NCBI RefSeq assembly: GCF_030553305.1
Contig: NZ_JARRAH010000001.1
Coordinates: 372,001-436,000, forward strand
From: Halomarina ordinaria
GTDB taxonomy: Archaea; Halobacteriota; Halobacteria; Halobacteriales; Haloarculaceae
Direction of reading: 5' to 3'
DNA length: 64,000 bases
Shown in pieces: positions 1-64,000 of this stretch. The position numbers and the translations under genes are program-made. The number at the start of each line of letters is the position of its first letter. Position 1 is the first letter of the stretch. Below the pieces are notes generated by a model. The model saw nothing but the letters and a program-made list of their open reading frames with translations. It had not been told where the DNA came from and ran no database searches.

Positions 1-107
1 CTCGCGCCGAGGTCCGCCGCGACCGACAGCGCGTGGTCGAGCGCGATGCGGGTGAAACTCGCGTCGCGGAGGCTCCCGCAGATGGCCACGACGTGCGTGT
101 CGTTCAT
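1..107 (-). CDS. NADPH-dependent FMN reductase family protein, N-terminal fragment (runs off left edge)
   Basis: The reading frame starts with ATG at 107 and leaves the window, so only about 35 residues are visible. They read MNDTHVVAICGSLRDASFTR and then an alanine-rich helix. The hydrophobic strand followed by GSLR and a Ser/Thr-rich loop is the phosphate-binding loop of flavodoxin-like NADPH-dependent FMN reductases (ArsH/SsuE/YieF type), which transfer electrons from NAD(P)H through FMN. Substrate and length cannot be judged. It is co-oriented with the MutY gene upstream, with a gap of about 50 bases. Confidence 0.65.
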   Translation of the reverse strand, partial: MNDTHVVAICGSLRDASFTRIALDHALSVAADLGA

Positions 108-159
108 GGTGGAGAGTGTCGCCTGCGGGGCAAAACGACTGCGAATCGCGTTCCGGCCG

Positions 160-1071
160 TCAGCGACTGAGCCGGGCGACGTCGTCGTCGACGCTCACCA
201 GGCCGTCCGATTCGAGGTCCGACAGGAGGTCGGTCAGCCACTCCCGGCCGTGGGTCCCCTCGGGGGTGTAGTCAACCCGGACGCGGTGGCCGAGCGCGTC
301 CAGTTCGAGCGCGCCGTGCTGGCGGAGCGCGCGGACGACCCGCCCGCGCATCTGGCGCCTGCTCCCGTCGAAACTCGGTTGCGTCGGGACGTCGGGGGCG
401 GTGAAGTCGCCCGTCTCGTAGGCGCGACACCACGCCCGCCAGGGACACCCCGCCTCGTCGCAGCGCGGCGTCTTCCCGCACGCCACCCCGCCCAGTTCCA
501 TGACCGCGTTGTTCCAGACGCGGGACTCCCCCGCGGGCAGCAGTTCGTTCGCGGCCGCCTCGAACGCCGCGTCGTCGTCGGGGACGTCGAACGCGCGGTA
601 GAGGACGCGCTTGACGTTCGTGTCCACCACGGCGTTCCCGTTGTCGAACGCGAAGCTCGCCACCGCGTTGGCGGTGTACGGCCCGACGCCGTGGAGGTCC
701 TGCAGGCCGTCGGGCGTCGTCGGGAACTCGCCGTCGTGGTCCTCGACGACCTGGCCAGCGGCGGTGTGGAGGTACGTCGCGCGGTTGTTGTAGCCGAGGC
801 GGTGGTCGGTCCAGAAGCCCACCACCTCGGAGCGGTCGGCGGCCGCGAGGTCCTCGACGGTCGGCCACTCATCGAGGAACTCGCGGTAGGCCGCCTCGAC
901 CCGCCCGAGCTGGGTCTGCTGGCTCATCACCTCCGAGACGAGGATGCGGTACGGGTCGGTCGTCTCGCGCCAGGGGAACGAGCGGTGGTCGGCCTCGTAC
1001 CACTCGACGAGCGCCGCGCGCACCGTATCGGTGTCGTCGGGGAGCGAGAACGAGGCCGCGGGGTCGGTCAT
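160..1071 (-). CDS. mutY: A/G-specific adenine glycosylase (MutY), 303 aa
   Basis: Base-excision repair enzyme that removes adenine mispaired with 8-oxoguanine. Visible: the N-terminal PWRETTDPYRILVSEVMSQQ block with the catalytic Glu, the helix-hairpin-helix LHGVGPYTANAVASFAF, and the catalytic Asp in VVDTNVKRVL. A four-cysteine iron-sulfur loop follows, spaced C-x5-C-x4-C-x5-C rather than the usual C-x6-C-x2-C-x5-C. The C-terminal Nudix-like 8-oxoG recognition domain of bacterial MutY is mostly missing, replaced by about 80 residues resembling a small winged helix. The frame is open upstream to 1230, but MTDPAASF at 1071 is preferred because the extra residues lack acidic haloarchaeal composition and would overlap tenA. 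Confidence 0.9.
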   Translation of the reverse strand: MTDPAASFSLPDDTDTVRAALVEWYEADHRSFPWRETTDPYRILVSEVMSQQTQLGRVEAAYREFLDEWPTVEDLAAADRSEVVGFWTDHRLGYNNRATYLHTAAGQVVEDHDGEFPTTPDGLQDLHGVGPYTANAVASFAFDNGNAVVDTNVKRVLYRAFDVPDDDAAFEAAANELLPAGESRVWNNAVMELGGVACGKTPRCDEAGCPWRAWCRAYETGDFTAPDVPTQPSFDGSRRQMRGRVVRALRQHGALELDALGHRVRVDYTPEGTHGREWLTDLLSDLESDGLVSVDDDVARLSR

Positions 1072-1189
1072 CGTCGACCCCTCGCCCGGGAGGCGTTTAG
1101 CGGTGGTGGTTTCCCGCTGTCGACCTCGTTGAAACGCCGTGGTACAAGCCGGTGGTAACGCTTTACTCCCTCCTCTCCCGACTCCCCGC

Positions 1190-1852
1190 ATGGCCTTCAC
1201 GGACGAGTTGCGCGAGGTGGCCGAACCCATCTGGGCGGCGACGATGGACCACCCGATGGTTCGGGGTATCGGCGACGGGACGCTGTCCGAAGAACCGTTC
1301 CGGCAGTGGGTGTGCCAGGACTACGTCTACCTCGTCGAGTACGGCCGGGTGTTCGCGCTCGGGGCGGCCCACGCGCCCGACCTCGACCGGATGGGCCGGT
1401 TCGCCACGCTCCTCCACGAGACGCTCGACACCGAGATGGACCTCCACCGGTCGTACGCCGCCGAGTTCGGCATCTCGGAGGCCGACCTCGAGGCGACCGA
1501 ACCCACCCCCACCACGCGGGCGTACACCGACTTCCTCGTGCGCTCGGGCTACGAGGGCTTCGGCGAGACGGTGGCCGCGCTCCTGCCGTGCATGTGGGGG
1601 TTCAACGAGACGGGACGACGGCTGGCGGCCGACGGCCTCCCCGACCACGAGGGGTACGCCGAGTGGATACGCACCTACTCCGACGAGGAGTTCACCGAAC
1701 TCGCGGCGTGGTGTCGCGAACTGATGGACGACGTGGCCGCCGACGCCTCACCCGAGGCGCGCGAGGAGTATCGGGAGCTGTTCCTCACGTCCTCGCGGTA
1801 CGAGTACCTGTTCTGGGACGCCGCCTACCGCCGGGAGGAGTGGCCGCTATGA
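1190..1852 (+). CDS. tenA: TenA family thiaminase II / thiamin salvage protein with active-site Cys, 220 aa
   Basis: TenA proteins hydrolyse aminopyrimidine breakdown products of thiamin for salvage to HMP. The whole protein is an all-helical TenA fold of normal length. The segment ALLPCMWGFNETG carries the cysteine at the catalytic position of Bacillus TenA (LLPCYW), so this is the TenA_C type. QDYVYLVEYGR near residue 40 matches the conserved substrate-pocket helix. ATG at 1190 is chosen over an upstream GTG because homology begins directly at AFTDELREVAEPIW. The stop overlaps the start of a second TenA paralogue (ATGA), so the two are translationally coupled. Cys-type activity is inferred. 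Confidence 0.88.
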   Translation: MAFTDELREVAEPIWAATMDHPMVRGIGDGTLSEEPFRQWVCQDYVYLVEYGRVFALGAAHAPDLDRMGRFATLLHETLDTEMDLHRSYAAEFGISEADLEATEPTPTTRAYTDFLVRSGYEGFGETVAALLPCMWGFNETGRRLAADGLPDHEGYAEWIRTYSDEEFTELAAWCRELMDDVAADASPEAREEYRELFLTSSRYEYLFWDAAYRREEWPL

Positions 1853-2520
1853 CCGACGACCGCCTCACCGACCGCCTGCGCGCGGCGACGGGCGACGACT
1901 GGACGGCGGCCACCGACCACCGCTTCGCGCGCGAACTCCACGCGGGGACGCTCGACGACGCCGTCTTCCGCCACTACCTCGTCCAGGACTTCGCGTTCGT
2001 CACCACCCTCGCCGACGTGGTCGCCCACGCCGCGGCGCAGGCCCCGACGCTGGAGGCGAAAGCCGACTTCGCCGGCTTCCTCGGCGCGGTGACGACCGAC
2101 GAGACCGACTACTTCCGCCGGGCGTTCGACGCCCTCGCCGTCCCCGAACGCGACCGGACCGACCCGACCCTCGACCCCGTCACCGAGCGCTTCGGGGACC
2201 TCCTGCTCAGGGGGGCGCTCGACGGCGGCTACGCCGAGACGCTCGCCGTCCTCGTCCCCGTCGAGTGGGTCTACCTGACGTGGGCGAGCGGGGAGGGTGA
2301 ACGCCCGGAGCAGTTCTACCTCGCGGAGTGGGTCGACCTCCACACCGGTCCGGCGTTCGAGGCGACCGTGGGGTTCCTGCGCGACGAACTCGACGCGCTC
2401 GACGGGTCGCTCTCGCCGGCCCGCGAGCGCCGCCTGACCCGCCTCTTCCAGCGGGCCGTCGAGTACGAGGTGGCGTTCTTCGACGCGGCCTACGAACGCG
2501 CGGCGCCGGTCGAGGACTGA
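1849..2520 (+). CDS. TenA family protein lacking the catalytic Cys, 223 aa
   Basis: A second TenA-fold protein overlapping the first by four bases. It keeps the helices QDFAFVTTLADVVAHAA and EYEVAFFDAAYERA, but the catalytic block reads AVLVPVEWVYLTWA: the cysteine is Val and a Glu follows. TenA proteins with Glu instead of Cys (TenA_E) are known and are thought to process formylamino- or amino-pyrimidine intermediates. The coupling of a Cys-type and a non-Cys paralogue suggests two successive salvage steps or a heteromeric complex. That division of labour is inference. Confidence 0.82.
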   Translation: MTDDRLTDRLRAATGDDWTAATDHRFARELHAGTLDDAVFRHYLVQDFAFVTTLADVVAHAAAQAPTLEAKADFAGFLGAVTTDETDYFRRAFDALAVPERDRTDPTLDPVTERFGDLLLRGALDGGYAETLAVLVPVEWVYLTWASGEGERPEQFYLAEWVDLHTGPAFEATVGFLRDELDALDGSLSPARERRLTRLFQRAVEYEVAFFDAAYERAAPVED

Positions 2521-2564
2521 CCCACTAACGCAACGGGTTTCCCTCCGGCACGACAGGTGACGCC

Positions 2565-2885
2565 ATGAGCCTCGACGACCTCAACGACGCGGTCCAGCGC
2601 TCCTACCGCGACCTCGGCGACGACCTGACCGTCGACCTCGACCGCGAGACGCGCACCGAACTCGCCTTCCTGACGACGATGCTCGACCCCGACGACCCGG
2701 ACGAACTCGTCCGGCGCGCCCTCCACCAGTTCTTCCAGACGACCGTCGAGACGGGCCGGGCCGACTTCCACCTCAGAAGCGGCTTCGACGTCACCTACGA
2801 CGAGTACCTCTCGGGGATGACCTACGAGGAGATGACCGGCGCGCCGAGTCCCCCCGAGAACGACGGCCGACGCTACCAGTTCTAG
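2565..2885 (+). CDS. Conserved haloarchaeal protein, unknown function, 106 aa
   Basis: A soluble acidic protein with strong haloarchaeal codon use. It is mostly helical at the start (LNDAVQRSYRDLGDDL, then ETRTELAFLTTML), with DPDELVRRALHQFFQTTVETG in the middle and an aromatic YDEYLSGMTYEEMTG near the end. The middle helix-turn-helix spacing could suit a small CopG-like or dimerising domain, but no signature is clear. It lies 44 bases after tenA and may be the last gene of that operon. A T-run follows the stop (about 2893-2898) and may end transcription. No function is assigned. Confidence 0.7.
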   Translation: MSLDDLNDAVQRSYRDLGDDLTVDLDRETRTELAFLTTMLDPDDPDELVRRALHQFFQTTVETGRADFHLRSGFDVTYDEYLSGMTYEEMTGAPSPPENDGRRYQF

Positions 2886-3112
2886 ACACCCACCTTTTTC
2901 ACGGGAGCCTCGGCACGGCTTCGCCGCGCCTCACCCCCCGTCAAAAACTGGACGAAAAAGGCCGAGCGCTCACTCGCTTCGCTCGTTCGCGCCCGGTGCG
3001 AGTCGTCGTGTTCCCGCACCCGCTCCGCCGAGCGTCGGGTTCGGAGGGTCGATAGCCGCTCTCTCGGGTCGTCCTCTCCTTCGTACTGGTCGACGGTAGT
3101 GTTCCAATCCCC

Positions 3113-3313
3113 TTACTCCGCACACTCCGAGACGAGGCGCAGTTCCAGCGAGGCCTCACAGCCCGTACACGCGCCGCGCTCGATGACCTCCCGGACCAGC
3201 AGGTCGCGGAAACAGCAGGGACAGGAGACGCCGTCCATCGCACCCGGCAGGAACCGGAAGGTGTTCGACTCGCTCAACGCCACCTCGTGGGAGACCTCCG
3301 TGCCCGAACCCAT
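3113..3313 (-). CDS. Small zinc-ribbon protein, 66 aa
   Basis: A short protein with one CPCC and one CTGC motif (VSCPCCFRDLLVREVIERGACTGC) about 17 residues apart, enough for a single zinc knuckle. The C-terminus is a short beta-rich tail (ASLELRLVSECAE). Start MGSGTEVSHEV at 3313 is preferred over an ATG 15 bases upstream because it fits the local codon bias. Small CxxC proteins are abundant in haloarchaea and some affect motility or stress behaviour. This one is not individually recognised. Confidence 0.6.
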   Translation of the reverse strand: MGSGTEVSHEVALSESNTFRFLPGAMDGVSCPCCFRDLLVREVIERGACTGCEASLELRLVSECAE

Positions 3314-3473
3314 GCTGCGTGGACGCACGGTTCACGCATAACTCTTTACCGCGAGAGTGACCGTCGTTCGGTGACGTTCGGGGAGAACTCGGCGCGTCTG
3401 CGCACCGCGCTCGGTGCAGACGAGCACGCGTACGGGTGCGGCACGGTCGTCGTGCCCCTCGTCTCGCCCCCAC

Positions 3474-4817
3474 TCAGGCCGCCGTCGCGTCCGCGACGGC
3501 CGCCAGCAGCAGGTCGCAGGCGAGGGCTATCTCGCGCTCGGTGACGTCGAGGGGCGGCAGGAGGCGGAGGGTCTTGTAGCCACAGCCGAGCGTGAGGAAC
3601 CCCCGGGCGAGCGCCGCGTCGATGACGTCGTCCCTGAGCGTCTTCGTCTCGAACTCGACGGCGAGCATCAGGCCGAGGCCGCGCACGTCGACGACACCCT
3701 CGGGGTCGGCGTCGCGCAGCGTCTCGACGCACTGGCGCCCGCGCCGGGTCGCGTTCTCCAGCAGGTCGAGGTCGGCGATGGCGTCGAGCGTGAGTGCCCC
3801 CTGCGCCGCTGCAACGACGTCGCCCGCCCCCCACGTCGAGGAGAGCCGGCTCCGCTCGGCCGGGAAGACGTCCTCGCGGGCGACGGTCGCGCCGACGCGG
3901 AGCGCCTTCGCGGCCGTGATGACGTCCGGTTCGATGGGGAAGTGGTCGGCGCCCCACATCTCCCCCGTGCGGCCCATCCCCGACTGTATCTCGTCGGCGA
4001 CGAGCAGGAGGTCGTGTTCGGCCGCGAGGTCCGCCACCTCGCGCACGAACGCGTCGCTCGGGATGCGGTAGCCGCCCTCGCCCTGGACGGGTTCCATGAC
4101 GAGGTAGGCGACCTCGTCGGGGTCGACGTAGCCCGACTCGGGGTCGAGCATGCGCCGGAGCTGGGAGGTGTCGTCCGCGAAGAACCCACAGGAACAGGTC
4201 GCGGGGGTGCAGCGGCGGTCGTCGCAGTAGGGGGCGTCGTGGATACCGGCGAGTTCCGGGTAGCCGCGGCGGTGGACCGCCTTCGAGCGGTTGAGCGAGA
4301 GCGCGCCGAGCGTCCGGCCGTGGAAGGCACCCTGGAAGGTGATGCCGTACTTCCCCCCCGACTCGTCGTAGCAGATCTTGATGGCGTTCTCGACGGCCTC
4401 GGCCCCCGAGTTCGAGAGGAACACGGTATCCATCCCGTAGTGGTCGGTCGCCTCGACGAGGCGCTCCATCAGGCCGGTGGGGCCGGGGAGCCCCTCGTCA
4501 CCGACGCCCTCGCCGCTGACGTAGAAGTCCTGGCCGGCGATCTTCAGCGGGTCGACGAGGTCGAACTCGCGCAGGCGGTCGAGGAGGTAGGGGTGGTTGT
4601 AGCCGAGGGGCGCGGCGCCGACGTGACTCGTGAAGTCCATGAGGACGTTCCCGTCGACGTCGGTGCAGAACGGGCCGTCGGCCTCACCGGTGAGGTCCCA
4701 GACGAAGTCGTAGACGTAGGTGGTGGTGGCGGCGTGCTCTCGGTGGCGGGCGGCCCACTGCCGGGCGCGCTTGCCCGGCATCGACCGAACCGCCGGCGTC
4801 GTCGTCTCGCGGTCCAT
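3474..4817 (-). CDS. gabT: Class-III PLP aminotransferase, 4-aminobutyrate aminotransferase-like, 447 aa
   Basis: A fold-type I aminotransferase moving an omega-amino group (GABA, ornithine or similar) to 2-oxoglutarate. Family marks: FLSNSGAEAVENAIK (phosphate loop), TFQGAFHGRTLGALS, the PLP-ring Asp in LLLVADEIQSGMGRTG, and the Schiff-base Lys in ITAAKALRVG. Length is normal. Between the HGRT strand and the Asp motif is a cysteine-rich insertion (YCDDRRCTPATCSCGFF) with four Cys in a 14-residue span, comparable in place to Cys-rich inserts in archaeal GABA aminotransferases, and possibly metal-binding. Substrate is not decided by sequence. Start MDRETTT at 4817 is preferred over the ATG five codons upstream. 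Confidence 0.82.
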   Translation of the reverse strand: MDRETTTPAVRSMPGKRARQWAARHREHAATTTYVYDFVWDLTGEADGPFCTDVDGNVLMDFTSHVGAAPLGYNHPYLLDRLREFDLVDPLKIAGQDFYVSGEGVGDEGLPGPTGLMERLVEATDHYGMDTVFLSNSGAEAVENAIKICYDESGGKYGITFQGAFHGRTLGALSLNRSKAVHRRGYPELAGIHDAPYCDDRRCTPATCSCGFFADDTSQLRRMLDPESGYVDPDEVAYLVMEPVQGEGGYRIPSDAFVREVADLAAEHDLLLVADEIQSGMGRTGEMWGADHFPIEPDVITAAKALRVGATVAREDVFPAERSRLSSTWGAGDVVAAAQGALTLDAIADLDLLENATRRGRQCVETLRDADPEGVVDVRGLGLMLAVEFETKTLRDDVIDAALARGFLTLGCGYKTLRLLPPLDVTEREIALACDLLLAAVADATAA

Positions 4818-4880
4818 GAATCCGGTTGGCACTCGGGGGGTAAAGAAGGTCTTGTGTTTGCGGCAGTTGTTACGGGCGGG

Positions 4881-6137
4881 TTAGAACAGCAGGACCGCGC
4901 TCGCGGCCGTCGCGCCGACGGCGAGGCCGGCGCTCCAGACGGCGACCCGGTAGCCGAACGACCGGTCGGGGCTGGCGAGCGTGAGGGCGGCCTTCACGCC
5001 GACGCTGGAGACGGTGGCGACCAGCACGCCGAGGACGGCGGTGTTCGCGTCGAGCGCCCCGCCGTTGTAGAGGACGACGGCGGAGGTGGTGGCGCCGGCG
5101 CTGGAGACCAGCCCCGAGAGGGCGGCGGCGACGAGGAACCCGGTGTCGCCGAGGAGTGCGCGCGCCACGCCCGACCCCGTGAGGATGACCGCGAACAGCG
5201 CGCCGAAGCCGAGGGCGGTGCGCAGCGAGAACGGGCTGTCGAGTTCCACCTCGACGCTCTCGTCCCAGTCGGCGATGAACGCGGCGACGGCGACGCTCCC
5301 GACGACGAGGAGGCCGAGCGGGAGGACCAGGCCGAACAGCGGCCCCCGCCCGAGCGTGAACGCGAGGACGATGGCGAGGTTGCGAAGGGCCATCGCCGCG
5401 TCGGCCAGCAGGACGGCCGCGACGGCGTAGGAGACCGCCTCCGGGCGCTGGCGGACGTGGTCGAGCATCGTCCCCACCACCGCCGTCGAGGAGGCGAGGC
5501 CGCCGAAGAAACCCGTGACGGCGATGCCGCGACTCCCGTAGGCCTTCACGATGGCGTAGTTGACGATGCCGATGGCCGCGACGCTGACGACCAGCAGCCA
5601 GACGAGGCGGGGTTCGACGGCCACCTCGAGGTCGGCGACCGTCACGGTCGACTCGCCGGAGGGGAGCAGGGGGTAGACGACGAACGCGAGGACGCCGAAC
5701 TCGACGGTCGAGCGGAGTTCCGAGCGGGTCAACCCCCACGCGAACCCGTGGAGTTCGCGCTTCAGGACGAGCAGGAACGACGAGAGCACGGCGACGGTCA
5801 CGCCCGCCGTCACGTAACCGGACGCCACGAGCACCCCGACGCCGTAGGCGACGAGCATCGAGACGGCCGTCGTCAGCGACAGGCCCTCGTCGACGACCAG
5901 TCCACGGACCACCAGCGCGACCCCCTGGACCGTCACGAGGACGGCGCCGACCACGAGCAGGCCCTCGGAGTCGAGGACGGTGAAGACGGCACCCAGCAGC
6001 GAGATGAGCGAGAACGTCCGCACCCCCGCCGACCGGTGTGACCACTCCCGTTCGAGACCGAGGAACAGTCCCAGCGCCGCGGCGAGCAGCAACCGGGCGA
6101 CGACCGGGTCGAGCAGCCCGGCGGTGTGTTGTGACAT
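4881..6137 (-). CDS. MgtC/SapB N-terminal domain plus DUF4010 membrane protein, 418 aa
   Basis: A polytopic membrane protein with about 11-12 hydrophobic segments. The N-terminal third has the MgtC signature (LLLAAALGLFLGLEREW, then SAGVRTFSLISLLGA). The C-terminal two thirds match DUF4010, with Gly/Ser-rich helices FFGGLASSTAVVGTML and LSGLVSSAGATTSAVVLY. Bacterial relatives have been linked to magnesium or phosphate homeostasis and pH regulation, but transport is unproven. The gene is preceded by a TATA-like CTTATCAG about 30 bases before the ATG, and a palindrome overlaps the start (separate entry). It diverges from the AI-2E family gene. Confidence 0.85.
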   Translation of the reverse strand: MSQHTAGLLDPVVARLLLAAALGLFLGLEREWSHRSAGVRTFSLISLLGAVFTVLDSEGLLVVGAVLVTVQGVALVVRGLVVDEGLSLTTAVSMLVAYGVGVLVASGYVTAGVTVAVLSSFLLVLKRELHGFAWGLTRSELRSTVEFGVLAFVVYPLLPSGESTVTVADLEVAVEPRLVWLLVVSVAAIGIVNYAIVKAYGSRGIAVTGFFGGLASSTAVVGTMLDHVRQRPEAVSYAVAAVLLADAAMALRNLAIVLAFTLGRGPLFGLVLPLGLLVVGSVAVAAFIADWDESVEVELDSPFSLRTALGFGALFAVILTGSGVARALLGDTGFLVAAALSGLVSSAGATTSAVVLYNGGALDANTAVLGVLVATVSSVGVKAALTLASPDRSFGYRVAVWSAGLAVGATAASAVLLF

Positions 6138-6152
6138 ATGTAGTTATACATA
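6137..6152. promoter_or_regulatory. Perfect inverted repeat at the start of the DUF4010 gene, candidate operator
   Basis: TATGTA-GTTA-TACATA: six-base arms around a four-base centre, sitting at the transcription start and start codon of the leaderless DUF4010 gene. A dimeric repressor bound here would block initiation. The cognate protein is unknown. The A/T-rich palindrome stands out from the G/C-rich surroundings. Confidence 0.4.
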
Positions 6153-6219
6153 GTGCTCAATACCTGATAAGCGCTCCTTCCGCCGCGGGGTTTTTGTTCG
6201 GCTCCCGGAATGAGAGGGT

Positions 6220-7455
6220 ATGGACCCCCCGTCTCTCGACCGGTCGAAGGTGGCGTGGGTGGTGGTCGGCGTCGCCCTCGCCGGTGCGTTCGCGCTCGTC
6301 GTCTACTCGTTCGTGGGGACGTTCATCTTCGGACTCTTCGTCTACTACGCGACGCGGCCCGTCTACGAGCGCCTGAAGCGTCGCATCTACCCGCCCAGTC
6401 TGGCCGCCCTCGTCTCGCTGTTCGTCCTCGCGCTCCCGGCGCTCTCGCTGTTCGCCTACGTCGTCGCCGTCGGTATCCAGGAGTACCAGCGCCTCTCCGT
6501 CCGCGAGGGCATCGACCTCGGCCCGCTCGAACCGCTCATCAGGCCGTACATCGACGTCTCCTACATCGTCGAGGACCCCCAGACGCTGCTCAACGACCCG
6601 ACGCTCCGCGACTTCGCCCAGCAGGCGTTCAACGACGCCCTCGGCTACCTCGGGTTCATCGGGAACGCCCTCCTCCACGTGTTCGTCGTCCTCGCGCTCG
6701 CGTTCTACCTCCTGCGCGACGGCGGACGCTTCTCGCGGTGGTTCTACAGGCGCTTCGACGACCGACGGGGCATCCTCAGGGACTACTGCCGGGCGGTCGA
6801 CACGGACCTCGCGAGCATCTTCTTCGGCAACATCCTCAACGCCGTCTTCACCGGTATCATCGGGGCCGTCTCCTACACGCTGTTGAACGAGGTCGTCCCC
6901 GGTCAACCGGTCCCCTACCCCACCCTGCTCGGCCTGCTGACCGGCGCCGCCAGCCTCATCCCCGTCGTCGGGATGAAACTGGTCTACTTCCCGCTCACCG
7001 GGTACCTGCTCGTCCAGCAGTACACGACCGGCGGGCCGCTCTGGTTCGTCGTGCTGTTCTTCGCCGTCTCGTTCGTCGTCGTCGACTCAGTTCCCGACTT
7101 CGTGCTCCGGCCGTACGTCTCCGGGCGGAACCTCCACATCGGCATGGTGATGTTCGCCTACATCTTCGGCCCGCTGCTGTTCGGCTGGTACGGTATCTTC
7201 CTCGGACCGGTGTTGCTCGTCTTCATCTACCACTTCGCGACGTTGGTGCTCCCGGAACTGCTCTCGGAGGGGTCGGTGCGCCCCTACAGCGTCGACCCCG
7301 GCGTCCTCCCGCGGTCGTTCGACCTGCCGGAGGGGTCGCCCGTCGAGACGGCGACGGTGGGCGACGACCCGGACCCCGACCGCGCCACCGACCCGTCGGG
7401 GACGCCCGGCGACGCGCCCCACCCGACCTCGAACCGCCCCTCCGACGGCGACTGA
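6220..7455 (+). CDS. AI-2E family transporter (PerM/TqsA-like permease), 411 aa
   Basis: A membrane protein with an N-terminal pair of helices (VAWVVVGVALAGAFALVVYS, then FIFGLFVYYATRPVYERLKRR), a hydrophilic loop, and a C-terminal membrane bundle. The family blocks LLGLLTGAASLIPVVGM and DFVLRPYVSGRNLHIGMVMF are clear. PerM-like proteins have been linked to export of small molecules or to Na+(Li+)/H+ antiport. In archaea the substrate is unknown, and the name should not be read as quorum sensing. The C-terminal 60 residues are a disordered Asp/Pro-rich tail. Start MDPPSLDRSK follows a T-rich box at 6190-6195. Confidence 0.85.
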   Translation: MDPPSLDRSKVAWVVVGVALAGAFALVVYSFVGTFIFGLFVYYATRPVYERLKRRIYPPSLAALVSLFVLALPALSLFAYVVAVGIQEYQRLSVREGIDLGPLEPLIRPYIDVSYIVEDPQTLLNDPTLRDFAQQAFNDALGYLGFIGNALLHVFVVLALAFYLLRDGGRFSRWFYRRFDDRRGILRDYCRAVDTDLASIFFGNILNAVFTGIIGAVSYTLLNEVVPGQPVPYPTLLGLLTGAASLIPVVGMKLVYFPLTGYLLVQQYTTGGPLWFVVLFFAVSFVVVDSVPDFVLRPYVSGRNLHIGMVMFAYIFGPLLFGWYGIFLGPVLLVFIYHFATLVLPELLSEGSVRPYSVDPGVLPRSFDLPEGSPVETATVGDDPDPDRATDPSGTPGDAPHPTSNRPSDGD

Positions 7456-7559
7456 CCCACGGTCCCGTCGCTCGTGCGACAGGAGACGGCCGACGACGCG
7501 AGAAGAGAGGTGAAGAGAGAGGCCGACGCGGTGGAAGGCCCCGACGAACGATGGGCGAC

Positions 7560-7847
7560 TTACGCCTCGATTTCGCCGTTGAGGTACTGTTCCTCCCACT
7601 CCTGTCGGGCCGAGATCTCCCGGCGGCCGCGTCGAGTGAGCGTGTAGAAGTTCGTCCGCCGGTCGCGCTGTCCCTTCTCGACGAGTCCCTTCTCGACGAG
7701 CGTGTCGAGGTTCGGGTAGAGCCGTCCGTGGTGAATCTCCTTCTCGTAGTAGTCCTCGAGTTCCTCCTTGATGGCGAGGCCGTGGGGCTCCTCGCGCCCG
7801 GAGATGACGTACAGGAGGTCACGCTGGAAACCGGTCAGGTCGTACAT
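7560..7847 (-). CDS. PadR family transcriptional regulator, 95 aa
   Basis: A winged-helix DNA-binding protein. LTGFQRDLLYVISG, the turn EEPHGLAIKEELEDYY, HHGRLYPNLDTLVEKGLVEKG (recognition helix and wing) and RRTNFYTLTRRGRREI are the PadR/haloarchaeal blocks. It lacks the long C-terminal coiled coil of PadR-s1 proteins, as small haloarchaeal PadRs do. The ATG at 7847 is used, not upstream starts, because TTTATACC (7874-7881) lies the right distance for leaderless transcription and the added residues are not conserved-looking. Target and ligand are unknown. Confidence 0.88.
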   Translation of the reverse strand: MYDLTGFQRDLLYVISGREEPHGLAIKEELEDYYEKEIHHGRLYPNLDTLVEKGLVEKGQRDRRTNFYTLTRRGRREISARQEWEEQYLNGEIEA

Positions 7848-8041
7848 GTGTGTTTTAAGATAATAATTCGACGGCGGTATAAACATGTCGGCCGAGGGCC
7901 AACCGTTCACTGCGACGGGGACCGAACCGCGCTACACGGCCGCGATTCGCGGGTCGGCATCCGACTCTTCCGTCTCGTCAAATCACGAGACGATGACCGT
8001 CCGGCGACCGACTTATCTTCCGCGCGCACCATCCCCCACAC

Positions 8042-8323
8042 ATGGAGGAAGTCCTCTTCAAGTCCGAACAGACCGAATCGCGCGCGACCATCGCCGCCCA
8101 CCTCCGGGCGGTCGCGGACAAACTCGAGGCCGGCGAGGGTATCACGCTCTCGGACGGCGGCGAGTCGGTGTCGCTCGACGTCCCCGACCGACCCACCTTC
8201 GAGGTGAAAGCCGAACGCGAGACCGGGTCGGGGTCGCCCGAACTCAGCGTCGAGTTCGAACTGGAGTGGCGCGAGGGCGAGTCGAGCGGCGGCGGCGAGT
8301 CGGGCGGCCTCTCCGTCGAGTAA
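8042..8323 (+). CDS. Amphi-Trp domain protein, 93 aa
   Basis: A short acidic protein of the amphi-Trp type: EEVLFKSEQTESRATIAAHL, then a helix RAVADKLEAG, then strands GITLSDGGESVSLDVPDRPTFEVKAERE and LSVEFELEW, the repeated amphipathic strand with Trp that names the domain. Function is unknown. Such proteins are common in haloarchaea and halophilic bacteria. The tail is Gly/Ser/Glu-rich. A TATA-like CTTATCTT at 8009-8016 fits a leaderless start at 8042. Confidence 0.85.
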   Translation: MEEVLFKSEQTESRATIAAHLRAVADKLEAGEGITLSDGGESVSLDVPDRPTFEVKAERETGSGSPELSVEFELEWREGESSGGGESGGLSVE

Positions 8324-8469
8324 CTCACACCCCTACCGCGCTCTCGACCGTCGCGCACACGGAGTCACGGGAACGAGAGAGCGACTGGCTCGTTCGTCGA
8401 CGTCGACGGGCCGTTGGCTCGTCGGTCGGACGTACCCAGAACGGCCGCTCGGCTCGTGTATGGTAGTTC

Positions 8470-8575
8470 TCGGAAAGGAAAGCGGGCCCAGCGGGATGAA
8501 AACGCCCGCTCGGGCCCGCCGCCCTGAATTGGTCCCCGCTGACGCTTCGGCCCTCCAAGCGAAGCGTCATCAGAC
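8470..8575 (-). ncRNA. Candidate structured non-coding RNA with two strong hairpins
   Basis: No protein-like frame is present between 8324 and 8613. Reading the minus strand, a 9-bp perfect stem (8541-8549 with 8560-8568, 10-base loop) is followed by a 14-bp stem (8482-8495 with 8505-8519, one bulged base, loop CGTTTTCAT) and then TTTCCTTTCC, which looks like a terminator. A good TATA box (8591-8600) lies about 25 bases before the predicted 5' end. A TGATGA near the 5' end resembles a C box, but no convincing matching D box was found. The RNA family is not recognised. Orientation is inferred from the promoter. Confidence 0.5.
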
Positions 8576-8590
8576 ACAAGCCGTCACAGT

Positions 8591-8600
8591 GTTATAAACC
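8591..8600 (-). promoter_or_regulatory. TATA box for the candidate RNA at 8470-8575
   Basis: Minus-strand GGTTTATAAC is close to the haloarchaeal TATA consensus and isolated in G/C-rich DNA. It lies just after the end of the small gene at 8614-8760 and points into a segment without a gene, so it most likely drives the structured RNA. Confidence 0.5.
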
Positions 8601-8613
8601 TACCGGCACCGGC

Positions 8614-8760
8614 TCACATGTGTTCCTCTTCCAACACCCACCCGAGCGCCCGACGGTAGTGCGTGAAGAGTTGTCGGACGCCCTCGTGGCGCATGTCCTC
8701 GCTGTCGAGGTGCTCCTTGAGGAACTCGTACTGCTCGCGGACCTCCTCTTCGCTGCGCAT
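8614..8760 (-). CDS. Small conserved-looking haloarchaeal protein, 48 aa
   Basis: An all-helical short acidic protein, MRSEEEVREQYEFLKEHL, then a loop DSEDMRHEGVRQLFTHYRRALGWVLEEEHM. The heptad-like pattern suggests a helical hairpin. Start at 8760 is chosen because upstream residues are not helix-like. Its function is unknown. It is followed immediately by the promoter of the candidate RNA. Confidence 0.65.
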   Translation of the reverse strand: MRSEEEVREQYEFLKEHLDSEDMRHEGVRQLFTHYRRALGWVLEEEHM

Positions 8761-8815
8761 ACCTGACTCACCCGCGCCGGAACCAAAAGCGTGTGGCCGG
8801 CTCACGTCGCGCGAT

Positions 8816-9742
8816 TCAGCGCCGTTCGAGCCGCGAGAGACCGTGCCAGAGCGCGTTCACGAGACGCGTCTCGCCCTCGCCCGCCGCGTCGTCCCACCCC
8901 CTCGCCAGTGCGTCCTCCAGCACGTCGAGGGAGTGGTTCTCGAAGTTGTTCAGCCCGCGGAAGTCCTCCAGCGCCGCGCGGGCGTCCTCGTCGAACGTCT
9001 CGCTCGGCGTCCCGTCGTAGAGGCCGAGGTCTGCCAGAATCGTCTCGACCCCGAGGGCCGCCTCGCCGCTCAGTTCGCGCGTCTCCTCGGGTTCGGCGCG
9101 CGCGAGGAGGGTGACGTCGTACAGCCGGAACACCCGTTCGAGTTCGTCGATGGGCGTCTCGTGGTCGTCGACGCGCACGTCTATCCAGCGGTCGTTCCCA
9201 CCGTCGTAGCCGCCCTCGGGTTTGGCGACGTAGAGCGCGGCCGCCTGCTCGCCGCGCTTGTCGCCGCCCGCCTCGTTACCCGCTCGCAGCGCGGCCAGCA
9301 GGCGCTCTGGGAGGCCGCCGCCGGTCGCCTCGTAGGTCTCCGCCATCGCCGTCAGCGTCTCCGGCCCCTCGAGGATGTTGCCCTGTACGGTGTAGGTGTC
9401 CCCCTGGACGTCGTCGGCGTAGTCGAAGCACTCCTCGCCGGTGAACGCCGCAACCGAGCCGTCCTGCCCGACGACGCCCACCTGCCGGGTCGGCGCGTCC
9501 GGGTCGTCCGCGGTCAGCGCATCGACGACGTCGCCCGCGCGCTCGCCGTCGCGCAACAGGTCGAGGCCGTCCGGCCCGTAGGCGACGTTGGCGAAGCTCT
9601 GGGTGGCGACGGCACCGGCGTCGGCCGCGGCGAAGGGGACGACGGCACCGACGCCGACGAACTTCGAGTGGACCGCGACGCCGACCGCGTCCGTCTCCGG
9701 GTCGCGCGCGACGATGGAGAACGTCGATGGGCTGGGCTGCAT
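8816..9742 (-). CDS. DUF1028 family protein (Ntn-hydrolase-like), 308 aa
   Basis: The N-terminal PSTFSIVARDPETDAVGVAVHSKFVGVGAVVPFA is the DUF1028 signature. The conserved ATQSFANVAYGPDGLDLL and a later VQGNILEGPETLTAM block follow. The fold is related to N-terminal-nucleophile hydrolases, but an activity has not been established for the family. The C-terminal 80 residues (LGVETILADLGLYDG onward) resemble a peptidoglycan-binding-like helical add-on found in some members. No signal peptide, so probably cytoplasmic. Confidence 0.88.
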   Translation of the reverse strand: MQPSPSTFSIVARDPETDAVGVAVHSKFVGVGAVVPFAAADAGAVATQSFANVAYGPDGLDLLRDGERAGDVVDALTADDPDAPTRQVGVVGQDGSVAAFTGEECFDYADDVQGDTYTVQGNILEGPETLTAMAETYEATGGGLPERLLAALRAGNEAGGDKRGEQAAALYVAKPEGGYDGGNDRWIDVRVDDHETPIDELERVFRLYDVTLLARAEPEETRELSGEAALGVETILADLGLYDGTPSETFDEDARAALEDFRGLNNFENHSLDVLEDALARGWDDAAGEGETRLVNALWHGLSRLERR

Positions 9743-9788
9743 GGTCGCGTGTTCGACCTCACCGAGAAAAGCCTTCGTTCGTGACGGT

Positions 9789-10328
9789 TCACCCCTTTCG
9801 GGCGGTCAACGGTTGCTTGCTGACCATCCGGCAGTCGAACGCTGGGTGCTCCACGAGGTGCCAGACGAGCATGTGGCGCCGCCCACCCGAGACTCCCTCG
9901 ACGTCGACTGCGGTGAAGGTCTCCGGGAGGTCGTCGTACAGGCCACAGAGCGTGCCGAAGGCGTCGAACACCTTCCGATGCCCGGCCGAGTCGGCGCGCC
10001 GACGCGAGACGACGTACGTCCCGTCGGGGCGGTGCTCGCCGACGGTGTGGACGAACTCCTCGGTGCGACGGAGGGCGTCGTCGAGCGAGGTGCGTAACGC
10101 ACGCGCTTCGGTGTGCGAGAGCCGGTGGGTCGCATCGTCGAGGCGAACGACGACGACGGGGATGTCGTCGTCGTCGACGGTACTCGTCGCTCTCGCGACC
10201 GGTGAGGACTCAGTTCGCGGGTATTTCTCGACCAGGAGCGCGGGTACTCCGAGGCATGGAACGACGTTCTCCCGCGGACGGAATAAACCCTGTCGGTCGG
10301 ACAGGTCGACCCGTCGCGGACCACCCAC
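9789..10328 (-). CDS. Hypothetical haloarchaeal protein, up to 179 aa, start uncertain
   Basis: The C-terminal 135 residues look like a real soluble protein: IPVVVVRLDDATHRLSHTEARALRTSLDDALRR, then TYVVSRRRADSAGHRKVF, and a beta-rich end FTAVDVEGVSGGRRHMLVWHL. The first 40 residues are less protein-like. A TATA-like GTTTATTC (minus strand, about 10281-10289) lies inside the N-terminal part, so a start downstream of the ATG at 10328 is possible, but no good ATG or GTG is in frame there. Function is unknown. It is divergent from the zinc-ribbon gene at 10360. Confidence 0.55.
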   Translation of the reverse strand: MGGPRRVDLSDRQGLFRPRENVVPCLGVPALLVEKYPRTESSPVARATSTVDDDDIPVVVVRLDDATHRLSHTEARALRTSLDDALRRTEEFVHTVGEHRPDGTYVVSRRRADSAGHRKVFDAFGTLCGLYDDLPETFTAVDVEGVSGGRRHMLVWHLVEHPAFDCRMVSKQPLTARKG

Positions 10329-10359
10329 GGTTTTCCCCCCAGCGGGGCATAGACCGGGT

Positions 10360-11067
10360 ATGAAGGTCCGGGGACGACGCGAGTGCAGCCAGTGTGGGAC
10401 CCGGTGGTCGTACTACGAGACCGGCGAGGTGTCCTGTCCGGAGTGCGGGAGCCTCCGCAGCCGGGGGGTCGACGGGCGGACCCGCCACACCGACGCGCCG
10501 GTCACGCTCGACCTCACCGAGGCGCGCGCACGTGCCGACGACGACTTCGACGCGGCGGTCGACCTGGCCGCCGAGCGGTGCCGCGAGTTCACCCGCCGGT
10601 CGGGGTTCATCAACGAGGGGGAACTGAAGCCGCTCTCGGAGACGTACCTCGCGGCGGCGGAACTGGCCGCCGCCGCCCGCGAGGCCGGTCGGCGGATGCG
10701 GACCGACGAGGCGGCCGAGCTCTACCTCCTGCGTCTACTCCGGGGCACCGACCTCGACGAGCGTCCCGCCCCCGACGCGGTGCCGTCGTCGCTCCGCGCG
10801 GCGCGTGGCCTCGCCTACGCGAACGCCGTCCTCGCGTACCGGCGCGACGCGGTGACCGTCCTCGAGGACGACCCCGACCCGGTCGCCAGTCGGGTGCTGG
10901 GCACGCTACGCGACCACGCGAAGCGCATCGAGGCGCTCGACGGCGACGTCGACCCGGCGGAGAGCGAGCGACTCGCGCGGACGGCTCAGGACGTCGGGAC
11001 GTACCTCGTCGAGGGCGACGAGGGGGCGCTGGCCGCGGCGCGAAACCGCCTCGACGCCATGGCGTGA
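10360..11067 (+). CDS. TFIIB-type zinc-ribbon protein (DUF7117-like), 235 aa
   Basis: The N-terminal CSQCGTRW and CPECGS form one zinc ribbon (Cys at about residues 9, 12, 27 and 30). The rest is helical and alanine-rich, with conserved-looking FTRRSGFINEGELKPLSETYLAAAEL and LRAARGLAYANAVLAYR. The layout of a ribbon followed by a helical domain occurs in a family found in many haloarchaea, and its role is unknown. Start MKVRGRRECSQCG at 10360. Confidence 0.7.
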   Translation: MKVRGRRECSQCGTRWSYYETGEVSCPECGSLRSRGVDGRTRHTDAPVTLDLTEARARADDDFDAAVDLAAERCREFTRRSGFINEGELKPLSETYLAAAELAAAAREAGRRMRTDEAAELYLLRLLRGTDLDERPAPDAVPSSLRAARGLAYANAVLAYRRDAVTVLEDDPDPVASRVLGTLRDHAKRIEALDGDVDPAESERLARTAQDVGTYLVEGDEGALAAARNRLDAMA

Positions 11068-11345
11068 GGCCCCCGTCGGTCGACGCGGTCGCTCACAGGA
11101 CCCGTGTGGCGTACAGGCCGCCGTTCTCGCTGCCGACGGCGGGTGGCGGCGCTCCGGCCCAGTTCGTCCGTCGGTGGCTCTCACACCATACGTCGGGTGG
11201 TCCCGTCCCGGTACTTGAACTCACGCGCTCGCGGGCGAGACGTTCGGCGTCGCAGAACCAGCGGCCGACGCCCGCCGAACGACACCGGAGTCAACCGAGG
11301 GCGTCCGTCACCAACGGATAAGTCCCCGCCGGAACAGCGGGAGGT

Positions 11346-12137
11346 ATGGACCTCGAAATCGAGGGGAACACGGCACTGGTGACGGCGTCGAGTAGCGGTC
11401 TCGGGAAAGCCTCGGCGAAAGCGCTCGCACGGGAGGGCGCGAACGTCGTCGTCAACGGGCGAAGCGAGGAGTCGCTCGCCGAGGCGGTCGAGGAGATAGA
11501 GCGGGTGGCGACCGGCGAGGTCGTCCCGGTCCGGGCGGACCTCACGGACCCCGACGACGTCGAGGCGCTGGTCGCGGCCACTGTGGAGGCGTTCGGCGGC
11601 CTCGACCACCTCGTGACGAGCGCCGGCGGTCCTCCCTCCGGGCCGTTCCTCGACACCGACGACGAGGACTGGTACGCCGCCTACGACCTGCTCGTCATGA
11701 GCGTCGTCCGCCTCGTCCACGCCTCGGCGGAGCACCTGGCGGCCGACGGCGGCGGCACCCTCGTCACCATCACCTCGCGGTCGGTGAAGGAGGCCATCCC
11801 GTCGCTCGTGCTGTCGAACGCGGTCCGGATGGGCGTCATCGGGCTGGAGAAGACGCTCTCGACGGAACTGGCCCCCGAGGTGCGCTGTAACGCCGTCCTC
11901 CCCGGTCCCCACGAGACGCGGCGCATCCGGGAACTCATCGAGCAGGGCGTCGAGCGCGGCGAGTACGACTCCTACGAGGAGGGGCTGGACGCGCGCGGCG
12001 CGTCGAACCCGCTCGGACGCATCGGCGACCCCATGGAGCTGGGTAACACCGTCGCCTTCCTCTCCTCGCCGCTCTCGGGATACATCAACGGCGTCGCCGT
12101 CCCCATCGACGGGGGCCTCGGCGACTCGAACCTGTAG
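11346..12137 (+). CDS. SDR family oxidoreductase with altered active site, 263 aa
   Basis: Rossmann-fold short-chain dehydrogenase: TALVTASSSGLGKASAKAL (TGxxxGxG region), VVVNGRSEE (cofactor-specificity loop with Arg, suggesting NADPH), and SGYINGVAVPIDGGL (C-terminal signature). The usual NNAG is TSAG, and the catalytic YxxxK is replaced: LSNAVRMGVIGLEKTL aligns Ser for Tyr and Arg for Lys. SDR proteins with SNxxR at this place form a recognised minor group, often annotated 3-oxoacyl-ACP reductase or glucose dehydrogenase, but normal SDR chemistry is doubtful. The substrate is unknown. Confidence 0.85.
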   Translation: MDLEIEGNTALVTASSSGLGKASAKALAREGANVVVNGRSEESLAEAVEEIERVATGEVVPVRADLTDPDDVEALVAATVEAFGGLDHLVTSAGGPPSGPFLDTDDEDWYAAYDLLVMSVVRLVHASAEHLAADGGGTLVTITSRSVKEAIPSLVLSNAVRMGVIGLEKTLSTELAPEVRCNAVLPGPHETRRIRELIEQGVERGEYDSYEEGLDARGASNPLGRIGDPMELGNTVAFLSSPLSGYINGVAVPIDGGLGDSNL

Positions 12138-12184
12138 GTCACCCCTATCGGTACGCTCTTTTTCCGGGCAGGTGACGGGAGCGC

Positions 12185-12529
12185 ATGGAACCCGTCGAGT
12201 TCGACGCGGCAGCGACGTACGAACCGGAGGAGGGCTGGCGGCGCGTCTCCCTCGCGGGGAGCGACGCCTTCACCTTCGAGTGGTTCGAGAAACCCCCTGG
12301 CCACGCCTCGCCGATGCACGACCACGAGAACGAGCAGGTCTGTCTCGTGCTCGCGGGCGAACTGACGATACACACCGAGGGCGACTCGGTGACGCTGGGA
12401 CAGTACGACTCGGTCTGGCTCGACGCGTGGGAGGCCCACCGCGTCGAGAACACGGGCGAGGAACGCGCCGTCGGCCTCGACGTCTTCGCGCCGGGGCGGT
12501 CGTTCGACTTCTGGACGGACCGCGACTGA
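12185..12529 (+). CDS. Cupin domain protein, 114 aa
   Basis: A single conserved cupin barrel: PMHDHENEQVCLVLAGEL supplies the metal-binding HxH and Glu, and DSVWLDAWEAHRVENTGEE supplies the second motif with His. Full length for a one-domain cupin. Such proteins range from sugar isomerases to dioxygenases and sensors, and nothing decides between these. It is 47 bases downstream of the SDR and may share its transcript. Confidence 0.85.
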   Translation: MEPVEFDAAATYEPEEGWRRVSLAGSDAFTFEWFEKPPGHASPMHDHENEQVCLVLAGELTIHTEGDSVTLGQYDSVWLDAWEAHRVENTGEERAVGLDVFAPGRSFDFWTDRD

Positions 12530-12634
12530 GGTGCCTCGCACGCGCCGAGGTGGAGGGGGTCGGGGCGGTGACGAGCGTCGTCGTGCGGCGAGCGTGACGT
12601 CCCGGACGCCTCGTCCCATTCTCTCGAACCGCCG

Positions 12635-13132
12635 CTACCCCTCGAACAGCGCCGTCACCATCTCGCGCTGGAACGTATCGGCGGGGACCGTCCCGTGCCA
12701 GGCCACGTCCTCGATGGCCTCACCCTCCAGTCCCGGGTCGTCGGCGAGGCGGGTGTGTTCGGGGGTCGCGTGGAAGGCGACGAACGCGACGTCGAACGCC
12801 TCGTCCGTCGCCGCGTTGCGGAACGTCTGCTCGACCACCGCACCCAGACCCGTCACCTCGACGGGGACACCCGTCTCCTCGTACACCTCCCGGGCCGCCC
12901 CCTCGGCGTGGCGTTCGTCGGGTTCGAGCATCCCGCCCGGCAGGAGCCACTGCCCCCGCTGTCGGACGAGCAGCAGGCGTCCCGCGTCCACGACCGCCGC
13001 GCCGACCCCCCACGCGACGTCTCCCCGGTCCCGGACGGACTCCCACTCCGCGGCGGGGAGGGAGACCGTCGCCGCGAACCGGGCGACGTCACCCGCGGCG
13101 GCGGCGACGAGTTCCTCCGGCGTCGGGGTCAC
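12635..13132 (-). CDS. NUDIX hydrolase, 165 aa, GTG start
   Basis: The Nudix box is complete: G-MLEPD-E-RHAEGAA-REVYEETGV, which binds the Mg2+ that cleaves nucleoside diphosphate-linked substrates. The domain is flanked by VGAAVVDAGRLLLVRQRGQWLLPGG and DVAFVAFHATPEHTR. The start is GTG at 13132, whose first base is the last base of the folD stop codon, so translation is coupled to folD. Substrate is not predictable. A role in cleaning folate or nucleotide intermediates is a guess from the neighbour. Confidence 0.88.
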   Translation of the reverse strand: MTPTPEELVAAAAGDVARFAATVSLPAAEWESVRDRGDVAWGVGAAVVDAGRLLLVRQRGQWLLPGGMLEPDERHAEGAAREVYEETGVPVEVTGLGAVVEQTFRNAATDEAFDVAFVAFHATPEHTRLADDPGLEGEAIEDVAWHGTVPADTFQREMVTALFEG

Positions 13133-14070
13133 TACGGGAGGTCGACGGCCACTCCTTCCTGCTCGCTGGCGGCCTTCACCGTGTTGTAGAGCAACATCGC
13201 GCGCGTCATCGGCCCGACGCCACCGGGGACGGGGGTGATGGCGCTGGCTTTCTCTTTGGCGCTCTCGAAGTCGACGTCGCCGACGAGTTCGTAGCCCTTT
13301 CCCGTGTCGGCATCGTCGGACGGAGTCCGACTGCCCGCCGAGCTTCGCTCGGCGACGTCGACGCGGTTGACGCCCACGTCGATGACCGTCACTCCCTCCG
13401 AGAGCATACTTCCATCGAGCATCTCGGGGACGCCGGCGGCCGCGACGACGATGTCCGCTTGCCGGGTCTTCGCCGCCAAGTCCTTCGTCCGGGAGTGACA
13501 GACCGTCACCGTCGCGTTCCCTCCCGGCTGTTTCTGGAGGAGGAGGTTGGCCATGGGTTTGCCGACGATGTCGGAGCGCCCGACGACGACGGCGTCTTTC
13601 CCCTCGGGGTCGACGTCGGATGCTTCGAGGAGTTTCTGGACGCCGTGTGGAGTACAGGGTTTGTAGCGGGCGTTTCCGGCCACTAATCGCCCGACGTTCT
13701 CGGGGTGGAAGCCGTCGACGTCCTTCGCGGGGTCGATGGCGCGCAACACCCGGCGCGTCTCGACGTGCTCCGGGACCGGCATCTGCACCAGGATTCCGTG
13801 CACCGACGGGTCACCGTTCAGCTCGTCGATGGTGTCGTAGAGTTCGGACGCGTCGGCCTCGGGGTCGAGTTCGACGTGGGTTCCGTCGATGCCGACCTCC
13901 TCGCAGTCGCGCTGTTTCATCGAGACGTACGTCTGGCTCGCGGGGTCGTCGCTCATCAGGACGGTGGCGAGACCGGGCGTGTGTCCCGCGTCAGCGAGCG
14001 TCCCGATGGCGTCCGCGAGGCCGTCTCGAACGTCCGCGGCGACGGCGTTCCCGTCGATCAACTCGGTCAT
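13132..14070 (-). CDS. folD: Methylenetetrahydrofolate dehydrogenase/cyclohydrolase FolD, 312 aa
   Basis: Bifunctional one-carbon enzyme interconverting 5,10-methylene-, methenyl- and 10-formyl-tetrahydrofolate. Visible: the catalytic YVSMKQRDCEEVGI (conserved Tyr and Lys), GILVQMPVPEHV, PAKDVDGFHPENVGRL, the nucleotide loop VVGRSDIVGKPMANLL, and the end TPVPGGVGPMTRAMLLYNT. An acidic insert of about 20 residues (SSAGSRTPSDDADTGKG) lies between the DVGVNRV strand and the final part, which bacterial FolD lacks. Start MTELIDG at 14070 is preferred over an ATG ten codons upstream. GlyA, about 1.6 kb away on the same strand, feeds the same pathway. Confidence 0.95.
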   Translation of the reverse strand: MTELIDGNAVAADVRDGLADAIGTLADAGHTPGLATVLMSDDPASQTYVSMKQRDCEEVGIDGTHVELDPEADASELYDTIDELNGDPSVHGILVQMPVPEHVETRRVLRAIDPAKDVDGFHPENVGRLVAGNARYKPCTPHGVQKLLEASDVDPEGKDAVVVGRSDIVGKPMANLLLQKQPGGNATVTVCHSRTKDLAAKTRQADIVVAAAGVPEMLDGSMLSEGVTVIDVGVNRVDVAERSSAGSRTPSDDADTGKGYELVGDVDFESAKEKASAITPVPGGVGPMTRAMLLYNTVKAASEQEGVAVDLP

Positions 14071-14214
14071 ACCCGAACGGCCGGGACCGGACACCTTCAA
14101 CGCTCGGGTCCGTGCTCACTTCTGGGGTCAAAAACGCGAATTGTGCGCACGTTCGTGTATCGAACCGGCCGGTATCGGGGTGAACCCTGCGGGGGATACG
14201 GGCATCGCGTTGGA

Positions 14215-14649
14215 ATGCGTTACGGTACCACGACTCTAGGAGTGCCGGGTGGGCCGGGGTGGGACGTCGTGAACCGGTTGCCGTTCGTCCGCTCGCTAGC
14301 GTACCACACTCGGCGCGTCCTCGGCCGGCCGGTGCGGACGGGGATGACGGTCGTAGTGGGTATCGCCTTGCTCGTCGGGGGGTACCTCCTCGCGTTCGAA
14401 CGAGAGGCGCTGCTGAGCGTGGTCGAGCGCGAGACGGTGAGCGTCCTCGACGTCCTCGCGCTTGCGACCCGTCGAACCGTCCCCCTCGCCCTGTCGTCGT
14501 TCACGGCCACGGGACGGCCGACGCGAGGAAACTCCACGGGGAGACATCACACTCGGTGGACACGTATCATCGGGCGACTCTCACGAACCGTCGAATCCGG
14601 GCGCCGACGGGTCGAGAACGGTGAGTCACACGCCGCCGTGAAAATGTAA
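14215..14649 (+). CDS. Possible small membrane protein, up to 144 aa
   Basis: The 630-base gap between folD and the lipoprotein gene has one frame with protein character: a basic N-terminus (RLPFVRSLAYHTRRVLGRP), one hydrophobic segment MTVVVGIALLVGGYLLAF, then a helix REALLSVVERETVSVLDVLA. Beyond about residue 95 the composition becomes basic and Thr/Arg-rich, unlike haloarchaeal protein, so the real gene may be shorter or decayed. An internal GTG at MNRLPFV is another possible start. No family is recognised. Confidence 0.3.
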   Translation: MRYGTTTLGVPGGPGWDVVNRLPFVRSLAYHTRRVLGRPVRTGMTVVVGIALLVGGYLLAFEREALLSVVERETVSVLDVLALATRRTVPLALSSFTATGRPTRGNSTGRHHTRWTRIIGRLSRTVESGRRRVENGESHAAVKM

Positions 14650-14704
14650 ACGTGTTTACAAAGGCTTTTACGCGGGAACCCGATACTCCCGCGAAACGGT
14701 GGCC

Positions 14705-15697
14705 ATGAGAGGCAGACAGTCCGATATCACGCGACGGGAGTTGCTACTGGGGGGTGCGACGGCGGGGACGGTGGTCCTCGCCGGGTGTGCGTCGGGAGAC
14801 GGGTCGCTCGGCGGGGGGTCGGCGCTCGGTAACGAGACGACGCCCACGGCGGCGGGCGACGGTCCGGTGGGGGTGGGCCGGGCGCTCACCGACGGCGCGT
14901 CGACGATGGTGGTCCGCTCGGTCGAACGGACGACCGACGTCGGCGGGTCGAGCGCGCGCGAGGGGTGGACGTACCTCGTCGTCGACCTCGCGGTGAAGAA
15001 CGAGAGCGAGTCGGTCGTCGCGTTCGGTGGCTTCGTCGGGGGCGTCGTCCGCGACGGGTCGGGCGAGACCTACGAGCGTTCGGGGGCGACCGGCGACGGC
15101 GGTGGCGCGCTGGCGAGCGACCACCTCGTCCCCGGGGAGGTGGTCCGCGGCCCGCTGGTGTACGAGGTACCGGCCGATGCGGAGGACCTGACGCTGGTGT
15201 TCGACCTCCGGGGGTACGACGGGTTCGACCACGACCGCGTCGAGGTCGACCTGGACGACCGGGTGGCCCGGCCGGCCGTCCTCGACCAGGACCTCGCGGT
15301 CGAGGTCCGCGAGCCAGGGTCGGACGTCACCCGCGAGGGCGTGACGGTCGCCGTCGAGGCGGTCCGGACGGCGACGGGTGGCGTCACCGCGGCGCCGGAG
15401 GGCACGGAGTACGTGATTCCGACGCTCCGCGTCGAGAACCGCGGTGACGAACCGCTCGTCGTCTCGAACGACCTCCAGACGGCGGTGAAAGACGGCACCG
15501 GTCGCGCCCACGAGCGGGCGCTCTCCGCCACTGCCGCGCTCCCCGAGCCGTTCGACGACGACGCGGCGGTCGCTCCCGGGGACGCGCGGCGGGGTGAACT
15601 CGCCTACGCCGTCCCGACTGACGCAGAGCGGGTGCTGTTCGCCTTCGACGTCACCGCGCTCGCCCCCGGCGCGAAGGAGTTCTGGGCGCTCCGGTAG
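14705..15697 (+). CDS. Tat-exported lipoprotein with two DUF4352-like domains, 330 aa
   Basis: The N-terminus has a twin-arginine signal and lipobox (ITRRELLLGGATAGTVVLAGC), so it is exported folded and anchored by lipid. The mature protein begins with a Gly/Ser/Thr-rich linker. It then has two similar beta-sandwich units: TYLVVDLAVKNESESVVAFGG...VVRGPLVYEVPADAEDLTLVFDL, and YVIPTLRVENRGDEPLVVSND...RRGELAYAVPTDAERVLFAFDV. This duplicated pattern matches the DUF4352/telokin-like immunoglobulin fold. Start ATG 14705 follows A/T-rich CTTTTA at about 14666. Role at the cell surface is unknown. Confidence 0.8.
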   Translation: MRGRQSDITRRELLLGGATAGTVVLAGCASGDGSLGGGSALGNETTPTAAGDGPVGVGRALTDGASTMVVRSVERTTDVGGSSAREGWTYLVVDLAVKNESESVVAFGGFVGGVVRDGSGETYERSGATGDGGGALASDHLVPGEVVRGPLVYEVPADAEDLTLVFDLRGYDGFDHDRVEVDLDDRVARPAVLDQDLAVEVREPGSDVTREGVTVAVEAVRTATGGVTAAPEGTEYVIPTLRVENRGDEPLVVSNDLQTAVKDGTGRAHERALSATAALPEPFDDDAAVAPGDARRGELAYAVPTDAERVLFAFDVTALAPGAKEFWALR

Positions 15698-15702
15698 GTC
15701 GA

Positions 15703-16953
15703 CTACTCCTCGTACAGCGGGAAGTCCGCGCAGAGCGCCTTCACGTCCTCCGCGACCTCGGCCTTCACGTCCGTGTCGTCGTGGTTGTCGACGACGCGGT
15801 AGATGAGGTCCGCTACCTCGCGGCTGGCGTCCTCGTCGAACCCGCGGGCGGCGAGGGCGGGCGTGCCCGCGCGGATACCCGAGGGGTTGAACGGCGAGCG
15901 CGTCTCGCCGGGGACGGTGTTCTTGTTGAGGATGATGCCGACCTGTTCGAGCGCCCGCTCGGCGTCGCCGCCGGTGGTGTCGGGGTGCGACTCGCGGAGG
16001 TCGACGAGCACGAGGTGCGTGTCGGTGCCGCCGGAGACGAGCGAGAAGCCGCGCTCCTGGAGGCGCTCGCCGAGCGCCTTCGCGTCGGCGACGACCCGCT
16101 CCGCGTACTCGGTGAACTCGGGTTCGAGCGCCTCCTTGAACCCGACGGCCTTCCCCGCGATGTTGTGCATGAGGGGGCCGCCCTGTGCGCCCGGGAAGAC
16201 GGCCGCGTCGACGGCGCTGGCGTGTTCCTCGCTCGTCATGATGATGCCGCCACGCCCCGCGCGGATGGTCTTGTGCGTACTGCCCGTCACGAAGTCGGCG
16301 ACGCCGACCGGCGAGGAGTGGACGCCCGCCGCGACCAGCCCCGTGATGTGCGCGATGTCCGCGAGGTGGTAGGCGTCGACCGCCTCCGCCGTCTCCTGGA
16401 TGCGCTCCCAGTCGACCTCGCGGGGGTACGCGGAGTAGCCCGAGACGATGATGTCCGGCTGGAACTCGCGCGCGAGCGCGTCGAGGCCCTCGTAGTCGAT
16501 GTAGCCCGTCTCGGGGTCGACCTCGTACTGCTCGACCTCGTAGGTCTTCCCGGTGAAGTTCGCGGGGTGGCCGTGACTGAGGTGGCCGCCGTGGGAGAGT
16601 TCCAGCGAGAGCACCTTGTCGCCGGGGTCGAGCATGGCGAGGTAGACGCCCATGTTCGCCTGCGTCCCGGAGTGGGGCTGGACGTTGACGTGTTCCGCCC
16701 CCCACAGTTCCTGGGCACGTTCGATGGCGAGTTCCTCCACCTCGTCGGCGTGCTCACAGCCCGCGTAGTAGCGTTCGCCGGGGTAGCCCTCGGCGTACTT
16801 GTTGGTCAGCGCGCTCCCCTGCGCCTCGAGGACGGCTCGGCTCACGTGGTTCTCGCTCGCGATCATCTCCAGGGTCTCGCGCTGACGGTCCACCTCGGCC
16901 GTCAGCGCGTCTGCGACCGCCGGGTCGACGGCGCGGACGCGTTCGTAGTCCAT
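15703..16953 (-). CDS. glyA: Serine hydroxymethyltransferase GlyA, 416 aa
   Basis: PLP enzyme making glycine and 5,10-methylene-tetrahydrofolate from serine, feeding FolD. Marks: ETLEMIASENHVSRAVLEAQGS, NKYAEGYPGERYYAGCEHAD, HGGHLSHG, the Schiff-base Lys in VTGSTHKTIRAGRGG, and SGIRAGTPALAARGF. Length is typical for archaeal SHMT. Start MDYERVRAVDP at 16953 is taken; the frame is open far upstream but those residues are non-coding in character. The TGA lies six bases from the convergent lipoprotein stop. Confidence 0.95.
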   Translation of the reverse strand: MDYERVRAVDPAVADALTAEVDRQRETLEMIASENHVSRAVLEAQGSALTNKYAEGYPGERYYAGCEHADEVEELAIERAQELWGAEHVNVQPHSGTQANMGVYLAMLDPGDKVLSLELSHGGHLSHGHPANFTGKTYEVEQYEVDPETGYIDYEGLDALAREFQPDIIVSGYSAYPREVDWERIQETAEAVDAYHLADIAHITGLVAAGVHSSPVGVADFVTGSTHKTIRAGRGGIIMTSEEHASAVDAAVFPGAQGGPLMHNIAGKAVGFKEALEPEFTEYAERVVADAKALGERLQERGFSLVSGGTDTHLVLVDLRESHPDTTGGDAERALEQVGIILNKNTVPGETRSPFNPSGIRAGTPALAARGFDEDASREVADLIYRVVDNHDDTDVKAEVAEDVKALCADFPLYEE

Positions 16954-17049
16954 GTGCGCCAATCGGGAGGGGTCCCTGAATAATCTACCCTTCACCCCCG
17001 GCTTTCCCCGCCGATAGGTCTTTACGAGTCTACTCGTATCGATGAATGA

Positions 17050-18726
17050 ATGAGGGAGTGCACCGGTGACATGTCGGAATCCGTCGGTCGGAACCTCGCC
17101 GACGTGCCGATACTCGACCTCCCGGATACGCCCGAGGGCGTCGCGACCGCCCTCACGAACCTCTCCGCGCTCGTCCGGGAGCCGACCGCCTCGCGCTCCC
17201 ACCCGGACCTCAGGCCCCACCCGCCGCTCCTCCGGGTCGACCCCGAGGCCGACACCACCGTTCCCCCCACGCTCGCCGCCGACCGCCCCGAGACGGGCGT
17301 CGACTTCCGCCTCCCGGCCGACCGCCAGCACCTGTTCGTCGCCGCGCCCCTCGCGTACTACCTCGGCGCGACGGTCACGCTGGCGGACGACGTGCCCGCC
17401 CTGGAGACCTGCGGCGTCACCCACGAGTTCTCGCCGCTGCCGGGGTTCCAGACGGAGGTCGCGGCCCTCCTCCGGCACGTCTTCTACCTCGACTGCCTCG
17501 TGCGCGAGCGGCCGGACGAGGTGGCGGCGTGCGGGCGCGAGGCGCTCGCCGACCACGGCCTCTGCCCGGCGGCGCTGGCCGACGCGGCACCGGCGGCGCG
17601 CCTCGAGGCGTACCTCACCGTGCCGACCGAGGCGCTCGCGCCACACTGGCCGGAGTGGCACCTCGCGACCTACGCCGACCCCGGCCCGGAGACGCTGGCC
17701 TGTCTCCCCTACCTGCTCGACGCGATGAGCCTCGTCTACCTCCCCGAGTCATCCGACATCGACGCCCAGGGGCTCCTCCGACGCTCGCTGGACGACTTCT
17801 TCAGGGGTCCCGGACAGGGACCGGTCGCCTCCGTCGACGTCGTCGACCCGGAGTTACAGGCCGGCGAACTCCACGCGTGGCTCGCCGACGGCGTCCCCGT
17901 CTCGGCGTTCACCCCCTCGGCGGCGGCGTTCGAGAACCGCTTCCGGAACGGGTCGCCCGACGACGTGCTCGACGTGACGGTCGTCCTCAACGACGACGCG
18001 ATGGAGGGGGAGCACGAGGCGGTCGCGCGCACCTACCGCGAGCGGTCGGCGGGCCTGCCCGTCGACGTGACCGTCCGCGAGGGGCTCTCGGTCGCGGAAC
18101 TGGCGGACCTGCTGGAGACCGACCACGACTTCCTCCACTACATCGGTCACTGCGAGGTCGGCGGGCTCCAGTGCTCGGACGGCGGGCTCGACTGCGAGAG
18201 CCTCGCGCGCTCGGGCGTCCGGACGTTCTTCCTCAACGCCTGCGGGTCGTACCACCAGGGGCGGGCGCTCGTCGAGGGCGGGAGCGTCGCGGGCGCCGTC
18301 ACGCTCCGGACGGTGCTCAACCGGCCGGCGGCCACCGTCGGGACGACGTTCGCCCGCCTGCTGATGTGCGGGTTCGGCATCGAGCGCGCGATGCAACTCG
18401 CCCGGCGACAGATCATGATGAGCACCGACTACGCCGTCGTCGGCGACGGGACGTACGCGCTGACGGGCGCGGAACCCGCCATCGTCCACCTCCACGAGGT
18501 CGAGGACGGCTACGACCTCACCTACACCGTCCCCGCGGACGGCCGGGTGGGCGACGGCTTCCACGCGCCGTTCGAGACCTGTCGCAGACTGCGGGGGACC
18601 ACGGCCGACCGCAGACTCGGGCGCGACGCGGTCGTCGACTTCGTCACGACCCACCAACTCCCGGTCGTTTTCGATGGCAATCTCTACTGGCCTGACACGT
18701 TCCTCGAGGAGGTGGATATCCCCTGA
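17050..18726 (+). CDS. CHAT-domain (caspase-like) protein, 558 aa
   Basis: A large acidic protein whose C-terminal 200 residues form a CHAT peptidase-like domain. Catalytic-type residues are present: His367 in FLHYIGHCEVGG and Cys398 in TFFLNACGSYHQG. These are followed by GGSVAGAVTLRTVLNRPAATVGTTFARLLMCG and a helix IERAMQLARRQIMM. The N-terminal 330 residues hold LPADRQHLFVAAPLAYYLGATV and a helical, possibly regulatory part with no named domain. CHAT proteases act in separase-like cleavage and in bacterial immunity. Here the substrate is unknown. Alternative start ATG at 17071 (MSESVGRN). The TbsP-type and YcaO genes follow co-oriented. Confidence 0.75.
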   Translation: MRECTGDMSESVGRNLADVPILDLPDTPEGVATALTNLSALVREPTASRSHPDLRPHPPLLRVDPEADTTVPPTLAADRPETGVDFRLPADRQHLFVAAPLAYYLGATVTLADDVPALETCGVTHEFSPLPGFQTEVAALLRHVFYLDCLVRERPDEVAACGREALADHGLCPAALADAAPAARLEAYLTVPTEALAPHWPEWHLATYADPGPETLACLPYLLDAMSLVYLPESSDIDAQGLLRRSLDDFFRGPGQGPVASVDVVDPELQAGELHAWLADGVPVSAFTPSAAAFENRFRNGSPDDVLDVTVVLNDDAMEGEHEAVARTYRERSAGLPVDVTVREGLSVAELADLLETDHDFLHYIGHCEVGGLQCSDGGLDCESLARSGVRTFFLNACGSYHQGRALVEGGSVAGAVTLRTVLNRPAATVGTTFARLLMCGFGIERAMQLARRQIMMSTDYAVVGDGTYALTGAEPAIVHLHEVEDGYDLTYTVPADGRVGDGFHAPFETCRRLRGTTADRRLGRDAVVDFVTTHQLPVVFDGNLYWPDTFLEEVDIP

Positions 18727-18810
18727 ATCGAGTGAATATAAAGTCGACGAGCGTTTTCAATTACTGATAAACAATGAAATTAAATACCTGGTTACCATAT
18801 AGAATCAACA

Positions 18811-19623
18811 ATGACTGAAAACATACTCGAATCGGATATCGACGCGCTGCTCGCGACGGCGTTCGCCGACAGTCAGGGCACCACGTACGTCGTCAACCCC
18901 TCGGCGTCGACGTTCGAGACGGTTGTCGACGCGCTCGCGGCTGCCGACGACGTGTCGGTCCGCCTGCTCGGCGAGGAACGGATGCTGAAGGACGTGCTCG
19001 ACGACTTCCTCGTCGCCAGCACGGCCGCCGACCTCATCGACGCCGGCCGTCTCGAACTGCGTTCGTTCGACGTCCCGTCGAACACGCTGCTCGTCTCCGA
19101 CGACGCCGTCATGGCCGTCGTGAGCGCCGGTGACCGGGTCGCCGGCCTCGTCACCGACGACGAGGACTTCGTCGGCAACGCCCGCGACGAGTACGACGCC
19201 GTCTGGGAGGCCGCGACGGACTTCAAGCTCCGCACGCCGCCCATCACGCGCGTCCGCGAGACGCTCGGGAGCGAAATCGGCACCGACGCGGCCGGCGACT
19301 TCGACGGCGTGCTCGCCTCGCTCGAGACCGCCCGCGGCGACGGCGACGGCCTCGACGAGGTGACCATCAGCCTGCTCGTCGCGGCGAAGAACGAGGAACT
19401 GCTGTACGACATCTCGAAGTGGGGCGAGGACGTCGGCATCGCCTCGAAGGCGACGTTCTCGCGGACGAAGACCCGTCTCGAGGAACTCGGCCTCATCGAC
19501 ACCGAGAAGGTGCCCATCGACGTCGGCCGCCCGCGCCTGCGCCTCGTCCTCGGCGACGACCGCCTGCGCCAGGCCGACACGGACGAACTCGCCAACGTCG
19601 CCCAGAGCCTCCTGGCCTCGTAG
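18811..19623 (+). CDS. tbsP: TbsP-type transcriptional regulator (DUF5821), 270 aa
   Basis: Haloarchaeal regulator: an N-terminal alpha/beta domain (TYVVNPSASTFETVVDALAAADDVSVRLLGEERML, later VSAGDRVAGLVTDDEDFV) and a C-terminal winged helix (ISLLVAAKNEELLYDISKWGEDVGIASKATFSRTKTRLEELGLIDTEKVP). The layout matches TbsP, reported to act with TrmB on glycolytic/gluconeogenic genes in haloarchaea. Orthology is by resemblance, so the symbol is tentative. The upstream 80 bases are A/T-rich with TTAAATACC (18780-18788) as TATA box and a possible operator ACCATATAGAATC just before the start. Gene order with CHAT and YcaO may or may not be functional. Confidence 0.75.
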   Translation: MTENILESDIDALLATAFADSQGTTYVVNPSASTFETVVDALAAADDVSVRLLGEERMLKDVLDDFLVASTAADLIDAGRLELRSFDVPSNTLLVSDDAVMAVVSAGDRVAGLVTDDEDFVGNARDEYDAVWEAATDFKLRTPPITRVRETLGSEIGTDAAGDFDGVLASLETARGDGDGLDEVTISLLVAAKNEELLYDISKWGEDVGIASKATFSRTKTRLEELGLIDTEKVPIDVGRPRLRLVLGDDRLRQADTDELANVAQSLLAS

Positions 19624-19695
19624 ACGGCGAGACCGCGACGACCGCGAGCGCGCACAACCGCCCGACTTTTCCGTCCTCCACCGCCTCTCACAGGC

Positions 19696-21402
19696 ATGAC
19701 TGTCGAACTCGTCGGCGACGGCCCCGCCCTCGCTGCCCTCCGGGAGACGCTGGCCGACGCGTCGGTCCCCGTGGCGACGGCGTCCGCCGACGCCCTCGCG
19801 GACGCGGACGCGACGGACGCCGACCTCACCGTCGTCGTCGGGCCGGTCGGAGCGCAGGTCTTCGCGACCGCGAACGAGGTCCGTCGGCGCTGGCTCGCCG
19901 TCGAACTGGGCGGCGTCGGCGGCCGCGCGCTCCCCGACGTCGACGCGAGCGTCTCGGGGTTCGGCCCGTCGACCGGCTGTTACGACTGCCTGCGGGGTCG
20001 GGTCGCCGCCAGCGCGGAGCGTGTCGAGGACGGTGCGGGCCCGGACGCCCCGACCGCGCGGCTGGCGGGGACGCTCGCGGCCCGGTCGGCCGTCGGCCTG
20101 CTCGACGGCGACGACGCGCCCCTGGGGCGCGTCCTCGAGGTCCCCCACGCGGAGCGTGAGTTCCTGGCGCTGCCGCACTGCTCGTGCGCGCCCGAGCGCG
20201 ACTGGGCGCTCCGACGCGAGGGGGAGTCGCGCTCGCTCGACGACGCCCTCGCGCGGGCGGAGCGGGCGCTCGACGGGCGCGTCGGGCCGGTCGCGGAGGT
20301 GGGGGAGGCGGAGTCGTTCCCCCTGCCGTACTACCTCGCCTCGCTCGCCGACACGGCGGGGTTCAGCGACGTGCGAGCGCCGGTGCACGCCGCCGGCGTC
20401 GACCCCGACTGGGACGCCGCGATGATGAAGGCCCTCGGCGAGGCGCTCGAACGCTACGGTGCCGCCGTCTATCGCCGAGGAGACCTGCCCGCCGCCCCCG
20501 CCGCCACGCTCCCCGGGGCGGTGTCCCTCTCGCGCTTCGTCACTCCCGAGGGGATTGTCCCGAGGGACGACGAGACGACGACGTGGGTGCCGGGGGAGGA
20601 CCTCCACTCGGGGGCGAGCGTCGCGCTCCCGGCCGAACGGGTCTTCTTCCCCTACGAGACGGAGGCGCCGACCATCACGACGGGACTGGGCCTCGGCAAC
20701 GGCGGGGCCGGGGCGCTCGTCGCGGGGCTGACCGAGGTCCTCGAACGGGACGCGTCGATGCTCGCGTGGTACTCGACGTACGACCCCCTCGGCCTCGCTA
20801 TCGACGACGAGGGCTTCGAGACGCTCGTCCGCCGCGCACGCGCCGAGGGACTGTCGGTGACGCCGACGCTGCTCACCCAGGACGTGGACGTCCCCGTCGT
20901 CGCCTGTGCGGTCCACCGCGAGGGAGAGTGGCCTCGTTTCGCCCTCGGGACGGCCTGCGCGCTCGACCCCGCCCGGGCGGCCCGGTCGGCGTGCTGCGAG
21001 GCGATACAGAACTGGCTCGAACTGCGCGGGATGGGCCGGGGCGACGCCGCGAACGCGGGGGGACGCATCGGCCACTTCGCATCGCGCCCCGACTCCGTCG
21101 AGGGGTTCGTCGCCCCGGAGGCGACCGTCCCCGCGTCCGGACTCGCCGTCGAGGCGTCGACCGACGCGGCCGCGCTCTCCGCCCTCCTCGACCGGGTGGC
21201 CGACGCGGGACTCGACGCCTACGCCGCGCGCCTCACGCCCCGCGACGTGGACGCCCTCGGGTTCGAGGTCGTGCGCGTGCTCCTCCCCGAGGCACAACCG
21301 CTGTTCGTGGACGAGTCGTACTTCGGCGCGCGGGCGGAGTCGGTCCCCGCCTCGCTCGGGTTCGAGGCACGCCTGCGGCGCGAACACCACCCGTTTCCGT
21401 GA
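19696..21402 (+). CDS. Fused ThiF-like leader-binding domain and YcaO cyclodehydratase-like protein, 568 aa
   Basis: YcaO enzymes activate peptide amides with ATP, making azoline rings in RiPPs or thioamides/amidines on proteins. The N-terminal 180 residues resemble the degenerate ThiF/E1-like partner: LTVVVGPVGAQVFATANEVRRRWLAVELGG, with zinc-type pairs CYDC (about residue 94) and CSC (about 158). The YcaO domain has ALGEALERYGAAVYRRGD, TTGLGLGNGGAGALVAGLTEVLERDA and ARSACCEAIQNWLELRG, the Glu-rich helices that bind ATP/Mg2+. The C-terminus lacks the PxPxP end of some azoline cyclodehydratases. No precursor peptide, dehydrogenase or transporter is visible beside it, so a protein target (thioamide or amidine) is equally possible. 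Confidence 0.85.
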   Translation: MTVELVGDGPALAALRETLADASVPVATASADALADADATDADLTVVVGPVGAQVFATANEVRRRWLAVELGGVGGRALPDVDASVSGFGPSTGCYDCLRGRVAASAERVEDGAGPDAPTARLAGTLAARSAVGLLDGDDAPLGRVLEVPHAEREFLALPHCSCAPERDWALRREGESRSLDDALARAERALDGRVGPVAEVGEAESFPLPYYLASLADTAGFSDVRAPVHAAGVDPDWDAAMMKALGEALERYGAAVYRRGDLPAAPAATLPGAVSLSRFVTPEGIVPRDDETTTWVPGEDLHSGASVALPAERVFFPYETEAPTITTGLGLGNGGAGALVAGLTEVLERDASMLAWYSTYDPLGLAIDDEGFETLVRRARAEGLSVTPTLLTQDVDVPVVACAVHREGEWPRFALGTACALDPARAARSACCEAIQNWLELRGMGRGDAANAGGRIGHFASRPDSVEGFVAPEATVPASGLAVEASTDAAALSALLDRVADAGLDAYAARLTPRDVDALGFEVVRVLLPEAQPLFVDESYFGARAESVPASLGFEARLRREHHPFP

Positions 21403-21564
21403 CTCGACGGGCGACACGACGCGCTCGATAGGGCCACGAGTGGCGTGGAACGACGTTCTCCGACAGCCGCCGTGCGGCAGTCGCCCGTCCGCTCGTCCGC
21501 TGCGCGGTCGTCGCTCTCTCGGGGTGTCTCGGTCCGTCACCGGGCCGACCCCCCCCCTGAACCA

Positions 21565-21766
21565 GCCCTCGTCACCGACACCGGCGTCGAGGGCGTCTCG
21601 CTCGTCGACGGCGACAGCGTCGAGTCCCGCACCGCGTTCGGCCTCGCGTCGCCCCCCGAGTCGGTGACGGTGGTCCACCTGGGTTGCGGGCGGGGAGACG
21701 CGCTCCGCGACGACGCTCGACCGGGACGCGTTCGGGACCGACGTCCCTGCCGCGGGCGGGGCGTGA
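21565..21766 (+). pseudogene. Possible decayed or frameshifted gene remnant after YcaO
   Basis: Between the YcaO stop and the DUF63 gene, coding-like codon bias (third base G/C) appears in one frame from about 21565 (VTDTGVEGVSLVDGDSVE, then ASPPESVTVVHLGCG). It then continues in the next frame (SATTLDRDAFGTDVPAAGGA) to a TGA at 21764-21766, the shift being near 21690. No start or upstream half is seen. This fits a truncated gene with a frameshift, or a real sequencing error. Family not recognised. The rest of 21403-21565 shows no gene. Confidence 0.3.
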
Positions 21767-21779
21767 GCGAGCGCGGTGG

Positions 21780-23036
<1,257 letters not shown>

Positions 23037-23885
23037 TTATCGAACCGCGAGGAGCTCGCGGGCGGCGTCGAGCACCTCGGCGTGGGCGGCCTCGCTCGCC
23101 GCGACCAGTCCGTGGACGTCGGGTGCCCAGCGCCAGTCCTCGCCGTCGAGGTCGGTGACGACCCCGCCCGCTCGTTCGACCGCGAACGCGCCGGCGACGG
23201 AGTCCCACGGGTGCGGCGTGACGTCCGTGAAGGCGCCGTCGAGGCCGCCCGCGGCCACCCGCGAGAGCGTCGCCTGCGTGCTCCCGGTGCGTCGCATGTC
23301 GCCGAAGCGCTCGACGACGGCGCGCGCCGCGGCGGCGAACGCCTCGCGGTCGTCCGCGTCCCACCAGACAGTCGGGGCGACGGTGCACCGCGCGGGGTCG
23401 TCCTCCGTCCGGACCGCGACGGCCCGCCCGTTCCGCGTGACGCCGCCCGGCCCGACGGCGTAGGTGTCGTCGAGCGCGGGGAAGTGGTTGACCGCGGCGA
23501 CCGGGGCGCCGTCGACGACGGCGGCGACGCTCGTCCCCCAGGTGCGGAGGCCCCTGACGAAGTTGTTCGTCCCGTCGATGGGGTCGACGACCCAGACGGG
23601 CCCCTCGTCGGGGACGGCCGTCCCCGCGTCCGCCTCCTCGCCGACGACGGCGTCGTCGGGGAACGACTCGCGGACGACGTCGACGACCCGGCGCTGGACG
23701 TCGCGGTCGGTCCGCGTCACCGCGTTTATCGAACCGGGGTTCGCCACCACGTCGACGTCGCGCCGGAAGCGCTCGACGGCGAGCGCCCCGCCGGCGCGGG
23801 CCGCGCGCTCGGCGACCGCCAGTCGCGTCGCCGCACTCCGCTCTCCGGCGTCGTTCGCGTCGTTCGCGTCGCTCCCGTCGCTCAT
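23037..23885 (-). CDS. Inositol monophosphatase family protein (IMPase/FBPase-like), 282 aa
   Basis: Li+-sensitive sugar phosphatase fold. The two metal-binding signatures are WVVDPIDGTNNFVRG (DPxDGTxxF) and HPWDSVAGAFAVERAGG (WDxAAG type), and VVGEEAD supplies the first Glu. Length matches archaeal proteins acting on inositol-1-phosphate and fructose-1,6-bisphosphate, so the substrate could be either. Start MSDGSDAND at 23885 follows an A/T-rich stretch (23910-23935). The N-terminal repeat of Asp/Ala/Asn is a short acidic leader. Confidence 0.88.
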   Translation of the reverse strand: MSDGSDANDANDAGERSAATRLAVAERAARAGGALAVERFRRDVDVVANPGSINAVTRTDRDVQRRVVDVVRESFPDDAVVGEEADAGTAVPDEGPVWVVDPIDGTNNFVRGLRTWGTSVAAVVDGAPVAAVNHFPALDDTYAVGPGGVTRNGRAVAVRTEDDPARCTVAPTVWWDADDREAFAAAARAVVERFGDMRRTGSTQATLSRVAAGGLDGAFTDVTPHPWDSVAGAFAVERAGGVVTDLDGEDWRWAPDVHGLVAASEAAHAEVLDAARELLAVR

Positions 23886-23951
23886 ACTCGCCCCCTCGGC
23901 GGCGCGGGCGAAAGTATCACCGATTATAATCGATGCGGGTGATGAGGGGGT

Positions 23952-24212
23952 ATGAACACGCTCGCGAAGCGCGTCCACAACATCGCGCCCGACGCCGTCC
24001 GCCTGCACTTCGAGGGCGGCGACACCGTCACGCTCGCCATGCGCAGCGCCGAGTTCTTCCAGGAGTCGTTCCAGGCCGAGGGCGTCGACGGCGACACCGA
24101 CACCACGTTCCGGCTCGTCACCGACGGCGAGGACGACCCGCTGCTCGCCGCCCGTCAGACCGCGTCCGGGTGGGAGATCGTCGGCGAGGTACGCGACGTG
24201 GAGGCGGCGTGA
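23952..24212 (+). CDS. Small haloarchaeal protein of unknown function, 86 aa
   Basis: A one-domain beta-rich acidic protein: LAKRVHNIAPDAVRLHFEGGDTVTLAMRSAEFFQE, then DTTFRLVTDGEDDPLLAARQTASGWEIVGEV. It looks like a small OB/SH3-like barrel. It is divergent from the IMPase gene and 15 bases before the next lipoprotein gene. A TATA-like TATAATC is at about 23924. No known function. Confidence 0.7.
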   Translation: MNTLAKRVHNIAPDAVRLHFEGGDTVTLAMRSAEFFQESFQAEGVDGDTDTTFRLVTDGEDDPLLAARQTASGWEIVGEVRDVEAA

Positions 24213-24227
24213 GGGGTGGTCCCGACG

Positions 24228-25727
24228 ATGCGCGGTGACGCGTTCGGCGCCCTCCTCGTCTGCTGTCTGCTCGTCCTCGCCGGCTGTGCCGGCGCGCCGC
24301 CCGACGCCACCGGACCGAACGGTTCCGACGCCGGCAACGAGAGCGAGACCGGCAACGACACGGGAACGCCCGCCGCGAACGGGAGCGCCTCGGCGCCGGC
24401 GCTCGGCGCGAACGGGACGCTCTCGGTCCACTACCTGAACGTGGGACAGGGGGCGGCGACGTTGCTCGTGTCACCGGCCGGCGAGACGATGCTCGTCGAC
24501 TCGGGCGACTACACCGACGACGGGGAGGCGGTCATCGCGGCGCTCGACCGCCGCGGCGTCGACCGCGTCGACCACCTCGTCACCACCCACGCCGACGCCG
24601 ACCACATCGGTGGTCACGCGGCCGTCATCGAACACTACGAGACCGAGCGCGAGGGCGTCGGCGCGGTGTACGACCCCGGCATCGCCGCCAGCACGCAGAC
24701 CTACGAGTCGTACCTCGACGCCGTCGAGCGCCACGACGTCCCCCTCTACCGGACGCAGGCCGGCGACACCGTCGACCTCGCGGGGACCTCGGTCGACGTC
24801 CTCGGCCCGCCGGAGGGCTACCTCGCGAACCGCGAGCGAAACGAGAACAGCGTCGTCCTCGCCGTCGACTACGGGGAGACGACGTTCCTCCTGCCGGGCG
24901 ACGCCGAGACGGCGGGCGAACGCGCCGCCCTCGAAGAGGCGGGCGGGTCCCTCCCGACGACGGTGCTCGCGGCGGGTCACCACGGCAGTTCCTCCAGCAC
25001 GAGCGAGGCGTTCCTCGACGCGACCGACCCGCCGGTCGCGGTGGTGTCGAGCGCCTACGACTCCCAGTACGGCCACCCCCACGAGGAGACGCTCGAACGG
25101 CTGGCCGCCCACGACGTGCGGACCTACTGGACGGCGACCCACGGCGAGATAGCGGTCGTCAGCGACGGCGAGCGCGCCGGGGTGTACACCCGGCACGACG
25201 CCCCGACAGACCCGCGCTCGCTCCGCGAGGGGGAGCCGGCACCGGACGAGACGACGGCGGACCTCGCCCTCCGTGCGACCGTCGAGGGGCGCGCCGTCTC
25301 GGAGGCGACGGACGACGACGCGCCGCGCACCGGTGACGACGGGTCGGGCGCGAACGGGAGCGACGACGCCGAGGGCGACGAAGCGGATGGCGAGGGGGCG
25401 CTGTCGGTCGCCACGATACACGCCGACGCGGCGGGCGACGACCGGGAGAACCTGAACGACGAGTACGTCGTCTTCGAGAACACGGGCGAGGCGTCGCTCG
25501 ACCTCTCGGGGTGGACGGTCAGCGACGAGGCGGGGAAGACCTACACCGTCCCGGAGGGGGTCGACCTCGCGCCCGACGAGCGCGTGACGCTGCGCACCGG
25601 GAGCGGGAGCGACGGGAGCGGCGACCTCTACTGGAACGCCGGGTCGCCCGTCTGGAACAACGACGGCGACACGGTCGTCGTCGAAAGGGACAACGGCCAG
25701 CGCGCCCTCACGGAGTCGTATGCCTGA
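24228..25727 (+). CDS. Secreted MBL-fold (ComEC C-terminal-like) lipoprotein with lamin-tail domain, 499 aa
   Basis: A lipoprotein signal ends in LLVLAGC. A low-complexity Asn/Ser/Thr/Gly linker follows. A metallo-beta-lactamase domain of the ComEC/Rec2 type then reads YLNVGQGAATLLVSPAGETMLVDSG, the metal site THADADHIGG, LLPGDAE and AAGHHGSSSSTS. After an acidic linker the C-terminus is a lamin-tail domain (NDEYVVFENTGEASLDLSGW, TVPEGVDLAPDERVTLRTG). Extracellular MBL plus lamin-tail proteins are often predicted nucleases or phosphodiesterases acting on external DNA. Activity is unproven. The stop overlaps the DUF3006 gene by 8 bases. Start ATG 24228 is preferred over GTG 24216. Confidence 0.85.
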   Translation: MRGDAFGALLVCCLLVLAGCAGAPPDATGPNGSDAGNESETGNDTGTPAANGSASAPALGANGTLSVHYLNVGQGAATLLVSPAGETMLVDSGDYTDDGEAVIAALDRRGVDRVDHLVTTHADADHIGGHAAVIEHYETEREGVGAVYDPGIAASTQTYESYLDAVERHDVPLYRTQAGDTVDLAGTSVDVLGPPEGYLANRERNENSVVLAVDYGETTFLLPGDAETAGERAALEEAGGSLPTTVLAAGHHGSSSSTSEAFLDATDPPVAVVSSAYDSQYGHPHEETLERLAAHDVRTYWTATHGEIAVVSDGERAGVYTRHDAPTDPRSLREGEPAPDETTADLALRATVEGRAVSEATDDDAPRTGDDGSGANGSDDAEGDEADGEGALSVATIHADAAGDDRENLNDEYVVFENTGEASLDLSGWTVSDEAGKTYTVPEGVDLAPDERVTLRTGSGSDGSGDLYWNAGSPVWNNDGDTVVVERDNGQRALTESYA

Positions 25728-25989
25728 GTACACGGCGGTGCTCGACCGGTTCGAGGGCGACGACGCGGTACTGCTGCTCGAGGAGGACGGCGAGACGGTC
25801 GGGGACGTCGTCGTCCCCCGGACGGACCTGCCGTCTCGGGCGCGACGGCAGGACGCCGTCGTCACGGTCCGAATCGAGGACGACGCCGTCGTCGACCTCG
25901 ACTACGACCCGGAGGAGACGACACGCCGGCGCGAGGACGCCCAGTCGCGCTTCGACCGCCTCGCGCGGCGACCCGACGACGAGGAGTAG
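25720..25989 (+). CDS. DUF3006 family protein, 89 aa
   Basis: A short beta-barrel-like protein, YTAVLDRFEGDDAVLLLEEDGETVGDVVVPRTDLP and ending in an Arg/Asp-rich helix EETTRRREDAQSRFDRL. DUF3006 proteins commonly sit beside ComEC-like MBL proteins in bacteria and archaea, exactly as here, where the genes overlap and are translationally coupled. This suggests a cytoplasmic partner or accessory, mechanism unknown. Confidence 0.85.
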   Translation: MPEYTAVLDRFEGDDAVLLLEEDGETVGDVVVPRTDLPSRARRQDAVVTVRIEDDAVVDLDYDPEETTRRREDAQSRFDRLARRPDDEE

Positions 25990-26031
25990 GCGGACGAGGG
26001 TTTATGACCGAGGACGGGACCAGCGCCGGTC

Positions 26032-26490
26032 GTGTCCCTGTCCCTGTTCACGCCGTTCGCGCTCGTCCAGTTGCTCGTCGCGCCGCTCACACCGCTCGGC
26101 GCGGTCGCACCCCACACGTCGCCCGCGCCGCCGCTGGCTCCCGGCGCGAGCACCGAGACGGCCGTCGTCGACCGGTTCGAGGGCGAGACCGCGGTGCTGG
26201 TGCTCGACCGCGGCGGGACGGTCCACCGACCCCGGAGCGCCCTCCCGCCGGCCGGCCGGTCGGTGGACGCGGTCTTCCGGGCACACCTCCTCTTCGGGCG
26301 GGTGGTCGCGCTCGAGTACGACCCGGACGCCACGCGCGAGCGCCGGCGTACCGCGCGCGAGCGCTTCGACCGTCTCACCCGCGAGCGTGACGACTACCCG
26401 CCCCGTCGAGCGACCGCGTCCCGAGGACCGCCACCTCGTCACCGACCCGGAGAGTCGCCCCGCGAGTCGACGCGGGGACGTGCGTGTTGA
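26032..26490 (+). CDS. Second DUF3006-like protein with N-terminal hydrophobic segment, up to 152 aa
   Basis: The core repeats the preceding gene: TAVVDRFEGETAVLVLDRGG, RSALPPAGRSVDAVFRAHLLFGRVVALEYDPDATRERRRTARERFDRL. It differs in an N-terminal hydrophobic stretch (LFTPFALVQLLVAPLTPLGAVAP) that could be a signal or anchor, and starts at a GTG. The last 35 residues become basic and overlap the convergent MOSC gene by 116 bases, so the frame probably reads into antisense sequence. It looks like a tandem duplicate of the preceding gene. Confidence 0.6.
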   Translation: MSLSLFTPFALVQLLVAPLTPLGAVAPHTSPAPPLAPGASTETAVVDRFEGETAVLVLDRGGTVHRPRSALPPAGRSVDAVFRAHLLFGRVVALEYDPDATRERRRTARERFDRLTRERDDYPPRRATASRGPPPRHRPGESPRESTRGRAC

Positions 26491-27238
26491 CCATGAGGCG
26501 GAAGTCGTGGTCGAAGCGGTCGCTGTCGAGCCAGTCGGGGCGGGTGGCCGCCCGTCGTTCGATGAACCGCTCTCTGAAGCCCGACACCGCCTCGCCGGTG
26601 TCGGGGTCGCGCGAGGGGACGACGCAGCGCTGACAGGGGTTCACCCCCAGCAGTTCGGCGTCCCCGATGCGGAACGCGACGGCCTCGCCGTGGTCGGCGT
26701 AGAGGCGGTCCTCCCAGAAGGCGGGCACGTCGCCGACCTCGAGGTTGGCCCGGAACCGACGGCGGACGTCGTCCGTGGGGAGGTCGAACCACGACCCCAC
26801 CTCCCGAAGCGTCGCCGTGCTGACGACGGTCGGACCGGAGAACTGCCGGTCGTCGGGGAAGCCGCCGGTCGGTTCGCGGCGGACGCTCACGGGTTCGCCG
26901 AAGTAGTCGCTCAACCACGAATCGAGCGCCGTCCGGTCGTCGAGGTCGAACGCGTGCGTCTCGTCTCGACCGTGTTCGCGGAGGGTGAGCGTCCCCGCCG
27001 AGCGGTCGACCGACGAGCGCAGGCGGTGGACGCGGGGCGTGCGCTTGCCGTTGACGTAGTCGCCACGTCCCCCGACCGAGGCCGACTCGGGGTCGTGCGG
27101 TGCGTCGGGGGGTGCCGCGACCATCGCGTACTCCCGGTCGCCCGCGAGCGCGCCGCGCCCGTCGAGTCGGGCCGTCGTCGAGGAACGGGGGTCGAGCGAC
27201 TTCACCGGGTACGTCGTGATGCGCCGGAGTTCCGCCAT
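26375..27238 (-). CDS. MOSC domain protein (molybdenum-cofactor sulfurase C-terminal-like), 287 aa
   Basis: An N-terminal beta-barrel domain (LRRITTYPVKSLDP, LAGDREYAMVAA) is followed by the MOSC domain. The conserved Cys is in LLGVNPCQRCVVPSRDPDTGE, next to FRIGDAELLG and FRLMVNTHVP. Relatives (YcbX, mARC) reduce N-hydroxylated compounds with a Mo cofactor and iron-sulfur partners. There is no ferredoxin domain fused here. Start MAELRRIT at 27238 is preferred over upstream starts. Confidence 0.88.
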   Translation of the reverse strand: MAELRRITTYPVKSLDPRSSTTARLDGRGALAGDREYAMVAAPPDAPHDPESASVGGRGDYVNGKRTPRVHRLRSSVDRSAGTLTLREHGRDETHAFDLDDRTALDSWLSDYFGEPVSVRREPTGGFPDDRQFSGPTVVSTATLREVGSWFDLPTDDVRRRFRANLEVGDVPAFWEDRLYADHGEAVAFRIGDAELLGVNPCQRCVVPSRDPDTGEAVSGFRERFIERRAATRPDWLDSDRFDHDFRLMVNTHVPASTRGATLRVGDEVAVLGTRSLDGAGSRHARG

Positions 27239-27367
27239 CGGTCGCTCTCGCCCGCGACGACGTAAGAAGGTTACCACGGGGGGTCCAGCCGTGGCTCCCT
27301 GCGCATCGTTCCGAGGAGTCTTGCGAGGGAAGGCCGCTCCGTGCGGGCTTCCGCATCGTTCGCACGA

Positions 27368-27452
27368 TGCGAGGGACAGGATTTGAACCCGTGAACCTCT
27401 ACAGGAGCGGATCTTGAGTCCGCCGCCGTTGGCCAGGCTTGGCTACCCTCGC
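27368..27452 (-). tRNA. tRNA-Leu (anticodon CAA)
   Basis: Reading the minus strand, a 7-bp acceptor (GCGAGGG / CCCTCGC, discriminator A), a D arm GTAGCCAAGCCTGGCC, the anticodon arm GCGGACTCAAGATCCGC (loop CTCAAGA, anticodon CAA), a long variable arm and a T arm GGGTTCAAATCC fold into a class II tRNA. CCA is not encoded. A perfect hairpin (27352-27371, CGCATCGT/ACGATGCG) overlaps the 3' end and may be the processing or termination signal. Confidence 0.93.
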
Positions 27453-27623
27453 ACGCGGTCGTGAGTCGTCCCGGCGCGCGCTAAAGCGTTGCGAAGCCGG
27501 CCCCGTCGCTCGTCGGCGGCGGACATGACGCCGGGAGGACCCCGGCGTACCATGCGAGCAGTAGTCATTCACCCAGCGACACCGAGCAGGAGTCGACCGG
27601 GCGACCGGAGCTACTCGACCGAG

Positions 27624-27650
27624 GTTAATAAAACTAATTATCAAATTAAC
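27624..27650. promoter_or_regulatory. Inverted repeat upstream of nikR, candidate operator
   Basis: GTTAAT-N15-ATTAAC in an A/T-rich island 130 bases before NikR. The spacing of the arms (21 bases centre to centre, two helical turns) is like that of a tetrameric CopG-type regulator such as NikR, though the E. coli NikR site has a different sequence. It could equally serve an unseen promoter of the opposite strand. Confidence 0.3.
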
Positions 27651-27780
27651 AATCCGTGCGAGGCCCGCGTCTCCGGCCCGTCCCGAGAACGCTCGACTCT
27701 CGACGGACGACACGGCGTGCGACCGACCTCCCGTCCGGCGGATACTAAGCTATAATAGTTGAAGGGGCCTCAGTTAATAC

Positions 27781-28212
27781 ATGACCGTAGTCAGCGTCTC
27801 GATGCCCGATTCGTTGCTCGAACGGCTGGACGAGTTCGCCGAGGAACACGGCTACACGGGCCGCAGCGAGGTCGTCCGCGAGGCGGCGCGGAACCTGCTC
27901 GGGGAGTTCGAGGACAAACGCCTCGAGGAGCGTCGGCTCATGGCGGTCGTGACGGTGCTGTTCAACTACGAGACGACGGCCGTCGAGGAGCGGATGATGC
28001 ACCTGCGCCACGAACACGAGACGCTGGTCGCCTCGAACGTCCACAACCACGTCGGCGACCACTACTGCATGGAACTGTTCATCCTGGAGGGGAGCCTGCA
28101 GGAGATATCGACGTTCGTCGGCAAGATTCGCGCGACGCAGGACACCCTCACCGTGGACTACTCCGTCATCCCCGTCGACGACTTCGAGCGGACGCTCGCC
28201 GCCGATTCCTGA
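27781..28212 (+). CDS. nikR: Nickel-responsive regulator NikR (CopG/RHH family), 143 aa
   Basis: An N-terminal ribbon-helix-helix ([38 protein letters not shown]) and a C-terminal ACT-like metal domain. The nickel ligands line up exactly with E. coli NikR (His76, His87, His89, Cys95) at His77, His88, His90 and Cys96, in [21 protein letters not shown]. It binds DNA as a tetramer when nickel is present. No nickel-transport genes are seen next to it. TATA-like TATAATAG lies at about 27752, giving a leaderless start. Confidence 0.9.
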
Positions 28213-28255
28213 GGCGAACCGCCGGGTCCATTACGCTCCGCGCCCTGCCTCCGCT

Positions 28256-28696
28256 ATGGCGACCGCCCCGTTTCTCACCCGCGACGGCGACGAACTGAAA
28301 CTCCTCGCCTCGGTCGGCACCACCCGCCGCCAGTTCGACCTCTCGGACCGCGCCGAGAACCTGCTGCGCGACCTCGACTACGACGCGCCGGCCGTCGTCC
28401 CGTGGGTAACGGCCCGTGCGCTGGTGCTCGCGGGCGGGGCCACGCTCCCGGAGGGCAACGACGCGCGCGACGTCGCGTGGAACCTGACCGGCGCCGACGG
28501 CGGCCGCCGGGCGTCGGAGGCGGAGTTGCGCGAACTGGCGACGTACCTCCGCGGACTGGCCGTCGAGGACCGCGTCCTGGAGACGCTGCGCGAACACGTC
28601 CGGGAGACGCGACTCGCTCGGTTCCTCGACCCCGACGACCTCGGCGGTCGCTCGCAGCGGATGAACGCGCTGAACAGCATCGCGAAGGACCTCTGA
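28256..28696 (+). CDS. Conserved-looking haloarchaeal protein of unknown function, 146 aa
   Basis: A soluble acidic protein, FLTRDGDELKLLASVGTTRRQFDLSDRAENLLRDLDYDAPAVVPWVTARALVLAGGATLPE and a helical C-terminal half RASEAELRELATYLRGLAVEDRVLETLREHVRETR. No catalytic or metal motif is visible. It is 43 bases after nikR in the same direction, so it may be co-transcribed with it. Function is unknown. Confidence 0.65.
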   Translation: MATAPFLTRDGDELKLLASVGTTRRQFDLSDRAENLLRDLDYDAPAVVPWVTARALVLAGGATLPEGNDARDVAWNLTGADGGRRASEAELRELATYLRGLAVEDRVLETLREHVRETRLARFLDPDDLGGRSQRMNALNSIAKDL

Positions 28697-28854
28697 GTAA
28701 ACGGACGGTGGGTGTACGGTGGCCGGAGCGGCGCCGACGGCGTCACCGGCTGGCGTGCATCCCCACGCTGTTGCCCCACGGCCACCTCCCCACCCAGGTT
28801 CACCCGCTCACGGAACGTTCCTGAGTCCGTGGGTTGTCCACTCAACCCTTTATA

Positions 28855-29499
28855 TCAGTCCCGGTTGACGACCGTGTGCTCGATGAGGTTCGACTGACCG
28901 CGCCGCAGGCGCGCCGAGAGCGCCTGCGTGGAGATGCCGAGTCGGTCGGCGACCGTCGCGAGCGACGTCTCCCGGGGCACCTCGTAGTACCCCGCCTCGT
29001 GGGCGGCGACGAGTGCCTCGCGCTGGCTCTCGGTCAGTCCGTAGCGACCCGCCTCGACCGATTCGAGGCCGAAGACGCCCCGGAGGTGGAAAGGGACGTC
29101 CCGTTCCTCGCACGCCTCGCGGAGTCCCCACAGCGCCTCGCGCGAGGGGAGGCGCGCACGGACACGCGTCCCGTCCTCGGTGGCCGTCGCGTCGAGGAGC
29201 GTGACGTCGAGCGTCGCCATCGACGGGTAGAGAACCCCGCTCTCGCCCGACTCGGAGAGCGTCGCCCGGTAGAGCCGCCGGCCGTCGACCGTCGCGAGCA
29301 GCGAGAACGAAGCGACCGTCTCGTCTCCCCCCATCGCCGCCTCGAACGCCTCTGCGTCGTCGGTGTCGACCCAGAACACGAAGTGCAACGACCCGTCGAC
29401 TCGCCGGAAGTCCTCGGTCGTGACGACGGTCCCGGGGACCGCCCGTATCGACCGGCGGAGCGTCGGCGAGACGATATCGAACTCCGCGATGAGGTTCAC
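28855..29499 (-). CDS. HTH_10 (bacterio-opsin activator-type) regulator, 214 aa, GTG start
   Basis: An N-terminal alpha/beta region ([33 protein letters not shown], then [10 protein letters not shown]) and the typical C-terminal HTH_10: [49 protein letters not shown]. This domain marks the Bat/HTH_10 family of haloarchaeal activators. GTG start at 29499 with a TATA-like TTTGTATAG (29521-29530) about 25 bases upstream, leaderless. It is divergent from the DUF309 gene, but the target is unknown. Confidence 0.85.
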
Positions 29500-29657
29500 G
29501 TCCGAACTCCGTGCAGGGAGCTATACAAACCTTTACAGTCGAAGCTATTTTTGTAGACGCGCGCGAACGTCCGCGGTCGAATCGGCCGCCGAGTGTGGTC
29601 CCGTCGTCACCGGGGGCCACCGACAGTGCTACACCGCGACGGCGTGTGGGTACCCCC

Positions 29658-30140
29658 ATGGACGACCACACCCGCGACCCGTCGGTCGCACCGCCGGAGG
29701 GCGACCCGACGGGGTGGCGCGCCGACGGGCGGTGGGAGCACGCCACCCTCCGCCGGGCGACGGTCCACGGCGTCCGTCTCTACAACTCGGGGGAGTACCA
29801 CGCCTCGCACGACTGCTTCGAGGACGAGTGGTACAACTACGGCCGCGGCTCGACCGAGTCGAAGTTCCTCCACGGGATGGTCCAGGTGGCCGCGGGTGCG
29901 TACAAGCACGTTGACTTCCGCGACGACGACGGGATGCGCTCGCTGTTCCGCACGGCGCTGCAGTACTTCCACGGCGTCCCCCGCGACTTCTACGGCGTCG
30001 ACGTGCTCGACGTCCGGTCGACGCTGACGAACGCCCTCTCGGACCCGACGGCCGTCGAGGGGTGGCGAATCGAACTCGACGGCGAGCGGCCGGTCGCGCG
30101 CGACGCCGATTTCGCGTACGTCGAGACGTTGGAGCACTGA
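29658..30140 (+). CDS. DUF309 domain protein, 160 aa
   Basis: A helical protein with the DUF309 block [25 protein letters not shown], then [20 protein letters not shown] and [17 protein letters not shown]. The conserved His and Glu residues ([10 protein letters not shown]) suggest a metal-bound active centre, but none has been established. The first 25 residues are a disordered charged leader. Start ATG at 29658 preceded by CCCCC. Confidence 0.85.
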
Positions 30141-30194
30141 CGCGACCGTCCCGGACCGCGTCACTCAAATGGCCACCCTCCGTACTGTCGGGAA

Positions 30195-30977
30195 ATGCGA
30201 GTCGAACAGCTGGGCGAGGGCGAGCCGGAGCTCGCCGTCGTCGGTGCGATCCACGGCGACGAGCCGTGTGGGTCGCACGCCGTCACGAAGATACTGGACG
30301 AACAGCCCGCCGTCGAACGGCCGGTGAAGTTCGTCGTCGCGAACGAACGGGCGCTCGAACGCGGCGTCCGCTACACGGACGCCGACCTGAACCGCGTGTT
30401 CCCGGGCGACCCCGACTCCGAGGACTACGAGCGCAGACTGGCACACGACCTCATGCAGGAGCTTCGGGGCTGTACGACCCTCTCGATTCACTCCACGCAG
30501 TCGTACGACCGCCCGTTCGCCATCGTGAACGACGCCGACCCCCTCATCGAGTCGGTCTGTCCCTACCTCTCCATCGACGCCGTCGTCGAGGCGGGCGGGT
30601 TCACCGAGGGGCGCCTCATCGAGTACGCCGACGTCGTCGAGGTGGAGGCCGGCGAGCAGGGTTCCGACAGCGCGAAGGAGTACGCCGAGGTCCTCGTCCG
30701 CGAGTTCCTCGGGGCGACGGGCGCGCTCCCCGGTAGGGAACGCCACACCGACGAACTGCCCGTCTACCGCCTCGAACGCCTCATCCCGAAACGCCCGGCG
30801 AAGTCCTACGACGTCCGGGTGGCGAACTTCGAGCGCGTCGCCCCCGGTGCCACCTTCGCGACGGCCGGCGACGACGAACTCGTCGCACAGGAACCGTTCT
30901 ACCCCGTCCTGATGTCCTCCTACGGCTACGAGAACGAGTTCGGCTACGCCGCCGAACTCACCCGGACGCTCGGGTAG
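30195..30977 (+). CDS. Succinylglutamate desuccinylase/aspartoacylase family hydrolase, 260 aa
   Basis: A zinc carboxypeptidase-like deacylase. AVVGAIHGDEPCG has the metal ligands His20 and Glu23. The conserved Arg/Asn pair is in YTDADLNRVFPGDPD, and LSIHSTQSY has the third His. The C-terminal barrel (RVANFERVAPGATFATAGDDELVAQEPFYPV) is shorter than in aspartoacylase. It hydrolyses an N-acyl amino acid or similar amide, substrate unknown. The last 20 bases overlap the convergent gene at 30958. Confidence 0.85.
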   Translation: MRVEQLGEGEPELAVVGAIHGDEPCGSHAVTKILDEQPAVERPVKFVVANERALERGVRYTDADLNRVFPGDPDSEDYERRLAHDLMQELRGCTTLSIHSTQSYDRPFAIVNDADPLIESVCPYLSIDAVVEAGGFTEGRLIEYADVVEVEAGEQGSDSAKEYAEVLVREFLGATGALPGRERHTDELPVYRLERLIPKRPAKSYDVRVANFERVAPGATFATAGDDELVAQEPFYPVLMSSYGYENEFGYAAELTRTLG

Positions 30978-31791
30978 TCGGCTCGTAGACCGCGAGGAAC
31001 CGCTCCAGCCGCGTAGCGACCGCGTCGCACGTCTCTTCGTCCGGGACCGGGAGGGACTGGGGTGGTTCCCCGAGCCGTCCGACCGTCGCCGAGAGGACCC
31101 GTCCGAGGGGACCGTCCGGCCACGCCGGGGGCCGCCACGTCAGTCGGAGCAGGTCGGGCCCCCGGTCGACGTACCGCAGGTTCGCGAGTCCCCAGCAGGT
31201 GCCGCGGCGTCCGTCGAGCGTCTCTCGACAGAGCGACCCGCCCTCGACGGCGAACCGCCGGTCCGCCGACTCCCAGCACACTCCCTCGGCCCAGGGAACC
31301 AGACAGGCGTACCGGTCCGCGAGCGCCCCGTTTCCGCGTTCGAGGAGCGACGCGTCGACGGCCGCCCGCGAGTGGTGCGGGACCGCCCGGAGGACGGCCG
31401 CCTCGTCGCGGACGAGCACCAGCGTCTGGACGAAGTGACGCCCGACGTGACCGTCGGTGAGGTCGACGAGCGCCCGGAGCGCCTCGGCCGCGTCGGGGAG
31501 GGGGGCCCGGTACCACGCCCGGTCGTCGGCGGTCGTCGGTGGGTCCGCGCTCGGAGAGAAATCGTCTCGGACAGCCTCCCACGTTCGTTCGGCCCGCTCC
31601 GCGTCGTCGACGTCGAGCGTCAGTTCGGACTCGTCCAGCAGGAGGGAGACGGCGTCGACGCGTGCGAGGCTCGCGCCGACGAGTGCACCGAGTGCAGGGA
31701 CGTACTCGCGGGCGACGAGTTCGTGGGGAAGAGGGTGCTCGGGGTTGACCGGGAGGGACACGGTGGCGGTTCTCGACTCGTCGGGATGCAC
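30958..31791 (-). CDS. Hypothetical haloarchaeal protein, 277 aa
   Basis: An acidic soluble protein without a recognised family. It alternates helical and strand parts: LVAREYVPALGALVGASLARVDAVSLLLDESELTLDVDDAERAERTW, an aromatic Trp-rich centre (LVPWAEGVCWESADRRF, TCWGLANLRYVDRG, TWRPPAWPDG) and an end helix ATRLERFLAVYEP. Codon use is typical of the chromosome. Overlap of 20 bases with the convergent hydrolase gene. Function is unknown. Confidence 0.65.
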   Translation of the reverse strand: MHPDESRTATVSLPVNPEHPLPHELVAREYVPALGALVGASLARVDAVSLLLDESELTLDVDDAERAERTWEAVRDDFSPSADPPTTADDRAWYRAPLPDAAEALRALVDLTDGHVGRHFVQTLVLVRDEAAVLRAVPHHSRAAVDASLLERGNGALADRYACLVPWAEGVCWESADRRFAVEGGSLCRETLDGRRGTCWGLANLRYVDRGPDLLRLTWRPPAWPDGPLGRVLSATVGRLGEPPQSLPVPDEETCDAVATRLERFLAVYEPTTRASG

Positions 31792-31827
31792 GTTTCGCTA
31801 CCGTGTGACACCCTGCCGTGAGATAGC

Positions 31828-32280
31828 CTACCGGTCGACGTCCCGGGGCGCGAACTCCACCAGCGTCAGGTCGCGGTCGAGCGCGCAGTAGTCGTGGGGC
31901 GGGTCGCCGAGCACCTCCTGTATCTTGTACGACTCCTCGAAGTCGGCGCCGAGCGGTTCGCAGAACTCGTGGCTGGGGCACTCCGTGTAGGGACAGGGGC
32001 CTTCGAGGGTCGCCGAGGACCCGGCGTAGGCGCCGGTGGACTTCACGTTCGCGCGCACGGGGGCGGGTTCCACCTCGACGGCGGTGACGCCGGTGTCGTG
32101 GACGGCGCACTCGAGGATGCCCGAGTCGCGCGTCCCCGTGACGCGGTACCGGACCCCCTCGGTGAGGTTGAGGCACTGTCCCCGGTAGGGACAGCCCTCG
32201 CAGCGGGGGGACTCGCCGTTGAAGACGAACTCGGTCCCCGGTTCGGCGAGGCGGGGACCGATGAGGGTGACGGTGGCCAT
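31828..32280 (-). CDS. UPF0179 family protein, 150 aa
   Basis: An archaeal family with conserved cysteines: ESPRCEGCPYRGQCLNL and GPCPYTECPSHEFCEPL with a final DYCALDR. The spacing suggests metal or iron-sulfur binding. TVTLIGPRLAEPGTEFVFNG at the start and DLTLVEFAPRDVD at the end match full-length members. Role is unknown. It is 25 bases downstream of the DUF5820-like gene, probably one transcript. Confidence 0.9.
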   Translation of the reverse strand: MATVTLIGPRLAEPGTEFVFNGESPRCEGCPYRGQCLNLTEGVRYRVTGTRDSGILECAVHDTGVTAVEVEPAPVRANVKSTGAYAGSSATLEGPCPYTECPSHEFCEPLGADFEESYKIQEVLGDPPHDYCALDRDLTLVEFAPRDVDR

Positions 32281-32305
32281 GTGGGAGTGACGGACGCGCG
32301 GCCGG

Positions 32306-32698
32306 TTAAGCGTCCCGCCCGCCGCCCGTGAGGTCGTCGAGGCGCTCGAAGTACGCCTCGCGGGGGACCTGGTACAGTCCCCGATAGTCTATCTCGCCGG
32401 CGGCGAAGCGCTCGGCGAGGTCGAAGGCGGCCTCGAACGCCGCCTCGCGCGCGTCGTGGAACTCGGGGTCGCGCTTGACCTCCGGTTCGAGAAAGAGCGT
32501 CACGTGCCAGGGGTCCTCCGGGCGGGGCGTCGGCCTGACGCCGGGACGGCGGGTGCGCGACCCGCGGGTGACGTAGATGGTCGGGAGACAGGGTGGGGGG
32601 AAGTCGCCCCCGTTGAAGACGTCCGGCCGGTACGCGAGTACCAGCCGGTCGTCGGCGTCGCTCCAGACCTGCCAGCCGTCGGCGAGGTCGTCGGTCAT
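32306..32698 (-). CDS. DUF5820-like haloarchaeal protein, 130 aa
   Basis: A small protein, GWQVWSDADDRLVLAYRPDVFNGGDFPPPCLPTIYVTRG, a basic Pro/Arg loop, WHVTLFLEPEVKRDPEFHDAREAAFEAAFDLAERFAAGEID and YRGLYQVPREAYFERLDDL. The family name is given from resemblance only and function is unknown. A TATA-like TTTATAAG (32751-32758) upstream fits a transcript reading this and UPF0179. Confidence 0.7.
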   Translation of the reverse strand: MTDDLADGWQVWSDADDRLVLAYRPDVFNGGDFPPPCLPTIYVTRGSRTRRPGVRPTPRPEDPWHVTLFLEPEVKRDPEFHDAREAAFEAAFDLAERFAAGEIDYRGLYQVPREAYFERLDDLTGGGRDA

Positions 32699-33101
32699 AC
32701 TCGAGGTACCTCGGCGACGGCTATCAGTCGTCCGGTCGCCGCGTCTCGCGCTTATAAACGGGTCCGGGTCCCCGGGTGCTCACTTCCCGGAGAAGGAACG
32801 CGGGCGTACGGTTCCGTGCCTCGTTTCGGGCGAGAACCTATCGGGTTTCCGAACGCCGTGGTAAGACTTATCTATGTGAGCGGATAACAAACGCAGCAGT
32901 ATCGGTGGTCAACTGCCCGTCCATCCGTCCTCGTGCGCACCCGACCGGCGACTGAGTCGTAGGTGGCGCACACAGACACGTGATAACACGCAACACGCCC
33001 GTGTGGGGCGGCCGGGGCGGGCCTGACCGTCGGACTTGCGGGCAGCGTGGCTGTCCGTCCCGGGGCGAACCGGGAACGAGACACACCGTCTCCGTGATAC
33101 C
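32699..33101. promoter_or_regulatory. Divergent promoter and long leader region of the prkA operon
   Basis: No gene is seen. CTTATAAA at 32750-32757 can serve the leftward genes. For the rightward operon, GACTTATCTATG at about 32865-32876 would give a leader of roughly 200 bases, and GTGATAACACG (32979-32989) is a second possible box. The A/T-rich patch around 32865-32900 and a later GC-rich stretch are unusual, so control at leader level is possible but unproven. Confidence 0.4.
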
Positions 33102-35174
33102 ATGACAGGCGACATGGAAACCCTCGAAGAGCTCAGTCGGGAGTACCGGGATTCGATACCAGCGGACCTACGAGAGGCCCGGAGCTTCGATTGGTACCTC
33201 CGCGAGGTGTACGACGAGCCGCGAATCGCGCGCAACGCACACCAGCGCGTCGCGGACATGTTCGATTACTACGGCACCGAGTACGACGAACGGCTCGGGG
33301 TCGTCGAGTACCGACTCGCCAGCGAGGACCCGCTCCACGACGGCGAGAACACCTTCTACGGCCGCAACATTCACGAGTCCATCCACGAGTTCGTGAACAA
33401 GGTCAAGAGCGGGGCTCGCGGCCTCGGCCCGGAGAAGCGCATCAAACTCCTGCTCGGTCCCGTCGGGTCCGGGAAGTCCGACTTCGACCGGCAAGTGCGC
33501 CGGTACTTCGAGGACTACACCGCGCGCGACGACGGCCGGATGTACACGTTCCGGTGGACGAACCTCTGCGACGTGATTCGCGACCAGGACCCCGCCGACG
33601 ACGTGGTCCGCTCGCCGATGGACCAGGACCCCATCGTCCTGCTCCCACAGGCCCAGCGCGAGCGCGTCATCGACGACCTGAACGAGCGCCTCGACGCGCC
33701 CTACACCATCCGCAACGAGCAGAGCCTCGACCCGGCCAGCGAGTTCTACATGGACCGGCTGCTCGACCACTACGACGACGACCTCCAGGCCGTCCTGGAG
33801 ACCCACGTCGAGGTCATCCGGCTGGTCGCCGACGAGAACAAACGACAGTGCGTCGAGACGTTCGAGCCGAAGGACAAGAAGAACCAGGACGAGACCGAGC
33901 TGACGGGCGACGTCAACTACTCGAAGCTCGCCATCTACGGCGAGTCCGACCCCCGGGCGTTCGACTACTCCGGGGCGTTCTGTAACGCCAACCGGGGCAT
34001 CTTCTCCGGCGAGGAGCTGTTGAAGCTCCAGCGGGAGTTCCTCTACGACTTCCTGCACGCGACGCAGGAACAGACCATCAAGCCGAAGAGCAACCCCCGT
34101 ATCGACATCGACCAGGTCATCGTCGGACGCACCAACATGCCCGAGTACAAGGACAAGAAGGGCGACGAGAAGATGGAGGCGTTCAACGACCGCACCAAGC
34201 GCATCGACTTCCCCTACGTGCTCCAGTACGAGGAGGAGTCGAGCATCTACCGGAAGATGCTGCGCAACGCGGACGTCCCCGACATCCACGTCGAACCCCA
34301 CACCCTGGAGATGGCGGGGTTGTTCGGCGTCCTCACCCGCATCGAGGAACCCTCGGGCGGCACCGTCGACATCGTCCAGAAGGCGAAGGCCTACAACGGC
34401 GAGATCGACGACGGCGAAGACATCGACGTGAAGAAGCTCCGCGAGGAGGCCGAGGACCTCGCCGACATCGGCGAGGGCATGGAGGGTGTCAGTCCCCGGT
34501 TCATCGGCGACGAGATAGCCGAGGCCATCATGGACTCGATGCACCGCGGGCGGGACTTCCTCTCGCCGCTGACGACGTTCAACCACCTGGAGACCAACCT
34601 CGAGAACCACGGCTCCATCCCCGAGGACCGCTTCGAGCGCTACTACCGCTACCTGGAGATGGTCCGCGAGGAGTACCGCGCGCGCGCCATCGAGGACGTC
34701 CGCCACGCGCTGGCGTACGACGTCGACGAGATACAGCGCCAGGGCGAGAAGTACATGGACCACGTCATGGCCTACATCGACGACGACACCGTCGCCGACG
34801 AGATAACCGGCCGCGAACAGGAACCCGACGAGACGTTCCTGCGGAGCGTCGAGGAGAAGCTCAACGTCCCCGAGGACCGGAAGAACGACTTCCGCCAGGA
34901 GGTCTCGAACTGGGTCTCGCGGCGCGCACGCGAGGGAACGAGCTTCAACCCCCAGGACAACGACCGCCTGCGCCGCGCGCTCGAGCGCAAGCTCTGGGAG
35001 GACAAGAAGCACAACATCAACTTCTCGGCGCTCGTCTCCAGCGGCGAACTGGAGGACGACGAGCGCAACGCGTGGATAGAGGCGTTGACCGACCAGGGCT
35101 ACTCGCGCGAGGGCGCGAAGGAGGTGCTCGAGTTCGCCGGCGCCGAGGTGGCCCGGACCGAGATGGAGGAATGA
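33102..35174 (+). CDS. prkA: PrkA family serine protein kinase, first paralogue, 690 aa
   Basis: PrkA proteins combine an AAA+ ATPase with a C-terminal kinase-like domain; bacterial PrkA phosphorylates serine and is linked to starvation responses and sporulation. Visible: LREVYDEPRIARNAHQRVADMFDYYG, DPLHDGENTFYGRNIHESIHEFVN, Walker A LLLGPVGSGKSDF (about residues 117-129), FCNANRGIFSGEELLKLQREFLYDF (PrkA-specific block after Walker B), DQVIVGRTNMPEY and FPYVLQYEEESSIYRKML. Start ATG 33102; ATG 33114 (METLEELS) is an alternative. The stop overlaps the second PrkA gene (ATGA). Confidence 0.92.
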   Translation: MTGDMETLEELSREYRDSIPADLREARSFDWYLREVYDEPRIARNAHQRVADMFDYYGTEYDERLGVVEYRLASEDPLHDGENTFYGRNIHESIHEFVNKVKSGARGLGPEKRIKLLLGPVGSGKSDFDRQVRRYFEDYTARDDGRMYTFRWTNLCDVIRDQDPADDVVRSPMDQDPIVLLPQAQRERVIDDLNERLDAPYTIRNEQSLDPASEFYMDRLLDHYDDDLQAVLETHVEVIRLVADENKRQCVETFEPKDKKNQDETELTGDVNYSKLAIYGESDPRAFDYSGAFCNANRGIFSGEELLKLQREFLYDFLHATQEQTIKPKSNPRIDIDQVIVGRTNMPEYKDKKGDEKMEAFNDRTKRIDFPYVLQYEEESSIYRKMLRNADVPDIHVEPHTLEMAGLFGVLTRIEEPSGGTVDIVQKAKAYNGEIDDGEDIDVKKLREEAEDLADIGEGMEGVSPRFIGDEIAEAIMDSMHRGRDFLSPLTTFNHLETNLENHGSIPEDRFERYYRYLEMVREEYRARAIEDVRHALAYDVDEIQRQGEKYMDHVMAYIDDDTVADEITGREQEPDETFLRSVEEKLNVPEDRKNDFRQEVSNWVSRRAREGTSFNPQDNDRLRRALERKLWEDKKHNINFSALVSSGELEDDERNAWIEALTDQGYSREGAKEVLEFAGAEVARTEMEE

Positions 35175-37450
35175 GCCACGACTTCATCCGGGCGGCCGAC
35201 CGCGCGCTGACCGAGACCTACGAGGAACCGATGGGCCTCGCTGAGTACGTCGAGCGGGTCTTCGAGGAGCCTCGCATCGCGTCGCACGCGAGCAAGTACC
35301 TGCTCGAGGCCATCGAGGCCGCCGGCACCCGACAGGTCGTCGAGGAGGGCGAGGAGAACGAGCGCTATCGCTTCTTCGACGACCCGCACAACGACGGCGA
35401 ACACGCCATCCTCGGCAACACGGAGGTGCTCAACGAGTTCGTCGACGACCTGCGCTCCATCGCCGCCCGGCGCGGGAAGGAAGAGAAGATAATCTGGCTC
35501 GAGGGCCCCACCGCGACGGGGAAGTCCGAGCTGAAGCGCTGCCTCATCAACGGCCTCCGGGAGTACTCGAAGACCGACGAGGGGCGGCGCTACACCGTCG
35601 AGTGGAACGTCTCCGGCGCCGACACCGACGGCTCGGGGTTCACCTACGGCGAGTCCCCGGTGAGCAACGAGGAGGAGTGGTACGTGAGCCCGGTGCAGTC
35701 GCACCCCCTCACGGTCTTCCCCCGCGAGATACGCGAGGACCTCCTCGAACAGCTCAACGAGCGCCTCGACGACCACCTGGAGGTCCAGGTGGAGGCGCGC
35801 CTCGACCCGTTCTGCCGGGAGGCGTACGACTACCTGGAGGAGCGCTACCGCCGGCAGGGCCGCGAGGACCTGTTCTCGGCGGTGACGGACCCCAAACACC
35901 TCCGGGTGAAGAACTTCGTCGCCGACGTGGGCACCGGCATCGGCGTCCTCCACAGCGAGGACGACGGCACGCCGAAGGAACGCCTCGTGGGGTCGTGGAT
36001 GCACGGGATGCTCCAGGCGCTCGACTCGCGCGGGCGCAAGAACCCCCAGGCGTTCAGCTACGACGGCGTCCTCTCGCAGGGCAACGGCCTGCTGACGCTC
36101 GTCGAGGACGCCGCCCAGCACGCCGACCTGCTCCAGAAACTGCTGAACGTCCCCGACGAGGGGAGCGTGAAACTGGACAAGGGCATCGGGATGGACATCG
36201 ACACGCAGTTGCTCATCATCTCGAACCCCGACCTGGAGGCGCAGCTGAACCAGCACGCCGAACGCCACGGACAGGACCCACTGAAGGCGCTGAAGCGTCG
36301 CCTCGACAAACACGAGTTCCGCTACCTGACGAACCTCTCGCTGGAGGCCGAACTCCTGCGCCGGGAGCTCACCAACGAGACGGCCGTCTGGACCGACACC
36401 TCCTACGAGGAACTGGCGGCGAAGATCCGCGAACCCGTCACCATCGACGTGCGTGACAACCGCCGGCAGGTCCACACCAAGGAACTCGCGCCGCACGCCG
36501 TCGAGGCGGCGGCGCTGTACGACGTCGTCACCCGCCTCGACACCGAGGACCTGCCGCCGGGGCTGGACCTGGTGGACAAGGCGCTGCTGTTCGACGCCGG
36601 CTTCATTCAGGACGGCGACGAGCGCCGCGAGAAGGACGACTTCGAGTTCGGGCAGAACGCCCGCGACGGCCAGCACGGCATCCCCGTCACCTACACGCGG
36701 GACGCCATCGCGGACCTGCTCCACGAGCGCAGTGACCGCCACCACCCGGACCTGCCCGTCGAGCACGTCATCATGCCCCGCGACGTGCTGAACGCGATGG
36801 CCGACGGCTTCGTCGACGCGCCGGTGTTCTCGAACGCCGAGCACACCGAGTTCGAGAACCGCCTCGTGCAGGTGAAGAACCGCGTCTTCCGCCAGCAACA
36901 GCGCGACGTGCTCTCGGCCATCATGCGCGAGAAGCGCGTCGACCAGGCCACCGTCGAGGAGTACGTCGAGCACGTCTACGCCTGGAGCGAGGGCGAGACC
37001 ATCACGAACGCCCGCGGCGAGGAGGTGTCCCCGGAGCCGCTGAAGATGAAGGTCTTCGAGATAGAGCACCTGGGCCGGTTCGACGAGTCGCACTACGACG
37101 GGAGCGATCCCGAGGAACCGGTCCGGGCGTTCCGGACCGAAAAGGTGATGACCGCGCTCAACCGACACGCGTGGCGCAACCGCGACGACGAGTTCCGCCT
37201 ACAGGACGTCGACCTCCGCGACATCCCCGTCATCGAGACGGTCCTGGGGAGCTACGACTGGGACGACGTCCGCCGGGTGTTCGAGGACTTCGACCCCCGC
37301 CAGTGGGACGACCCGCCGAGCGGGACGGAGACGGAGTCGGTGAAGGAAGCGACCGTCGAGAACATGCAGGACCTCTTCGGCTACAGCGCCGCGAGCGCGG
37401 AGCTGACCAGCCGACACGTCATGAGCCAGGTGAGCTACCGATGGGACTGA
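35171..37450 (+). CDS. PrkA family serine protein kinase, second paralogue, 759 aa
   Basis: A diverged second PrkA. It keeps [19 protein letters not shown] and [23 protein letters not shown], Walker [15 protein letters not shown] (about residues 109-122), the PrkA block [22 protein letters not shown] and the sensor-like [16 protein letters not shown]. The C-terminal part ([42 protein letters not shown]) is longer than in the first paralogue. Bacteria usually have one prkA (yeaG); two in tandem is the haloarchaeal pattern, so they may form a hetero-complex. It overlaps the first by four bases and YeaH by ten, all translationally coupled. Confidence 0.9.
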
Positions 37451-38760
37451 GAGACGACCTCGAACGGTACCGCGAAGTGGGTGAGGACCGCCGCCAGGAC
37501 CTCTCGGAGTTCATCCGGTACGGCGACCTCGGCCAGAGCCTCCCGGAGGAGGTGCGCATCCCCATCAAGATCATCGACCTCCCCGAGTTCGCCTACGACC
37601 AGCTCGACCAGGGCGGCGTCGGTCAGGGTCAGGGCGGGACGCCCGACCCGGGCGACCCGGTCGGCCAGCCCCAGCAGGGCGACGGTGACGGCGACGGCGA
37701 GGAGGGAAAGCCCGGCGAGGACGGTGGGGACCACGAGTACTACGAGATGGACCCCGAGGAGTTCGCCCAGGAACTCGACGAGGCGCTCGGCCTGGACCTC
37801 GAACCGAAGGGCAAGCGCGTCATCGAGGAGAAGGAGGGCGACTACACCGACATCACGCGCACCGGCCCCGCCAGCACGCTCGACTTCGAGCACCTGTTCA
37901 AGGAGGGGCTGAAGCGCAAACTGGCGATGGACTTCGACGGCGACTACGTCCGCGAGGCGCTTCGCGTCACCGGCTGGGGCGTCGACGAGGTGTTCGTCTG
38001 GGCGCGCTCGAACAACATCCCCGTCTCGCGGGCGTGGATTCAGGACGCCGCGAGCGACATCCCCGACTCGGAGCGCGACCGCTGGAGCAGCATCGAGGAG
38101 ATGGAGGCGAACGTCGACGCGGAGACGCCCATCCAGCGCATGCGCCGCGAGGGACTGCGACAGATACCCTTCCGGCGCGAGGACGAGCGCTTCCGCTACC
38201 CCGAAATCGTCGAGGAGCGCGAGAAGAACGTCGTGGTCGTGAACATCCGCGACGTCTCGGGCAGCATGCGCGAGAAGAAGCGCGAACTCGTCGAGCGCAC
38301 GTTCACCCCCCTCGACTGGTACCTCACCGGGAAGTACGACAACGCCGAGTTCGTCTACATCGCCCACGACGCGGAGGCGTGGGCCGTCGACCGCGAGGAG
38401 TTCTTCGGCATCAGAAGCGGCGGCGGGACGCGCATCTCCAGCGCCTACGAACTCGCCGCCGAGTTGCTGGAGGAGTACCCGTGGGACGAGTGGAACCGCT
38501 ACGTGTTCGCCGCGGGCGACAGCGAGAACTCCTCGAACGACACCGAGGAGCGGGTCATCCCGCTGATGGAGCAGATTCCGGCGAACCTCCACGCCTACGT
38601 GGAGACCCAGCCGTCGGGCAACGCCATCAACGCGACCCACGCAGACGAGGTGGAACGTCACTTCAGAGACCGCACCAACGTCGCCGTCGCGTACGTCACC
38701 GGCCCCGACGACGTCGTCGACGCCATCTACACCATCCTGAGTACCGAAGACAATGAGTGA
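37441..38760 (+). CDS. yeaH: YeaH/YhbH family (DUF444) VWA-like protein, 439 aa
   Basis: This is the partner of PrkA in the conserved yeaG-yeaH locus. An N-terminal charged region and a Gly/Gln/Asp-rich linker (about 60-100) precede the domain with [12 protein letters not shown]-like sequence, then the von Willebrand A fold with its metal site at Asp271-Val-Ser-Gly-Ser275 ([15 protein letters not shown]), and [41 protein letters not shown] domain usually mediates protein-protein binding. Its role here, such as adaptor between the kinases and SpoVR, is inferred from gene order. Overlaps with both neighbours show tight coupling. Confidence 0.92.
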
Positions 38761-40750
38761 GACAGAGACCGAACGCGTCCGGAAGCAGCGGGTCGCCGCC
38801 GAGTTGCGCGAACCCGTCCGCGAGGCGAACGCCCTCGCGCGGAGACTGGGGCTCGACCCCTACCCCGTGAACTACTGGATCATCGACTACGACGACATGA
38901 ACGAGCTCATCGCCTACGACGGCTTCCAGGAGCGCTACCCGCACTGGCGGTGGGGGATGAAGTACGACCAGCAGCAGAAACAGCGCCAGTTCCTCGGCGG
39001 GAAGGCGTTCGAGATCGTCAACAACGACAACCCGGCGCACGCGTTCCTGCAGGTGTCGAACACGACGGCCGACCAGAAGGCCGTCATCACGCACGTCGAG
39101 GCGCACTCGGACTTCTTCCGGCACAACCAGTGGTTCGGACTGTTCGCGGAGACGCCGGACGCGGCGCGGATGCTCGCCGGCCACGCCAGCCTCATCGAGT
39201 CGTACATGTCCGACCCGGAGGTCGACCGCGAGGACGTCGAGGCGTTCATCGACCACGTCCTCTGTCTCGAGGACTGTATCGACCAGCACGAGCCCTACGG
39301 GCCGGCGCGGGCCGACGACAGGGAGGCGTTCGAGGGCGACGACATCGCCGCCCGGCTGGACGAACTCGGCCTGAGCGACGAGGTCAAGCGCCAGGTGTTC
39401 AGCGACGAGTGGCTCGACGACCAGCGCGAGGACGCCGACCGGGCGCAGTTCCCCGCCGAACCGGAACTCGACGTGCTCGCGTTCCTGCGCAACCACGGCA
39501 AGCGCTACGACCCCGAGGCGGGGAAGGCCGTCGACTTCGAGGACTGGCAGCGCGAGGTCATCGACGTGCTTCGCCGGGAGGCGTACTACTTCGCCCCCCA
39601 GAAGATGACGAAGGTGATGAACGAGGGGTGGGCCGCCTACTGGGAGTCGATGATGATGGGCGAGGAACGCTTCGCCGGCCCCAACGAGTTCGTCGACTAC
39701 GCCGACCACCAGTCGATGGTGCTCGGCTCGCCGGGGTTCAACCCCTACAAGCTCGGCAAGGAGCTGTGGGAGTACATCGAGAACACGACGAACCGCCGCG
39801 AGGTGGCCGAGTGTCTCCTGCGCGTGCGGGGTATCACCTGGCGGAACTTCCACGACCGCGTCGACATGGACGACGTGCTCGCGGCGCTCGAACCGGCCCC
39901 CTCTATCGCGACCGTCACCGAGGGGAGCCTCGCCGACCTCGACCCCGAGGATTCGCGGGTCGACGCCGAGGGTCTCGCGGCCGCGCGGGCCGGCGAGGTC
40001 GACCTCGAACGGTACCCGTGGAAGGTCCTCTCCTACGAGGGACTCTGCGAGCGCCACTACTCGCTGGTCAAGCGCCAGCACCGGGGGTTCCTGAAGCGCC
40101 TGACGCAGAACGAACTCGAACGCATCGCGCGCTACATGTTCGACGACGAGCGCTACGAGAGCGTCGAGGAGTCGCTCGCGGCCGTCGACCGGTGTCGCGG
40201 CTGGGACCGCATGCGCGAGATACGTGAGAGTCACAACGACGTGACGTTCCTCGACGAGTTCCTCACCCAGGAGTTCGTCGAGGAGAACCACTACTTCACC
40301 TACGAGTACACCCACACGACGCGGGACTACCGCGCGACCAGCACGGCCGTCGAGGACGTGAAGAAGAAGCTCATGCTTCGCTTCACCAACTTCGGCAAGC
40401 CGACGGTCGTCGTCGAGGACGGCAACTACAACAACCGCAACGAGCTCCTGCTCGCCCACCAGTACAACGGCGTCATGCTCGACGTCAAGCAGGCCGAGCA
40501 GGTGCTCGAACGGGTGTTCGAACTGTGGGGTCGCCCCGTCAACCTGAAGACCATCGTGAAGGAACTCGACGACCACGACGTGGAGGTCGCCCGGCGCCGG
40601 GACCGCGAACCCGTGCCGGAGGAGCGCGGGAAGCTCATCCGCTTCGACGGCGACGACTTCGCCGTCCGCGACCTGCCGTGGGACGACGTCGAACACCTCG
40701 CGGCGACGGACGTCGACTACGACACCAAACCCGAGGAGTGGCTGGCCTGA
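38753..40750 (+). CDS. spoVR: SpoVR family protein, 665 aa
   Basis: Full-length member: [120 protein letters not shown]. In Bacillus SpoVR influences spore cortex formation, and in Escherichia the relative YcgB shares stress regulation with yeaGH. Biochemical function is unknown. The conserved His/Glu pairs in HVEAHSDFF and [10 protein letters not shown] look like a metal or hydrolase site. It overlaps yeaH by 8 bases and ends the operon. Confidence 0.93.
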
Positions 40751-40828
40751 GCGCGGGTCGCTCGCCGTCCCCTCCCTCGACTGCCGCCTTCTGGAGCCTC
40801 TTGTGTCGAGCGCGCCTTCACTCAGTGA

Positions 40829-42253
40829 ATGGGTGAGACCGCACTCGTCTGGTTCCGCGCCGACCTCCGGGTCCACGACAACGACCCGCTCCGCCGCGCC
40901 GCGCGCGCCGAGCGCACCGTTCCCCTGTACTGCTTCGACCCGCGGACGTTCGAGGAGAGCGCGTTCGGACTCCCGAAGACCGGTCCCCACCGGGCGCGCT
41001 TCCTCCGGGAGAGCGTCGCGGACCTCCGGGCGTCGCTGCGCGACCTGGGCGGCGACCTGCTCGTCCGGGTCGGTCCGCCGGAGGACGTCGTCCCCGAGGT
41101 GGCGAGCGAGTGCGACGTCGACATCGTCCACCACCAGACGCTCCCCGCGACCGAGGAGCGGAGCGTCGGGGCAGGGGTGGAGGAAGCGCTCGAACCAACA
41201 GACGTGCACGTCGAACGCCACTGGACGCACACGCTCTACCACCCCGAGGACCTCGCGAGCGACGTGGACGGCATCCCCGACACGTTCACCCCGTGGCGAA
41301 AGGAGACCGAGGCCGAGTGCGAGGTCCGCGAGCAGGCCGCCACCCCCGCGTCGCTCACCCTCCCCGACGTCGACACAGGCGACGTCCCGACGCACGCCGA
41401 CCTCGGCGTCCCGGAACCGGCGGACGACGACCGTGCCGTGCTGCGCTTCCGGGGGGGCGAGACGGCCGGGTGCGAGCGCCTCGACGAGTACGTCTGGACG
41501 GGCGACCACCTCCGGGAGTACAAGCGGACGCGAAACGGGCTCCTCGGGGCCGACTACTCCTCGAAGGTCTCACCGTGGCTGGCCCACGGCTGTCTCTCCC
41601 CGCGGTTCGTCCACGACGAGGTGCGCCGCTACGAGCGCGAGCGGGTGGCCACCGAGGACACCTACTGGCTGGTCTTCGAACTGCTGTGGCGCGACTTCTT
41701 CCAGTTCCAGTTCGAGAAACACGGCGGAGCGTTCTTCACCCGGAGCGGGATTCGGGACGTCGAGAAGGGGTGGTCGACCGACCGCGAGGCGTTCGCGCGG
41801 TGGGCGGCGGGCGAGACGGGCGTCCCGTTCGTCGACGCGAACGTGCGCGAGTTGAACGAGACGGGCTACATGTCCAATCGAGGCCGGCAGAACGTCGCGA
41901 GTTTCCTGACGGACGTCCTCGGTCTCGACTGGCGACTCGGCGCGGCGTACTTCGAGTCGCGGCTGGTCGACTACGACCCCTGTTCGAACTGGGGGAACTG
42001 GGCGTACGTCGCGGGCGTCGGCAACCACTCGCGCGACGGCCACTTCGACGTGCGTTGGCAGGCCGAGAACTACGACCCGGACGGCGCGTACGTCCGGACC
42101 TGGGTGCCGGAGCTGGCGGCGGTGCCGGGCGACGCCGTCCACCGACCGTGGGACCTCACCGACGACCGGCAGGCGCTGTACGACGCCCGTCTCGGCGTCG
42201 ATTACCCGCGCCCGATGGTGGACGTGGACGCGCGCTACGACGCGCTCGACTGA
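40829..42253 (+). CDS. DASH-type cryptochrome/photolyase, 474 aa
   Basis: Photolyase fold: TALVWFRADLRVHDNDPLRRA (antenna domain start), then the FAD domain with LREYKRTRNGLLGADYSSKVSPWLAHGCLSPR and VFELLWRDFFQFQFEKHG. The DASH signature is clear in YMSNRGRQNVASFLTDVLGLDWR and DYDPCSNWGNWAYVAGVG. CRY-DASH proteins repair cyclobutane dimers in single-stranded DNA and may sense blue light. It follows spoVR by about 80 bases, with CACTCAGTGAATGGGTG just before the start. Confidence 0.92.
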   Translation: MGETALVWFRADLRVHDNDPLRRAARAERTVPLYCFDPRTFEESAFGLPKTGPHRARFLRESVADLRASLRDLGGDLLVRVGPPEDVVPEVASECDVDIVHHQTLPATEERSVGAGVEEALEPTDVHVERHWTHTLYHPEDLASDVDGIPDTFTPWRKETEAECEVREQAATPASLTLPDVDTGDVPTHADLGVPEPADDDRAVLRFRGGETAGCERLDEYVWTGDHLREYKRTRNGLLGADYSSKVSPWLAHGCLSPRFVHDEVRRYERERVATEDTYWLVFELLWRDFFQFQFEKHGGAFFTRSGIRDVEKGWSTDREAFARWAAGETGVPFVDANVRELNETGYMSNRGRQNVASFLTDVLGLDWRLGAAYFESRLVDYDPCSNWGNWAYVAGVGNHSRDGHFDVRWQAENYDPDGAYVRTWVPELAAVPGDAVHRPWDLTDDRQALYDARLGVDYPRPMVDVDARYDALD

Positions 42254-42351
42254 CCCGCGTTCGGCGAACGCGGCGGTGAGACTGGCCGACCCAGTGCGGC
42301 GAAAAGCGGACCGGGGGCGAAGCGACGCGCGGCCTCCGGGTCGCGGTGCGC

Positions 42352-42774
42352 TCAGTCGATGTCGATGCGGTGGTCCTCGGGGGCCGGTTCGGTCGTGGGG
42401 AGGTGGACCTCGAGGACGCCGTTGCGGTAGGTGGCGCTGACGCCCTCGACGTCGACGTCGCCGGGGACCGACACCTGTTCGTGGACCGTGCGGTGGCGCG
42501 TGCTGTGGTCGTCGCTCGTCTCGTGGCTGCCCGAGAGCGTGAGGACGCCGTCCGCGAAGGTGAGGTCGAGTTCCTCGCGCTCGAAGCCGGGAACGTCGGC
42601 GTAGACGACGATACCGTCGTCGCGGCGTTCGACGCTCATGTTCGCGCCGCCGGGGAGCGCCTCCCAGTGGTCGGTGCCGCTCTGGCCGTCCCAGTTCCAC
42701 GAACCGAGCATCGAGCGGCGCATCTGGTCGAACATCCGGTCCATCTCCTCGAAGGGGGTACGTCGGGGTGCCAT
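42352..42774 (-). CDS. Hsp20/alpha-crystallin family small heat-shock protein, 140 aa
   Basis: ATP-independent holdase. The alpha-crystallin domain runs from about residue 45: DDGIVVYADVPGFEREELDLTFADGVLTLSGSHET, then RTVHEQVSVPGDVDVEGVSATYRNGVLEVHLPTTEP, including the GVLEVHLP beta-strand motif. The N-terminus (MDRMFDQMRRSMLGSWNW) is the aromatic oligomerisation part, and there is a short C-terminal tail. A/T-rich sequence (42790-42860, with TATATAAT) is the likely heat-responsive promoter. Confidence 0.92.
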   Translation of the reverse strand: MAPRRTPFEEMDRMFDQMRRSMLGSWNWDGQSGTDHWEALPGGANMSVERRDDGIVVYADVPGFEREELDLTFADGVLTLSGSHETSDDHSTRHRTVHEQVSVPGDVDVEGVSATYRNGVLEVHLPTTEPAPEDHRIDID

Positions 42775-42929
42775 ACGTATCGGTACGTTCTATGGTCGCC
42801 CTATATAATCAAGATTTCGAGAGCCGTGATATCAGGTGATATAGACTCTAATGAGGCGAACTAACGCTACGTTACCGAAAGGATACGTGCCGCCTTTCCG
42901 GTTCGGTAGGTGGACGGTCGTCGCGTCGG

Positions 42930-43235
42930 TTACGGTTCGACGAGGACCGTCCCGTCGCTGCGTGCGGTCACCAGACAGTCGGCGAAGTGGAACCGGACGC
43001 TGACGTCACAGTCGGCGTCGGGTCGAAACAGCGCGTCCAGTGCGTCGGGGTCCACCGCGCCGTACAGCGCGTCGAGGTCCTGTGGGTCGACGTCCAGTGC
43101 CTCGCCGACGGCCTCCACGACGGCGACGCTCAGGGAGGGGTCGCCATCCACGTCGTCCTCGGGGCGCTCGTCCTCGCGGTCGGTTCTCGTCTGCTCGGGG
43201 GGTGTCGTCGCGTGCACGCGTTCTGCAGTTCCCAT
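42930..43235 (-). CDS. HalOD1 output-domain protein, 101 aa
   Basis: A small haloarchaeal signalling output domain: PSLSVAVVEAVGEALDVDPQDLDALYGAVDPDALDALF and a strand pair VSVRFHFADCLVTARSDGTVLVEP are the HalOD1 pattern. It is normally found as the output of haloarchaeal two-component systems or alone. The N-terminal 25 residues are acidic and disordered. A Shine-Dalgarno-like GGAGGT at 43254-43259 lies 18 bases before the ATG (43235) and 12 before an in-frame GTG at 43241, so either start is possible. TATA-like CTTTTATC is at about 43271-43278. Confidence 0.85.
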   Translation of the reverse strand: MGTAERVHATTPPEQTRTDREDERPEDDVDGDPSLSVAVVEAVGEALDVDPQDLDALYGAVDPDALDALFRPDADCDVSVRFHFADCLVTARSDGTVLVEP

Positions 43236-43510
43236 TGTCACACCAGTTACACCACCTCCTGTGTCGGTACCCGATAAAAGCCTTCGTCAGACAACGTTAT
43301 TGTTTGTGGTACTATTCTTTATTACGTCTACTTTCGTTTACTGCGTATATTTTAGAGACGCCCCCGGAACGGTACTTTACAGGATATTCCCGGCTCTGTC
43401 GATATTCGTCGGTAGCGCCCGGCAGGTACCCGTCGCTCGGTGTCGGATCGGTTCGAAAAACGGCCGTTCGGTCCGCCCGGCGGTTCGCGCGTGTCGGCGT
43501 CAGCGGCCGG

Positions 43511-43972
43511 TCACTCCTCGAGGCTGATGACCTCGTCGTCGACGTCGTCGGAACCGCCGCGGCGCTTGCCCTGGCGCAGGCCGTAGACGACGGCCCCGAC
43601 GACGGCCAGGACGAGCGCGAGGCTTCCGACGCGCTGGGCGGTGCGCTTCGCGTCCGCGACGCGCGCGCGGACCGCCGTCTTCCGCGAGCGCTCTACCTCG
43701 GCGACAAGCTGACGCCCCTCGTCGGTGTCGCTCGTCCGCAGGTCGGTGATGGTCTCCCCGCGGCGCGGGTCGATATCGAAGACCGTCGCGAGCGCCTCCG
43801 TCGCCGTCTCGAACGGGGTGCTCCGTGGACCCTCCACGGGGGTCTCGGTCTCCTCCTCGTGCGTCTCTTCGCTCTCCTCGTCGGTCACCTCCCGGCGCTC
43901 CGCGACCTCCTCGCGGTCTTCGATGTCGGTCTCGGTCTCTTCGGTCTCGGTGTGGTCTACTGTCCCCGGCAT
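43511..43972 (-). CDS. Acidic single-span membrane protein of unknown function, 153 aa
   Basis: A long Glu/Thr/Asp-rich N-terminus (ETEETETDIEDREEVAERREVT...EEETETPVE) is followed by a soluble segment TPFETATEALATVFDIDPRRGETITDLRT, a helix with Arg/Ala (RSRKTAVRARVADAKRTAQRV) and one transmembrane span VGSLALVLAVVGAVVYGLRQG close to the C-terminus. It is likely tail-anchored with the acidic part cytoplasmic. Start MPGTVDH at 43972. No family is recognised. Confidence 0.65.
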   Translation of the reverse strand: MPGTVDHTETEETETDIEDREEVAERREVTDEESEETHEEETETPVEGPRSTPFETATEALATVFDIDPRRGETITDLRTSDTDEGRQLVAEVERSRKTAVRARVADAKRTAQRVGSLALVLAVVGAVVYGLRQGKRRGGSDDVDDEVISLEE

Positions 43973-44023
43973 AGGTCCCACGAGTCCTGTCGTCTCGTTA
44001 AGCGTTGCGGCCGCGCGTGCCGC

Positions 44024-44422
44024 TCACCGTCCCTCCAGCGCAGCCATATTCGCCTCGACGACCTCCGTGAGCGCCGCGAACTCCTCGCGTGGGCTGAATT
44101 CGATGAGGACGGTTCCAGCGTCTACGGCCATCGTGTGGTCTGGTGCCATGTAGTACATCTCGCCCGCCTCGACCGCCTCGTCGTGGTCGGCGTACCGGAC
44201 GGTCATCCGTCCCGACAGTAAGTACCCCCAGTGCGGGCACTGACACCGGTCGTTCGGTAATCCCTCCAGCAACGGCGCGTCGTCGAAGTCCGTCAGGTAC
44301 GTCTCGTACCCGACCCGCATCTCCCCCCACTCGGCCTCCCGCCACACGCCGTCTTCGGTCTCGAACCCCACCTCGAACTCGGAGAGGGCGGCGTGGCGCC
44401 CGCTCGTGTCGTAGTTTGTCAT
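44024..44422 (-). CDS. Cupin-like protein, 132 aa
   Basis: A conserved small barrel: MRVGYETYLTDFDDAPLLEGLPNDRCQCPHWGYLLSGRMTVRYADHDEAVEAGEMYYMAPDHTMAVDAGTVLIEFSPREE in outline. The metal-type His residues (CPHWG and PDHTM) are present. It lacks the classical HxHxxxxE, so it belongs to a cupin subgroup of unknown ligand. Start MTNYDTSGRHAAL at 44422. Confidence 0.75.
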   Translation of the reverse strand: MTNYDTSGRHAALSEFEVGFETEDGVWREAEWGEMRVGYETYLTDFDDAPLLEGLPNDRCQCPHWGYLLSGRMTVRYADHDEAVEAGEMYYMAPDHTMAVDAGTVLIEFSPREEFAALTEVVEANMAALEGR

Positions 44423-44598
44423 TTGGTACCATGGACCGAAAGGCGCCGCGAGGAGATAACCGCTACTCGTGTCCGTTCGCCGGTATCTACCGGAGACGTT
44501 ACCGTTCGGAGCGTTCGCCTCTCACCTCGGACCTCGCTGGCCCTGAGTGGTGGACACGTCTCGTCTCGGGCACCGCTGCCGACGGCCACGAACTGACT

Positions 44599-45186
44599 CT
44601 AGGTCCCCTGAACCGCGTCGATAACCGCTGTCCCGACCACGATTGGGTCCGTCGGCACCGCACTGGTATCGCTGAGGGTGACCGCGTACTCGTCGAACAT
44701 CGCGAACTCGGACTCGATGGAGCCCACACGCTCACCCTCCGTATCGGTTATCGTGTACTCGTGGGCGATCCACTGGCCGAACGGGAGGACCTTGCGGCCC
44801 AGCGTGACGAGTGCGCCTCGTGAGTTGATCTCGGCGAGGACCGAACGGTCGTCGGCGTCGCGAATCCGCCACGTGTCCCGGGACGGAGAGAGGTCGTTTT
44901 CCAGTATCACGAGGTCTTCCCCGGTCTGGCTGTCCGTGAGGAGGTAGTCGCCGGCGATGTCTAGGGCACCGCTGGCCGTCACGGCAACGACCTCGTCGCC
45001 GTCGGCGTCGACGAAGGAGAACTCGCCTGGATTCTGGTACATATTGTACGTGCCGCGGAAGACCGTGTCGCCGGTGACGTCCCTGGCTTCGTACTCGGGT
45101 CGAAAGTTCTCGTCCCGTCCAGTCTGCTCGACGGTGAACTGGCTGCCCGCGAGGTCGACGGCCGCGAGTTCGTAGTCTCGTGTCAC
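44599..45186 (-). CDS. LURP-one-related/tubby-like protein, 195 aa
   Basis: A beta-barrel with repeated short strands: EYEARDVTGDTVFRGTYN, PGEFSFVDADGDEVVAVTA, YLLTDSQTGEDLVILENDLSPSRDTWRIRDADDRSVLAEINSRG, and ITDTEGERVGSIESEF, each Asp/Gly turned like the LOR fold. LOR and tubby C-terminal proteins bind phospholipids or scramble them. In haloarchaea no role is known. A TATA-like CTTAAGTAT region (45210-45220) precedes the start at 45186. Confidence 0.75.
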   Translation of the reverse strand: MTRDYELAAVDLAGSQFTVEQTGRDENFRPEYEARDVTGDTVFRGTYNMYQNPGEFSFVDADGDEVVAVTASGALDIAGDYLLTDSQTGEDLVILENDLSPSRDTWRIRDADDRSVLAEINSRGALVTLGRKVLPFGQWIAHEYTITDTEGERVGSIESEFAMFDEYAVTLSDTSAVPTDPIVVGTAVIDAVQGT

Positions 45187-45558
45187 TTCTCGGGCAATTA
45201 TACTGCGACGATACTTAAAACCTGCACGAGATTGACAGTCATAGTACGAATCGACGTCACCTGGTCCGTCGCTCTACACCCGCGATATCGGCTGGTTCGA
45301 CCACGGTCCCACGAACGGATACCACGTGGTCCGTACGCCGACCGACCGAACTCCCCTCGGCCGGCACCGAACGAAACGACGACTGCGGTTACCGCAGGTT
45401 CCGCCACCGCAGGCGGCGTTACGCCGCCGAGTGTCGCGTTCGCTCCTCACGTTCGTTCGTCGCAGAACCCTCGGTCGGGGATGTGAACTCGCTCGCAGCG
45501 AGGCTGCTCGCCGCTCGAATCCCTCTTTGTGCGCTTTTTCACACTCCGTTCGAAAACG
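45187..45558. other. Intergenic region between the LOR gene and the left tRNA-Glu, with hairpins
   Basis: No gene is supported. The right half holds two strong inverted repeats, CTGCGGT-T-ACCGCAG (about 45382-45396) and GGCGGCG-TTA-CGCCGCC (45412-45428), and then a tRNA-Glu 3' fragment at 45470-45488. Short open frames here have no protein-like composition. It looks like a scar of earlier recombination at the tRNA-Glu site. Confidence 0.5.
45470..45488 (-). other. 19-base partial copy of the tRNA-Glu 3' end, possible old att remnant
   Basis: The plus-strand sequence CTCGGTCGGGGATGTGAAC matches the last 19 bases of the tRNA-Glu gene (CTCGGTCGGGGATTTGAAC) with one difference. A 3' tRNA fragment is what an integrase leaves at the far end of an element inserted in a tRNA gene. 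It lies 70 bases outside the left full-length copy, so at least two integration events, or a nested one, are suggested. Confidence 0.5.
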
Positions 45559-45655
45559 TGCTCGGTCGGGGATTTGAACCCCGGTCGTTGGCTCGAAAGG
45601 CCAACATGATTGGCCGGACTACACCAACCGAGCGGCGACTGTATCTGCGCACCAC
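45558..45655. repeat. Left 98-base direct repeat (candidate attL), containing tRNA-Glu
   Basis: This matches 51115-51212 at 97 of 98 positions (T at 45644, C at 51201). It covers the whole tRNA-Glu gene and 22 bases upstream of it. Similarity ends abruptly on both sides. The two copies flank the A/T-rich element. Confidence 0.8.
45559..45633 (-). tRNA. tRNA-Glu (anticodon TTC), left copy
   Basis: Acceptor GCTCGGT pairs with ACCGAGC, discriminator A. D arm TGGTGTAGTCCGGCCA, anticodon arm TTGGCCTTTCGAGCCAA (loop CTTTCGA, anticodon TTC) and T arm GGGGTTCAAATCCCC are intact; CCA is not encoded. The upstream side lies in A/T-rich element DNA and shows only a weak TATA-like CTAAATC 44-50 bases before the gene, so this copy may be poorly expressed. 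Confidence 0.93.
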
Positions 45656-46028
45656 GCGCTTCGCGCGCCGCATTGCGATTTAGTCGATTGGTCCCGGCCA
45701 AATCCTACCTGCTCTATAAAGAAAATCGGATACAACGTATATAATACCCGGTGTCGTTGGTCTATAGCCAACTTCGATTAGCCGGGTGGCTAATTGATTT
45801 CAGACACCATTTCGACAATAATAGTGTTCTATGAACCAGCATGCCCGGAGGTACTGCCTTGTTTATCCCCTGTATCCGACCAGCCAATAGGCAGTTAGTA
45901 TCGATATTGTATTATCAAAATAAATCGATATAAAAAATCTCTTGAAGAAGATAAATATAGCGATCCAAACTGGTTGTTCGACTGTATCATAATCTGTCGC
46001 TGGCAAATATATCGACTTAGATTTCGGG
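45656..46028. other. A/T-rich left end of the element, no gene
   Basis: Contains no supported coding frame; a 61-codon frame on the minus strand (45863-46048) is A/T-driven and not protein-like. The segment holds a TAGCCAA motif (45763-45769) followed by TTAGCCGGGTGGCTAA (45777-45792), an imperfect palindrome. These may belong to the element's recombination or control sites. Confidence 0.4.
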
Positions 46029-46649
46029 TTATATTTGTAATTGATCATAGGCCCAAAGGGCCATACCGATTTCTCTGTGTGGTATCCCCAAACTTTGAGA
46101 TAATTGATTGATAACTTCAGTATATTCTATATAACCGTTGATAGTGTCATATGTCTGGAAAAGAGTTATCAGATTTGCATATTTGGAGTACGATGATACT
46201 TGCGGGATATACCAGTTTATGAATGCACGGATCCTTGGTAGGTCAACCATTGAATAATCATTGGGAAAAATCGTAGCTAATAGCATTGAGGCTCTAGACA
46301 CCCCCACTCCTCGGAGTTTGCAGAGCTCCCTCAGTTGGCGGCGTGTATTTGGATGAGACGAAATAGCATCGTGTGTATGTTTTTTAATCATAGGTCCTGC
46401 ATTCGAATCAAAGTTGTCTGAAATATTTGACCGGATCTTCATTATATTACCGTATTCAAATATCGTTACATGCCCTTGCTGTTGCAAGTGGTTCGATATT
46501 GATCTAAATTCGTACTGGTCATCAGTTGTATTTCCATTGTGAATATAGTGGACCTTTTCATTCGGCCGCAGATTTTTATATTCTTTCACCAAACTAGGAA
46601 TATTCCCGCAATCTGGTCCACTGCCGTTGATGAAATTCAGCCTTATCAT
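46029..46649 (-). CDS. HhH/DNA-glycosylase-like protein in the element, 206 aa
   Basis: The central part LCKLRGVGVSRASMLLATIF (residues 110-128) is a helix-hairpin-helix with LRGVG, and MVDLPRIRAF (134-143) puts Asp136 at the place of the catalytic Asp in HhH-GPD DNA glycosylases. Typical glycosylases lie outside this family in length and lack its 100-residue N-terminus (FINGSGPDCGNIPSLVKEYK...). Proteins with the LRGVGVxxASAIL core exist widely as hypotheticals. DNA binding is likely, while base removal is uncertain. TATA-like TATATTTAA lies about 30 bases before the ATG at 46649. Codon use is A/T-rich. Confidence 0.65.
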   Translation of the reverse strand: MIRLNFINGSGPDCGNIPSLVKEYKNLRPNEKVHYIHNGNTTDDQYEFRSISNHLQQQGHVTIFEYGNIMKIRSNISDNFDSNAGPMIKKHTHDAISSHPNTRRQLRELCKLRGVGVSRASMLLATIFPNDYSMVDLPRIRAFINWYIPQVSSYSKYANLITLFQTYDTINGYIEYTEVINQLSQSLGIPHREIGMALWAYDQLQI

Positions 46650-48268
46650 ATCGACTCATTAAGACATCAGTACATTAAATATACTGACTGATTCGTAGTA
46701 ATTCACTTTAGATGGGCTTCCGATGTGAGTGAAGCATCCATATTAAGACGGGCCCATCTACAGGTTTCAATTTGGCCATCGAAGCAGGAAGCCTGCCGCC
46801 CCGCGCCTGTTTGTTGGCGATGAGTTCTATGGAACAACTAGCGATGTTGGATACCATACTTCTCACAGAGAGACCGAAAAAGAAGAATAAAAGAAAATAA
46901 AACTTCTGAGAAAAAAGGTGTATATCCAGAACCTGGCTAAAATACAAATATCACTTAAACACCTTGCTCAAGTTACGTGGTAGTGTAGGGGGTTATTACA
47001 CTCAGCCATCCCCCCGGAGAGCCAACTACTGTAACCTGGCCACAGAATTTCGGTGATATTGGCTGAACAATTACGATATTTTACTGGCGTAACGTCGGAA
47101 TCGGTTCTAAGGTCTCCTGACGACCATGGATGTCTGTCTGAAAATCTTTTCTGAGCCCGGGGTTACCCCTTACGCGACGAAAGAACTCATCCATAACGGT
47201 GAGGAGCAGCTGAGTGACCTCACACGCAATCTGAGAGCAAGGCCCGAACGTCTTTGGGAGAAACCTCACCCAAACTGCCAGAAGCTCTGTGCGGCACGCT
47301 GTGCGATTTCTTCTTGAGTGTGTGGTTTGGGTCTCGGAATTAAATAAAACCGCTCAGAGCGAAAGCTGTGAATTCTCAGCCACATCGCAGCCGTTTTGAA
47401 CTGCTGGAAACTAGCTACGTCGCGGATGAGAGCTCGCTGCGTCAAGCAGCTAGCCAAGGTAGCTAACCAGTGGAGATAACCTAGTTAGTAGGTTACGGTT
47501 TGTAATCTCTATTATTAACGCAGGAAGCCGGCGGGCCCCCAGCCTCTTCAAGTGCTAGTCTCCTAGCGCTAGTCTCCAAAGTTAGTTACTGGACAAGGAG
47601 ACAAGAAGTAGGGGAGATCCGTAGAACAACCAACTGCTATTATATGATTCCATCAATTTAAGCGCGGCCGCACACGCGCGACCCCCCGGCCACCGTCTCT
47701 ATTTGGCTATGGTGATGACGACTCCTCTTTTCGCCCCCCTTTCATTTCGCCAGTTGGCTGGCCAAAGTTCTGGTAGACCAAGCCCAGCAAAATCAACTGG
47801 TTGGCTGAGCGATTGGCCAGCAGTTCAAACTGCAAGTAGGCGAACCGGCCACGTACCGATATCCGTATATAAATTGTCCGCGAGGCTAGAATTTACATTT
47901 TCAATCTATAGGGAGATTCAGTTATGAAGTGTGCAAATATGCCCATGGCCAAACTGCCAGTGAACTCTTGGCTAATGGTAACCACCCATGGGGATACTAA
48001 AGTTGTCTCCTTATCAGCAGCCACGAGGCGGCCGCCGCGTTCCTGCGCAACTAAGCGGGGGGTAATGACTAATCATAATACGTATTAAATACATCTCCAG
48101 TGATTAATGGAATAATCTCTCTAATTCTATCGTGAATATATCTTTGTGTGCTTTGTTACATATACAAAATTAATAGCTCATTTGCTGATATAATGTGTGT
48201 CCTCCATTTGCGAAAAGACACCAACTACATTAGATAGACCAGTACCATCCCACGCTTTTGGCTACTGT
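46650..48268. other. 1.6-kb segment without a convincing gene, rich in short repeats
   Basis: Several short frames (for instance 47126-47317 plus, 47266-47457 minus, 47703-47927 plus) have no family resemblance or codon bias. The minus-strand piece HTQEEIAQRAAQSFWQFG (about 47268-47320) is the only protein-like stretch and may be a relic. The segment holds scattered TTGGC/GCCAA motifs, GCAGGAAGCC repeats (46785, 47520; inverted at 49800) and hairpins such as AACCTA-GTTAG-TAGGTT (47478-47494). It could hold an origin, recombination sites or an untranslated RNA. Confidence 0.4.
47703..47972. repeat. Cluster of seven TTGGC/GCCAA motifs, candidate protein-binding array
   Basis: TTGGC or its complement occurs at 47703, 47754, 47761, 47801, 47813, 47948 and 47968, far above chance in 270 bases. 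Two of them form TTGGC-TG-GCCAA (47754-47765), and the last two flank a hairpin-forming block with ACTG-C-CAGT. They resemble iterons or binding sites of a DNA-binding protein, but no replication gene is present. Confidence 0.4.
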
Positions 48269-49690
48269 TCACTCGTCTTGATAATCATCGTACTTGAAAT
48301 GCCTGAGTCCCTCTGGATACCGAGGGTCTGCTGGGGTGACAGTATCTATATCTAGTAGGTGCTGAACGCGATCCACCGGCATAAATGCTGGAGCTGATAG
48401 GACGTTCTCAAAGGCTTCATTATCTTGATTATTGACTTTCTCAACCACCATCTCTTGATGCTCTTCAAAACCATCCTCAGGGATCATGTCCCAGATGAGA
48501 AGTGAACTGAGCGTGGTAATTAGATTCCCTATTACCCGAGTAGAAAGCTGACCATGGAGGTTCGCGTTTCGCTGGTCTGCCACCACTCTTAGGAAATGGT
48601 TTGTTGACTCTAATTCCTTCCCAACTATTTTTTCAACACCGGACATATTTCCGATCAATGTATTTCGATTATAACGTGTAAGGTCGTCAATTTGTGACAG
48701 TGTCCTCTCTACAGTGAGTGAAGCGCTGTGATGTCTCCAAATCTGGAGTTTATCGTGATACGTTACATCCCCCTTTAGTGTGGATTGACAGGGGTGCCAC
48801 GGGCTCGCCACATCGGTGGTGACATCTCCATCACTACTTGAAATAGCGTCGCAATGGTTATTGAGCAATCCTTCTAAGACTGCAAATCCAGCCGTAGAAG
48901 CATATCGGTCGGGAAGAACACCAAGATGGTCAAGACTCGGGTTACCCCAATCAACAACTCTCCAAGCTTCCTCCCATGAAATCTCTTTACCGTCAATGGT
49001 GGTTGCAATCCCTTGTCTAGTATAGAATACTCTTGAATTAATATGTCGTAATTTGAAAAGCATGAAATGAACGAGAGAAAGATATTCTCTAACGACAGCC
49101 TGATATGGCTCCTCTTGGGAGATCGGGTGTTCAACGGCAAAAGCAGCGGTCCATCCCCAATAGAGAAAGTGGTCGTATGAAATCCGGGGCGGGGATGTCA
49201 TGAAAACAGCATCAGAGAGGTATCTCGGGAGTTGGAGCAAATCTTTATGCGATAAATTGTAAATATCATCCCAATTATTTAGCAAATGCGTGTCTGGATC
49301 AATAAAATGACCTTCTGGGTCATAGTCCTCATCTGAAAGTATTCTTTCACTTTGGCGAAGAAGTCTCTCTAAATTTTCCTTGAAGTCCGGCGGTGATGAA
49401 GAGTCATTCATTGGATTATTATTTTTATGTGGGAATTCATTGAATAAACTACATTCTGGACATTGTACCACATGGATTTCCGCGTCAATTGTCTCCAGTT
49501 CATCCAAATTCGCTAGTACAGCGGATAGCGTTACCTGATATGGTAGTTCGGCCAGTGTAGTTTCACACTTACCACAGATGTATTCGACATCAGATTCGTT
49601 CGTGTTGACTACTGGAGCGCTTTCAGGGACATAATACGGAGTATCGTGTGAATCTGGCTCTGGGATAATATTGAGTCCCACTCTGCGCAT
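48269..49690 (-). CDS. Zinc-ribbon protein with HEPN-like C-terminal domain, 473 aa
   Basis: The N-terminus carries CGKC (Cys39, Cys42) and CPEC (Cys77, Cys80), a zinc ribbon. The middle is helical and aromatic (YDHFLYWGWTAAFAVEHPIS, YLSLVHFMLFKLRHINSRVFY). The C-terminal part has helices around ADQRNANLHGQLSTRVIGNL, where Arg374-Asn-x3-His379 is the RX4-6H motif of HEPN ribonucleases and toxins. HEPN proteins often act in abortive infection and toxin-antitoxin systems. ATG at 49690 is preferred over TTG at 49705 because TTTATAAG (49711-49718) gives a leaderless start there. No antitoxin-like partner is adjacent. Codons are A/T-rich. The family is not named. Confidence 0.55.
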   Translation of the reverse strand: MRRVGLNIIPEPDSHDTPYYVPESAPVVNTNESDVEYICGKCETTLAELPYQVTLSAVLANLDELETIDAEIHVVQCPECSLFNEFPHKNNNPMNDSSSPPDFKENLERLLRQSERILSDEDYDPEGHFIDPDTHLLNNWDDIYNLSHKDLLQLPRYLSDAVFMTSPPRISYDHFLYWGWTAAFAVEHPISQEEPYQAVVREYLSLVHFMLFKLRHINSRVFYTRQGIATTIDGKEISWEEAWRVVDWGNPSLDHLGVLPDRYASTAGFAVLEGLLNNHCDAISSSDGDVTTDVASPWHPCQSTLKGDVTYHDKLQIWRHHSASLTVERTLSQIDDLTRYNRNTLIGNMSGVEKIVGKELESTNHFLRVVADQRNANLHGQLSTRVIGNLITTLSSLLIWDMIPEDGFEEHQEMVVEKVNNQDNEAFENVLSAPAFMPVDRVQHLLDIDTVTPADPRYPEGLRHFKYDDYQDE

Positions 49691-49843
49691 TACTCCAGAT
49701 ATCAATCGAGCTTATAAATTTATGAGGGTTCCATTGGAACCTGATTAATGTCTTTCAGAGTTTGCCCCTCTGCGGGAGTGCGGGGCGGGCGCCGGCTTCC
49801 TGCGTGACTAACCGAGAATCGTGAATCTGCGCCCAATATTTGT

Positions 49844-51070
49844 TCATCCCATACGGTCAAGAGCGTCACGTCGAGATTCTATCGGAGCTTGATCGTACCG
49901 CATTGTTGTTGTCGGGCTCTTGTGCCGTAGTTGAGCCTGTGCTGCCGCCAGATCTTCCTCATGGGTCATATACGTCGCTGTGGATGCTCGGATAGAGTAC
50001 CACGAGAGAGACCGCCCTTTAGTCGAGATATCTGCGAGATCGCAGAGGCGGTGTAGGACGTGACGGAGCGATTGTGACCGATAGGGGTTACCATGTCGGG
50101 TCAGCCACAGAGCGTCAGTTCCAGTATATCGATCGTATGCTCTCCGCTCGGTCAGCCATCGATCAAGTGCGCGAACCGTTCGAGACTGGAGACTGACGAT
50201 CCAGTTGTCTACGTTCTTGCTTGACTGCTCTTTGGGAATCCTGAGTACCCCATTGTCTATGTCCACCCATGAGGTTACAGCTCGTTCTACTTCGATAGGG
50301 CGTAGACCACAATCTAGACTGACCCAGACGAGAGTAGGGGTCTGCCACCCATTCGCGCGTTCCCAATCAGCAGGTCGTACGTCTGACTTGGGCTTCCCGA
50401 ATCGCTGGGCTAAATACCCTTTCCATCGGTCACGCTGTTCCGGTGTGAGATCGTTATACCCCGGAATACTCCCGTATTCAAGTGCCGCCTCGCGGAGTTG
50501 CCGTCTCTCGGATCTGGTAAAGTAATCCCGTGGTCTCGTTGCGTCCCCTGACGAAAACGCATACGGTGGTTCCCACTCGGATCCTCCCCTAGTGTGTACT
50601 CTCCAGCGAAACAATCGAAGGAGTGATTTCTGCGTATTCGACTTGTGTGACTCACTGGCGTCGGAGTATGTGAGGTCGCGTATGTAGGCGTCAGCATCCT
50701 CAGAGGTAACGTCGGTAGTGTACCCTCTCTCATCCCATACAGCGCGGAAAAATTGGTCCGTCCGATAAGCAGTCTGGCGAACGGTCGATTCACTGTAACC
50801 TACAGCACGGTCTGGGTTCTTGCCGAGATGGAGTAACCATTCGATGAACTCCCGTCTAATCTCTTGATAATCGAGTAGCTGGCGTTGGTTTAATCGCTCT
50901 TTGGACGGGCCAGGGACGATTACCGTATCATCGAGTGCATCCTGGCTCATTGGAAACCCCCTCCGACTAACCAGCTTTTCAAATTGGCCTGACAATTTGG
51001 GAGAATCGCTATACAGCGCTCGAATGAGGTGATCCGATTTTGTGTAATTGGCGTCGGCATGCTTGCTCAT
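49844..51070 (-). CDS. int: Tyrosine recombinase/integrase, 408 aa
   Basis: An N-terminal SAM-like DNA-binding domain (YQEIRREFIEWLLHLGKNPDRAVGYSESTVRQTAYRTDQFFR) is followed by the catalytic domain. Active-site residues are Arg257 (LDCGLRPIEVERAV), Lys280 (LRIPKEQSSKN), Arg361 in WYSIRAST, His383 (QLRHKSPTTTMRY) and nucleophile Tyr392. The first His of the usual HxxR is Tyr358. It ends the element at its right end, 46 bases from tRNA-Glu. Start MSKHADANY at 51070 is preferred over an ATG nine codons upstream. Insertion in tRNA-Glu is its inferred action. Confidence 0.88.
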   Translation of the reverse strand: MSKHADANYTKSDHLIRALYSDSPKLSGQFEKLVSRRGFPMSQDALDDTVIVPGPSKERLNQRQLLDYQEIRREFIEWLLHLGKNPDRAVGYSESTVRQTAYRTDQFFRAVWDERGYTTDVTSEDADAYIRDLTYSDASESHKSNTQKSLLRLFRWRVHTRGGSEWEPPYAFSSGDATRPRDYFTRSERRQLREAALEYGSIPGYNDLTPEQRDRWKGYLAQRFGKPKSDVRPADWERANGWQTPTLVWVSLDCGLRPIEVERAVTSWVDIDNGVLRIPKEQSSKNVDNWIVSLQSRTVRALDRWLTERRAYDRYTGTDALWLTRHGNPYRSQSLRHVLHRLCDLADISTKGRSLSWYSIRASTATYMTHEEDLAAAQAQLRHKSPTTTMRYDQAPIESRRDALDRMG

Positions 51071-51114
51071 TGGTGTTTGAGCAGGCGGAAAACACACGAC
51101 GGCGAAGCCGTCCA

Positions 51115-51212
51115 GTGCTCGGTCGGGGATTTGAACCCCGGTCGTTGGCTCGAAAGGCCAACATGATTGGCCGGACTACACCAACCGAGCGGCGACTGTA
51201 CCTGCGCACCAC
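51115..51212. repeat. Right 98-base direct repeat (candidate attR), containing tRNA-Glu
   Basis: Identical to 45558-45655 except position 51201. The right flank is normal G/C-rich chromosome and the left flank is the integrase side of the element. The real crossover cannot be placed inside the shared 98 bases. Confidence 0.8.
51116..51190 (-). tRNA. tRNA-Glu (anticodon TTC), right copy
   Basis: Sequence identical to the left copy, with the same folding and anticodon. It is preceded (on the minus strand) by a clear TATA box TTTATC at 51218-51223, so this is likely the copy with the native promoter. Downstream, on the element side, a hairpin GACGGC-TTC-GCCGTC and TTTTCC may end the transcript, or it may read into the integrase gene. 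Confidence 0.93.
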
Positions 51213-51217
51213 CTCTT

Positions 51218-51223
51218 GATAAA
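51218..51223 (-). promoter_or_regulatory. TATA box of the right tRNA-Glu
   Basis: Minus-strand TTTATC, 28-33 bases before the tRNA 5' end, the usual archaeal spacing. The left copy has no equally good box, which supports the view that the element separated the left copy from the native promoter. Confidence 0.5.
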
Positions 51224-51306
51224 GGCTGTCCTTCGAGCCGTCGCTGACACGACCTACCAGTCCGAGCAAGTCAGAAAACCGCCACACCGGGTCGGGGCGC
51301 CCGCGT

Positions 51307-53277
51307 TCACTTCCCTTCGAACTCGGGGTCGCGGTCGGTCGAGAACGCGGTGATACCCTCCATGAGGTCGTCGGTCCCCATCAGGTGACCGAACGCCTGC
51401 GCTTCGAGTTCGAGACCGGCCTCGATGTCCTCCGAGCCACGCAGCATCGCGCGCTTGGTGAGGCGCTGGGCGACCGGGGGGCCGCCGGCGAGTCGCTCCG
51501 CGAGGTCGAGCGCCGCCTCGTCGAACTCCGTGTGCGGGACGACCTCGTTGACGAAGCCCCAGTCCGCCATCGTCTCGGCGTCGAAGCGGTCCGAGGTGAA
51601 GATGACCTGCTTCGCCCGACCCATGCCGATGAGGCGCTGGAGGCGCTGGGTACCGCCCCACCCCGGCAGGAGGCCGAGGCTGTGCTCGGGCAGGCCGAGT
51701 TCCGAACGGTCGCTGGCGATGCGCAGGTCCGCGCAGGCGGCGAGTTCGAGGCCGCCGCCGAGGGCGAAGCCGTCGATACCGGCGACGACGGGCATGCCGA
51801 CTTCCTCCAGTTTCCCGAACGTGGACTGGCCCTTCCGGGAGAGTTCGATGGCCTCCAGCGGTTCGGCGCTGGCGGCGAACCCGGAGACGTCGGCGCCGGC
51901 GGAGAAGGCGCGGTCGCCCTTCCCGGTGAGGAGAATCGAGCGCACGTCGTCGTCGTCCTCGAGGAGGTCGACGGCCGCCGAGAGTTCGTCGAGGACGTCC
52001 GGGTTGATAGTGTTCATCCGCGCCTCGCGGTCGAGCACGATGTGGCCCACCCGCTCGCGGGGGTACTCGACGCTGATGGTGGTGAACTCTGTCGTCTCGC
52101 CGTCGTCGGCACTCCCGTGGAACCCGCCGTCCTCGGCAGCCTCGCGGAGGCCGTCCGCGACCGCGTAGCGCTCGGCGCCCGTCGATTCCTCCAACGCTTC
52201 GAGCGTCTCGACGAGCGTCTCCAGACCGGCCTTGTCGGCCATCTTCGCCGGCCCCTCGGGGTACCCCGCCCCGAGCATCACGGCCTGGTCGATGTCGCGC
52301 GGCGGGGCGACGTCCTGCTCGACGAGGTGGCCCACCTCGTTGGCCATCGTCGCCAGCAGGCGGCGCTTGACGTCGTCGCGGGTCTGGTCGGTGGGGACCT
52401 GTGCGCCGTCGCCGTCCTCGTAGTCGTAGAAGCCCCGTCCGACCTTCTTGCCGTAGCGCTCCTCCTCGACCGTCTCCTCCAGCAGGGGGCAGGGGGCGTA
52501 CGCCTCGCCGAGTTCGTCGTGCATGTACTCGAGGACGTGGTAGGTGACGTCGTTGCCGACCTGGTCGCCGAGTTCGAACGCACCCATCGGCAGGCCGATG
52601 TCGAACTTCACCGTCGAGTCGACCTCCGCCATCGTGGCCGTCCCGTCCTCGACGACCCAGCACGCCTCGTTCATCAGCGGGACGAGGATGCGGTTGACGA
52701 CGAACCCGGGGACGTCCTTTCGCACGCGGACGGGCGTCTTGCCGAACGCCTCGGCGAGGTCCTCGGCCACGTCGAGGGTCTCGTCGGCGGTGTGGGCACC
52801 GGAGATGACCTCGACGAGCGCCATCCGGACCGGCGGGTTGAAGAAGTGCATCCCGCAGAACTGTTCGGGTCGCTCAGTCACCTCCGAGAGGTCGGTGATG
52901 GAGAGCGAGGAGGTGTTGGTCGCGAGGATGGCGTCCTCCGGCGCGTACTCGACGACGTCGCCGTAGACGTCCTTCTTGATGTCCATCTTCTCGGGCACGG
53001 CCTCGATGACGAACTCGACGTCGCCGACGGCCTCCTCCATGTCGACGACCGGCGTGATGCGGTCGATGCTGGCGTCGGCTTCCTCCTGCGTTAACTGCTC
53101 CTTCTCGGCGAGTTTGTTCAGGCTCCACTCGATCTGCTCGTAGCCGTTCTGAACGAACTCCTCGTTGATGTCCCGGAGCATCACGTCGTAGCCCGCCATC
53201 GCCGCCACCTCGGCGATGCCGTGACCCATGTTCCCGGCCCCGAGGACCGCGATAGTCTGGATGTCGTCGGATTCCAT
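51307..53277 (-). CDS. Fused 3-hydroxyacyl-CoA dehydrogenase / enoyl-CoA hydratase, 656 aa
   Basis: Two beta-oxidation enzymes in one chain. The N-terminal Rossmann part ([65 protein letters not shown]) oxidises 3-hydroxyacyl-CoA with NAD+. The C-terminal crotonase domain ([70 protein letters not shown]) hydrates enoyl-CoA; both catalytic Glu positions of crotonases are present. The order is the reverse of bacterial FadB and typical of archaea. Start MESDDIQT at 53277 is preferred. It is divergent from the acyl-CoA dehydrogenase, the step before in the pathway. Confidence 0.93.
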
Positions 53278-53400
53278 AGTGACGTTCGTAGCCTTACGGG
53301 CGGTCGAGTTCAACGTTTCCCATCCGTTCTCCGACAACTCCTGGTCGGTTTACCAACTGCGGAAAACGATTATGTGGAATCGGGGGAGAGGTACGGCGTC

Positions 53401-54555
53401 ATGGACTTCGACCTGACGGACGAACAGAGGCAGATTCGCGACGAGGTCCGGCGCTTCGCGGAGAACGAGGTCGCCCCCGTCGCGGGGGAGTACGACGTCG
53501 AGGAGAAGTTCCCCTTCGAGGTGCTGGAGACGGCCGCCGAGATGGGGCTGACCGGCGCGAACATCCCCGTCGAGTACGGCGGCGCGGGCTACAACGCCCT
53601 CGAGACGGCGCTCGTCGTCGAGGAACTGTTCGCCGTCGACCCCGGCGTCGGCCTCTCCATCACGGCGACGACGTTCGGCAGCGACGCCATCATGGAGTTC
53701 GGCACCGAGGAACAGAAAGAGGAGTACCTCGAACCCGTCGCCATCGGCGAGGCCATCATGGGCGCGGCCATCTCCGAACCCGACACCGGCAGCGATGTCT
53801 CCTCCGTCTCGACCACCGCCGAGAAGGACGGCGACGAGTGGGTACTCAACGGCAACAAGATGTGGATCACCAACGGGTCGGTCGGCGACTTCTTCGTCGT
53901 GATGTGCAAGACCGACCCCGAGGCCGAGGGTCGATACAACGGCTTCTCACAGATAATCGTCGAGTCCGACCGCGAGGGGTTCACGAGCGAGAAGATAACG
54001 GGCAAGCTCGGCATCCGCGCGAGCGACACCGCCGAACTCGTCTTCGACGACCTGCGCGTCCCCGAGGAGAACCTCGTCGGCACGCGCGGCATGGGCTTCC
54101 TCCAGCTCATGCAGTTCTTCGACGTCACCCGGACGATGGTCGCCGCCCAGGGTATCGGCATCGCCAAGGGCGCCTGCGAACGCGCGCTCGACTACGCCAA
54201 GGAGCGCGAACAGTTCGGCCGCCCCATCGGCGACTTCCAGGCCATCCAGCACAAACTCGCCGACATGCACACCCGGACCGAGGCCGCCAGACAGCTGACC
54301 TACAAGTCCGCCTGGAGCGTCGACAACTCCGACGACCAGTTGACGACGCTCGCCTCCATGGCCAAGGAGTACGCCTCCCGCGTCGCCGTCGACTGCGCCA
54401 ACGAGGCCGTCCAGATACACGGCGGGGCCGGCTACGTCAACGACTTCGACGTCGAACGCCTCTACCGCGACGCGAAGATCACTCAGATATACGAGGGCAC
54501 CACGGAGATTCAGAAGAACATCATCGCCCGCGAGTTGCTGGGGAAGGGTTTCTAA
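53401..54555 (+). CDS. Acyl-CoA dehydrogenase, 384 aa
   Basis: FAD enzyme making trans-2-enoyl-CoA, the first beta-oxidation step. Marks: [86 protein letters not shown] and [33 protein letters not shown]. The catalytic Glu of short/medium-chain members is in IYEGTTE. Electron acceptor (ETF) genes are not in view. Start ATG at 53401 is chosen because conserved sequence begins at MDFDLTDEQ. Confidence 0.94.
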
Positions 54556-54910
54556 CCCCACTCTTTGACACCTCGGGTGTACTCCACTCGGTCGCACAGC
54601 ACTCGGCGTCAAAACCGGGACAGAGACGTCGCTCGACGCGCTTCGCGCGTCTCACGGTGAACCGCAGCCGCCGGGCTCGTGCGGGGGCTAGACCTGCCGG
54701 TTCGCCGTCTGTGGGGACCGTTCGGACGAGCCTGGAAACCACTCTCGTTACCCTTTTGTCCACACCGGGGGAAGGGAGGGGCATGCGCGACAGCACCCGT
54801 CGTCGCCGACCGTTCGTCCACCGCTCGCGTCGGTGCCCCCGCTGTCGCTGGTGAGCCCGCTCTTCTCGTCGAGTTTCGCACGCCCATCGCACCACGCCAG
54901 CTACCATACC
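54556..54910. other. Intergenic region between acyl-CoA dehydrogenase and cysE
   Basis: No gene supported. The left part holds a hairpin GACGCGC-TTC-GCGCGTC (54634-54650) that may end the preceding transcript. TTACCCTTTTGTCC (54747-54760) is a possible distant promoter for cysE, leaving a leader of about 130 bases. No riboswitch motif is recognised. Confidence 0.4.
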
Positions 54911-55483
54911 ATGTTCGACAGACTTCGCGAAGACGTTCGCACCGCCTACGAGACAGACCCTGCCGCCAAGCGTCCGCTTGAGGTGGTCCTCACCTATCCG
55001 GGACTGCACGCCCTCTGGTTCCACTACCTCGCGCGACGGCTCCTCGCCGCCGACCACGCGCTCGCCGCGCGCGTCGTCTCGCACGTCGCCCGCGTCCTGA
55101 CGGGCGTCGAGATACACCCCGGCGCGACCGTGGGCCACCGGCTGTTCGTCGACCACGGGATGGGCGTCGTCGTCGGCGAGACGGCCGAAATCGGTGACGA
55201 CGTCCACATGCACCACGGCGTCACCCTCGGGGGGGCCGACTCGGACCCCGTCAAGCGCCACCCGACCGTCGAGGACGATGTGCTCATCGGCGCGAACGCG
55301 ACGCTCATCGGCGACATCACCGTCGGGACGGGCGCACGCGTCGGTGCCGGCGCCGTCGTCGTCGAGGACGTCCCGCCGGGGACGACCGTCGCCGGCGTGC
55401 CGGCGAAGCCCGTCGGCGAGCCGGCCGAGGCCGAAACCGCCGAGGCACCGGACGAAGTGGCGCCCGGCTGCCCGTCGCGGTAG
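54911..55483 (+). CDS. cysE: Serine O-acetyltransferase CysE, 190 aa
   Basis: Makes O-acetylserine from serine and acetyl-CoA, for cysteine synthesis. The N-terminal helices (RLREDVRTAYETDPAAKRPLEVVLTYPGLHALWFHYLARRLL) precede the left-handed beta-helix hexapeptide repeats (GVEIHPGATVGHRLFVDHGMGVVVGETAEIGDDVHMHHGVTLGG, VGAGAVVVEDVPPGTTVAGVPAKPV). The catalytic His/Asp pair is in FVDHGMG and MHHGVTLGG. The C-terminal tail, which mediates cysteine inhibition and binding to CysK in bacteria, is acidic and not conserved. Start ATG at 54911. Confidence 0.93.
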   Translation: MFDRLREDVRTAYETDPAAKRPLEVVLTYPGLHALWFHYLARRLLAADHALAARVVSHVARVLTGVEIHPGATVGHRLFVDHGMGVVVGETAEIGDDVHMHHGVTLGGADSDPVKRHPTVEDDVLIGANATLIGDITVGTGARVGAGAVVVEDVPPGTTVAGVPAKPVGEPAEAETAEAPDEVAPGCPSR

Positions 55484-55512
55484 CGCAGTAACGTGCGTCC
55501 GACTGGTTCCGC

Positions 55513-56118
55513 CTACTCGTCGGACTCGTACTCCGCCCAGATGTATCGGACCGCGTGGCTCCGATAGGGACGCCACCGCTTGGCGAGCGACCGCATCTCC
55601 TCGCGGCTCATCTCCTCGCCGTCGTTGTACAGGGTCTCGATGCCGCGGCGGACCGCGAGGTCGCCGAGGGGGAGAACGTCGTCGCGTTCGAGGACGAACA
55701 GGAGGTACATCCGGGCCGTCCACGCGCCGATGCCGCGAATCTCGGTCAGTTCGTCGATGACCTCCTCGTCCGAGTGGTCGGCGAGGCCGGCGGGCGTCAG
55801 GTCGCGTTCGAGGTAGGCCTCGGCGGCGTGGCGCGCGTACTCGGTCTTCCGCTCGCCGAGGCCCGCCTCGACGAGTTCCGACTCGGTCGCGTTCAGGACC
55901 GCCTCGGGAGTCACCTCGCCGTCGAACAGGGCGAAGACGCGCTCCCTGACCGCTCTCGCCGAGGCCGTCGAGATGGACTGGTTGATGATGCTGACGAGCA
56001 GTCGCTCGTAGCCGTTCGTCCACTCCGGTTCCACGTAGGGGTCGTGGCGGTCGAGGAGGTCGGCCATCACCGGGTCGTCGCCGAGGACCGTCCGCACGTC
56101 GTCGTCGGTGGGTTCCAC
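55513..56118 (-). CDS. DNA-3-methyladenine glycosylase (AlkA-like HhH-GPD), 201 aa, GTG start
   Basis: Removes alkylated bases. The HhH-GPD core reads ELTEIRGIGAWTARMYLLFVLERDDVLPLGDLAVRRGIETLY, where GDLAVRRG contains the catalytic Asp. SIINQSISTASARAVRERVF and AYLERDLTPAGLADHSDEEVI are further AlkA blocks; it lacks the N-terminal beta domain of E. coli AlkA, as short archaeal ones do. The GTG at 56118 (VEPTDDDVRTVLG) is chosen because coding character begins there; a later ATG (MADLLDRHD) would cut a helix. Confidence 0.88.
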   Translation of the reverse strand: MEPTDDDVRTVLGDDPVMADLLDRHDPYVEPEWTNGYERLLVSIINQSISTASARAVRERVFALFDGEVTPEAVLNATESELVEAGLGERKTEYARHAAEAYLERDLTPAGLADHSDEEVIDELTEIRGIGAWTARMYLLFVLERDDVLPLGDLAVRRGIETLYNDGEEMSREEMRSLAKRWRPYRSHAVRYIWAEYESDE

Positions 56119-56383
56119 AGTGCTCGAACCGACGGGCCGAGGGCTCACGACAGTTGCGCATCGCGGACGGTCACGGCCCCGAGAGGGCGGGCCGCCGTCC
56201 GCGGCACGTCGGAAGGGCGGACAGGCACCACTGACGGCGCGAAGCGACGTCGCGACCCGCTTCGCGGCGACGGTCAGGTCACGGCGATGCTGGTCGCGTT
56301 CTCGTACAAGAAGGTCCGGGCGTGAATCGCGCGGCGAGTCGGTCGGCGGCCGGTTCGGGCGACGTCTGTCGACGGCCGAGGGG

Positions 56384-57739
56384 TTACTCCTCCAGCGCTT
56401 CCTCGTCGTCGTCGGAGTAGTCACCGTCCGCGCGCCGGCGGACGTCGACGCGGTAGTGTTCGAGGATGTCGCGCCCGAGCAGGAGGGGGTAGTCCATGTG
56501 GCTGCGGTCCTCGACGCTCGCGGTGACGGTGTGCTGTCGCCCGCCGATACCGATGACGAGGTCGACGACGGGGCGGGCCTTCCCGGACTTGACGCTCCCC
56601 GACTTCACGCGCGTCATGCTCTTGATGGGGCCGGCGCCGATTTCGGCGGCCAGCGACGTGTCGATGCTGGTCCGCGTCGCGCCCGTGTCGGACTTCGCCA
56701 GCGCGCCCGTCGAGCCGCTGGTCCCGCTGACGACGACCTCCTCGATGTAACCGATGAGCGGCTGGTCCTCGGAGTCGTAGGGAGCGACCCGGGGAGCACA
56801 GGAGGGCGTCGAGTCGTCGAGGGTCGCCGAGAGCTCGCGGACCCGTTCGTCGTCGACGGTCCCGCCGGCGCGCTCGATGGCCATCTTCGCGATGTAGGGG
56901 GCGGGGCTGGAGCCGGTGGCCTGGTAGAGGCCCTTGAACCCCGCCGTCGGGTTGACCTCGAGGACGTACCAGCCGTCCTTCCCCTTCACGAGGTCGACGC
57001 CGGCGTAGTCGAGGCCGAGCACCTCGGCCGCGTACAGCGCCGTCTCCGAGGCCTCCTCGGGCAGTTCGTCGGTCATGTCCTCGACGGCACCGCCGAGCGC
57101 CACGTTGGTCCGCCAGTCGCCCTCGGGGGCGTACCGGCGCATCGCGCCGACGATGTGCTCGCCGACGACGTACACCCGGAGGTCGCTGTGGCGCTCGTCG
57201 TCGAGTTCGATGAGCTTCTGGAGGAAGGCCTGTCGGTTGCCGACCTTCGGGTTGACGGGTTCGGTGAGGTCGACCTTCCAGGTGCCGCCGCCGTGCGTCC
57301 CGATGGCGGTCTTGTAGACGCCGACGTCGCCGAAGCGGTCGCGGTTGCGGTTGAGGCCGTCGTTCGACAGCGCGAGCAGGGCGTCGGGGACGGCGATGTT
57401 CCAGTCCGCGAGCGTGACGGCCGTGGCGAACTTGTGGATGGCCGTCAGCACCGCCCCCGGCTGGTTGAGCATCGGGCGGAGGCGGTTGAACGTCGTCGCC
57501 AACCCGAGGCCCTCCGCGGGTTCCTCGGTGTTCGAGAGCAGGAGCCGGTTCGCGACGATGTCCACCTCGGGTTCTATCGCGACGTCGCCGTCCTCGATGG
57601 AGATCGCGGTGTTCTCGGCGCGGAGCCACTCCGGGGCGTGGCCGAGGTCCTCGACGGCGTTGAGGATCGCCTTGGTCTCCTTGCTGTTGTGTAGCGAGAG
57701 GACGCCAACTCGTACTCGGTTTTCATCAGTGGTGGACAT
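56384..57739 (-). CDS. rimK: RimK-type ATP-grasp ligase fused to a retropepsin-like (RimB/DUF785) domain, 451 aa
   Basis: The N-terminal 290 residues are an ATP-grasp ligase of the RimK/LysX type (VRVGVLSLHNSKETKAILNAVEDLGH; YKTAIGTHGGGTWKVDL; LRVYVVGEHIVGAMRRYAPEGDWRTNVALGG; LGLDYAGVDLVKGKDGWYVLEVNPTAGF), which joins an amino acid such as glutamate to a peptide or carboxylate. The C-terminal 150 residues are a retropepsin-like domain with the active-site motif SDTGATRTSI and GRDILEHYRV. Bacterial rimB and rimK are separate; here they are one chain. Substrate is unknown. Start MSTTDENRV at 57739, divergent from the aspartoacylase-like gene. Confidence 0.88.
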   Translation of the reverse strand: MSTTDENRVRVGVLSLHNSKETKAILNAVEDLGHAPEWLRAENTAISIEDGDVAIEPEVDIVANRLLLSNTEEPAEGLGLATTFNRLRPMLNQPGAVLTAIHKFATAVTLADWNIAVPDALLALSNDGLNRNRDRFGDVGVYKTAIGTHGGGTWKVDLTEPVNPKVGNRQAFLQKLIELDDERHSDLRVYVVGEHIVGAMRRYAPEGDWRTNVALGGAVEDMTDELPEEASETALYAAEVLGLDYAGVDLVKGKDGWYVLEVNPTAGFKGLYQATGSSPAPYIAKMAIERAGGTVDDERVRELSATLDDSTPSCAPRVAPYDSEDQPLIGYIEEVVVSGTSGSTGALAKSDTGATRTSIDTSLAAEIGAGPIKSMTRVKSGSVKSGKARPVVDLVIGIGGRQHTVTASVEDRSHMDYPLLLGRDILEHYRVDVRRRADGDYSDDDEEALEE

Positions 57740-57851
57740 AGACGGTACCATTCGCGGCGTCGCCAAATGCGTGCCGGTATCAGCGACGCCCGTCCGGGAC
57801 CCGCGACCGCGAGACGGGGAGGTATTTACCTCGTCACACCAGTGTCCTGCC

Positions 57852-58871
57852 ATGGCAGCGCCCGACGCGTTCACCTACAACGGGGGAACCGTCGCCCCCG
57901 GCGAGACGCAGAACCTCCGCTACAGCGTCAGCGAGACCTACCTCGGCGACCCGGTTCGCATCCCCGTCACCGTCGTCAACGGCGAACGCGAGGGCCCGAC
58001 CGTGTTCCTCAGCGCGGCGGCCCACGGCGACGAACTGAACGGCATCGAGGTCGTCCGCGAGGTCGCCCACACCTGGAACCACGCCGACCTCGCGGGGACC
58101 CTCGTCTGCCTGCCCGTCCTCAACGTCCCCGGGTTCATCGCCCAGCAGCGCTACCTCCCCATCTACGACCGCGACCTGAACCGCTCGTTCCCCGGCAGCG
58201 AGACGAGCACGGGCGCGAAGCGGATGGCCAACCGCATCTTCCGCAACTTCATCGAACCCTGCGACTACGGCCTCGACTTCCACACCTCCACGCGCGGGCG
58301 GACGAACATGCTCCACGTCCGGGGCGACATGGAGCACACGGAGACGGCCCGCCTCGCCAACGCCTTCGCGTCGAACGTCATCCTCTCCAGTGAGGGGCCG
58401 GAAGGGACGCTCCGACGGGAGGCCACGGACGCCGGGACTCCCACCATCACCATCGAGATGGGGGAGGCCCACCGCTTCCAGCGGTCGCTCATCGACCGGG
58501 CGCTCGACGGCGTGCTGAGCGTCCTCGCGGAGTTCGGCCTCCGGCCGGCCGAACAGGTCCGCTGGCCGGGGTGGCGGACCGTCATCGACGACAGCGGCGA
58601 GAAGACGTGGCTCCGCGCCGACGTCGGCGGTCTCGTCGACATGAACTACGAGCGGGGGACGCTCGTCTACGAGGACGACGTCATCTGCACCATCTCCGAC
58701 CCGTTCCGCGCCGACACGGAGACGGTCGAGGCACCGTTCACCGGCCTGCTCGTCGGCGTCCTGGAGAACCCGCTGGTCTACCCGGGGAACCCGCTCTGTC
58801 ACCTCGTGAAACTGGAGGAGAAGACGCTCCGCGCGCTCGAACAGGAGCAGGCCATCACCCGCACGCCGTGA
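57852..58871 (+). CDS. Succinylglutamate desuccinylase/aspartoacylase family hydrolase, 339 aa
   Basis: Zinc deacylase: GPTVFLSAAAHGDELNGIEVVREV (ligands His58 and Glu61), YDRDLNRSFPGSETS (substrate Arg), CDYGLDFHTSTRGRTNM (third ligand His), TITIEMGEAHRFQ. The C-terminal barrel with GGLVDMNYERGTLVYEDDVICTISD and APFTGLLVGVLENPLVYPGNPLCHLV is typical of the larger members. The divergent RimK-type ligase suggests the pair adds and removes an acidic amino acid, a modification/demodification cycle. This is inference from gene order. The start codon at 57852 follows a short leader. Confidence 0.9.
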   Translation: MAAPDAFTYNGGTVAPGETQNLRYSVSETYLGDPVRIPVTVVNGEREGPTVFLSAAAHGDELNGIEVVREVAHTWNHADLAGTLVCLPVLNVPGFIAQQRYLPIYDRDLNRSFPGSETSTGAKRMANRIFRNFIEPCDYGLDFHTSTRGRTNMLHVRGDMEHTETARLANAFASNVILSSEGPEGTLRREATDAGTPTITIEMGEAHRFQRSLIDRALDGVLSVLAEFGLRPAEQVRWPGWRTVIDDSGEKTWLRADVGGLVDMNYERGTLVYEDDVICTISDPFRADTETVEAPFTGLLVGVLENPLVYPGNPLCHLVKLEEKTLRALEQEQAITRTP

Positions 58872-58985
58872 GAAGTAAACCTGTCGGTTTTCGAAGGCTC
58901 ATTCCGTCGCCTCGGGGCCGCTCGACCCCGCGCAGACGGTGAGTTAGTAACTACTATACCCGGTGGCCCCCTGTCACGGACATAC

Positions 58986-59378
58986 ATGAGCCAGTCGTAC
59001 GACAGGGGCCTCGTCGAGGACTTCGGCCGGTGGCGGGACTTCTCCGCCGGCATGTGGGCGTGGGTGTTCCACAAGTTCACCGGGTGGGTCCTCATCGGAT
59101 ATCTCTTCACGCACATCGCCGTCCTGAGCACGGCGACGGTCAGTCCGGACATGTACACGAACACGCTACAGGGGCTGGAGGAACTCCTCCTCGTCCGGTT
59201 CCTCGAGGTCGGCCTGCTGGCGGTCGCCGTCTTCCACATCCTCAACGGCGTCCGCCTGCTGTTCGTCGACCTCGGCGTCGGCCTCGGCGCCCAGGACAAG
59301 AGCTTCTACGCCTCGGTCGTGCTGACGGGCGCCATCGTCGTCGCCAGCGTGCCGACGTTCCTCGCGGGGGCGCTCTGA
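58986..59378 (+). CDS. sdhC: Succinate dehydrogenase cytochrome b subunit SdhC, 130 aa
   Basis: First gene of the complex II operon. Three membrane helices ([76 protein letters not shown]) carry His residues that ligate heme and bind quinone ([18 protein letters not shown]). The overlap TGATG with sdhD shows coupling. The A/T-rich GTTAGTAACTACTATAC region (58941-58958) is the promoter. Confidence 0.92.
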
Positions 59379-59743
59379 TGGCGGAGCACTACTCCTCGTT
59401 CGAGCGCAAGGGCACCGGTTGGCTGCTCCAGCGCCTGACGGCGGTGTTCCTCGTCGGCGTCCTCGCCTTCCACTTCATGCTACTTCACTTCGTGAACCAC
59501 GCCGCCGAAATCACCTTCATGGGCACGCAGGCCCGCATGGGGCAGGTCGGCTACTTCGCGACCATGTGGCTGTTCCTCGTGACGGCCACCTTCCACGGCG
59601 TCAACGGCGTCTACAACGCTCTCGTCAACCAGGGGCTCTCCGGGACCCAGCAGCGCGTCGCGCGGGCCGGCCTCGCGCTCGCGGCGCTCGCACTCGTCGC
59701 CCAGGGGACCTACGTGGCACTGGCGATGAACGGCTTCCTCTAA
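59378..59743 (+). CDS. sdhD: Succinate dehydrogenase membrane anchor subunit SdhD, 121 aa
   Basis: Three helices: LQRLTAVFLVGVLAFHFMLLHFVNHAAEITFMG, YFATMWLFLVTATFHGVNGVYNALV and AGLALAALALVAQGTYVALA. His residues (LLHFVNH, TFHGVNG) are heme or quinone ligands. It pairs with SdhC to anchor the catalytic subunits on the membrane. The start ATG shares its A with the sdhC stop. Four bases separate it from sdhB. Confidence 0.92.
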   Translation: MAEHYSSFERKGTGWLLQRLTAVFLVGVLAFHFMLLHFVNHAAEITFMGTQARMGQVGYFATMWLFLVTATFHGVNGVYNALVNQGLSGTQQRVARAGLALAALALVAQGTYVALAMNGFL

Positions 59744-59747
59744 CACA

Positions 59748-60632
59748 ATGAGCACGCAACTCCCCGAATCCGAGACCGAGACCGAGACCGAATCCGACGA
59801 ACAGGCGCCGAGCGCGCCCGTCCAGCAGCAGCGGCGCATGGAGCGCAAACGTGCCCGCGCCGAGGAGGAGGAGCGCGAGGCCGTCGAGGAGGAGACGGAA
59901 CTCGACGGCGAGACGTACACCCTGAAGGTGTTCCGCTACGACCCCGAAGTCGAGGGCAAGAAGCGCCCGCGCTTCGACGAGTTCGTCGTCCCCTACCACA
60001 AGGGGATGACGGTGCTCGACGCGCTGATGTACGCGCGCGACCACTACGACTCCTCGCTCACCTTCCGACACTCCTGTCGGCAGGCCATCTGTGGCTCCGA
60101 CGCGATGTTCGTCAACGGGCGCCAGCGTCTCTGCTGTAAGACCCAGCTGTCGGACCTCACCGACCCCGTCCGCGTCGAACCCCTCCCCCACCAGGAGGTG
60201 GTGAAGGACCTCGTCGTGGACATGCAGCACTTCTACGACCAGATGGACGCTGTCGAGCCGTTCTTCCAGACGAACGACCTCCCCTCGGGGCTAGAAGAAC
60301 AGCACCAGACCCGCGAGAACCGCGAGAAGGTGAAGATGTCCACGCGCTGTATCTGGTGTGGCGCGTGCATGTCCTCGTGTAACATCGCGGCCGGCGACAA
60401 CGAGTACCTCGGCCCCGCCGCCATCAACAAGGCCTACCGCTTCGCGATGGACGAGCGCGAGGGCGAGGAGCTGAAACAGCACCGCCTCGAGATACTCGAA
60501 CAGGAACACGGCGTCTGGCGCTGTCAGACGCAGTTCTCCTGCACCGAGGTCTGCCCGAAGGACATCCCCCTCACCGAGCACATCCAGGAACTCAAGCGCG
60601 AGGCGGTGAAGAACAACCTCAAGTTCTGGTAA
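59748..60632 (+). CDS. sdhB: Succinate dehydrogenase iron-sulfur subunit SdhB, 294 aa
   Basis: Carries electrons from SdhA to quinone. The [2Fe-2S] ligands are in FRHSCRQAICGSDAMFVNG and RLCCKTQL. The [4Fe-4S] site is CIWCGACMSSC, and the [3Fe-4S] site is CQTQFSCTEVCPKDIPLTEHI. The N-terminal 60 residues are an acidic leader (ESETETETESDEQAPSAPVQQQRRM) longer than bacterial SdhB. It sits between SdhD and SdhA. Confidence 0.95.
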   Translation: MSTQLPESETETETESDEQAPSAPVQQQRRMERKRARAEEEEREAVEEETELDGETYTLKVFRYDPEVEGKKRPRFDEFVVPYHKGMTVLDALMYARDHYDSSLTFRHSCRQAICGSDAMFVNGRQRLCCKTQLSDLTDPVRVEPLPHQEVVKDLVVDMQHFYDQMDAVEPFFQTNDLPSGLEEQHQTRENREKVKMSTRCIWCGACMSSCNIAAGDNEYLGPAAINKAYRFAMDEREGEELKQHRLEILEQEHGVWRCQTQFSCTEVCPKDIPLTEHIQELKREAVKNNLKFW

Positions 60633-60662
60633 TCCGAAGACACTACAACGACTACTACTACC

Positions 60663-62504
60663 ATGGCAATTCACGAACACGACGTCGTCGTCGTCGGGGC
60701 GGGCGGCGCCGGCATGCGAGCGGCCATCGCGGCGAACGAGGAGGGTGCGGACGTCGCGCTCGTCTCGAAACTCCACCCGGTACGCAGTCACACGGGCGCG
60801 GCCGAAGGGGGCATCAACGCCGCGCTGCGCGACGGCGACTCCTGGGAGGACCACGCCTACGACACGATGAAGGGCTCCGACTACCTCGGCGACGCCCCCG
60901 CCGTCGAGACGCTCTGTCAGGACAGCCCGAAGGAGACCATCCAGCTCGAACACTGGGGGATGGCGTTCTCCCGGGACGACGACGGGCGCGTCTCCCAGCG
61001 ACCGTTCGGTGGCCTCTCGTTCCCGCGGACCACCTACGCGGGCGCGGAGACGGGCCACCACCTCCTGCACACGATGTACGAGCAGGTCGTCAAGCGGGGC
61101 ATCCGCGTCTACGAGGAACACTACGTGATGCAACTCGCGGTCACGGACCACGAGGACCCCGAGGCGCGGCGCTGTCACGGCGTCGTCGCCTACGACATCA
61201 AGACGGGGCGCATCAACGGCTTCGTCGCGAACGACGGCGTCGTCATCGCCACCGGCGGGCCGGGCCAGATGTACGACCACACCACGAACGCCGTGGCCAA
61301 CACCGGCGACGGGGCGGCGATGGCCTACCGCGCCGGCGTCCCCCTGCAGGACATGGAGTTCGTCCAGTTCCACCCGACGACGCTCCCCTCGACGGGCGTG
61401 CTCATCAGCGAGGGCGTCCGCGGCGAGGGCGGCATCCTCTACAACAGCGAGGGTGAGCGCTTCATGTTCGAACGCGGGTACGCCAACAACGTCGGCGAAC
61501 TCGCCTCGCGCGACGTCGTCGCGCGCGCCGAACAGACCGAGGCCAACGAGGGCCGCGGCTTCGAGAACGACAGCGTCATGCTCGACATGCGCCACCTCGG
61601 CGAGGAGCGCATCATCGACCGCCTCGAGAACATCCTCCACCTCGCGGAGGACTTCGAGGGCGTCAACGCCCTGGAGGAGCCGATGCCGGTCAAGCCCGGC
61701 CAGCACTACGAGATGGGCGGCATCGAGACCGACGAGAACGGCGAGACGTGCATCGAGGGACTGTACGCCGTCGGCGAGTGCGCCTGCGTGAGCGTCCACG
61801 GTGCCAACCGCCTCGGCGGGAACGCCCTGCCGGAACTCATCGTCTTCGGCGCCCGCGCGGGCCGCCACGCCGCGACCCGCCAGCCCGAGACGGCCCAGAT
61901 ACAGACCGGCCCCTCCGCGAAGTCCGAGGACGGCCACGTCGACACGCCCGTCACGCCCGGCGAGATAGACGCCGGGAGCGAGGACGTCGTCGCCGACGGC
62001 GGGGCGCTCCTCGACGCGCCCGCACCCGAGGTCGTCGAACGGACCGTCGCCCGGGAGAACGCTCGCGTCGAGGAACTGATGGAACGCGACGGCGTCAACC
62101 ACGCCGAGATCCGCGCCGACCTCCAGCAGTCGATGACGCGCAACGTCAACGTCTTCCGCAACGAGGCGGGGCTGAAGCAGGCGCTGCGCGACATCCGTGC
62201 GGCGCGCGAGGGTTACCGCGACGTCGCCGTCAGCGACCCCTCGCGGACGTACAACACGGACCTGCTCCACACTATCGAGACGCGCAACCTCATCGACCTC
62301 GCCGAGGCGCTGACGCTCAGCGCGCTGGCGCGCGAGGAGTTCCGCGGCGCGCACTGGCGCGAGGAGTACCAGTTCCGCGACGACGAGCAGTGGCTCAAGC
62401 ACACGCAGGTCGCCTGGAACGACGGCCGCCCGGACCTCTACTACACGCCCGTCATCCTGGAGGGGGAGGGCGGCGAGTACGAACCCAAAGAGCGAAGCTA
62501 CTGA
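60663..62504 (+). CDS. sdhA: Succinate dehydrogenase flavoprotein subunit SdhA, 613 aa
   Basis: Oxidises succinate to fumarate with covalently bound FAD. Marks: DVVVVGAGGAGMRAAIAANE (FAD loop), LHPVRSHTGAAEGGINAAL where the SHT His binds FAD covalently, FVQFHPTTLPSTGVLISEGVRGEGGILYNSEGE, the GGPGQMYDHTTNAV block, and the C-terminal RDDEQWLKHTQVAWNDG. Start ATG at 60663. The stop is 80 bases before the candidate RNA region. Confidence 0.96.
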   Translation: MAIHEHDVVVVGAGGAGMRAAIAANEEGADVALVSKLHPVRSHTGAAEGGINAALRDGDSWEDHAYDTMKGSDYLGDAPAVETLCQDSPKETIQLEHWGMAFSRDDDGRVSQRPFGGLSFPRTTYAGAETGHHLLHTMYEQVVKRGIRVYEEHYVMQLAVTDHEDPEARRCHGVVAYDIKTGRINGFVANDGVVIATGGPGQMYDHTTNAVANTGDGAAMAYRAGVPLQDMEFVQFHPTTLPSTGVLISEGVRGEGGILYNSEGERFMFERGYANNVGELASRDVVARAEQTEANEGRGFENDSVMLDMRHLGEERIIDRLENILHLAEDFEGVNALEEPMPVKPGQHYEMGGIETDENGETCIEGLYAVGECACVSVHGANRLGGNALPELIVFGARAGRHAATRQPETAQIQTGPSAKSEDGHVDTPVTPGEIDAGSEDVVADGGALLDAPAPEVVERTVARENARVEELMERDGVNHAEIRADLQQSMTRNVNVFRNEAGLKQALRDIRAAREGYRDVAVSDPSRTYNTDLLHTIETRNLIDLAEALTLSALAREEFRGAHWREEYQFRDDEQWLKHTQVAWNDGRPDLYYTPVILEGEGGEYEPKERSY

Positions 62505-62575
62505 CCGGCACGACTTTTCTCGTTTCGAGAGTGTCCCACATCAGTGACGTGTCGAGGATATAAGTTATGTGGCCG

Positions 62576-62734
62576 AGGCATCACGGGTACGGCACCCATG
62601 CCTATATGACCCCTGGGAGAGAACGCTTCCCCGTCAGCGGAAGGGCATGCGTGGTAGAAGTCTAACCGTCGGGACAGACATGTCCGTGACGGGAACCTGC
62701 TGGGCTTCGCGTGGTTCGATTCCCGCCCCTTCCA
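62576..62734 (+). ncRNA. Candidate structured RNA with tRNA-like 3' end
   Basis: A TATA box GATATAAG (62557-62564) precedes a hairpin AGGCAT/ATGCCT with inner GGGT/ACCC (62576-62603). Then a 7-bp pair GGAAGGG (62639-62645) and CCCTTCC (62727-62733) followed by A encloses an arm GCGTGGTTCGATTCCCGC (62709-62726) like a T arm with one bulged base, and stems GAAGTC/GGCTTC, CCGTC/GACGG and GGACA/TGTCC nested in the middle. The middle does not fold as a normal D/anticodon arrangement, and the base after the acceptor is not U, so it is not a normal tRNA. It may be a tRNA-derived RNA or an unrelated structured RNA. No gene is seen in 62505-62885 otherwise. Confidence 0.45.
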
Positions 62735-62885
62735 CTCCTACCGACGACTGCTGTGACTGAACGGTACGTCGCGTCATTCCCCCGGTCGACGCGGTACCGT
62801 GTAGCTTCGGTCGACGCTGTTCTCATAAATCTGTCGCCCGTTCCCAGCGAGAAAGGCCTATGCGGGTGGCCCGAGGACTGCGGGT

Positions 62886-64000
62886 ATGCAGGCAGTGATC
62901 CTCGCCGCGGGCGAGGGGACTCGAATGCGACCGTTGACTCACTCGACGCCGAAGCCGATGCTTCCGGTGGCCGACCGACCGCTCGTCGCGCACACGGCCG
63001 ACGCCGCGGTGGCGGCCGGAGCGGAGGAACTGCTCGTCGTCGTCGGTTACGAGGCGGCGGACGTCCGCGAGTACTTCGGCGAGGAGTACGCGGGCGTCCC
63101 CGTCCGCTTCGCCGTCCAGGAAGAGCAGTTGGGGACCGGCCACGCCGTCGACTGCGCCCGGGAGTACATCGACGGCGACTTCGCGGTCCTCTACGGCGAC
63201 AACCTCTACGACGCGGCGAGCATCGAGCGACTGTTCGAGCGCGGCCCCGCCGTCGCCGCCTACCGGGTCGCAAACCCGACGAACTACGGCGTTCTCACCC
63301 TCGCGAGCGACGAGGGGACCGACTCGCGAGACGCCGGGCGCGTCGTCGACATCGTCGAGAAGCCCGACGACCCGCCGACCGAACTGGCGAACGCGGGCGC
63401 GTACGTCTTCCCCGCCGAGGCGCGCGACTGGCTCGACGTCCCGAAGAGCGAGCGCGGCGAACACGAGTTCACCGACGTCCTCGCGCGGGTCATCGACGAG
63501 TACGAGGTCCGTGCCGTCGAGGTCGAACGCTGGATGGACGTCGGGCGACCGTGGGAACTGCTCACGGCCAACGAGTGGAAACTCGCCGACCTCTCGTCTC
63601 GCGTCGACGGCGAGGTGCGCGGCGACGCCGACCTGCGCGGTCCGGTCGTCGTCGAGGAGGGCGCCGTCGTCGAACCGGGCGTCGTCATCGAGGGACCGGC
63701 GCTCGTCCGTTCGGGTGCGAGCGTCGGGCCGAACGCCTACCTCCGGGGGGCGACGCTCGTCGGTCCCGACTGCCACGTCGGCCACGGCGTCGAACTGAAG
63801 AACACCGTCGTCATGCGCGGGTCGAACGTCCCGCACCTCTCGTACGTCGGCGACAGCCTGCTCGCCCCCGGGGTGAACCTCGGCGCGGGGACGCAGGTGG
63901 CGAACCTCCGGCACGACGGTGGTGACGTGAAACAGACCGTCAAAGGTGAGCGCGTCTCGACGGGGCGGCGCAAGTACGGCGTCGTCGCGGGCGACGGCGC
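62886..64000 (+). CDS. Bifunctional sugar-1-phosphate nucleotidylyltransferase/acyltransferase, N-terminal part (runs off right edge)
   Basis: Makes NDP-sugars for envelope glycans and N-glycosylation. The N-terminal Rossmann part reads QAVILAAGEGTRMRPLTHSTPKPMLPVADRP (nucleotide loop GxGTRxRPLT and Lys), FAVLYGDNL (metal Asp) and VVDIVEKPDDPPTELANAGAYVFP. The C-terminal part has hexapeptide beta-helix sequence (VVVEEGAVVEPGVVIEGPALVRSGASVGPNAYLRGATLVG). This architecture is that of GlmU-like archaeal enzymes (Sulfolobus ST0452 type), able to act on glucose- or N-acetylglucosamine-1-phosphate. The sequence is cut at the window end. TATA-like CATAAATC is at about 62824. Confidence 0.9.
   Translation, partial: MQAVILAAGEGTRMRPLTHSTPKPMLPVADRPLVAHTADAAVAAGAEELLVVVGYEAADVREYFGEEYAGVPVRFAVQEEQLGTGHAVDCAREYIDGDFAVLYGDNLYDAASIERLFERGPAVAAYRVANPTNYGVLTLASDEGTDSRDAGRVVDIVEKPDDPPTELANAGAYVFPAEARDWLDVPKSERGEHEFTDVLARVIDEYEVRAVEVERWMDVGRPWELLTANEWKLADLSSRVDGEVRGDADLRGPVVVEEGAVVEPGVVIEGPALVRSGASVGPNAYLRGATLVGPDCHVGHGVELKNTVVMRGSNVPHLSYVGDSLLAPGVNLGAGTQVANLRHDGGDVKQTVKGERVSTGRRKYGVVAGDG

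Follow-up and report, generated by a model that had tools for sequence, protein, structure and literature searches.

The window analysed here is a 64,000-nucleotide stretch of the Halomarina ordinaria genome (contig NZ_JARRAH010000001.1, positions 372,001 to 436,000). It contains an intact ycaO gene (P0001) that begins with ATG, encodes 568 amino acids and lies exactly where the preliminary description had placed it, directly downstream of tbsP. The features to which the following text refers are, in window coordinates:

18811..19623, plus strand: tbsP, a transcription regulator gene directly upstream of ycaO (NF047393, 394 bits)
19624..19695, plus strand: tbsP-ycaO intergenic stretch, with a T run at 19667-19670, 25 nt before the ATG
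19696..21402, plus strand: ycaO
19696..20205, plus strand: E1/ThiF-like N-terminal domain, about residues 1-170 (AlphaFold model compared with MoeB/ThiF)
19978..19989, plus strand: N-terminal cysteine pair (CxxC, residues 95-98) of a putative four-cysteine zinc site (alignment)
20179..20187, plus strand: second cysteine pair (CxC, residues 162-164), which would complete that zinc site (alignment)
20224..21399, plus strand: YcaO domain, about residues 177-568 (Pfam and model)
20440..20454, plus strand: first ATP/Mg motif, E249-x-x-E252-R253 (alignment with LynD/TruD and MJ1094)
20734..20751, plus strand: second ATP/Mg motif, E347-x-x-E350-R351-D352 (alignment)
20998..21009, plus strand: third motif, E435-x-x-Q438 (alignment)
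21388..21399, plus strand: C-terminal HPFP, the PxP-type tail of azoline-forming YcaOs (orthologue alignment)

The protein is, as had been proposed, a YcaO fused to a ThiF-like domain. Its match to PF02624 in Pfam (E = 4.4e-44, residues 238-533) scores 151.6 bits against a curated cut-off of 25.7, which places it in the YcaO superfamily. The top NCBIfam model is TIGR03604, the SagD-type thiazole/oxazole maturase, at 215.2 bits, narrowly short of its curated cut-off of 219.25; all 50 of the 50 relatives scanned match this model at E ≤ 0.001. The McrA-thioamidation model TIGR03266 yields 71.9 bits, with a cut-off of 365. In an AlphaFold2 model generated with 50 orthologues as input (mean pLDDT 91.9, pTM 0.91) and compared with structures in the PDB, residues 1-166 resemble MoeB and ThiF (Z about 14), and the whole chain, residues 1-568, aligns with residues 112-775 of LynD (Z 37.7). 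The preliminary description was right in noting a resemblance to TOMM cyclodehydratases. The best single-domain structural match of the YcaO part is the methanogen protein MJ1094 (Z 39.1). The E1-like domain varies more between orthologues (mean pairwise identity 49%) than does the YcaO domain (63%).

LynD and TruD (4v1v, 4bs9) share with the window protein the E1-like and YcaO architecture over its residues 1-568 as well as the ATP motifs. They differ from it in two respects: no precursor gene lies near the window gene, and the first ~110 residues of LynD and TruD, where the leader-binding RRE of the fused C domain lies (described for LynD in PMC12455567), have no counterpart, the alignment with the model beginning only at LynD residue 112 and TruD residue 111. 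The RRE is therefore missing. What the preliminary description called a leader-binding-like domain is thus present in its E1/ThiF-like part and lacks the segment that binds the leader.

The catalytic apparatus appears to be complete. E249, E252, R253, E347, E350, R351, D352, E435 and Q438 are invariant in 81/81 aligned orthologues, and in a profile alignment the ATP/Mg motifs of the family fall in register with those of LynD, TruD, MusD and MJ1094; the loss of the ATP-binding glutamates, which had been named as an observation that would refute the proposal, has not occurred. All but one of 80 orthologues end in HP[YF]P, a tail that E. coli YcaO, the TfuA-linked YcaO of Azospirillum and the methanogen YcaOs of the thioamidation clade all lack. 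The residues G248, D517, P535, H565, P566 and P568, invariant within the family, are shared by the TOMM-cluster enzymes but seldom seen in the methanogen YcaOs. According to a published survey, the PxP motif takes part in catalysis and typifies the YcaOs that form azolines (PMC7136475). It is no proof of azoline chemistry, however, because daptide YcaOs with a PxPxP ending yield imidazolines (PMC12338566).

Conservation of these residues also bears on whether the YcaO fold might have been retained in an ATP-dependent peptidase or in a scaffold devoid of catalysis. MusD, the YcaO chain in a published structure of an ATP-dependent peptidase (7u58), aligns with model residues 1-568 (Z 33.7). E. 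coli YcaO was itself formerly thought to be a scaffold (cited in PMC9953058), but it has proved to be an enzyme (PMC13063428), and invariant ATP/Mg motifs together with a preserved C-terminal tail are not what a scaffold needs. A peptidase or scaffold is, on this evidence, very improbable.

A second set of conserved residues lies in the E1-like domain. The four cysteines C95xxC98...C162xC164, which probably bind a structural zinc, are complete in 69/81 orthologues. The remaining 12 have lost all four together, and these are the 12 of 12 Haloferax orthologues (L034, L035, L046, L051, L057, L060, L063, L066, L067, L072, L074 and L092); the four-cysteine site is also missing from one orthologue outside the 81-row alignment (L018, of genome G095). 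The window protein thus differs from the haloazolisin-type YcaOs of Haloferax in retaining this site, and the published ycaO knockout, which is discussed below, was therefore made in an atypical genus.

A YcaO is present in 241/242 Halobacteria genomes, and orthologues in nearly all genomes of the class are far past what chance would give. The class boundary is also the limit of full-length relatives: within the phylum, the next matches drop from E = 1e-154 to 1e-37, and the matches in the phylum beyond the class are mostly YcaOs of about 400 amino acids aligned over the YcaO domain only. An apparent truncation of ycaO in one genome (G187) is accounted for by the gene running into a contig end. 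The sole genome of the 242 with no YcaO match is G218, which is 92% complete; its corresponding locus (L183) retains tbsP, followed by other genes. If the loss of ycaO from G218 is real, that genome could help to identify proteins that disappeared along with the gene. A plasmid collection yielded one clear orthologue (Natrinema thermotolerans, where no annotated gene underlies the match) along with two bacterial YcaOs that matched weakly. No archaeal essential-gene screen with YcaO was found in the literature searched.

In a tree of 47 YcaO domains the universal haloarchaeal family forms one clade (support 100/100). The clade sits within the TOMM-type half (91/78), its nearest neighbours being some haloarchaeal TOMM-cluster enzymes (82/88), in a sampling in which the characterised TOMM D proteins placed were the annotated plasmid ones only. 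The methanogen YcaOs, together with the TfuA-linked YcaO, fall elsewhere, as does E. coli YcaO. The window family thus groups with TOMM cyclodehydratases and apart from the methanogen thioamidation clade. A non-enzymatic placement, the other observation that had been held to count against the preliminary description, was not found either, in that the tree does not join the family to E. coli YcaO. The TOMM grouping is moderately supported, and the long branch of E. coli YcaO calls for caution in reading its separation from the window family, that is, the failure of the tree to group the two as enzymes of the uL16 type.

This family is already known and published. The name haloazolisin dates from 2015 and was prompted by short peptides called precursors; at that time the leader-binding region was found to be missing and another leader-binding protein was suspected (Cox, PMC4603692). 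In 2023 a YcaO was reported in all haloarchaeal genomes, with no cluster definable around it; deletion of ycaO from Haloferax mediterranei left cells viable, with antimicrobial activity kept and only FTIR differences to be seen (Costa, PMC9953058). The YcaO of this lineage had thus been described before, which the preliminary description, in calling its role undescribed as far as it could tell, had missed. The window protein belongs to the published group: it is a short CD fusion, found almost universally, and has the neighbours reported there (an ORF of unknown function directly upstream, SHMT and folD). Its setting is the same (PMC4603692, PMC9953058): the ORF upstream whose function was then unknown is tbsP, SHMT and folD lie nearby, and the fused C domain is short and divergent.

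The neighbourhood shows in what sense ycaO is an orphan. The term holds with regard to RiPP partners, but not in general, since tbsP is a conserved neighbour: it directly precedes ycaO on the same strand in 28/41 genera and is the sole recurrent adjacent same-strand gene. In a deep lineage of the same order (L187, of the 0.9 Mb genome G490, family f37) tbsP adjoins a YcaO that is only 32% identical to that of the window, which dates the gene pair to an early point in the lineage. glyA, folD, a DUF63 membrane protein gene and an inositol-phosphatase-like gene also recur near ycaO; its neighbours are housekeeping genes. The tbsP-ycaO spacer has a conserved element of its own, a T5 run being found in 37/43 orthologous spacers vs 1.2 expected in shuffles; the T5-T6 run ends at a median of 25 nt ahead of the ycaO start codon. 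The run is either a TATA-like promoter element, from which a leaderless ycaO transcript would start, or a terminator of tbsP. Farther upstream, on the other side of tbsP, a 558-amino acid protein (17050-18726, plus strand) has a weak CHAT (caspase-like) match of 24.4 bits against a cut-off of 24, and homologues of it occur within 10 kb upstream of ycaO in 15/41 genera.

Beside ycaO in the window there is no precursor-like peptide, no dehydrogenase, no TfuA and no exporter, in agreement with what had been noted from the sequence. Across 25 haloarchaeal genomes searched, that of the window included, TfuA was found in none (a Methanosarcina acetivorans control was positive); SagB is absent from the window's genome and from 18 of the 25. 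A TIGR03882 match in the window's genome, considered as a possible C protein, is a 276-amino acid E1 protein of the MoeB/UbaA type, and apart from UbaA/MoeB-type E1 proteins the search matched no C-protein-like gene there. A filter for short peptides with Cys/Ser/Thr/Gly-rich cores has as its sole match in the window an arginine-rich frame (36453-36791); applied to 1.63 Mb around 80 orthologues it gave 23 matches, mostly of the shadow-ORF type. The same filter gives convincing precursors beside the true TOMM clusters of haloarchaea, which are built around a second, patchily distributed YcaO:

L144, 4861-9209: TOMM-type cluster
L143, 1417-9715: TOMM-type cluster
L147, 7355-11012: TOMM-type cluster
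L188, L189 and L192 (also L142, L197 and L198): TOMM-type clusters
L144, 9093-9209, minus strand: leader-bearing peptide of a TOMM-type cluster
L189, 13401-13529, plus strand: leader-bearing peptide of a TOMM-type cluster

The second YcaO (found in Halomicrobium urmianum, in Haloplanus and at loci L142-L147 and L188-L198) belongs to the same class of archaea and the same TOMM-type half of the tree as the window protein. It differs in being patchy and, in the clusters that were opened, in often standing beside genes for a SagB-like protein, an E1-like C protein and ABC proteins and beside short Cys/Ser/Thr-rich, precursor-like peptides. Since precursors and partners are found at these loci, haloarchaeal TOMM clusters do exist, and the window locus is unlike them. 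Five of the cluster peptides align on a leader, M[KDE][FLV][DE][ILV][TS][DE][DE]S, for which no description was found in the literature; the leader profile adds a weak further candidate beside the cluster of genome G075 (L203, E 0.004). At L142, two paralogous peptides (6327-6470 and 6585-6734, both on the minus strand), which end in GGSTSCSGCSGGGTTICDGTGE and GGCGSCTGCSGGGSTICDGTGE, lie beside a SagB-like gene and are likely to be TOMM precursors with a different type of leader. In a Haloterrigena, one precursor located apart from ycaO had been mentioned (Cox 2015, PMC4603692).

These searches bear on the explanation implied by the name haloazolisin, in which the protein would act as cyclodehydratase in the making of a genuine TOMM natural product, with precursor and leader-binding partner encoded elsewhere in the genome. 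Cyclodehydratases that lack an RRE of their own and depend on a separate protein are known. Such a partner is what was suspected in 2015 (PMC4603692), and TOMM cyclodehydratases are the closest relatives in sequence and fold. However, a near-universal, single-copy gene is unlike a natural-product cluster, SagB is absent from this genome and most relatives, and no candidate C protein remains beyond the UbaA/MoeB-type E1 proteins. The DES-type leader profile gives only chance-level matches in the window's genome (best E 0.16), as against 1e-12 to 1e-18 in three precursor-holding control genomes, in a search that is not exhaustive, the profile having missed one genome of its own training set; a query of the window's genome with a lone peptide was empty and is uninformative. 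In several Haloferax species folD overlaps the precursors that had been proposed (PMC9953058), and the corresponding folD-antisense ORF of the window (13736-13840), matched to them by position and not by published sequence, was rejected as a precursor: at 35 other folD-aligned loci Cys, Trp and stop swap at the same columns, and the frame is open at 24 loci and initiated by a start codon at 14. It therefore behaves as, and decays like, a shadow of folD codons rather than a gene, and this peptide is to be dropped as a presumed precursor. Finally, the Haloferax mediterranei deletion did not end antimicrobial activity (PMC9953058). A remote natural product is accordingly an unlikely assignment, if a serious one.

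If the substrate is instead a conserved protein, precedents point to thioamidation. Only two protein-level YcaO substrates are known, McrA and uL16, and both are thioamidated (PMC13063428). The methanogen YcaOs that act on McrA (MJ1094, 6pe3/6peu; MkYcaO, 6ci7) resemble the window protein in being archaeal and in their ATP motifs, and they set a precedent for a YcaO acting on a housekeeping protein, but they have no E1-like domain and no HPxP tail and form a separate clade. E. coli YcaO, for years an orphan and in 2026 shown to thioamidate the ribosomal protein uL16 (PMC13063428), is like that of the window a stand-alone protein without a nearby precursor gene; it differs in its tetratricopeptide-repeat region (PMC13063428), in lacking the HPxP tail and in its distant position in the tree. 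Near-universality, isolation from RiPP genes and a shared catalytic core would all suit the installation of a thioamide or amidine by the haloarchaeal enzyme. Against this stand its separation in the tree from both the methanogen/TfuA clade and E. coli YcaO, its HPxP tail and the absence of TfuA from 25/25 genomes, although E. coli YcaO modifies uL16 in vitro with sulphide. Thioamide or amidine formation is, in consequence, decidedly unlikely.

The reading that we tentatively favour, at slightly less than even confidence, is that ycaO, a single-copy, housekeeping-like gene of essentially all Halobacteria, encodes a catalytically active YcaO of the TOMM/azoline type that uses ATP to activate amides. 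Its catalytic aspect draws on the motifs that are invariant in 81/81 orthologues and align with LynD, TruD and MJ1094; its azoline aspect draws on the fold match to LynD and TruD, on TIGR03604 (215 bits vs 72 for TIGR03266), on the TOMM clade and on the HP[YF]P tail; its housekeeping aspect draws on the 241/242 genomes, the housekeeping neighbours, the absence of TfuA and SagB and the precedent of E. coli YcaO acting on a ribosomal protein. The missed TIGR03604 cut-off, the imidazolines of PxPxP enzymes, the viable deletion, the YcaO-less G218 and the moderate support of the TOMM grouping count against it. By analogy with LynD and TruD, the YcaO domain would bind ATP/Mg through its three conserved motifs, and a backbone amide would be attacked by a nucleophile, most likely the side chain of a neighbouring Cys, Ser or Thr; the hemiorthoamide oxygen would then be phosphorylated, and loss of phosphate would leave an azoline ring (-18 Da). 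For the E1-like domain, a structural role in docking and dimerisation is probable. With no RRE to bind a leader, the enzyme would probably recognise the folded surface of its substrate or rely on a separate partner.

The suggestion in the preliminary description that a remote peptide or a housekeeping protein is modified is a plausible one: the substrate would most likely be encoded at a distance from ycaO and be a peptide or protein that all haloarchaea share. A more specific version, that an azoline-type heterocycle is placed in a conserved, non-RiPP housekeeping protein whose folded surface is recognised without a leader peptide, is speculative and less likely than not. To our knowledge, no azoline is known in an ordinary cellular protein. 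Were this version true, the modification would characterise a whole archaeal class. McrA and uL16, the YcaO protein substrates known so far, belong to central enzymes or machines, and a near-universal YcaO without RiPP partners suggests that a third substrate exists at the protein level, probably modified by a different chemistry.

Follow-up and report, generated by a model that had tools for sequence, protein, structure and literature searches.

The 64,000-nucleotide stretch of Halomarina ordinaria DNA analysed here (the window) contains an element integrated site-specifically within a tRNA gene, as confirmed by a tRNA-overlapping repeat at both of its ends and an unoccupied site in relatives. 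We consider it probable, on balance, that this compact tRNA-Glu(TTC) element, which brings its own HSTV-2-type integrase, carries two independent and putatively antiviral effectors. The coordinates of its features are compiled in Table 1.

Table 1. Features of the tRNA-Glu element and its flanks (positions within the window).
Feature	Position	Strand	Remarks
Element including attachment repeats	45558-51212		
tRNA-Glu 3'-end remnant	45470..45488	-	outside the element; old attachment scar
Left attachment repeat	45558..45655	-	complete tRNA-Glu(TTC) + 22 bp upstream; host DNA to its left
tRNA-Glu(TTC), left copy	45558-45633	-	
206-aa HhH-GPD (OGG2-like) glycosylase-family protein	46029..46649	-	D136 kept; Lys position = Ser
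Gene-poor block	46650..48268	.	1.6 kb, no long ORF; holds GC-rich motif copies A, B and C
GC-rich motif copy A	46783..46802	+	
GC-rich motif copy B	47519..47543	+	
GC-rich motif copy C	48024..48057	-	CGCAGGAA... core; direct repeat of copy D
473-aa HEPN-like protein	48269..49690	-	N-terminal CxxC...CxxC Zn-ribbon-like module; C-terminal RNxxxH (HEPN-like RNase motif)
GC-rich motif copy D	49784..49817	-	between integrase stop and HEPN-like start
HSTV-2-type tyrosine integrase	49844..51070	-	ATG 51070; GTG at 51097 possible
Right attachment repeat	51115..51212	-	complete tRNA-Glu(TTC) + 22 bp; native box A TTTATC adjoins it on the right
tRNA-Glu(TTC), right copy	51115-51190	-	

The element is bounded by a 98-nt direct repeat with one mismatch (97/98), the two copies of which lie at a spacing of 5,557. 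The 5,459 bp between the repeats have a GC content of about 45%, compared with 66% for the chromosome, and along the window the value falls from about 0.66 to 0.40–0.54 between the tRNA copies. Besides the integrase gene at the right end, the interior holds the genes for the 473-aa and 206-aa proteins, all three on the minus strand. Neither the ORF list nor domain searches revealed a replication, capsid or transfer gene among the element ORFs, and for this reason a self-replicating plasmid, a provirus and an ICE were rejected as classifications. The conserved box A lies 5' of the right tRNA copy only and recurs in congeners G001, G003 and G007; the left copy is without the native box A, and host sequence runs on from its far side. 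This architecture bears out a sequence-only reading of the window, which had described two complete tRNA-Glu genes in a 98-base direct repeat, an A/T-rich interior with an integrase at one end, two further genes and a 1.6-kb gene-poor block with no replication or transfer gene, and a native-looking promoter on the right copy only. At the same site, tRNA 3' scars point to repeated insertion and loss.

The predicted empty site, one tRNA-Glu between conserved flanking genes, was found in all seven congeners searched. Each has a single tRNA-Glu at the locus with the same hbd-type gene to its right, and in six of the seven the window's 103-aa gene lies to its left, so tandem tRNA-Glu genes are absent from these element-free relatives. 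Searches with the DNA of the whole element gave no match among phages and plasmids, and in other genomes the alignment covered only the integrase gene; conservation of the 5.5 kb in many genera had been named by the sequence-only reading as a finding that would count against it. A tandem duplication of the native tRNA-Glu locus, rather than a foreign insertion, could explain why the duplicated unit comprises the whole tRNA with 22 bp of species-specific leader and exceeds the 42–87-bp repeats of most relatives. It is nevertheless very improbable in view of the single gene in the congeners, a GC content some 20 points lower in the DNA between the copies, an integrase at its usual distance and in its usual orientation, and the lack of any DNA match elsewhere beyond that gene. 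The near-identity of the two repeats suggests that the element arrived recently.

By its sequence the integrase is of the HSTV-2 type, a family with a preference for tRNA-Glu. PF00589 (1.9e-15) is its only domain, with no SAM domain, as in the 'HSTV2' integrase family of Badel et al. 2021 (PMC8371274), and it is 49.9% identical to the HSTV-2 XerCD protein over 89%. A profile of the SNJ2 family, seeded from loci L107 and L078 and including the HHPV4 integrase, did not recover the window integrase, and with the SAM domain missing as well the SNJ2 type was rejected. Close homologs occur in 179 of 391 haloarchaeal genomes. At the 60 closest loci sampled, a tRNA-Glu gene adjoins the integrase in 42 and tRNA repeats were found in 22, usually 42–87 bp long, so the element belongs to a known kind, in which its repeat is a long one. 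The protein is full-length and retains R254, K282, R358, H380 and Y389, with unusual substitutions (H359A and G362A) at two near-invariant positions. Position 359 is His in 63 of 65 aligned sequences and adjoins the box-II Arg, so that the present activity of the enzyme is uncertain.

These substitutions would also fit a larger provirus or plasmid that has decayed to its present size, with an impaired integrase, eroded genes in the 1.6-kb block and a cargo that no longer has a function. The gene-poor block itself, the missing replication gene and the tRNA 3' scars, read as repeated insertion and loss at the site, are consistent with such decay. We think it unlikely, since all three genes remain long and undamaged and keep conserved motifs, the attachment repeats have hardly diverged, and a 6.0-kb element at locus L073 is as compact, with a perfect 87-bp repeat and intact genes. 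Within the element Rfam identified only the tRNAs and nothing in the gene-poor block, and an RNA folding scan of 146 windows gave no convincing structure (best z -2.95). Motif copies C and D are identical at 27 of 34 positions. Because these 34-nt direct repeats flank the HEPN-like gene, an integron-like cassette was considered, and it was rejected as such repeats are absent from five of six HEPN-like homologs. The motif is not a genome-wide repeat, and a third exact match sits in a GC-rich stretch elsewhere.

The 473-aa protein is classed as HEPN-like on its RNxxxH motif, in which R373 and H378 show no variation across the six aligned members or in a divergent homolog from genome G235, and match the R-x4-6-H pattern of HEPN RNases. 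The earlier HEPN-like call stands as far as this motif goes, and profiles did not confirm it. HEPN_Swt1 matched one member of the family at 0.046, and across 145 haloarchaeal genomes it gave only one match, below the cutoff. Comparison of the family by hhalign with ApeA-HEPN and a second HEPN candidate, each represented by a single sequence, was negative, and a single-sequence AF2 model reached a pLDDT of 35, too low for the model to be used. Relatives of the protein are encoded in solitary AT-rich insertions, several of them adjoining tRNA genes; no tRNA 3' repeats were found beyond the solitary homologs at tRNA-Lys, -Phe and -Pro. Neither a search of plasmids with the protein nor a scan of IMG/VR for the family gave a match.

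The 206-aa protein, judged from its sequence and predicted structure, is assigned to an unnamed family matching the archaeal OGG2 8-oxoguanine glycosylases. The AF2 model (pLDDT 79) retrieved HhH-GPD glycosylases as its top PDB matches throughout, with OGG2 best (prob 0.94–0.98), at TM values of 0.35–0.40 and with no match at E<=0.001. The family profile aligns to archaeal OGG/AP lyase over the HhH motif, the catalytic Asp and the C-terminal EMDLRIWA/EVDMALWA, and PF21790 OGG matches 7 of 14 family members. In all 14 the catalytic Asp (D136) is invariant, and the position of the Schiff-base Lys is Pro in 13 and Ser in the window protein, for which reason the protein was not filed as a bifunctional OGG2. 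The family thus appears to descend from a DNA-repair enzyme family and to have lost the catalytic lysine. The HhH motif noticed at first is present, and the protein is a relative of HhH-GPD (OGG2-type) glycosylases rather than a generic HhH DNA binder. Among phages it matched only the pleolipoviruses HHPV3 and HHPV4; searches of plasmids, and of IMG/VR for the family, gave no match.

The expectation that compact elements of this kind carry defence genes is supported by kin with the same integrase and an HhH gene, which bear ApeA (locus L074) and CBASS. An HhH gene lies at most 4 kb from an HSTV-2-type integrase in 6 of 15 HhH genomes, compared with about 0.2% by chance. A CBASS cyclase (6.5e-164) with a 2TM effector and a methylase, as well as McrBC, Mrr, Schlafen AlbA and HNH domains, are encoded near HhH homologs, the count of defence neighbours being a raw one without a matched background control. 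PADLOC returned no match for the three element proteins, so the cargo is indeed not a named system.

Two other roles for the cargo have to be weighed. The HhH-GPD protein could serve mobility and not defence, whether as a directionality factor, an integration helper or a protein that repairs the element's DNA, as its gene lies directly 3' of a same-strand integrase at L073, L074, L076 and L084/L116 (HSTV-2 type) and at L107 (SNJ2 type), with gaps of 28–118 bp, and the SNJ2 integrase works with two small helper proteins (PMC5867852, PMC8371274). This seems doubtful, because no integrase was recognised within 9 kb of about half the HhH homologs, HHPV3 has the HhH gene but no integrase gene, the window gene is 3.2 kb from its integrase and past the HEPN-like gene, and a helper of this sort would not normally have a glycosylase fold in which the catalytic Asp is invariant. 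Still less probable is a single toxin-antitoxin or two-gene defence system of a HEPN-like RNase toxin and an HhH regulator or sensor. The two are the only long non-integrase ORFs of the element and share the minus strand, but 1.6 kb separates them, and the families do not co-occur: the 14 further genomes with an HhH gene have no locus in common with the roughly 8 further ones with a HEPN-like gene.

Two independent effectors remain our preferred reading. On this view the element inserted at tRNA-Glu(TTC) by means of its own tyrosine integrase, with the crossover inside the tRNA; the chromosomal promoter stays with the right copy, and the left is the element-borne attachment copy, lacking a native promoter. 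The putative HEPN-type RNase would arrest infected cells by cleaving RNA, and the OGG2-derived, Lys-less protein, predicted to be a monofunctional-type DNA glycosylase, would act on viral DNA by excising or binding bases that are modified or damaged. Given that the element shows no replication gene, integration is probably how it persists, and its movement may be passive or depend on helper plasmids or viruses.

Antiviral defence by DNA glycosylases has a precedent in Brig1 and Brig3 (PMC11078745, PMC13160076). We tentatively propose, as a conjecture that may well prove wrong, that the Lys-less OGG2-derived proteins of haloarchaea are antiviral DNA glycosylases of a new class, one with the HhH-GPD fold and so different from these UDG-fold enzymes. 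In viral DNA they would recognise bases that are modified or damaged, and they would be spread by tRNA-targeting integrative elements and have been captured by pleolipoviruses. An HhH-GPD fold in such a role is not yet reported in the cited literature, and a Lys-less family whose genes lie amid those for CBASS, ApeA and restriction, and which pleolipoviruses also carry, offers a concrete candidate for glycosylase-based defence. For the reshaping of haloarchaeal tRNA-Glu loci by HSTV-2-type integrases the element itself is a clean, small and testable example; its novelty lies in the cargo, which points to two protein families, both unnamed, on elements of this kind.

With the HSTV-2-type elements (PMC8371274) it shares the integrase family, the single PF00589 domain, the place beside the tRNA 3' end, the tRNA-Glu target and tRNA-derived repeats, and it differs in a 98-bp repeat that includes a complete tRNA and leader (42–87 bp in most relatives where a repeat was found), in having just two cargo genes, and in H359A. 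The L073 element (genome G386), inserted at tRNA-Ser, likewise has a homologous integrase with an HhH-GPD gene adjoining it, a duplicated complete tRNA and an AT-rich, compact interior, whereas its cargo includes a Prim-Pol and a winged-HTH protein with an RNxxxxH-like stretch, and its integrase adjoins the tRNA 5' end. The C-terminal RNxxxH-type motif of the 473-aa protein, placed in a helical region, is also a feature of ApeA and of further HEPN defence RNases that act as single proteins, and ApeA occurs in the same class of tRNA-site elements; the 473-aa protein has a Zn-ribbon in place of the ApeA N-terminal domain and no profile similarity to HEPN_Apea. The HhH family shares the HhH-GPD fold, size, catalytic Asp and C-terminal (E)xDxxxWA motif with the archaeal OGG2 glycosylase/AP lyases (MjOgg 3knt, SsOgg 3fhg, 9o00–9o03), and is set apart from them by the replaced Schiff-base Lys and by being borne by mobile elements and pleolipoviruses. 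The likeness to Brig1 and Brig3, namely that a protein with a DNA glycosylase fold has an antiviral setting, is an analogy proposed here, as those proteins belong to the uracil-DNA-glycosylase superfamily whereas the window protein is a putative glycosylase of the HhH-GPD fold.

The interval 45558–51212 is a real and ordinary mobile element, located in a haloarchaeal chromosome of 3.6 Mb (6 contigs). The sequence-only reading had described two complete tRNA-Glu genes in a 98-bp direct repeat enclosing A/T-rich DNA, and both features were confirmed: the repeats carry one mismatch, and the 5,459 bp between them have 40–54% GC as against about 66% outside. The three long ORFs of the element, all on the minus strand, encode the integrase and two further proteins of 473 and 206 aa, and a 1.6-kb block is free of long ORFs.

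Coordinates of features of the tRNA-Glu element (window positions)
Feature	Position	Strand	Remarks
tRNA-Glu(TTC), left copy	45558–45633	-	complete gene, inside 98-bp direct repeat
tRNA-Glu(TTC), right copy	51115–51190	-	complete gene, inside 98-bp direct repeat
GC-rich motif, copy 1	46783
GC-rich motif, copy 2	47519
GC-rich motif, copy 3	48024–48057
GC-rich motif, copy 4	49784–49817

The proposed empty site was found in all seven congeneric genomes, each of which has a single tRNA-Glu at the same position, flanked on the right by the same hbd-type gene (71–87% DNA identity). On the left, a homolog of the window's 103-aa gene (42930–43241) is present in six of the seven, at least several hundred bp away. 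The earlier claim that only the right copy has a native-looking promoter also held, as a box A (TTTAT) conserved in G001, G003 and G007 precedes this copy and is absent from the left one. In G001, the tRNA is directly followed by a sequence resembling that downstream of the left copy (CTTTTCGAACAGAGTGAGAAAAGCGC versus CGTTTTCGAACGGAGTGTGAAAAAGCGC). The chromosomal promoter has thus stayed with the right copy, and the far end of the insertion is marked by the left one. Remnants of the tRNA 3′ end, 19–29 nt long, lie downstream of the tRNA in several congeners and also in the window (45470–45488), so that this site has seen repeated use. In the window, the tRNA is separated from the 103-aa gene by about 2.2 kb (43242–45470) holding three more ORFs (156 aa; 132 aa, cupin-like; 195 aa, LURP-one-like). 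The corresponding distance in several congeners is only about 600 bp, and the longer stretch is possibly another, older insertion.

The integrase, with PF00589 as its sole domain, shares about 50% identity with that of HSTV-2 and fits the 'HSTV2' family named in a review of archaeal recombinases (PMC8371274). Of 391 haloarchaeal genomes, 179 encode homologs at E ≤ 1e-40. A tRNA-Glu adjoins the integrase at 42 of 60 sampled loci, although these are the most similar integrases and the sample is hence biased toward this site. A tRNA-overlapping repeat is visible at 22 of the 60, mostly 42–69 bp long; longer ones measure 79 and 81 bp (both at tRNA-Ser) and, in a compact 6.0-kb tRNA-Ser element (L073), 87 bp. 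The 98-bp repeat is the longest clean one among these loci, yet of the same scale. At three tRNA-Ser loci with HSTV-2-type integrases (L170, L172 and L073), nearly the whole tRNA is duplicated (79–87 bp) and the integrase adjoins the 5′ rather than the 3′ end of the tRNA. The core residues R254, K282, R358, H380 and Y389 are intact in the element integrase, while H359 (His in 63 of 65 aligned integrases) and G362 are both replaced by Ala. Since the second His of tyrosine recombinases is not universal among active members, activity of this enzyme, as judged from its residues, is uncertain rather than excluded.

Relatives of the 473-aa protein are rare (8–9 of 391 genomes) and mostly single AT-rich genes (41–44% GC) amid GC-rich DNA. 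Three (L097, L098 and L099) are lone genes adjoining tRNA-Lys, tRNA-Phe and tRNA-Pro, and neither a recognised integrase nor a second tRNA repeat was found at these loci. The HEPN-like label given to this protein stood in part: the Arg and His of RNxxxH do not vary among the six aligned members, and a divergent homolog (G235) retains them, but neither of two HEPN candidates matched in profile-profile comparisons and HEPN_Swt1 was touched by only one member, at 0.046, so that the label is a motif-level call. In two congeners, G001 and G007, the N-terminal ~80 residues (CGKC...CPEC) occur by themselves as a stand-alone 80-aa Zn-ribbon protein, whose gene (L095:9310–9552 and L096:8209–8451) lies near SNJ2-type integrases and overlaps a membrane-protein gene. 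The AT-rich element contains four copies of a GC-rich motif (core CGCAGGAAGCCGGCG) versus 0.065 per dinucleotide shuffle, the motif having been derived from the same data. Copies 3 and 4 form a 34-nt direct repeat (27/34), with one copy on each side of the HEPN-like gene; another HEPN-like homolog (L203) lies between unrelated 27-nt direct repeats (24/27). Neither an Rfam family nor a convincing RNA structure was found for the gene-poor block or the motif.

The 206-aa protein has relatives in 14 other haloarchaeal genomes among 391 searched. An HSTV-2-type integrase lies within 4 kb of the family gene in 6 of the 15 genomes versus about 0.2% expected at random positions, both being island genes and so not independent; at L107, the gene directly follows an SNJ2-type integrase. 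A role purely as integrase helper is argued against by the pleolipovirus HHPV3, which has a full-length 223-aa member (L103:42–713) and no integrase gene (PMC5867852). The pleolipovirus HHPV4 also has this member (L104:10251–10922); the deposited annotation of the two viruses includes only a 110-codon ORF of the gene ('putative protein 17' / ORF8). Other neighbours of the family include ApeA in Halolamina salifodinae (PF18862 8.5e-40, PF18739 5.4e-22) and, in Halorubrum ezzemoulense, a CBASS cyclase with a 2TM effector; a type II methylase and McrBC, Mrr, Schlafen-AlbA and HNH domains also occur nearby. In the H. salifodinae tRNA-Thr element, a UDG-superfamily protein (PF03167 1.4e-10; L074:9437–10174) is encoded between the OGG2-like gene and ApeA, so that a single defence element holds two glycosylase-fold genes. 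The cargo of the window element makes a good candidate for antiviral function, and the OGG2-derived family most of all. No description of this element with this cargo was found in the open-access literature, and the combination may be new.

Invariant positions of the 206-aa family cluster around L-x-G-V-x-V-P-x-A-S...(I/V)(I/V/L)DY...R. PF21790 (OGG) is touched by 7 of 14 members (best 0.0017), and the family profile matches archaeal OGG/AP lyase (9o00–9o02, E 0.029) in an alignment in which HhH motif, catalytic Asp and C-terminus (EMDLRIWA/EVDMALWA) all line up. The top PDB matches of the AF2 model (pLDDT 79, pTM 0.78) in Foldseek are MjOgg, SsOgg and other HhH-GPD glycosylases, with best-match probability of 0.94–0.98 but TM of only 0.35–0.40 and none at E ≤ 0.001. 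Together, these matches place the family in the HhH-GPD superfamily. Compared with OGG2, the Schiff-base Lys is replaced by Pro in 13 members and by Ser in the window protein, whereas the catalytic Asp is invariant, a pattern that predicts either a glycosylase of the monofunctional type or a protein that binds DNA by base flipping and is non-catalytic.
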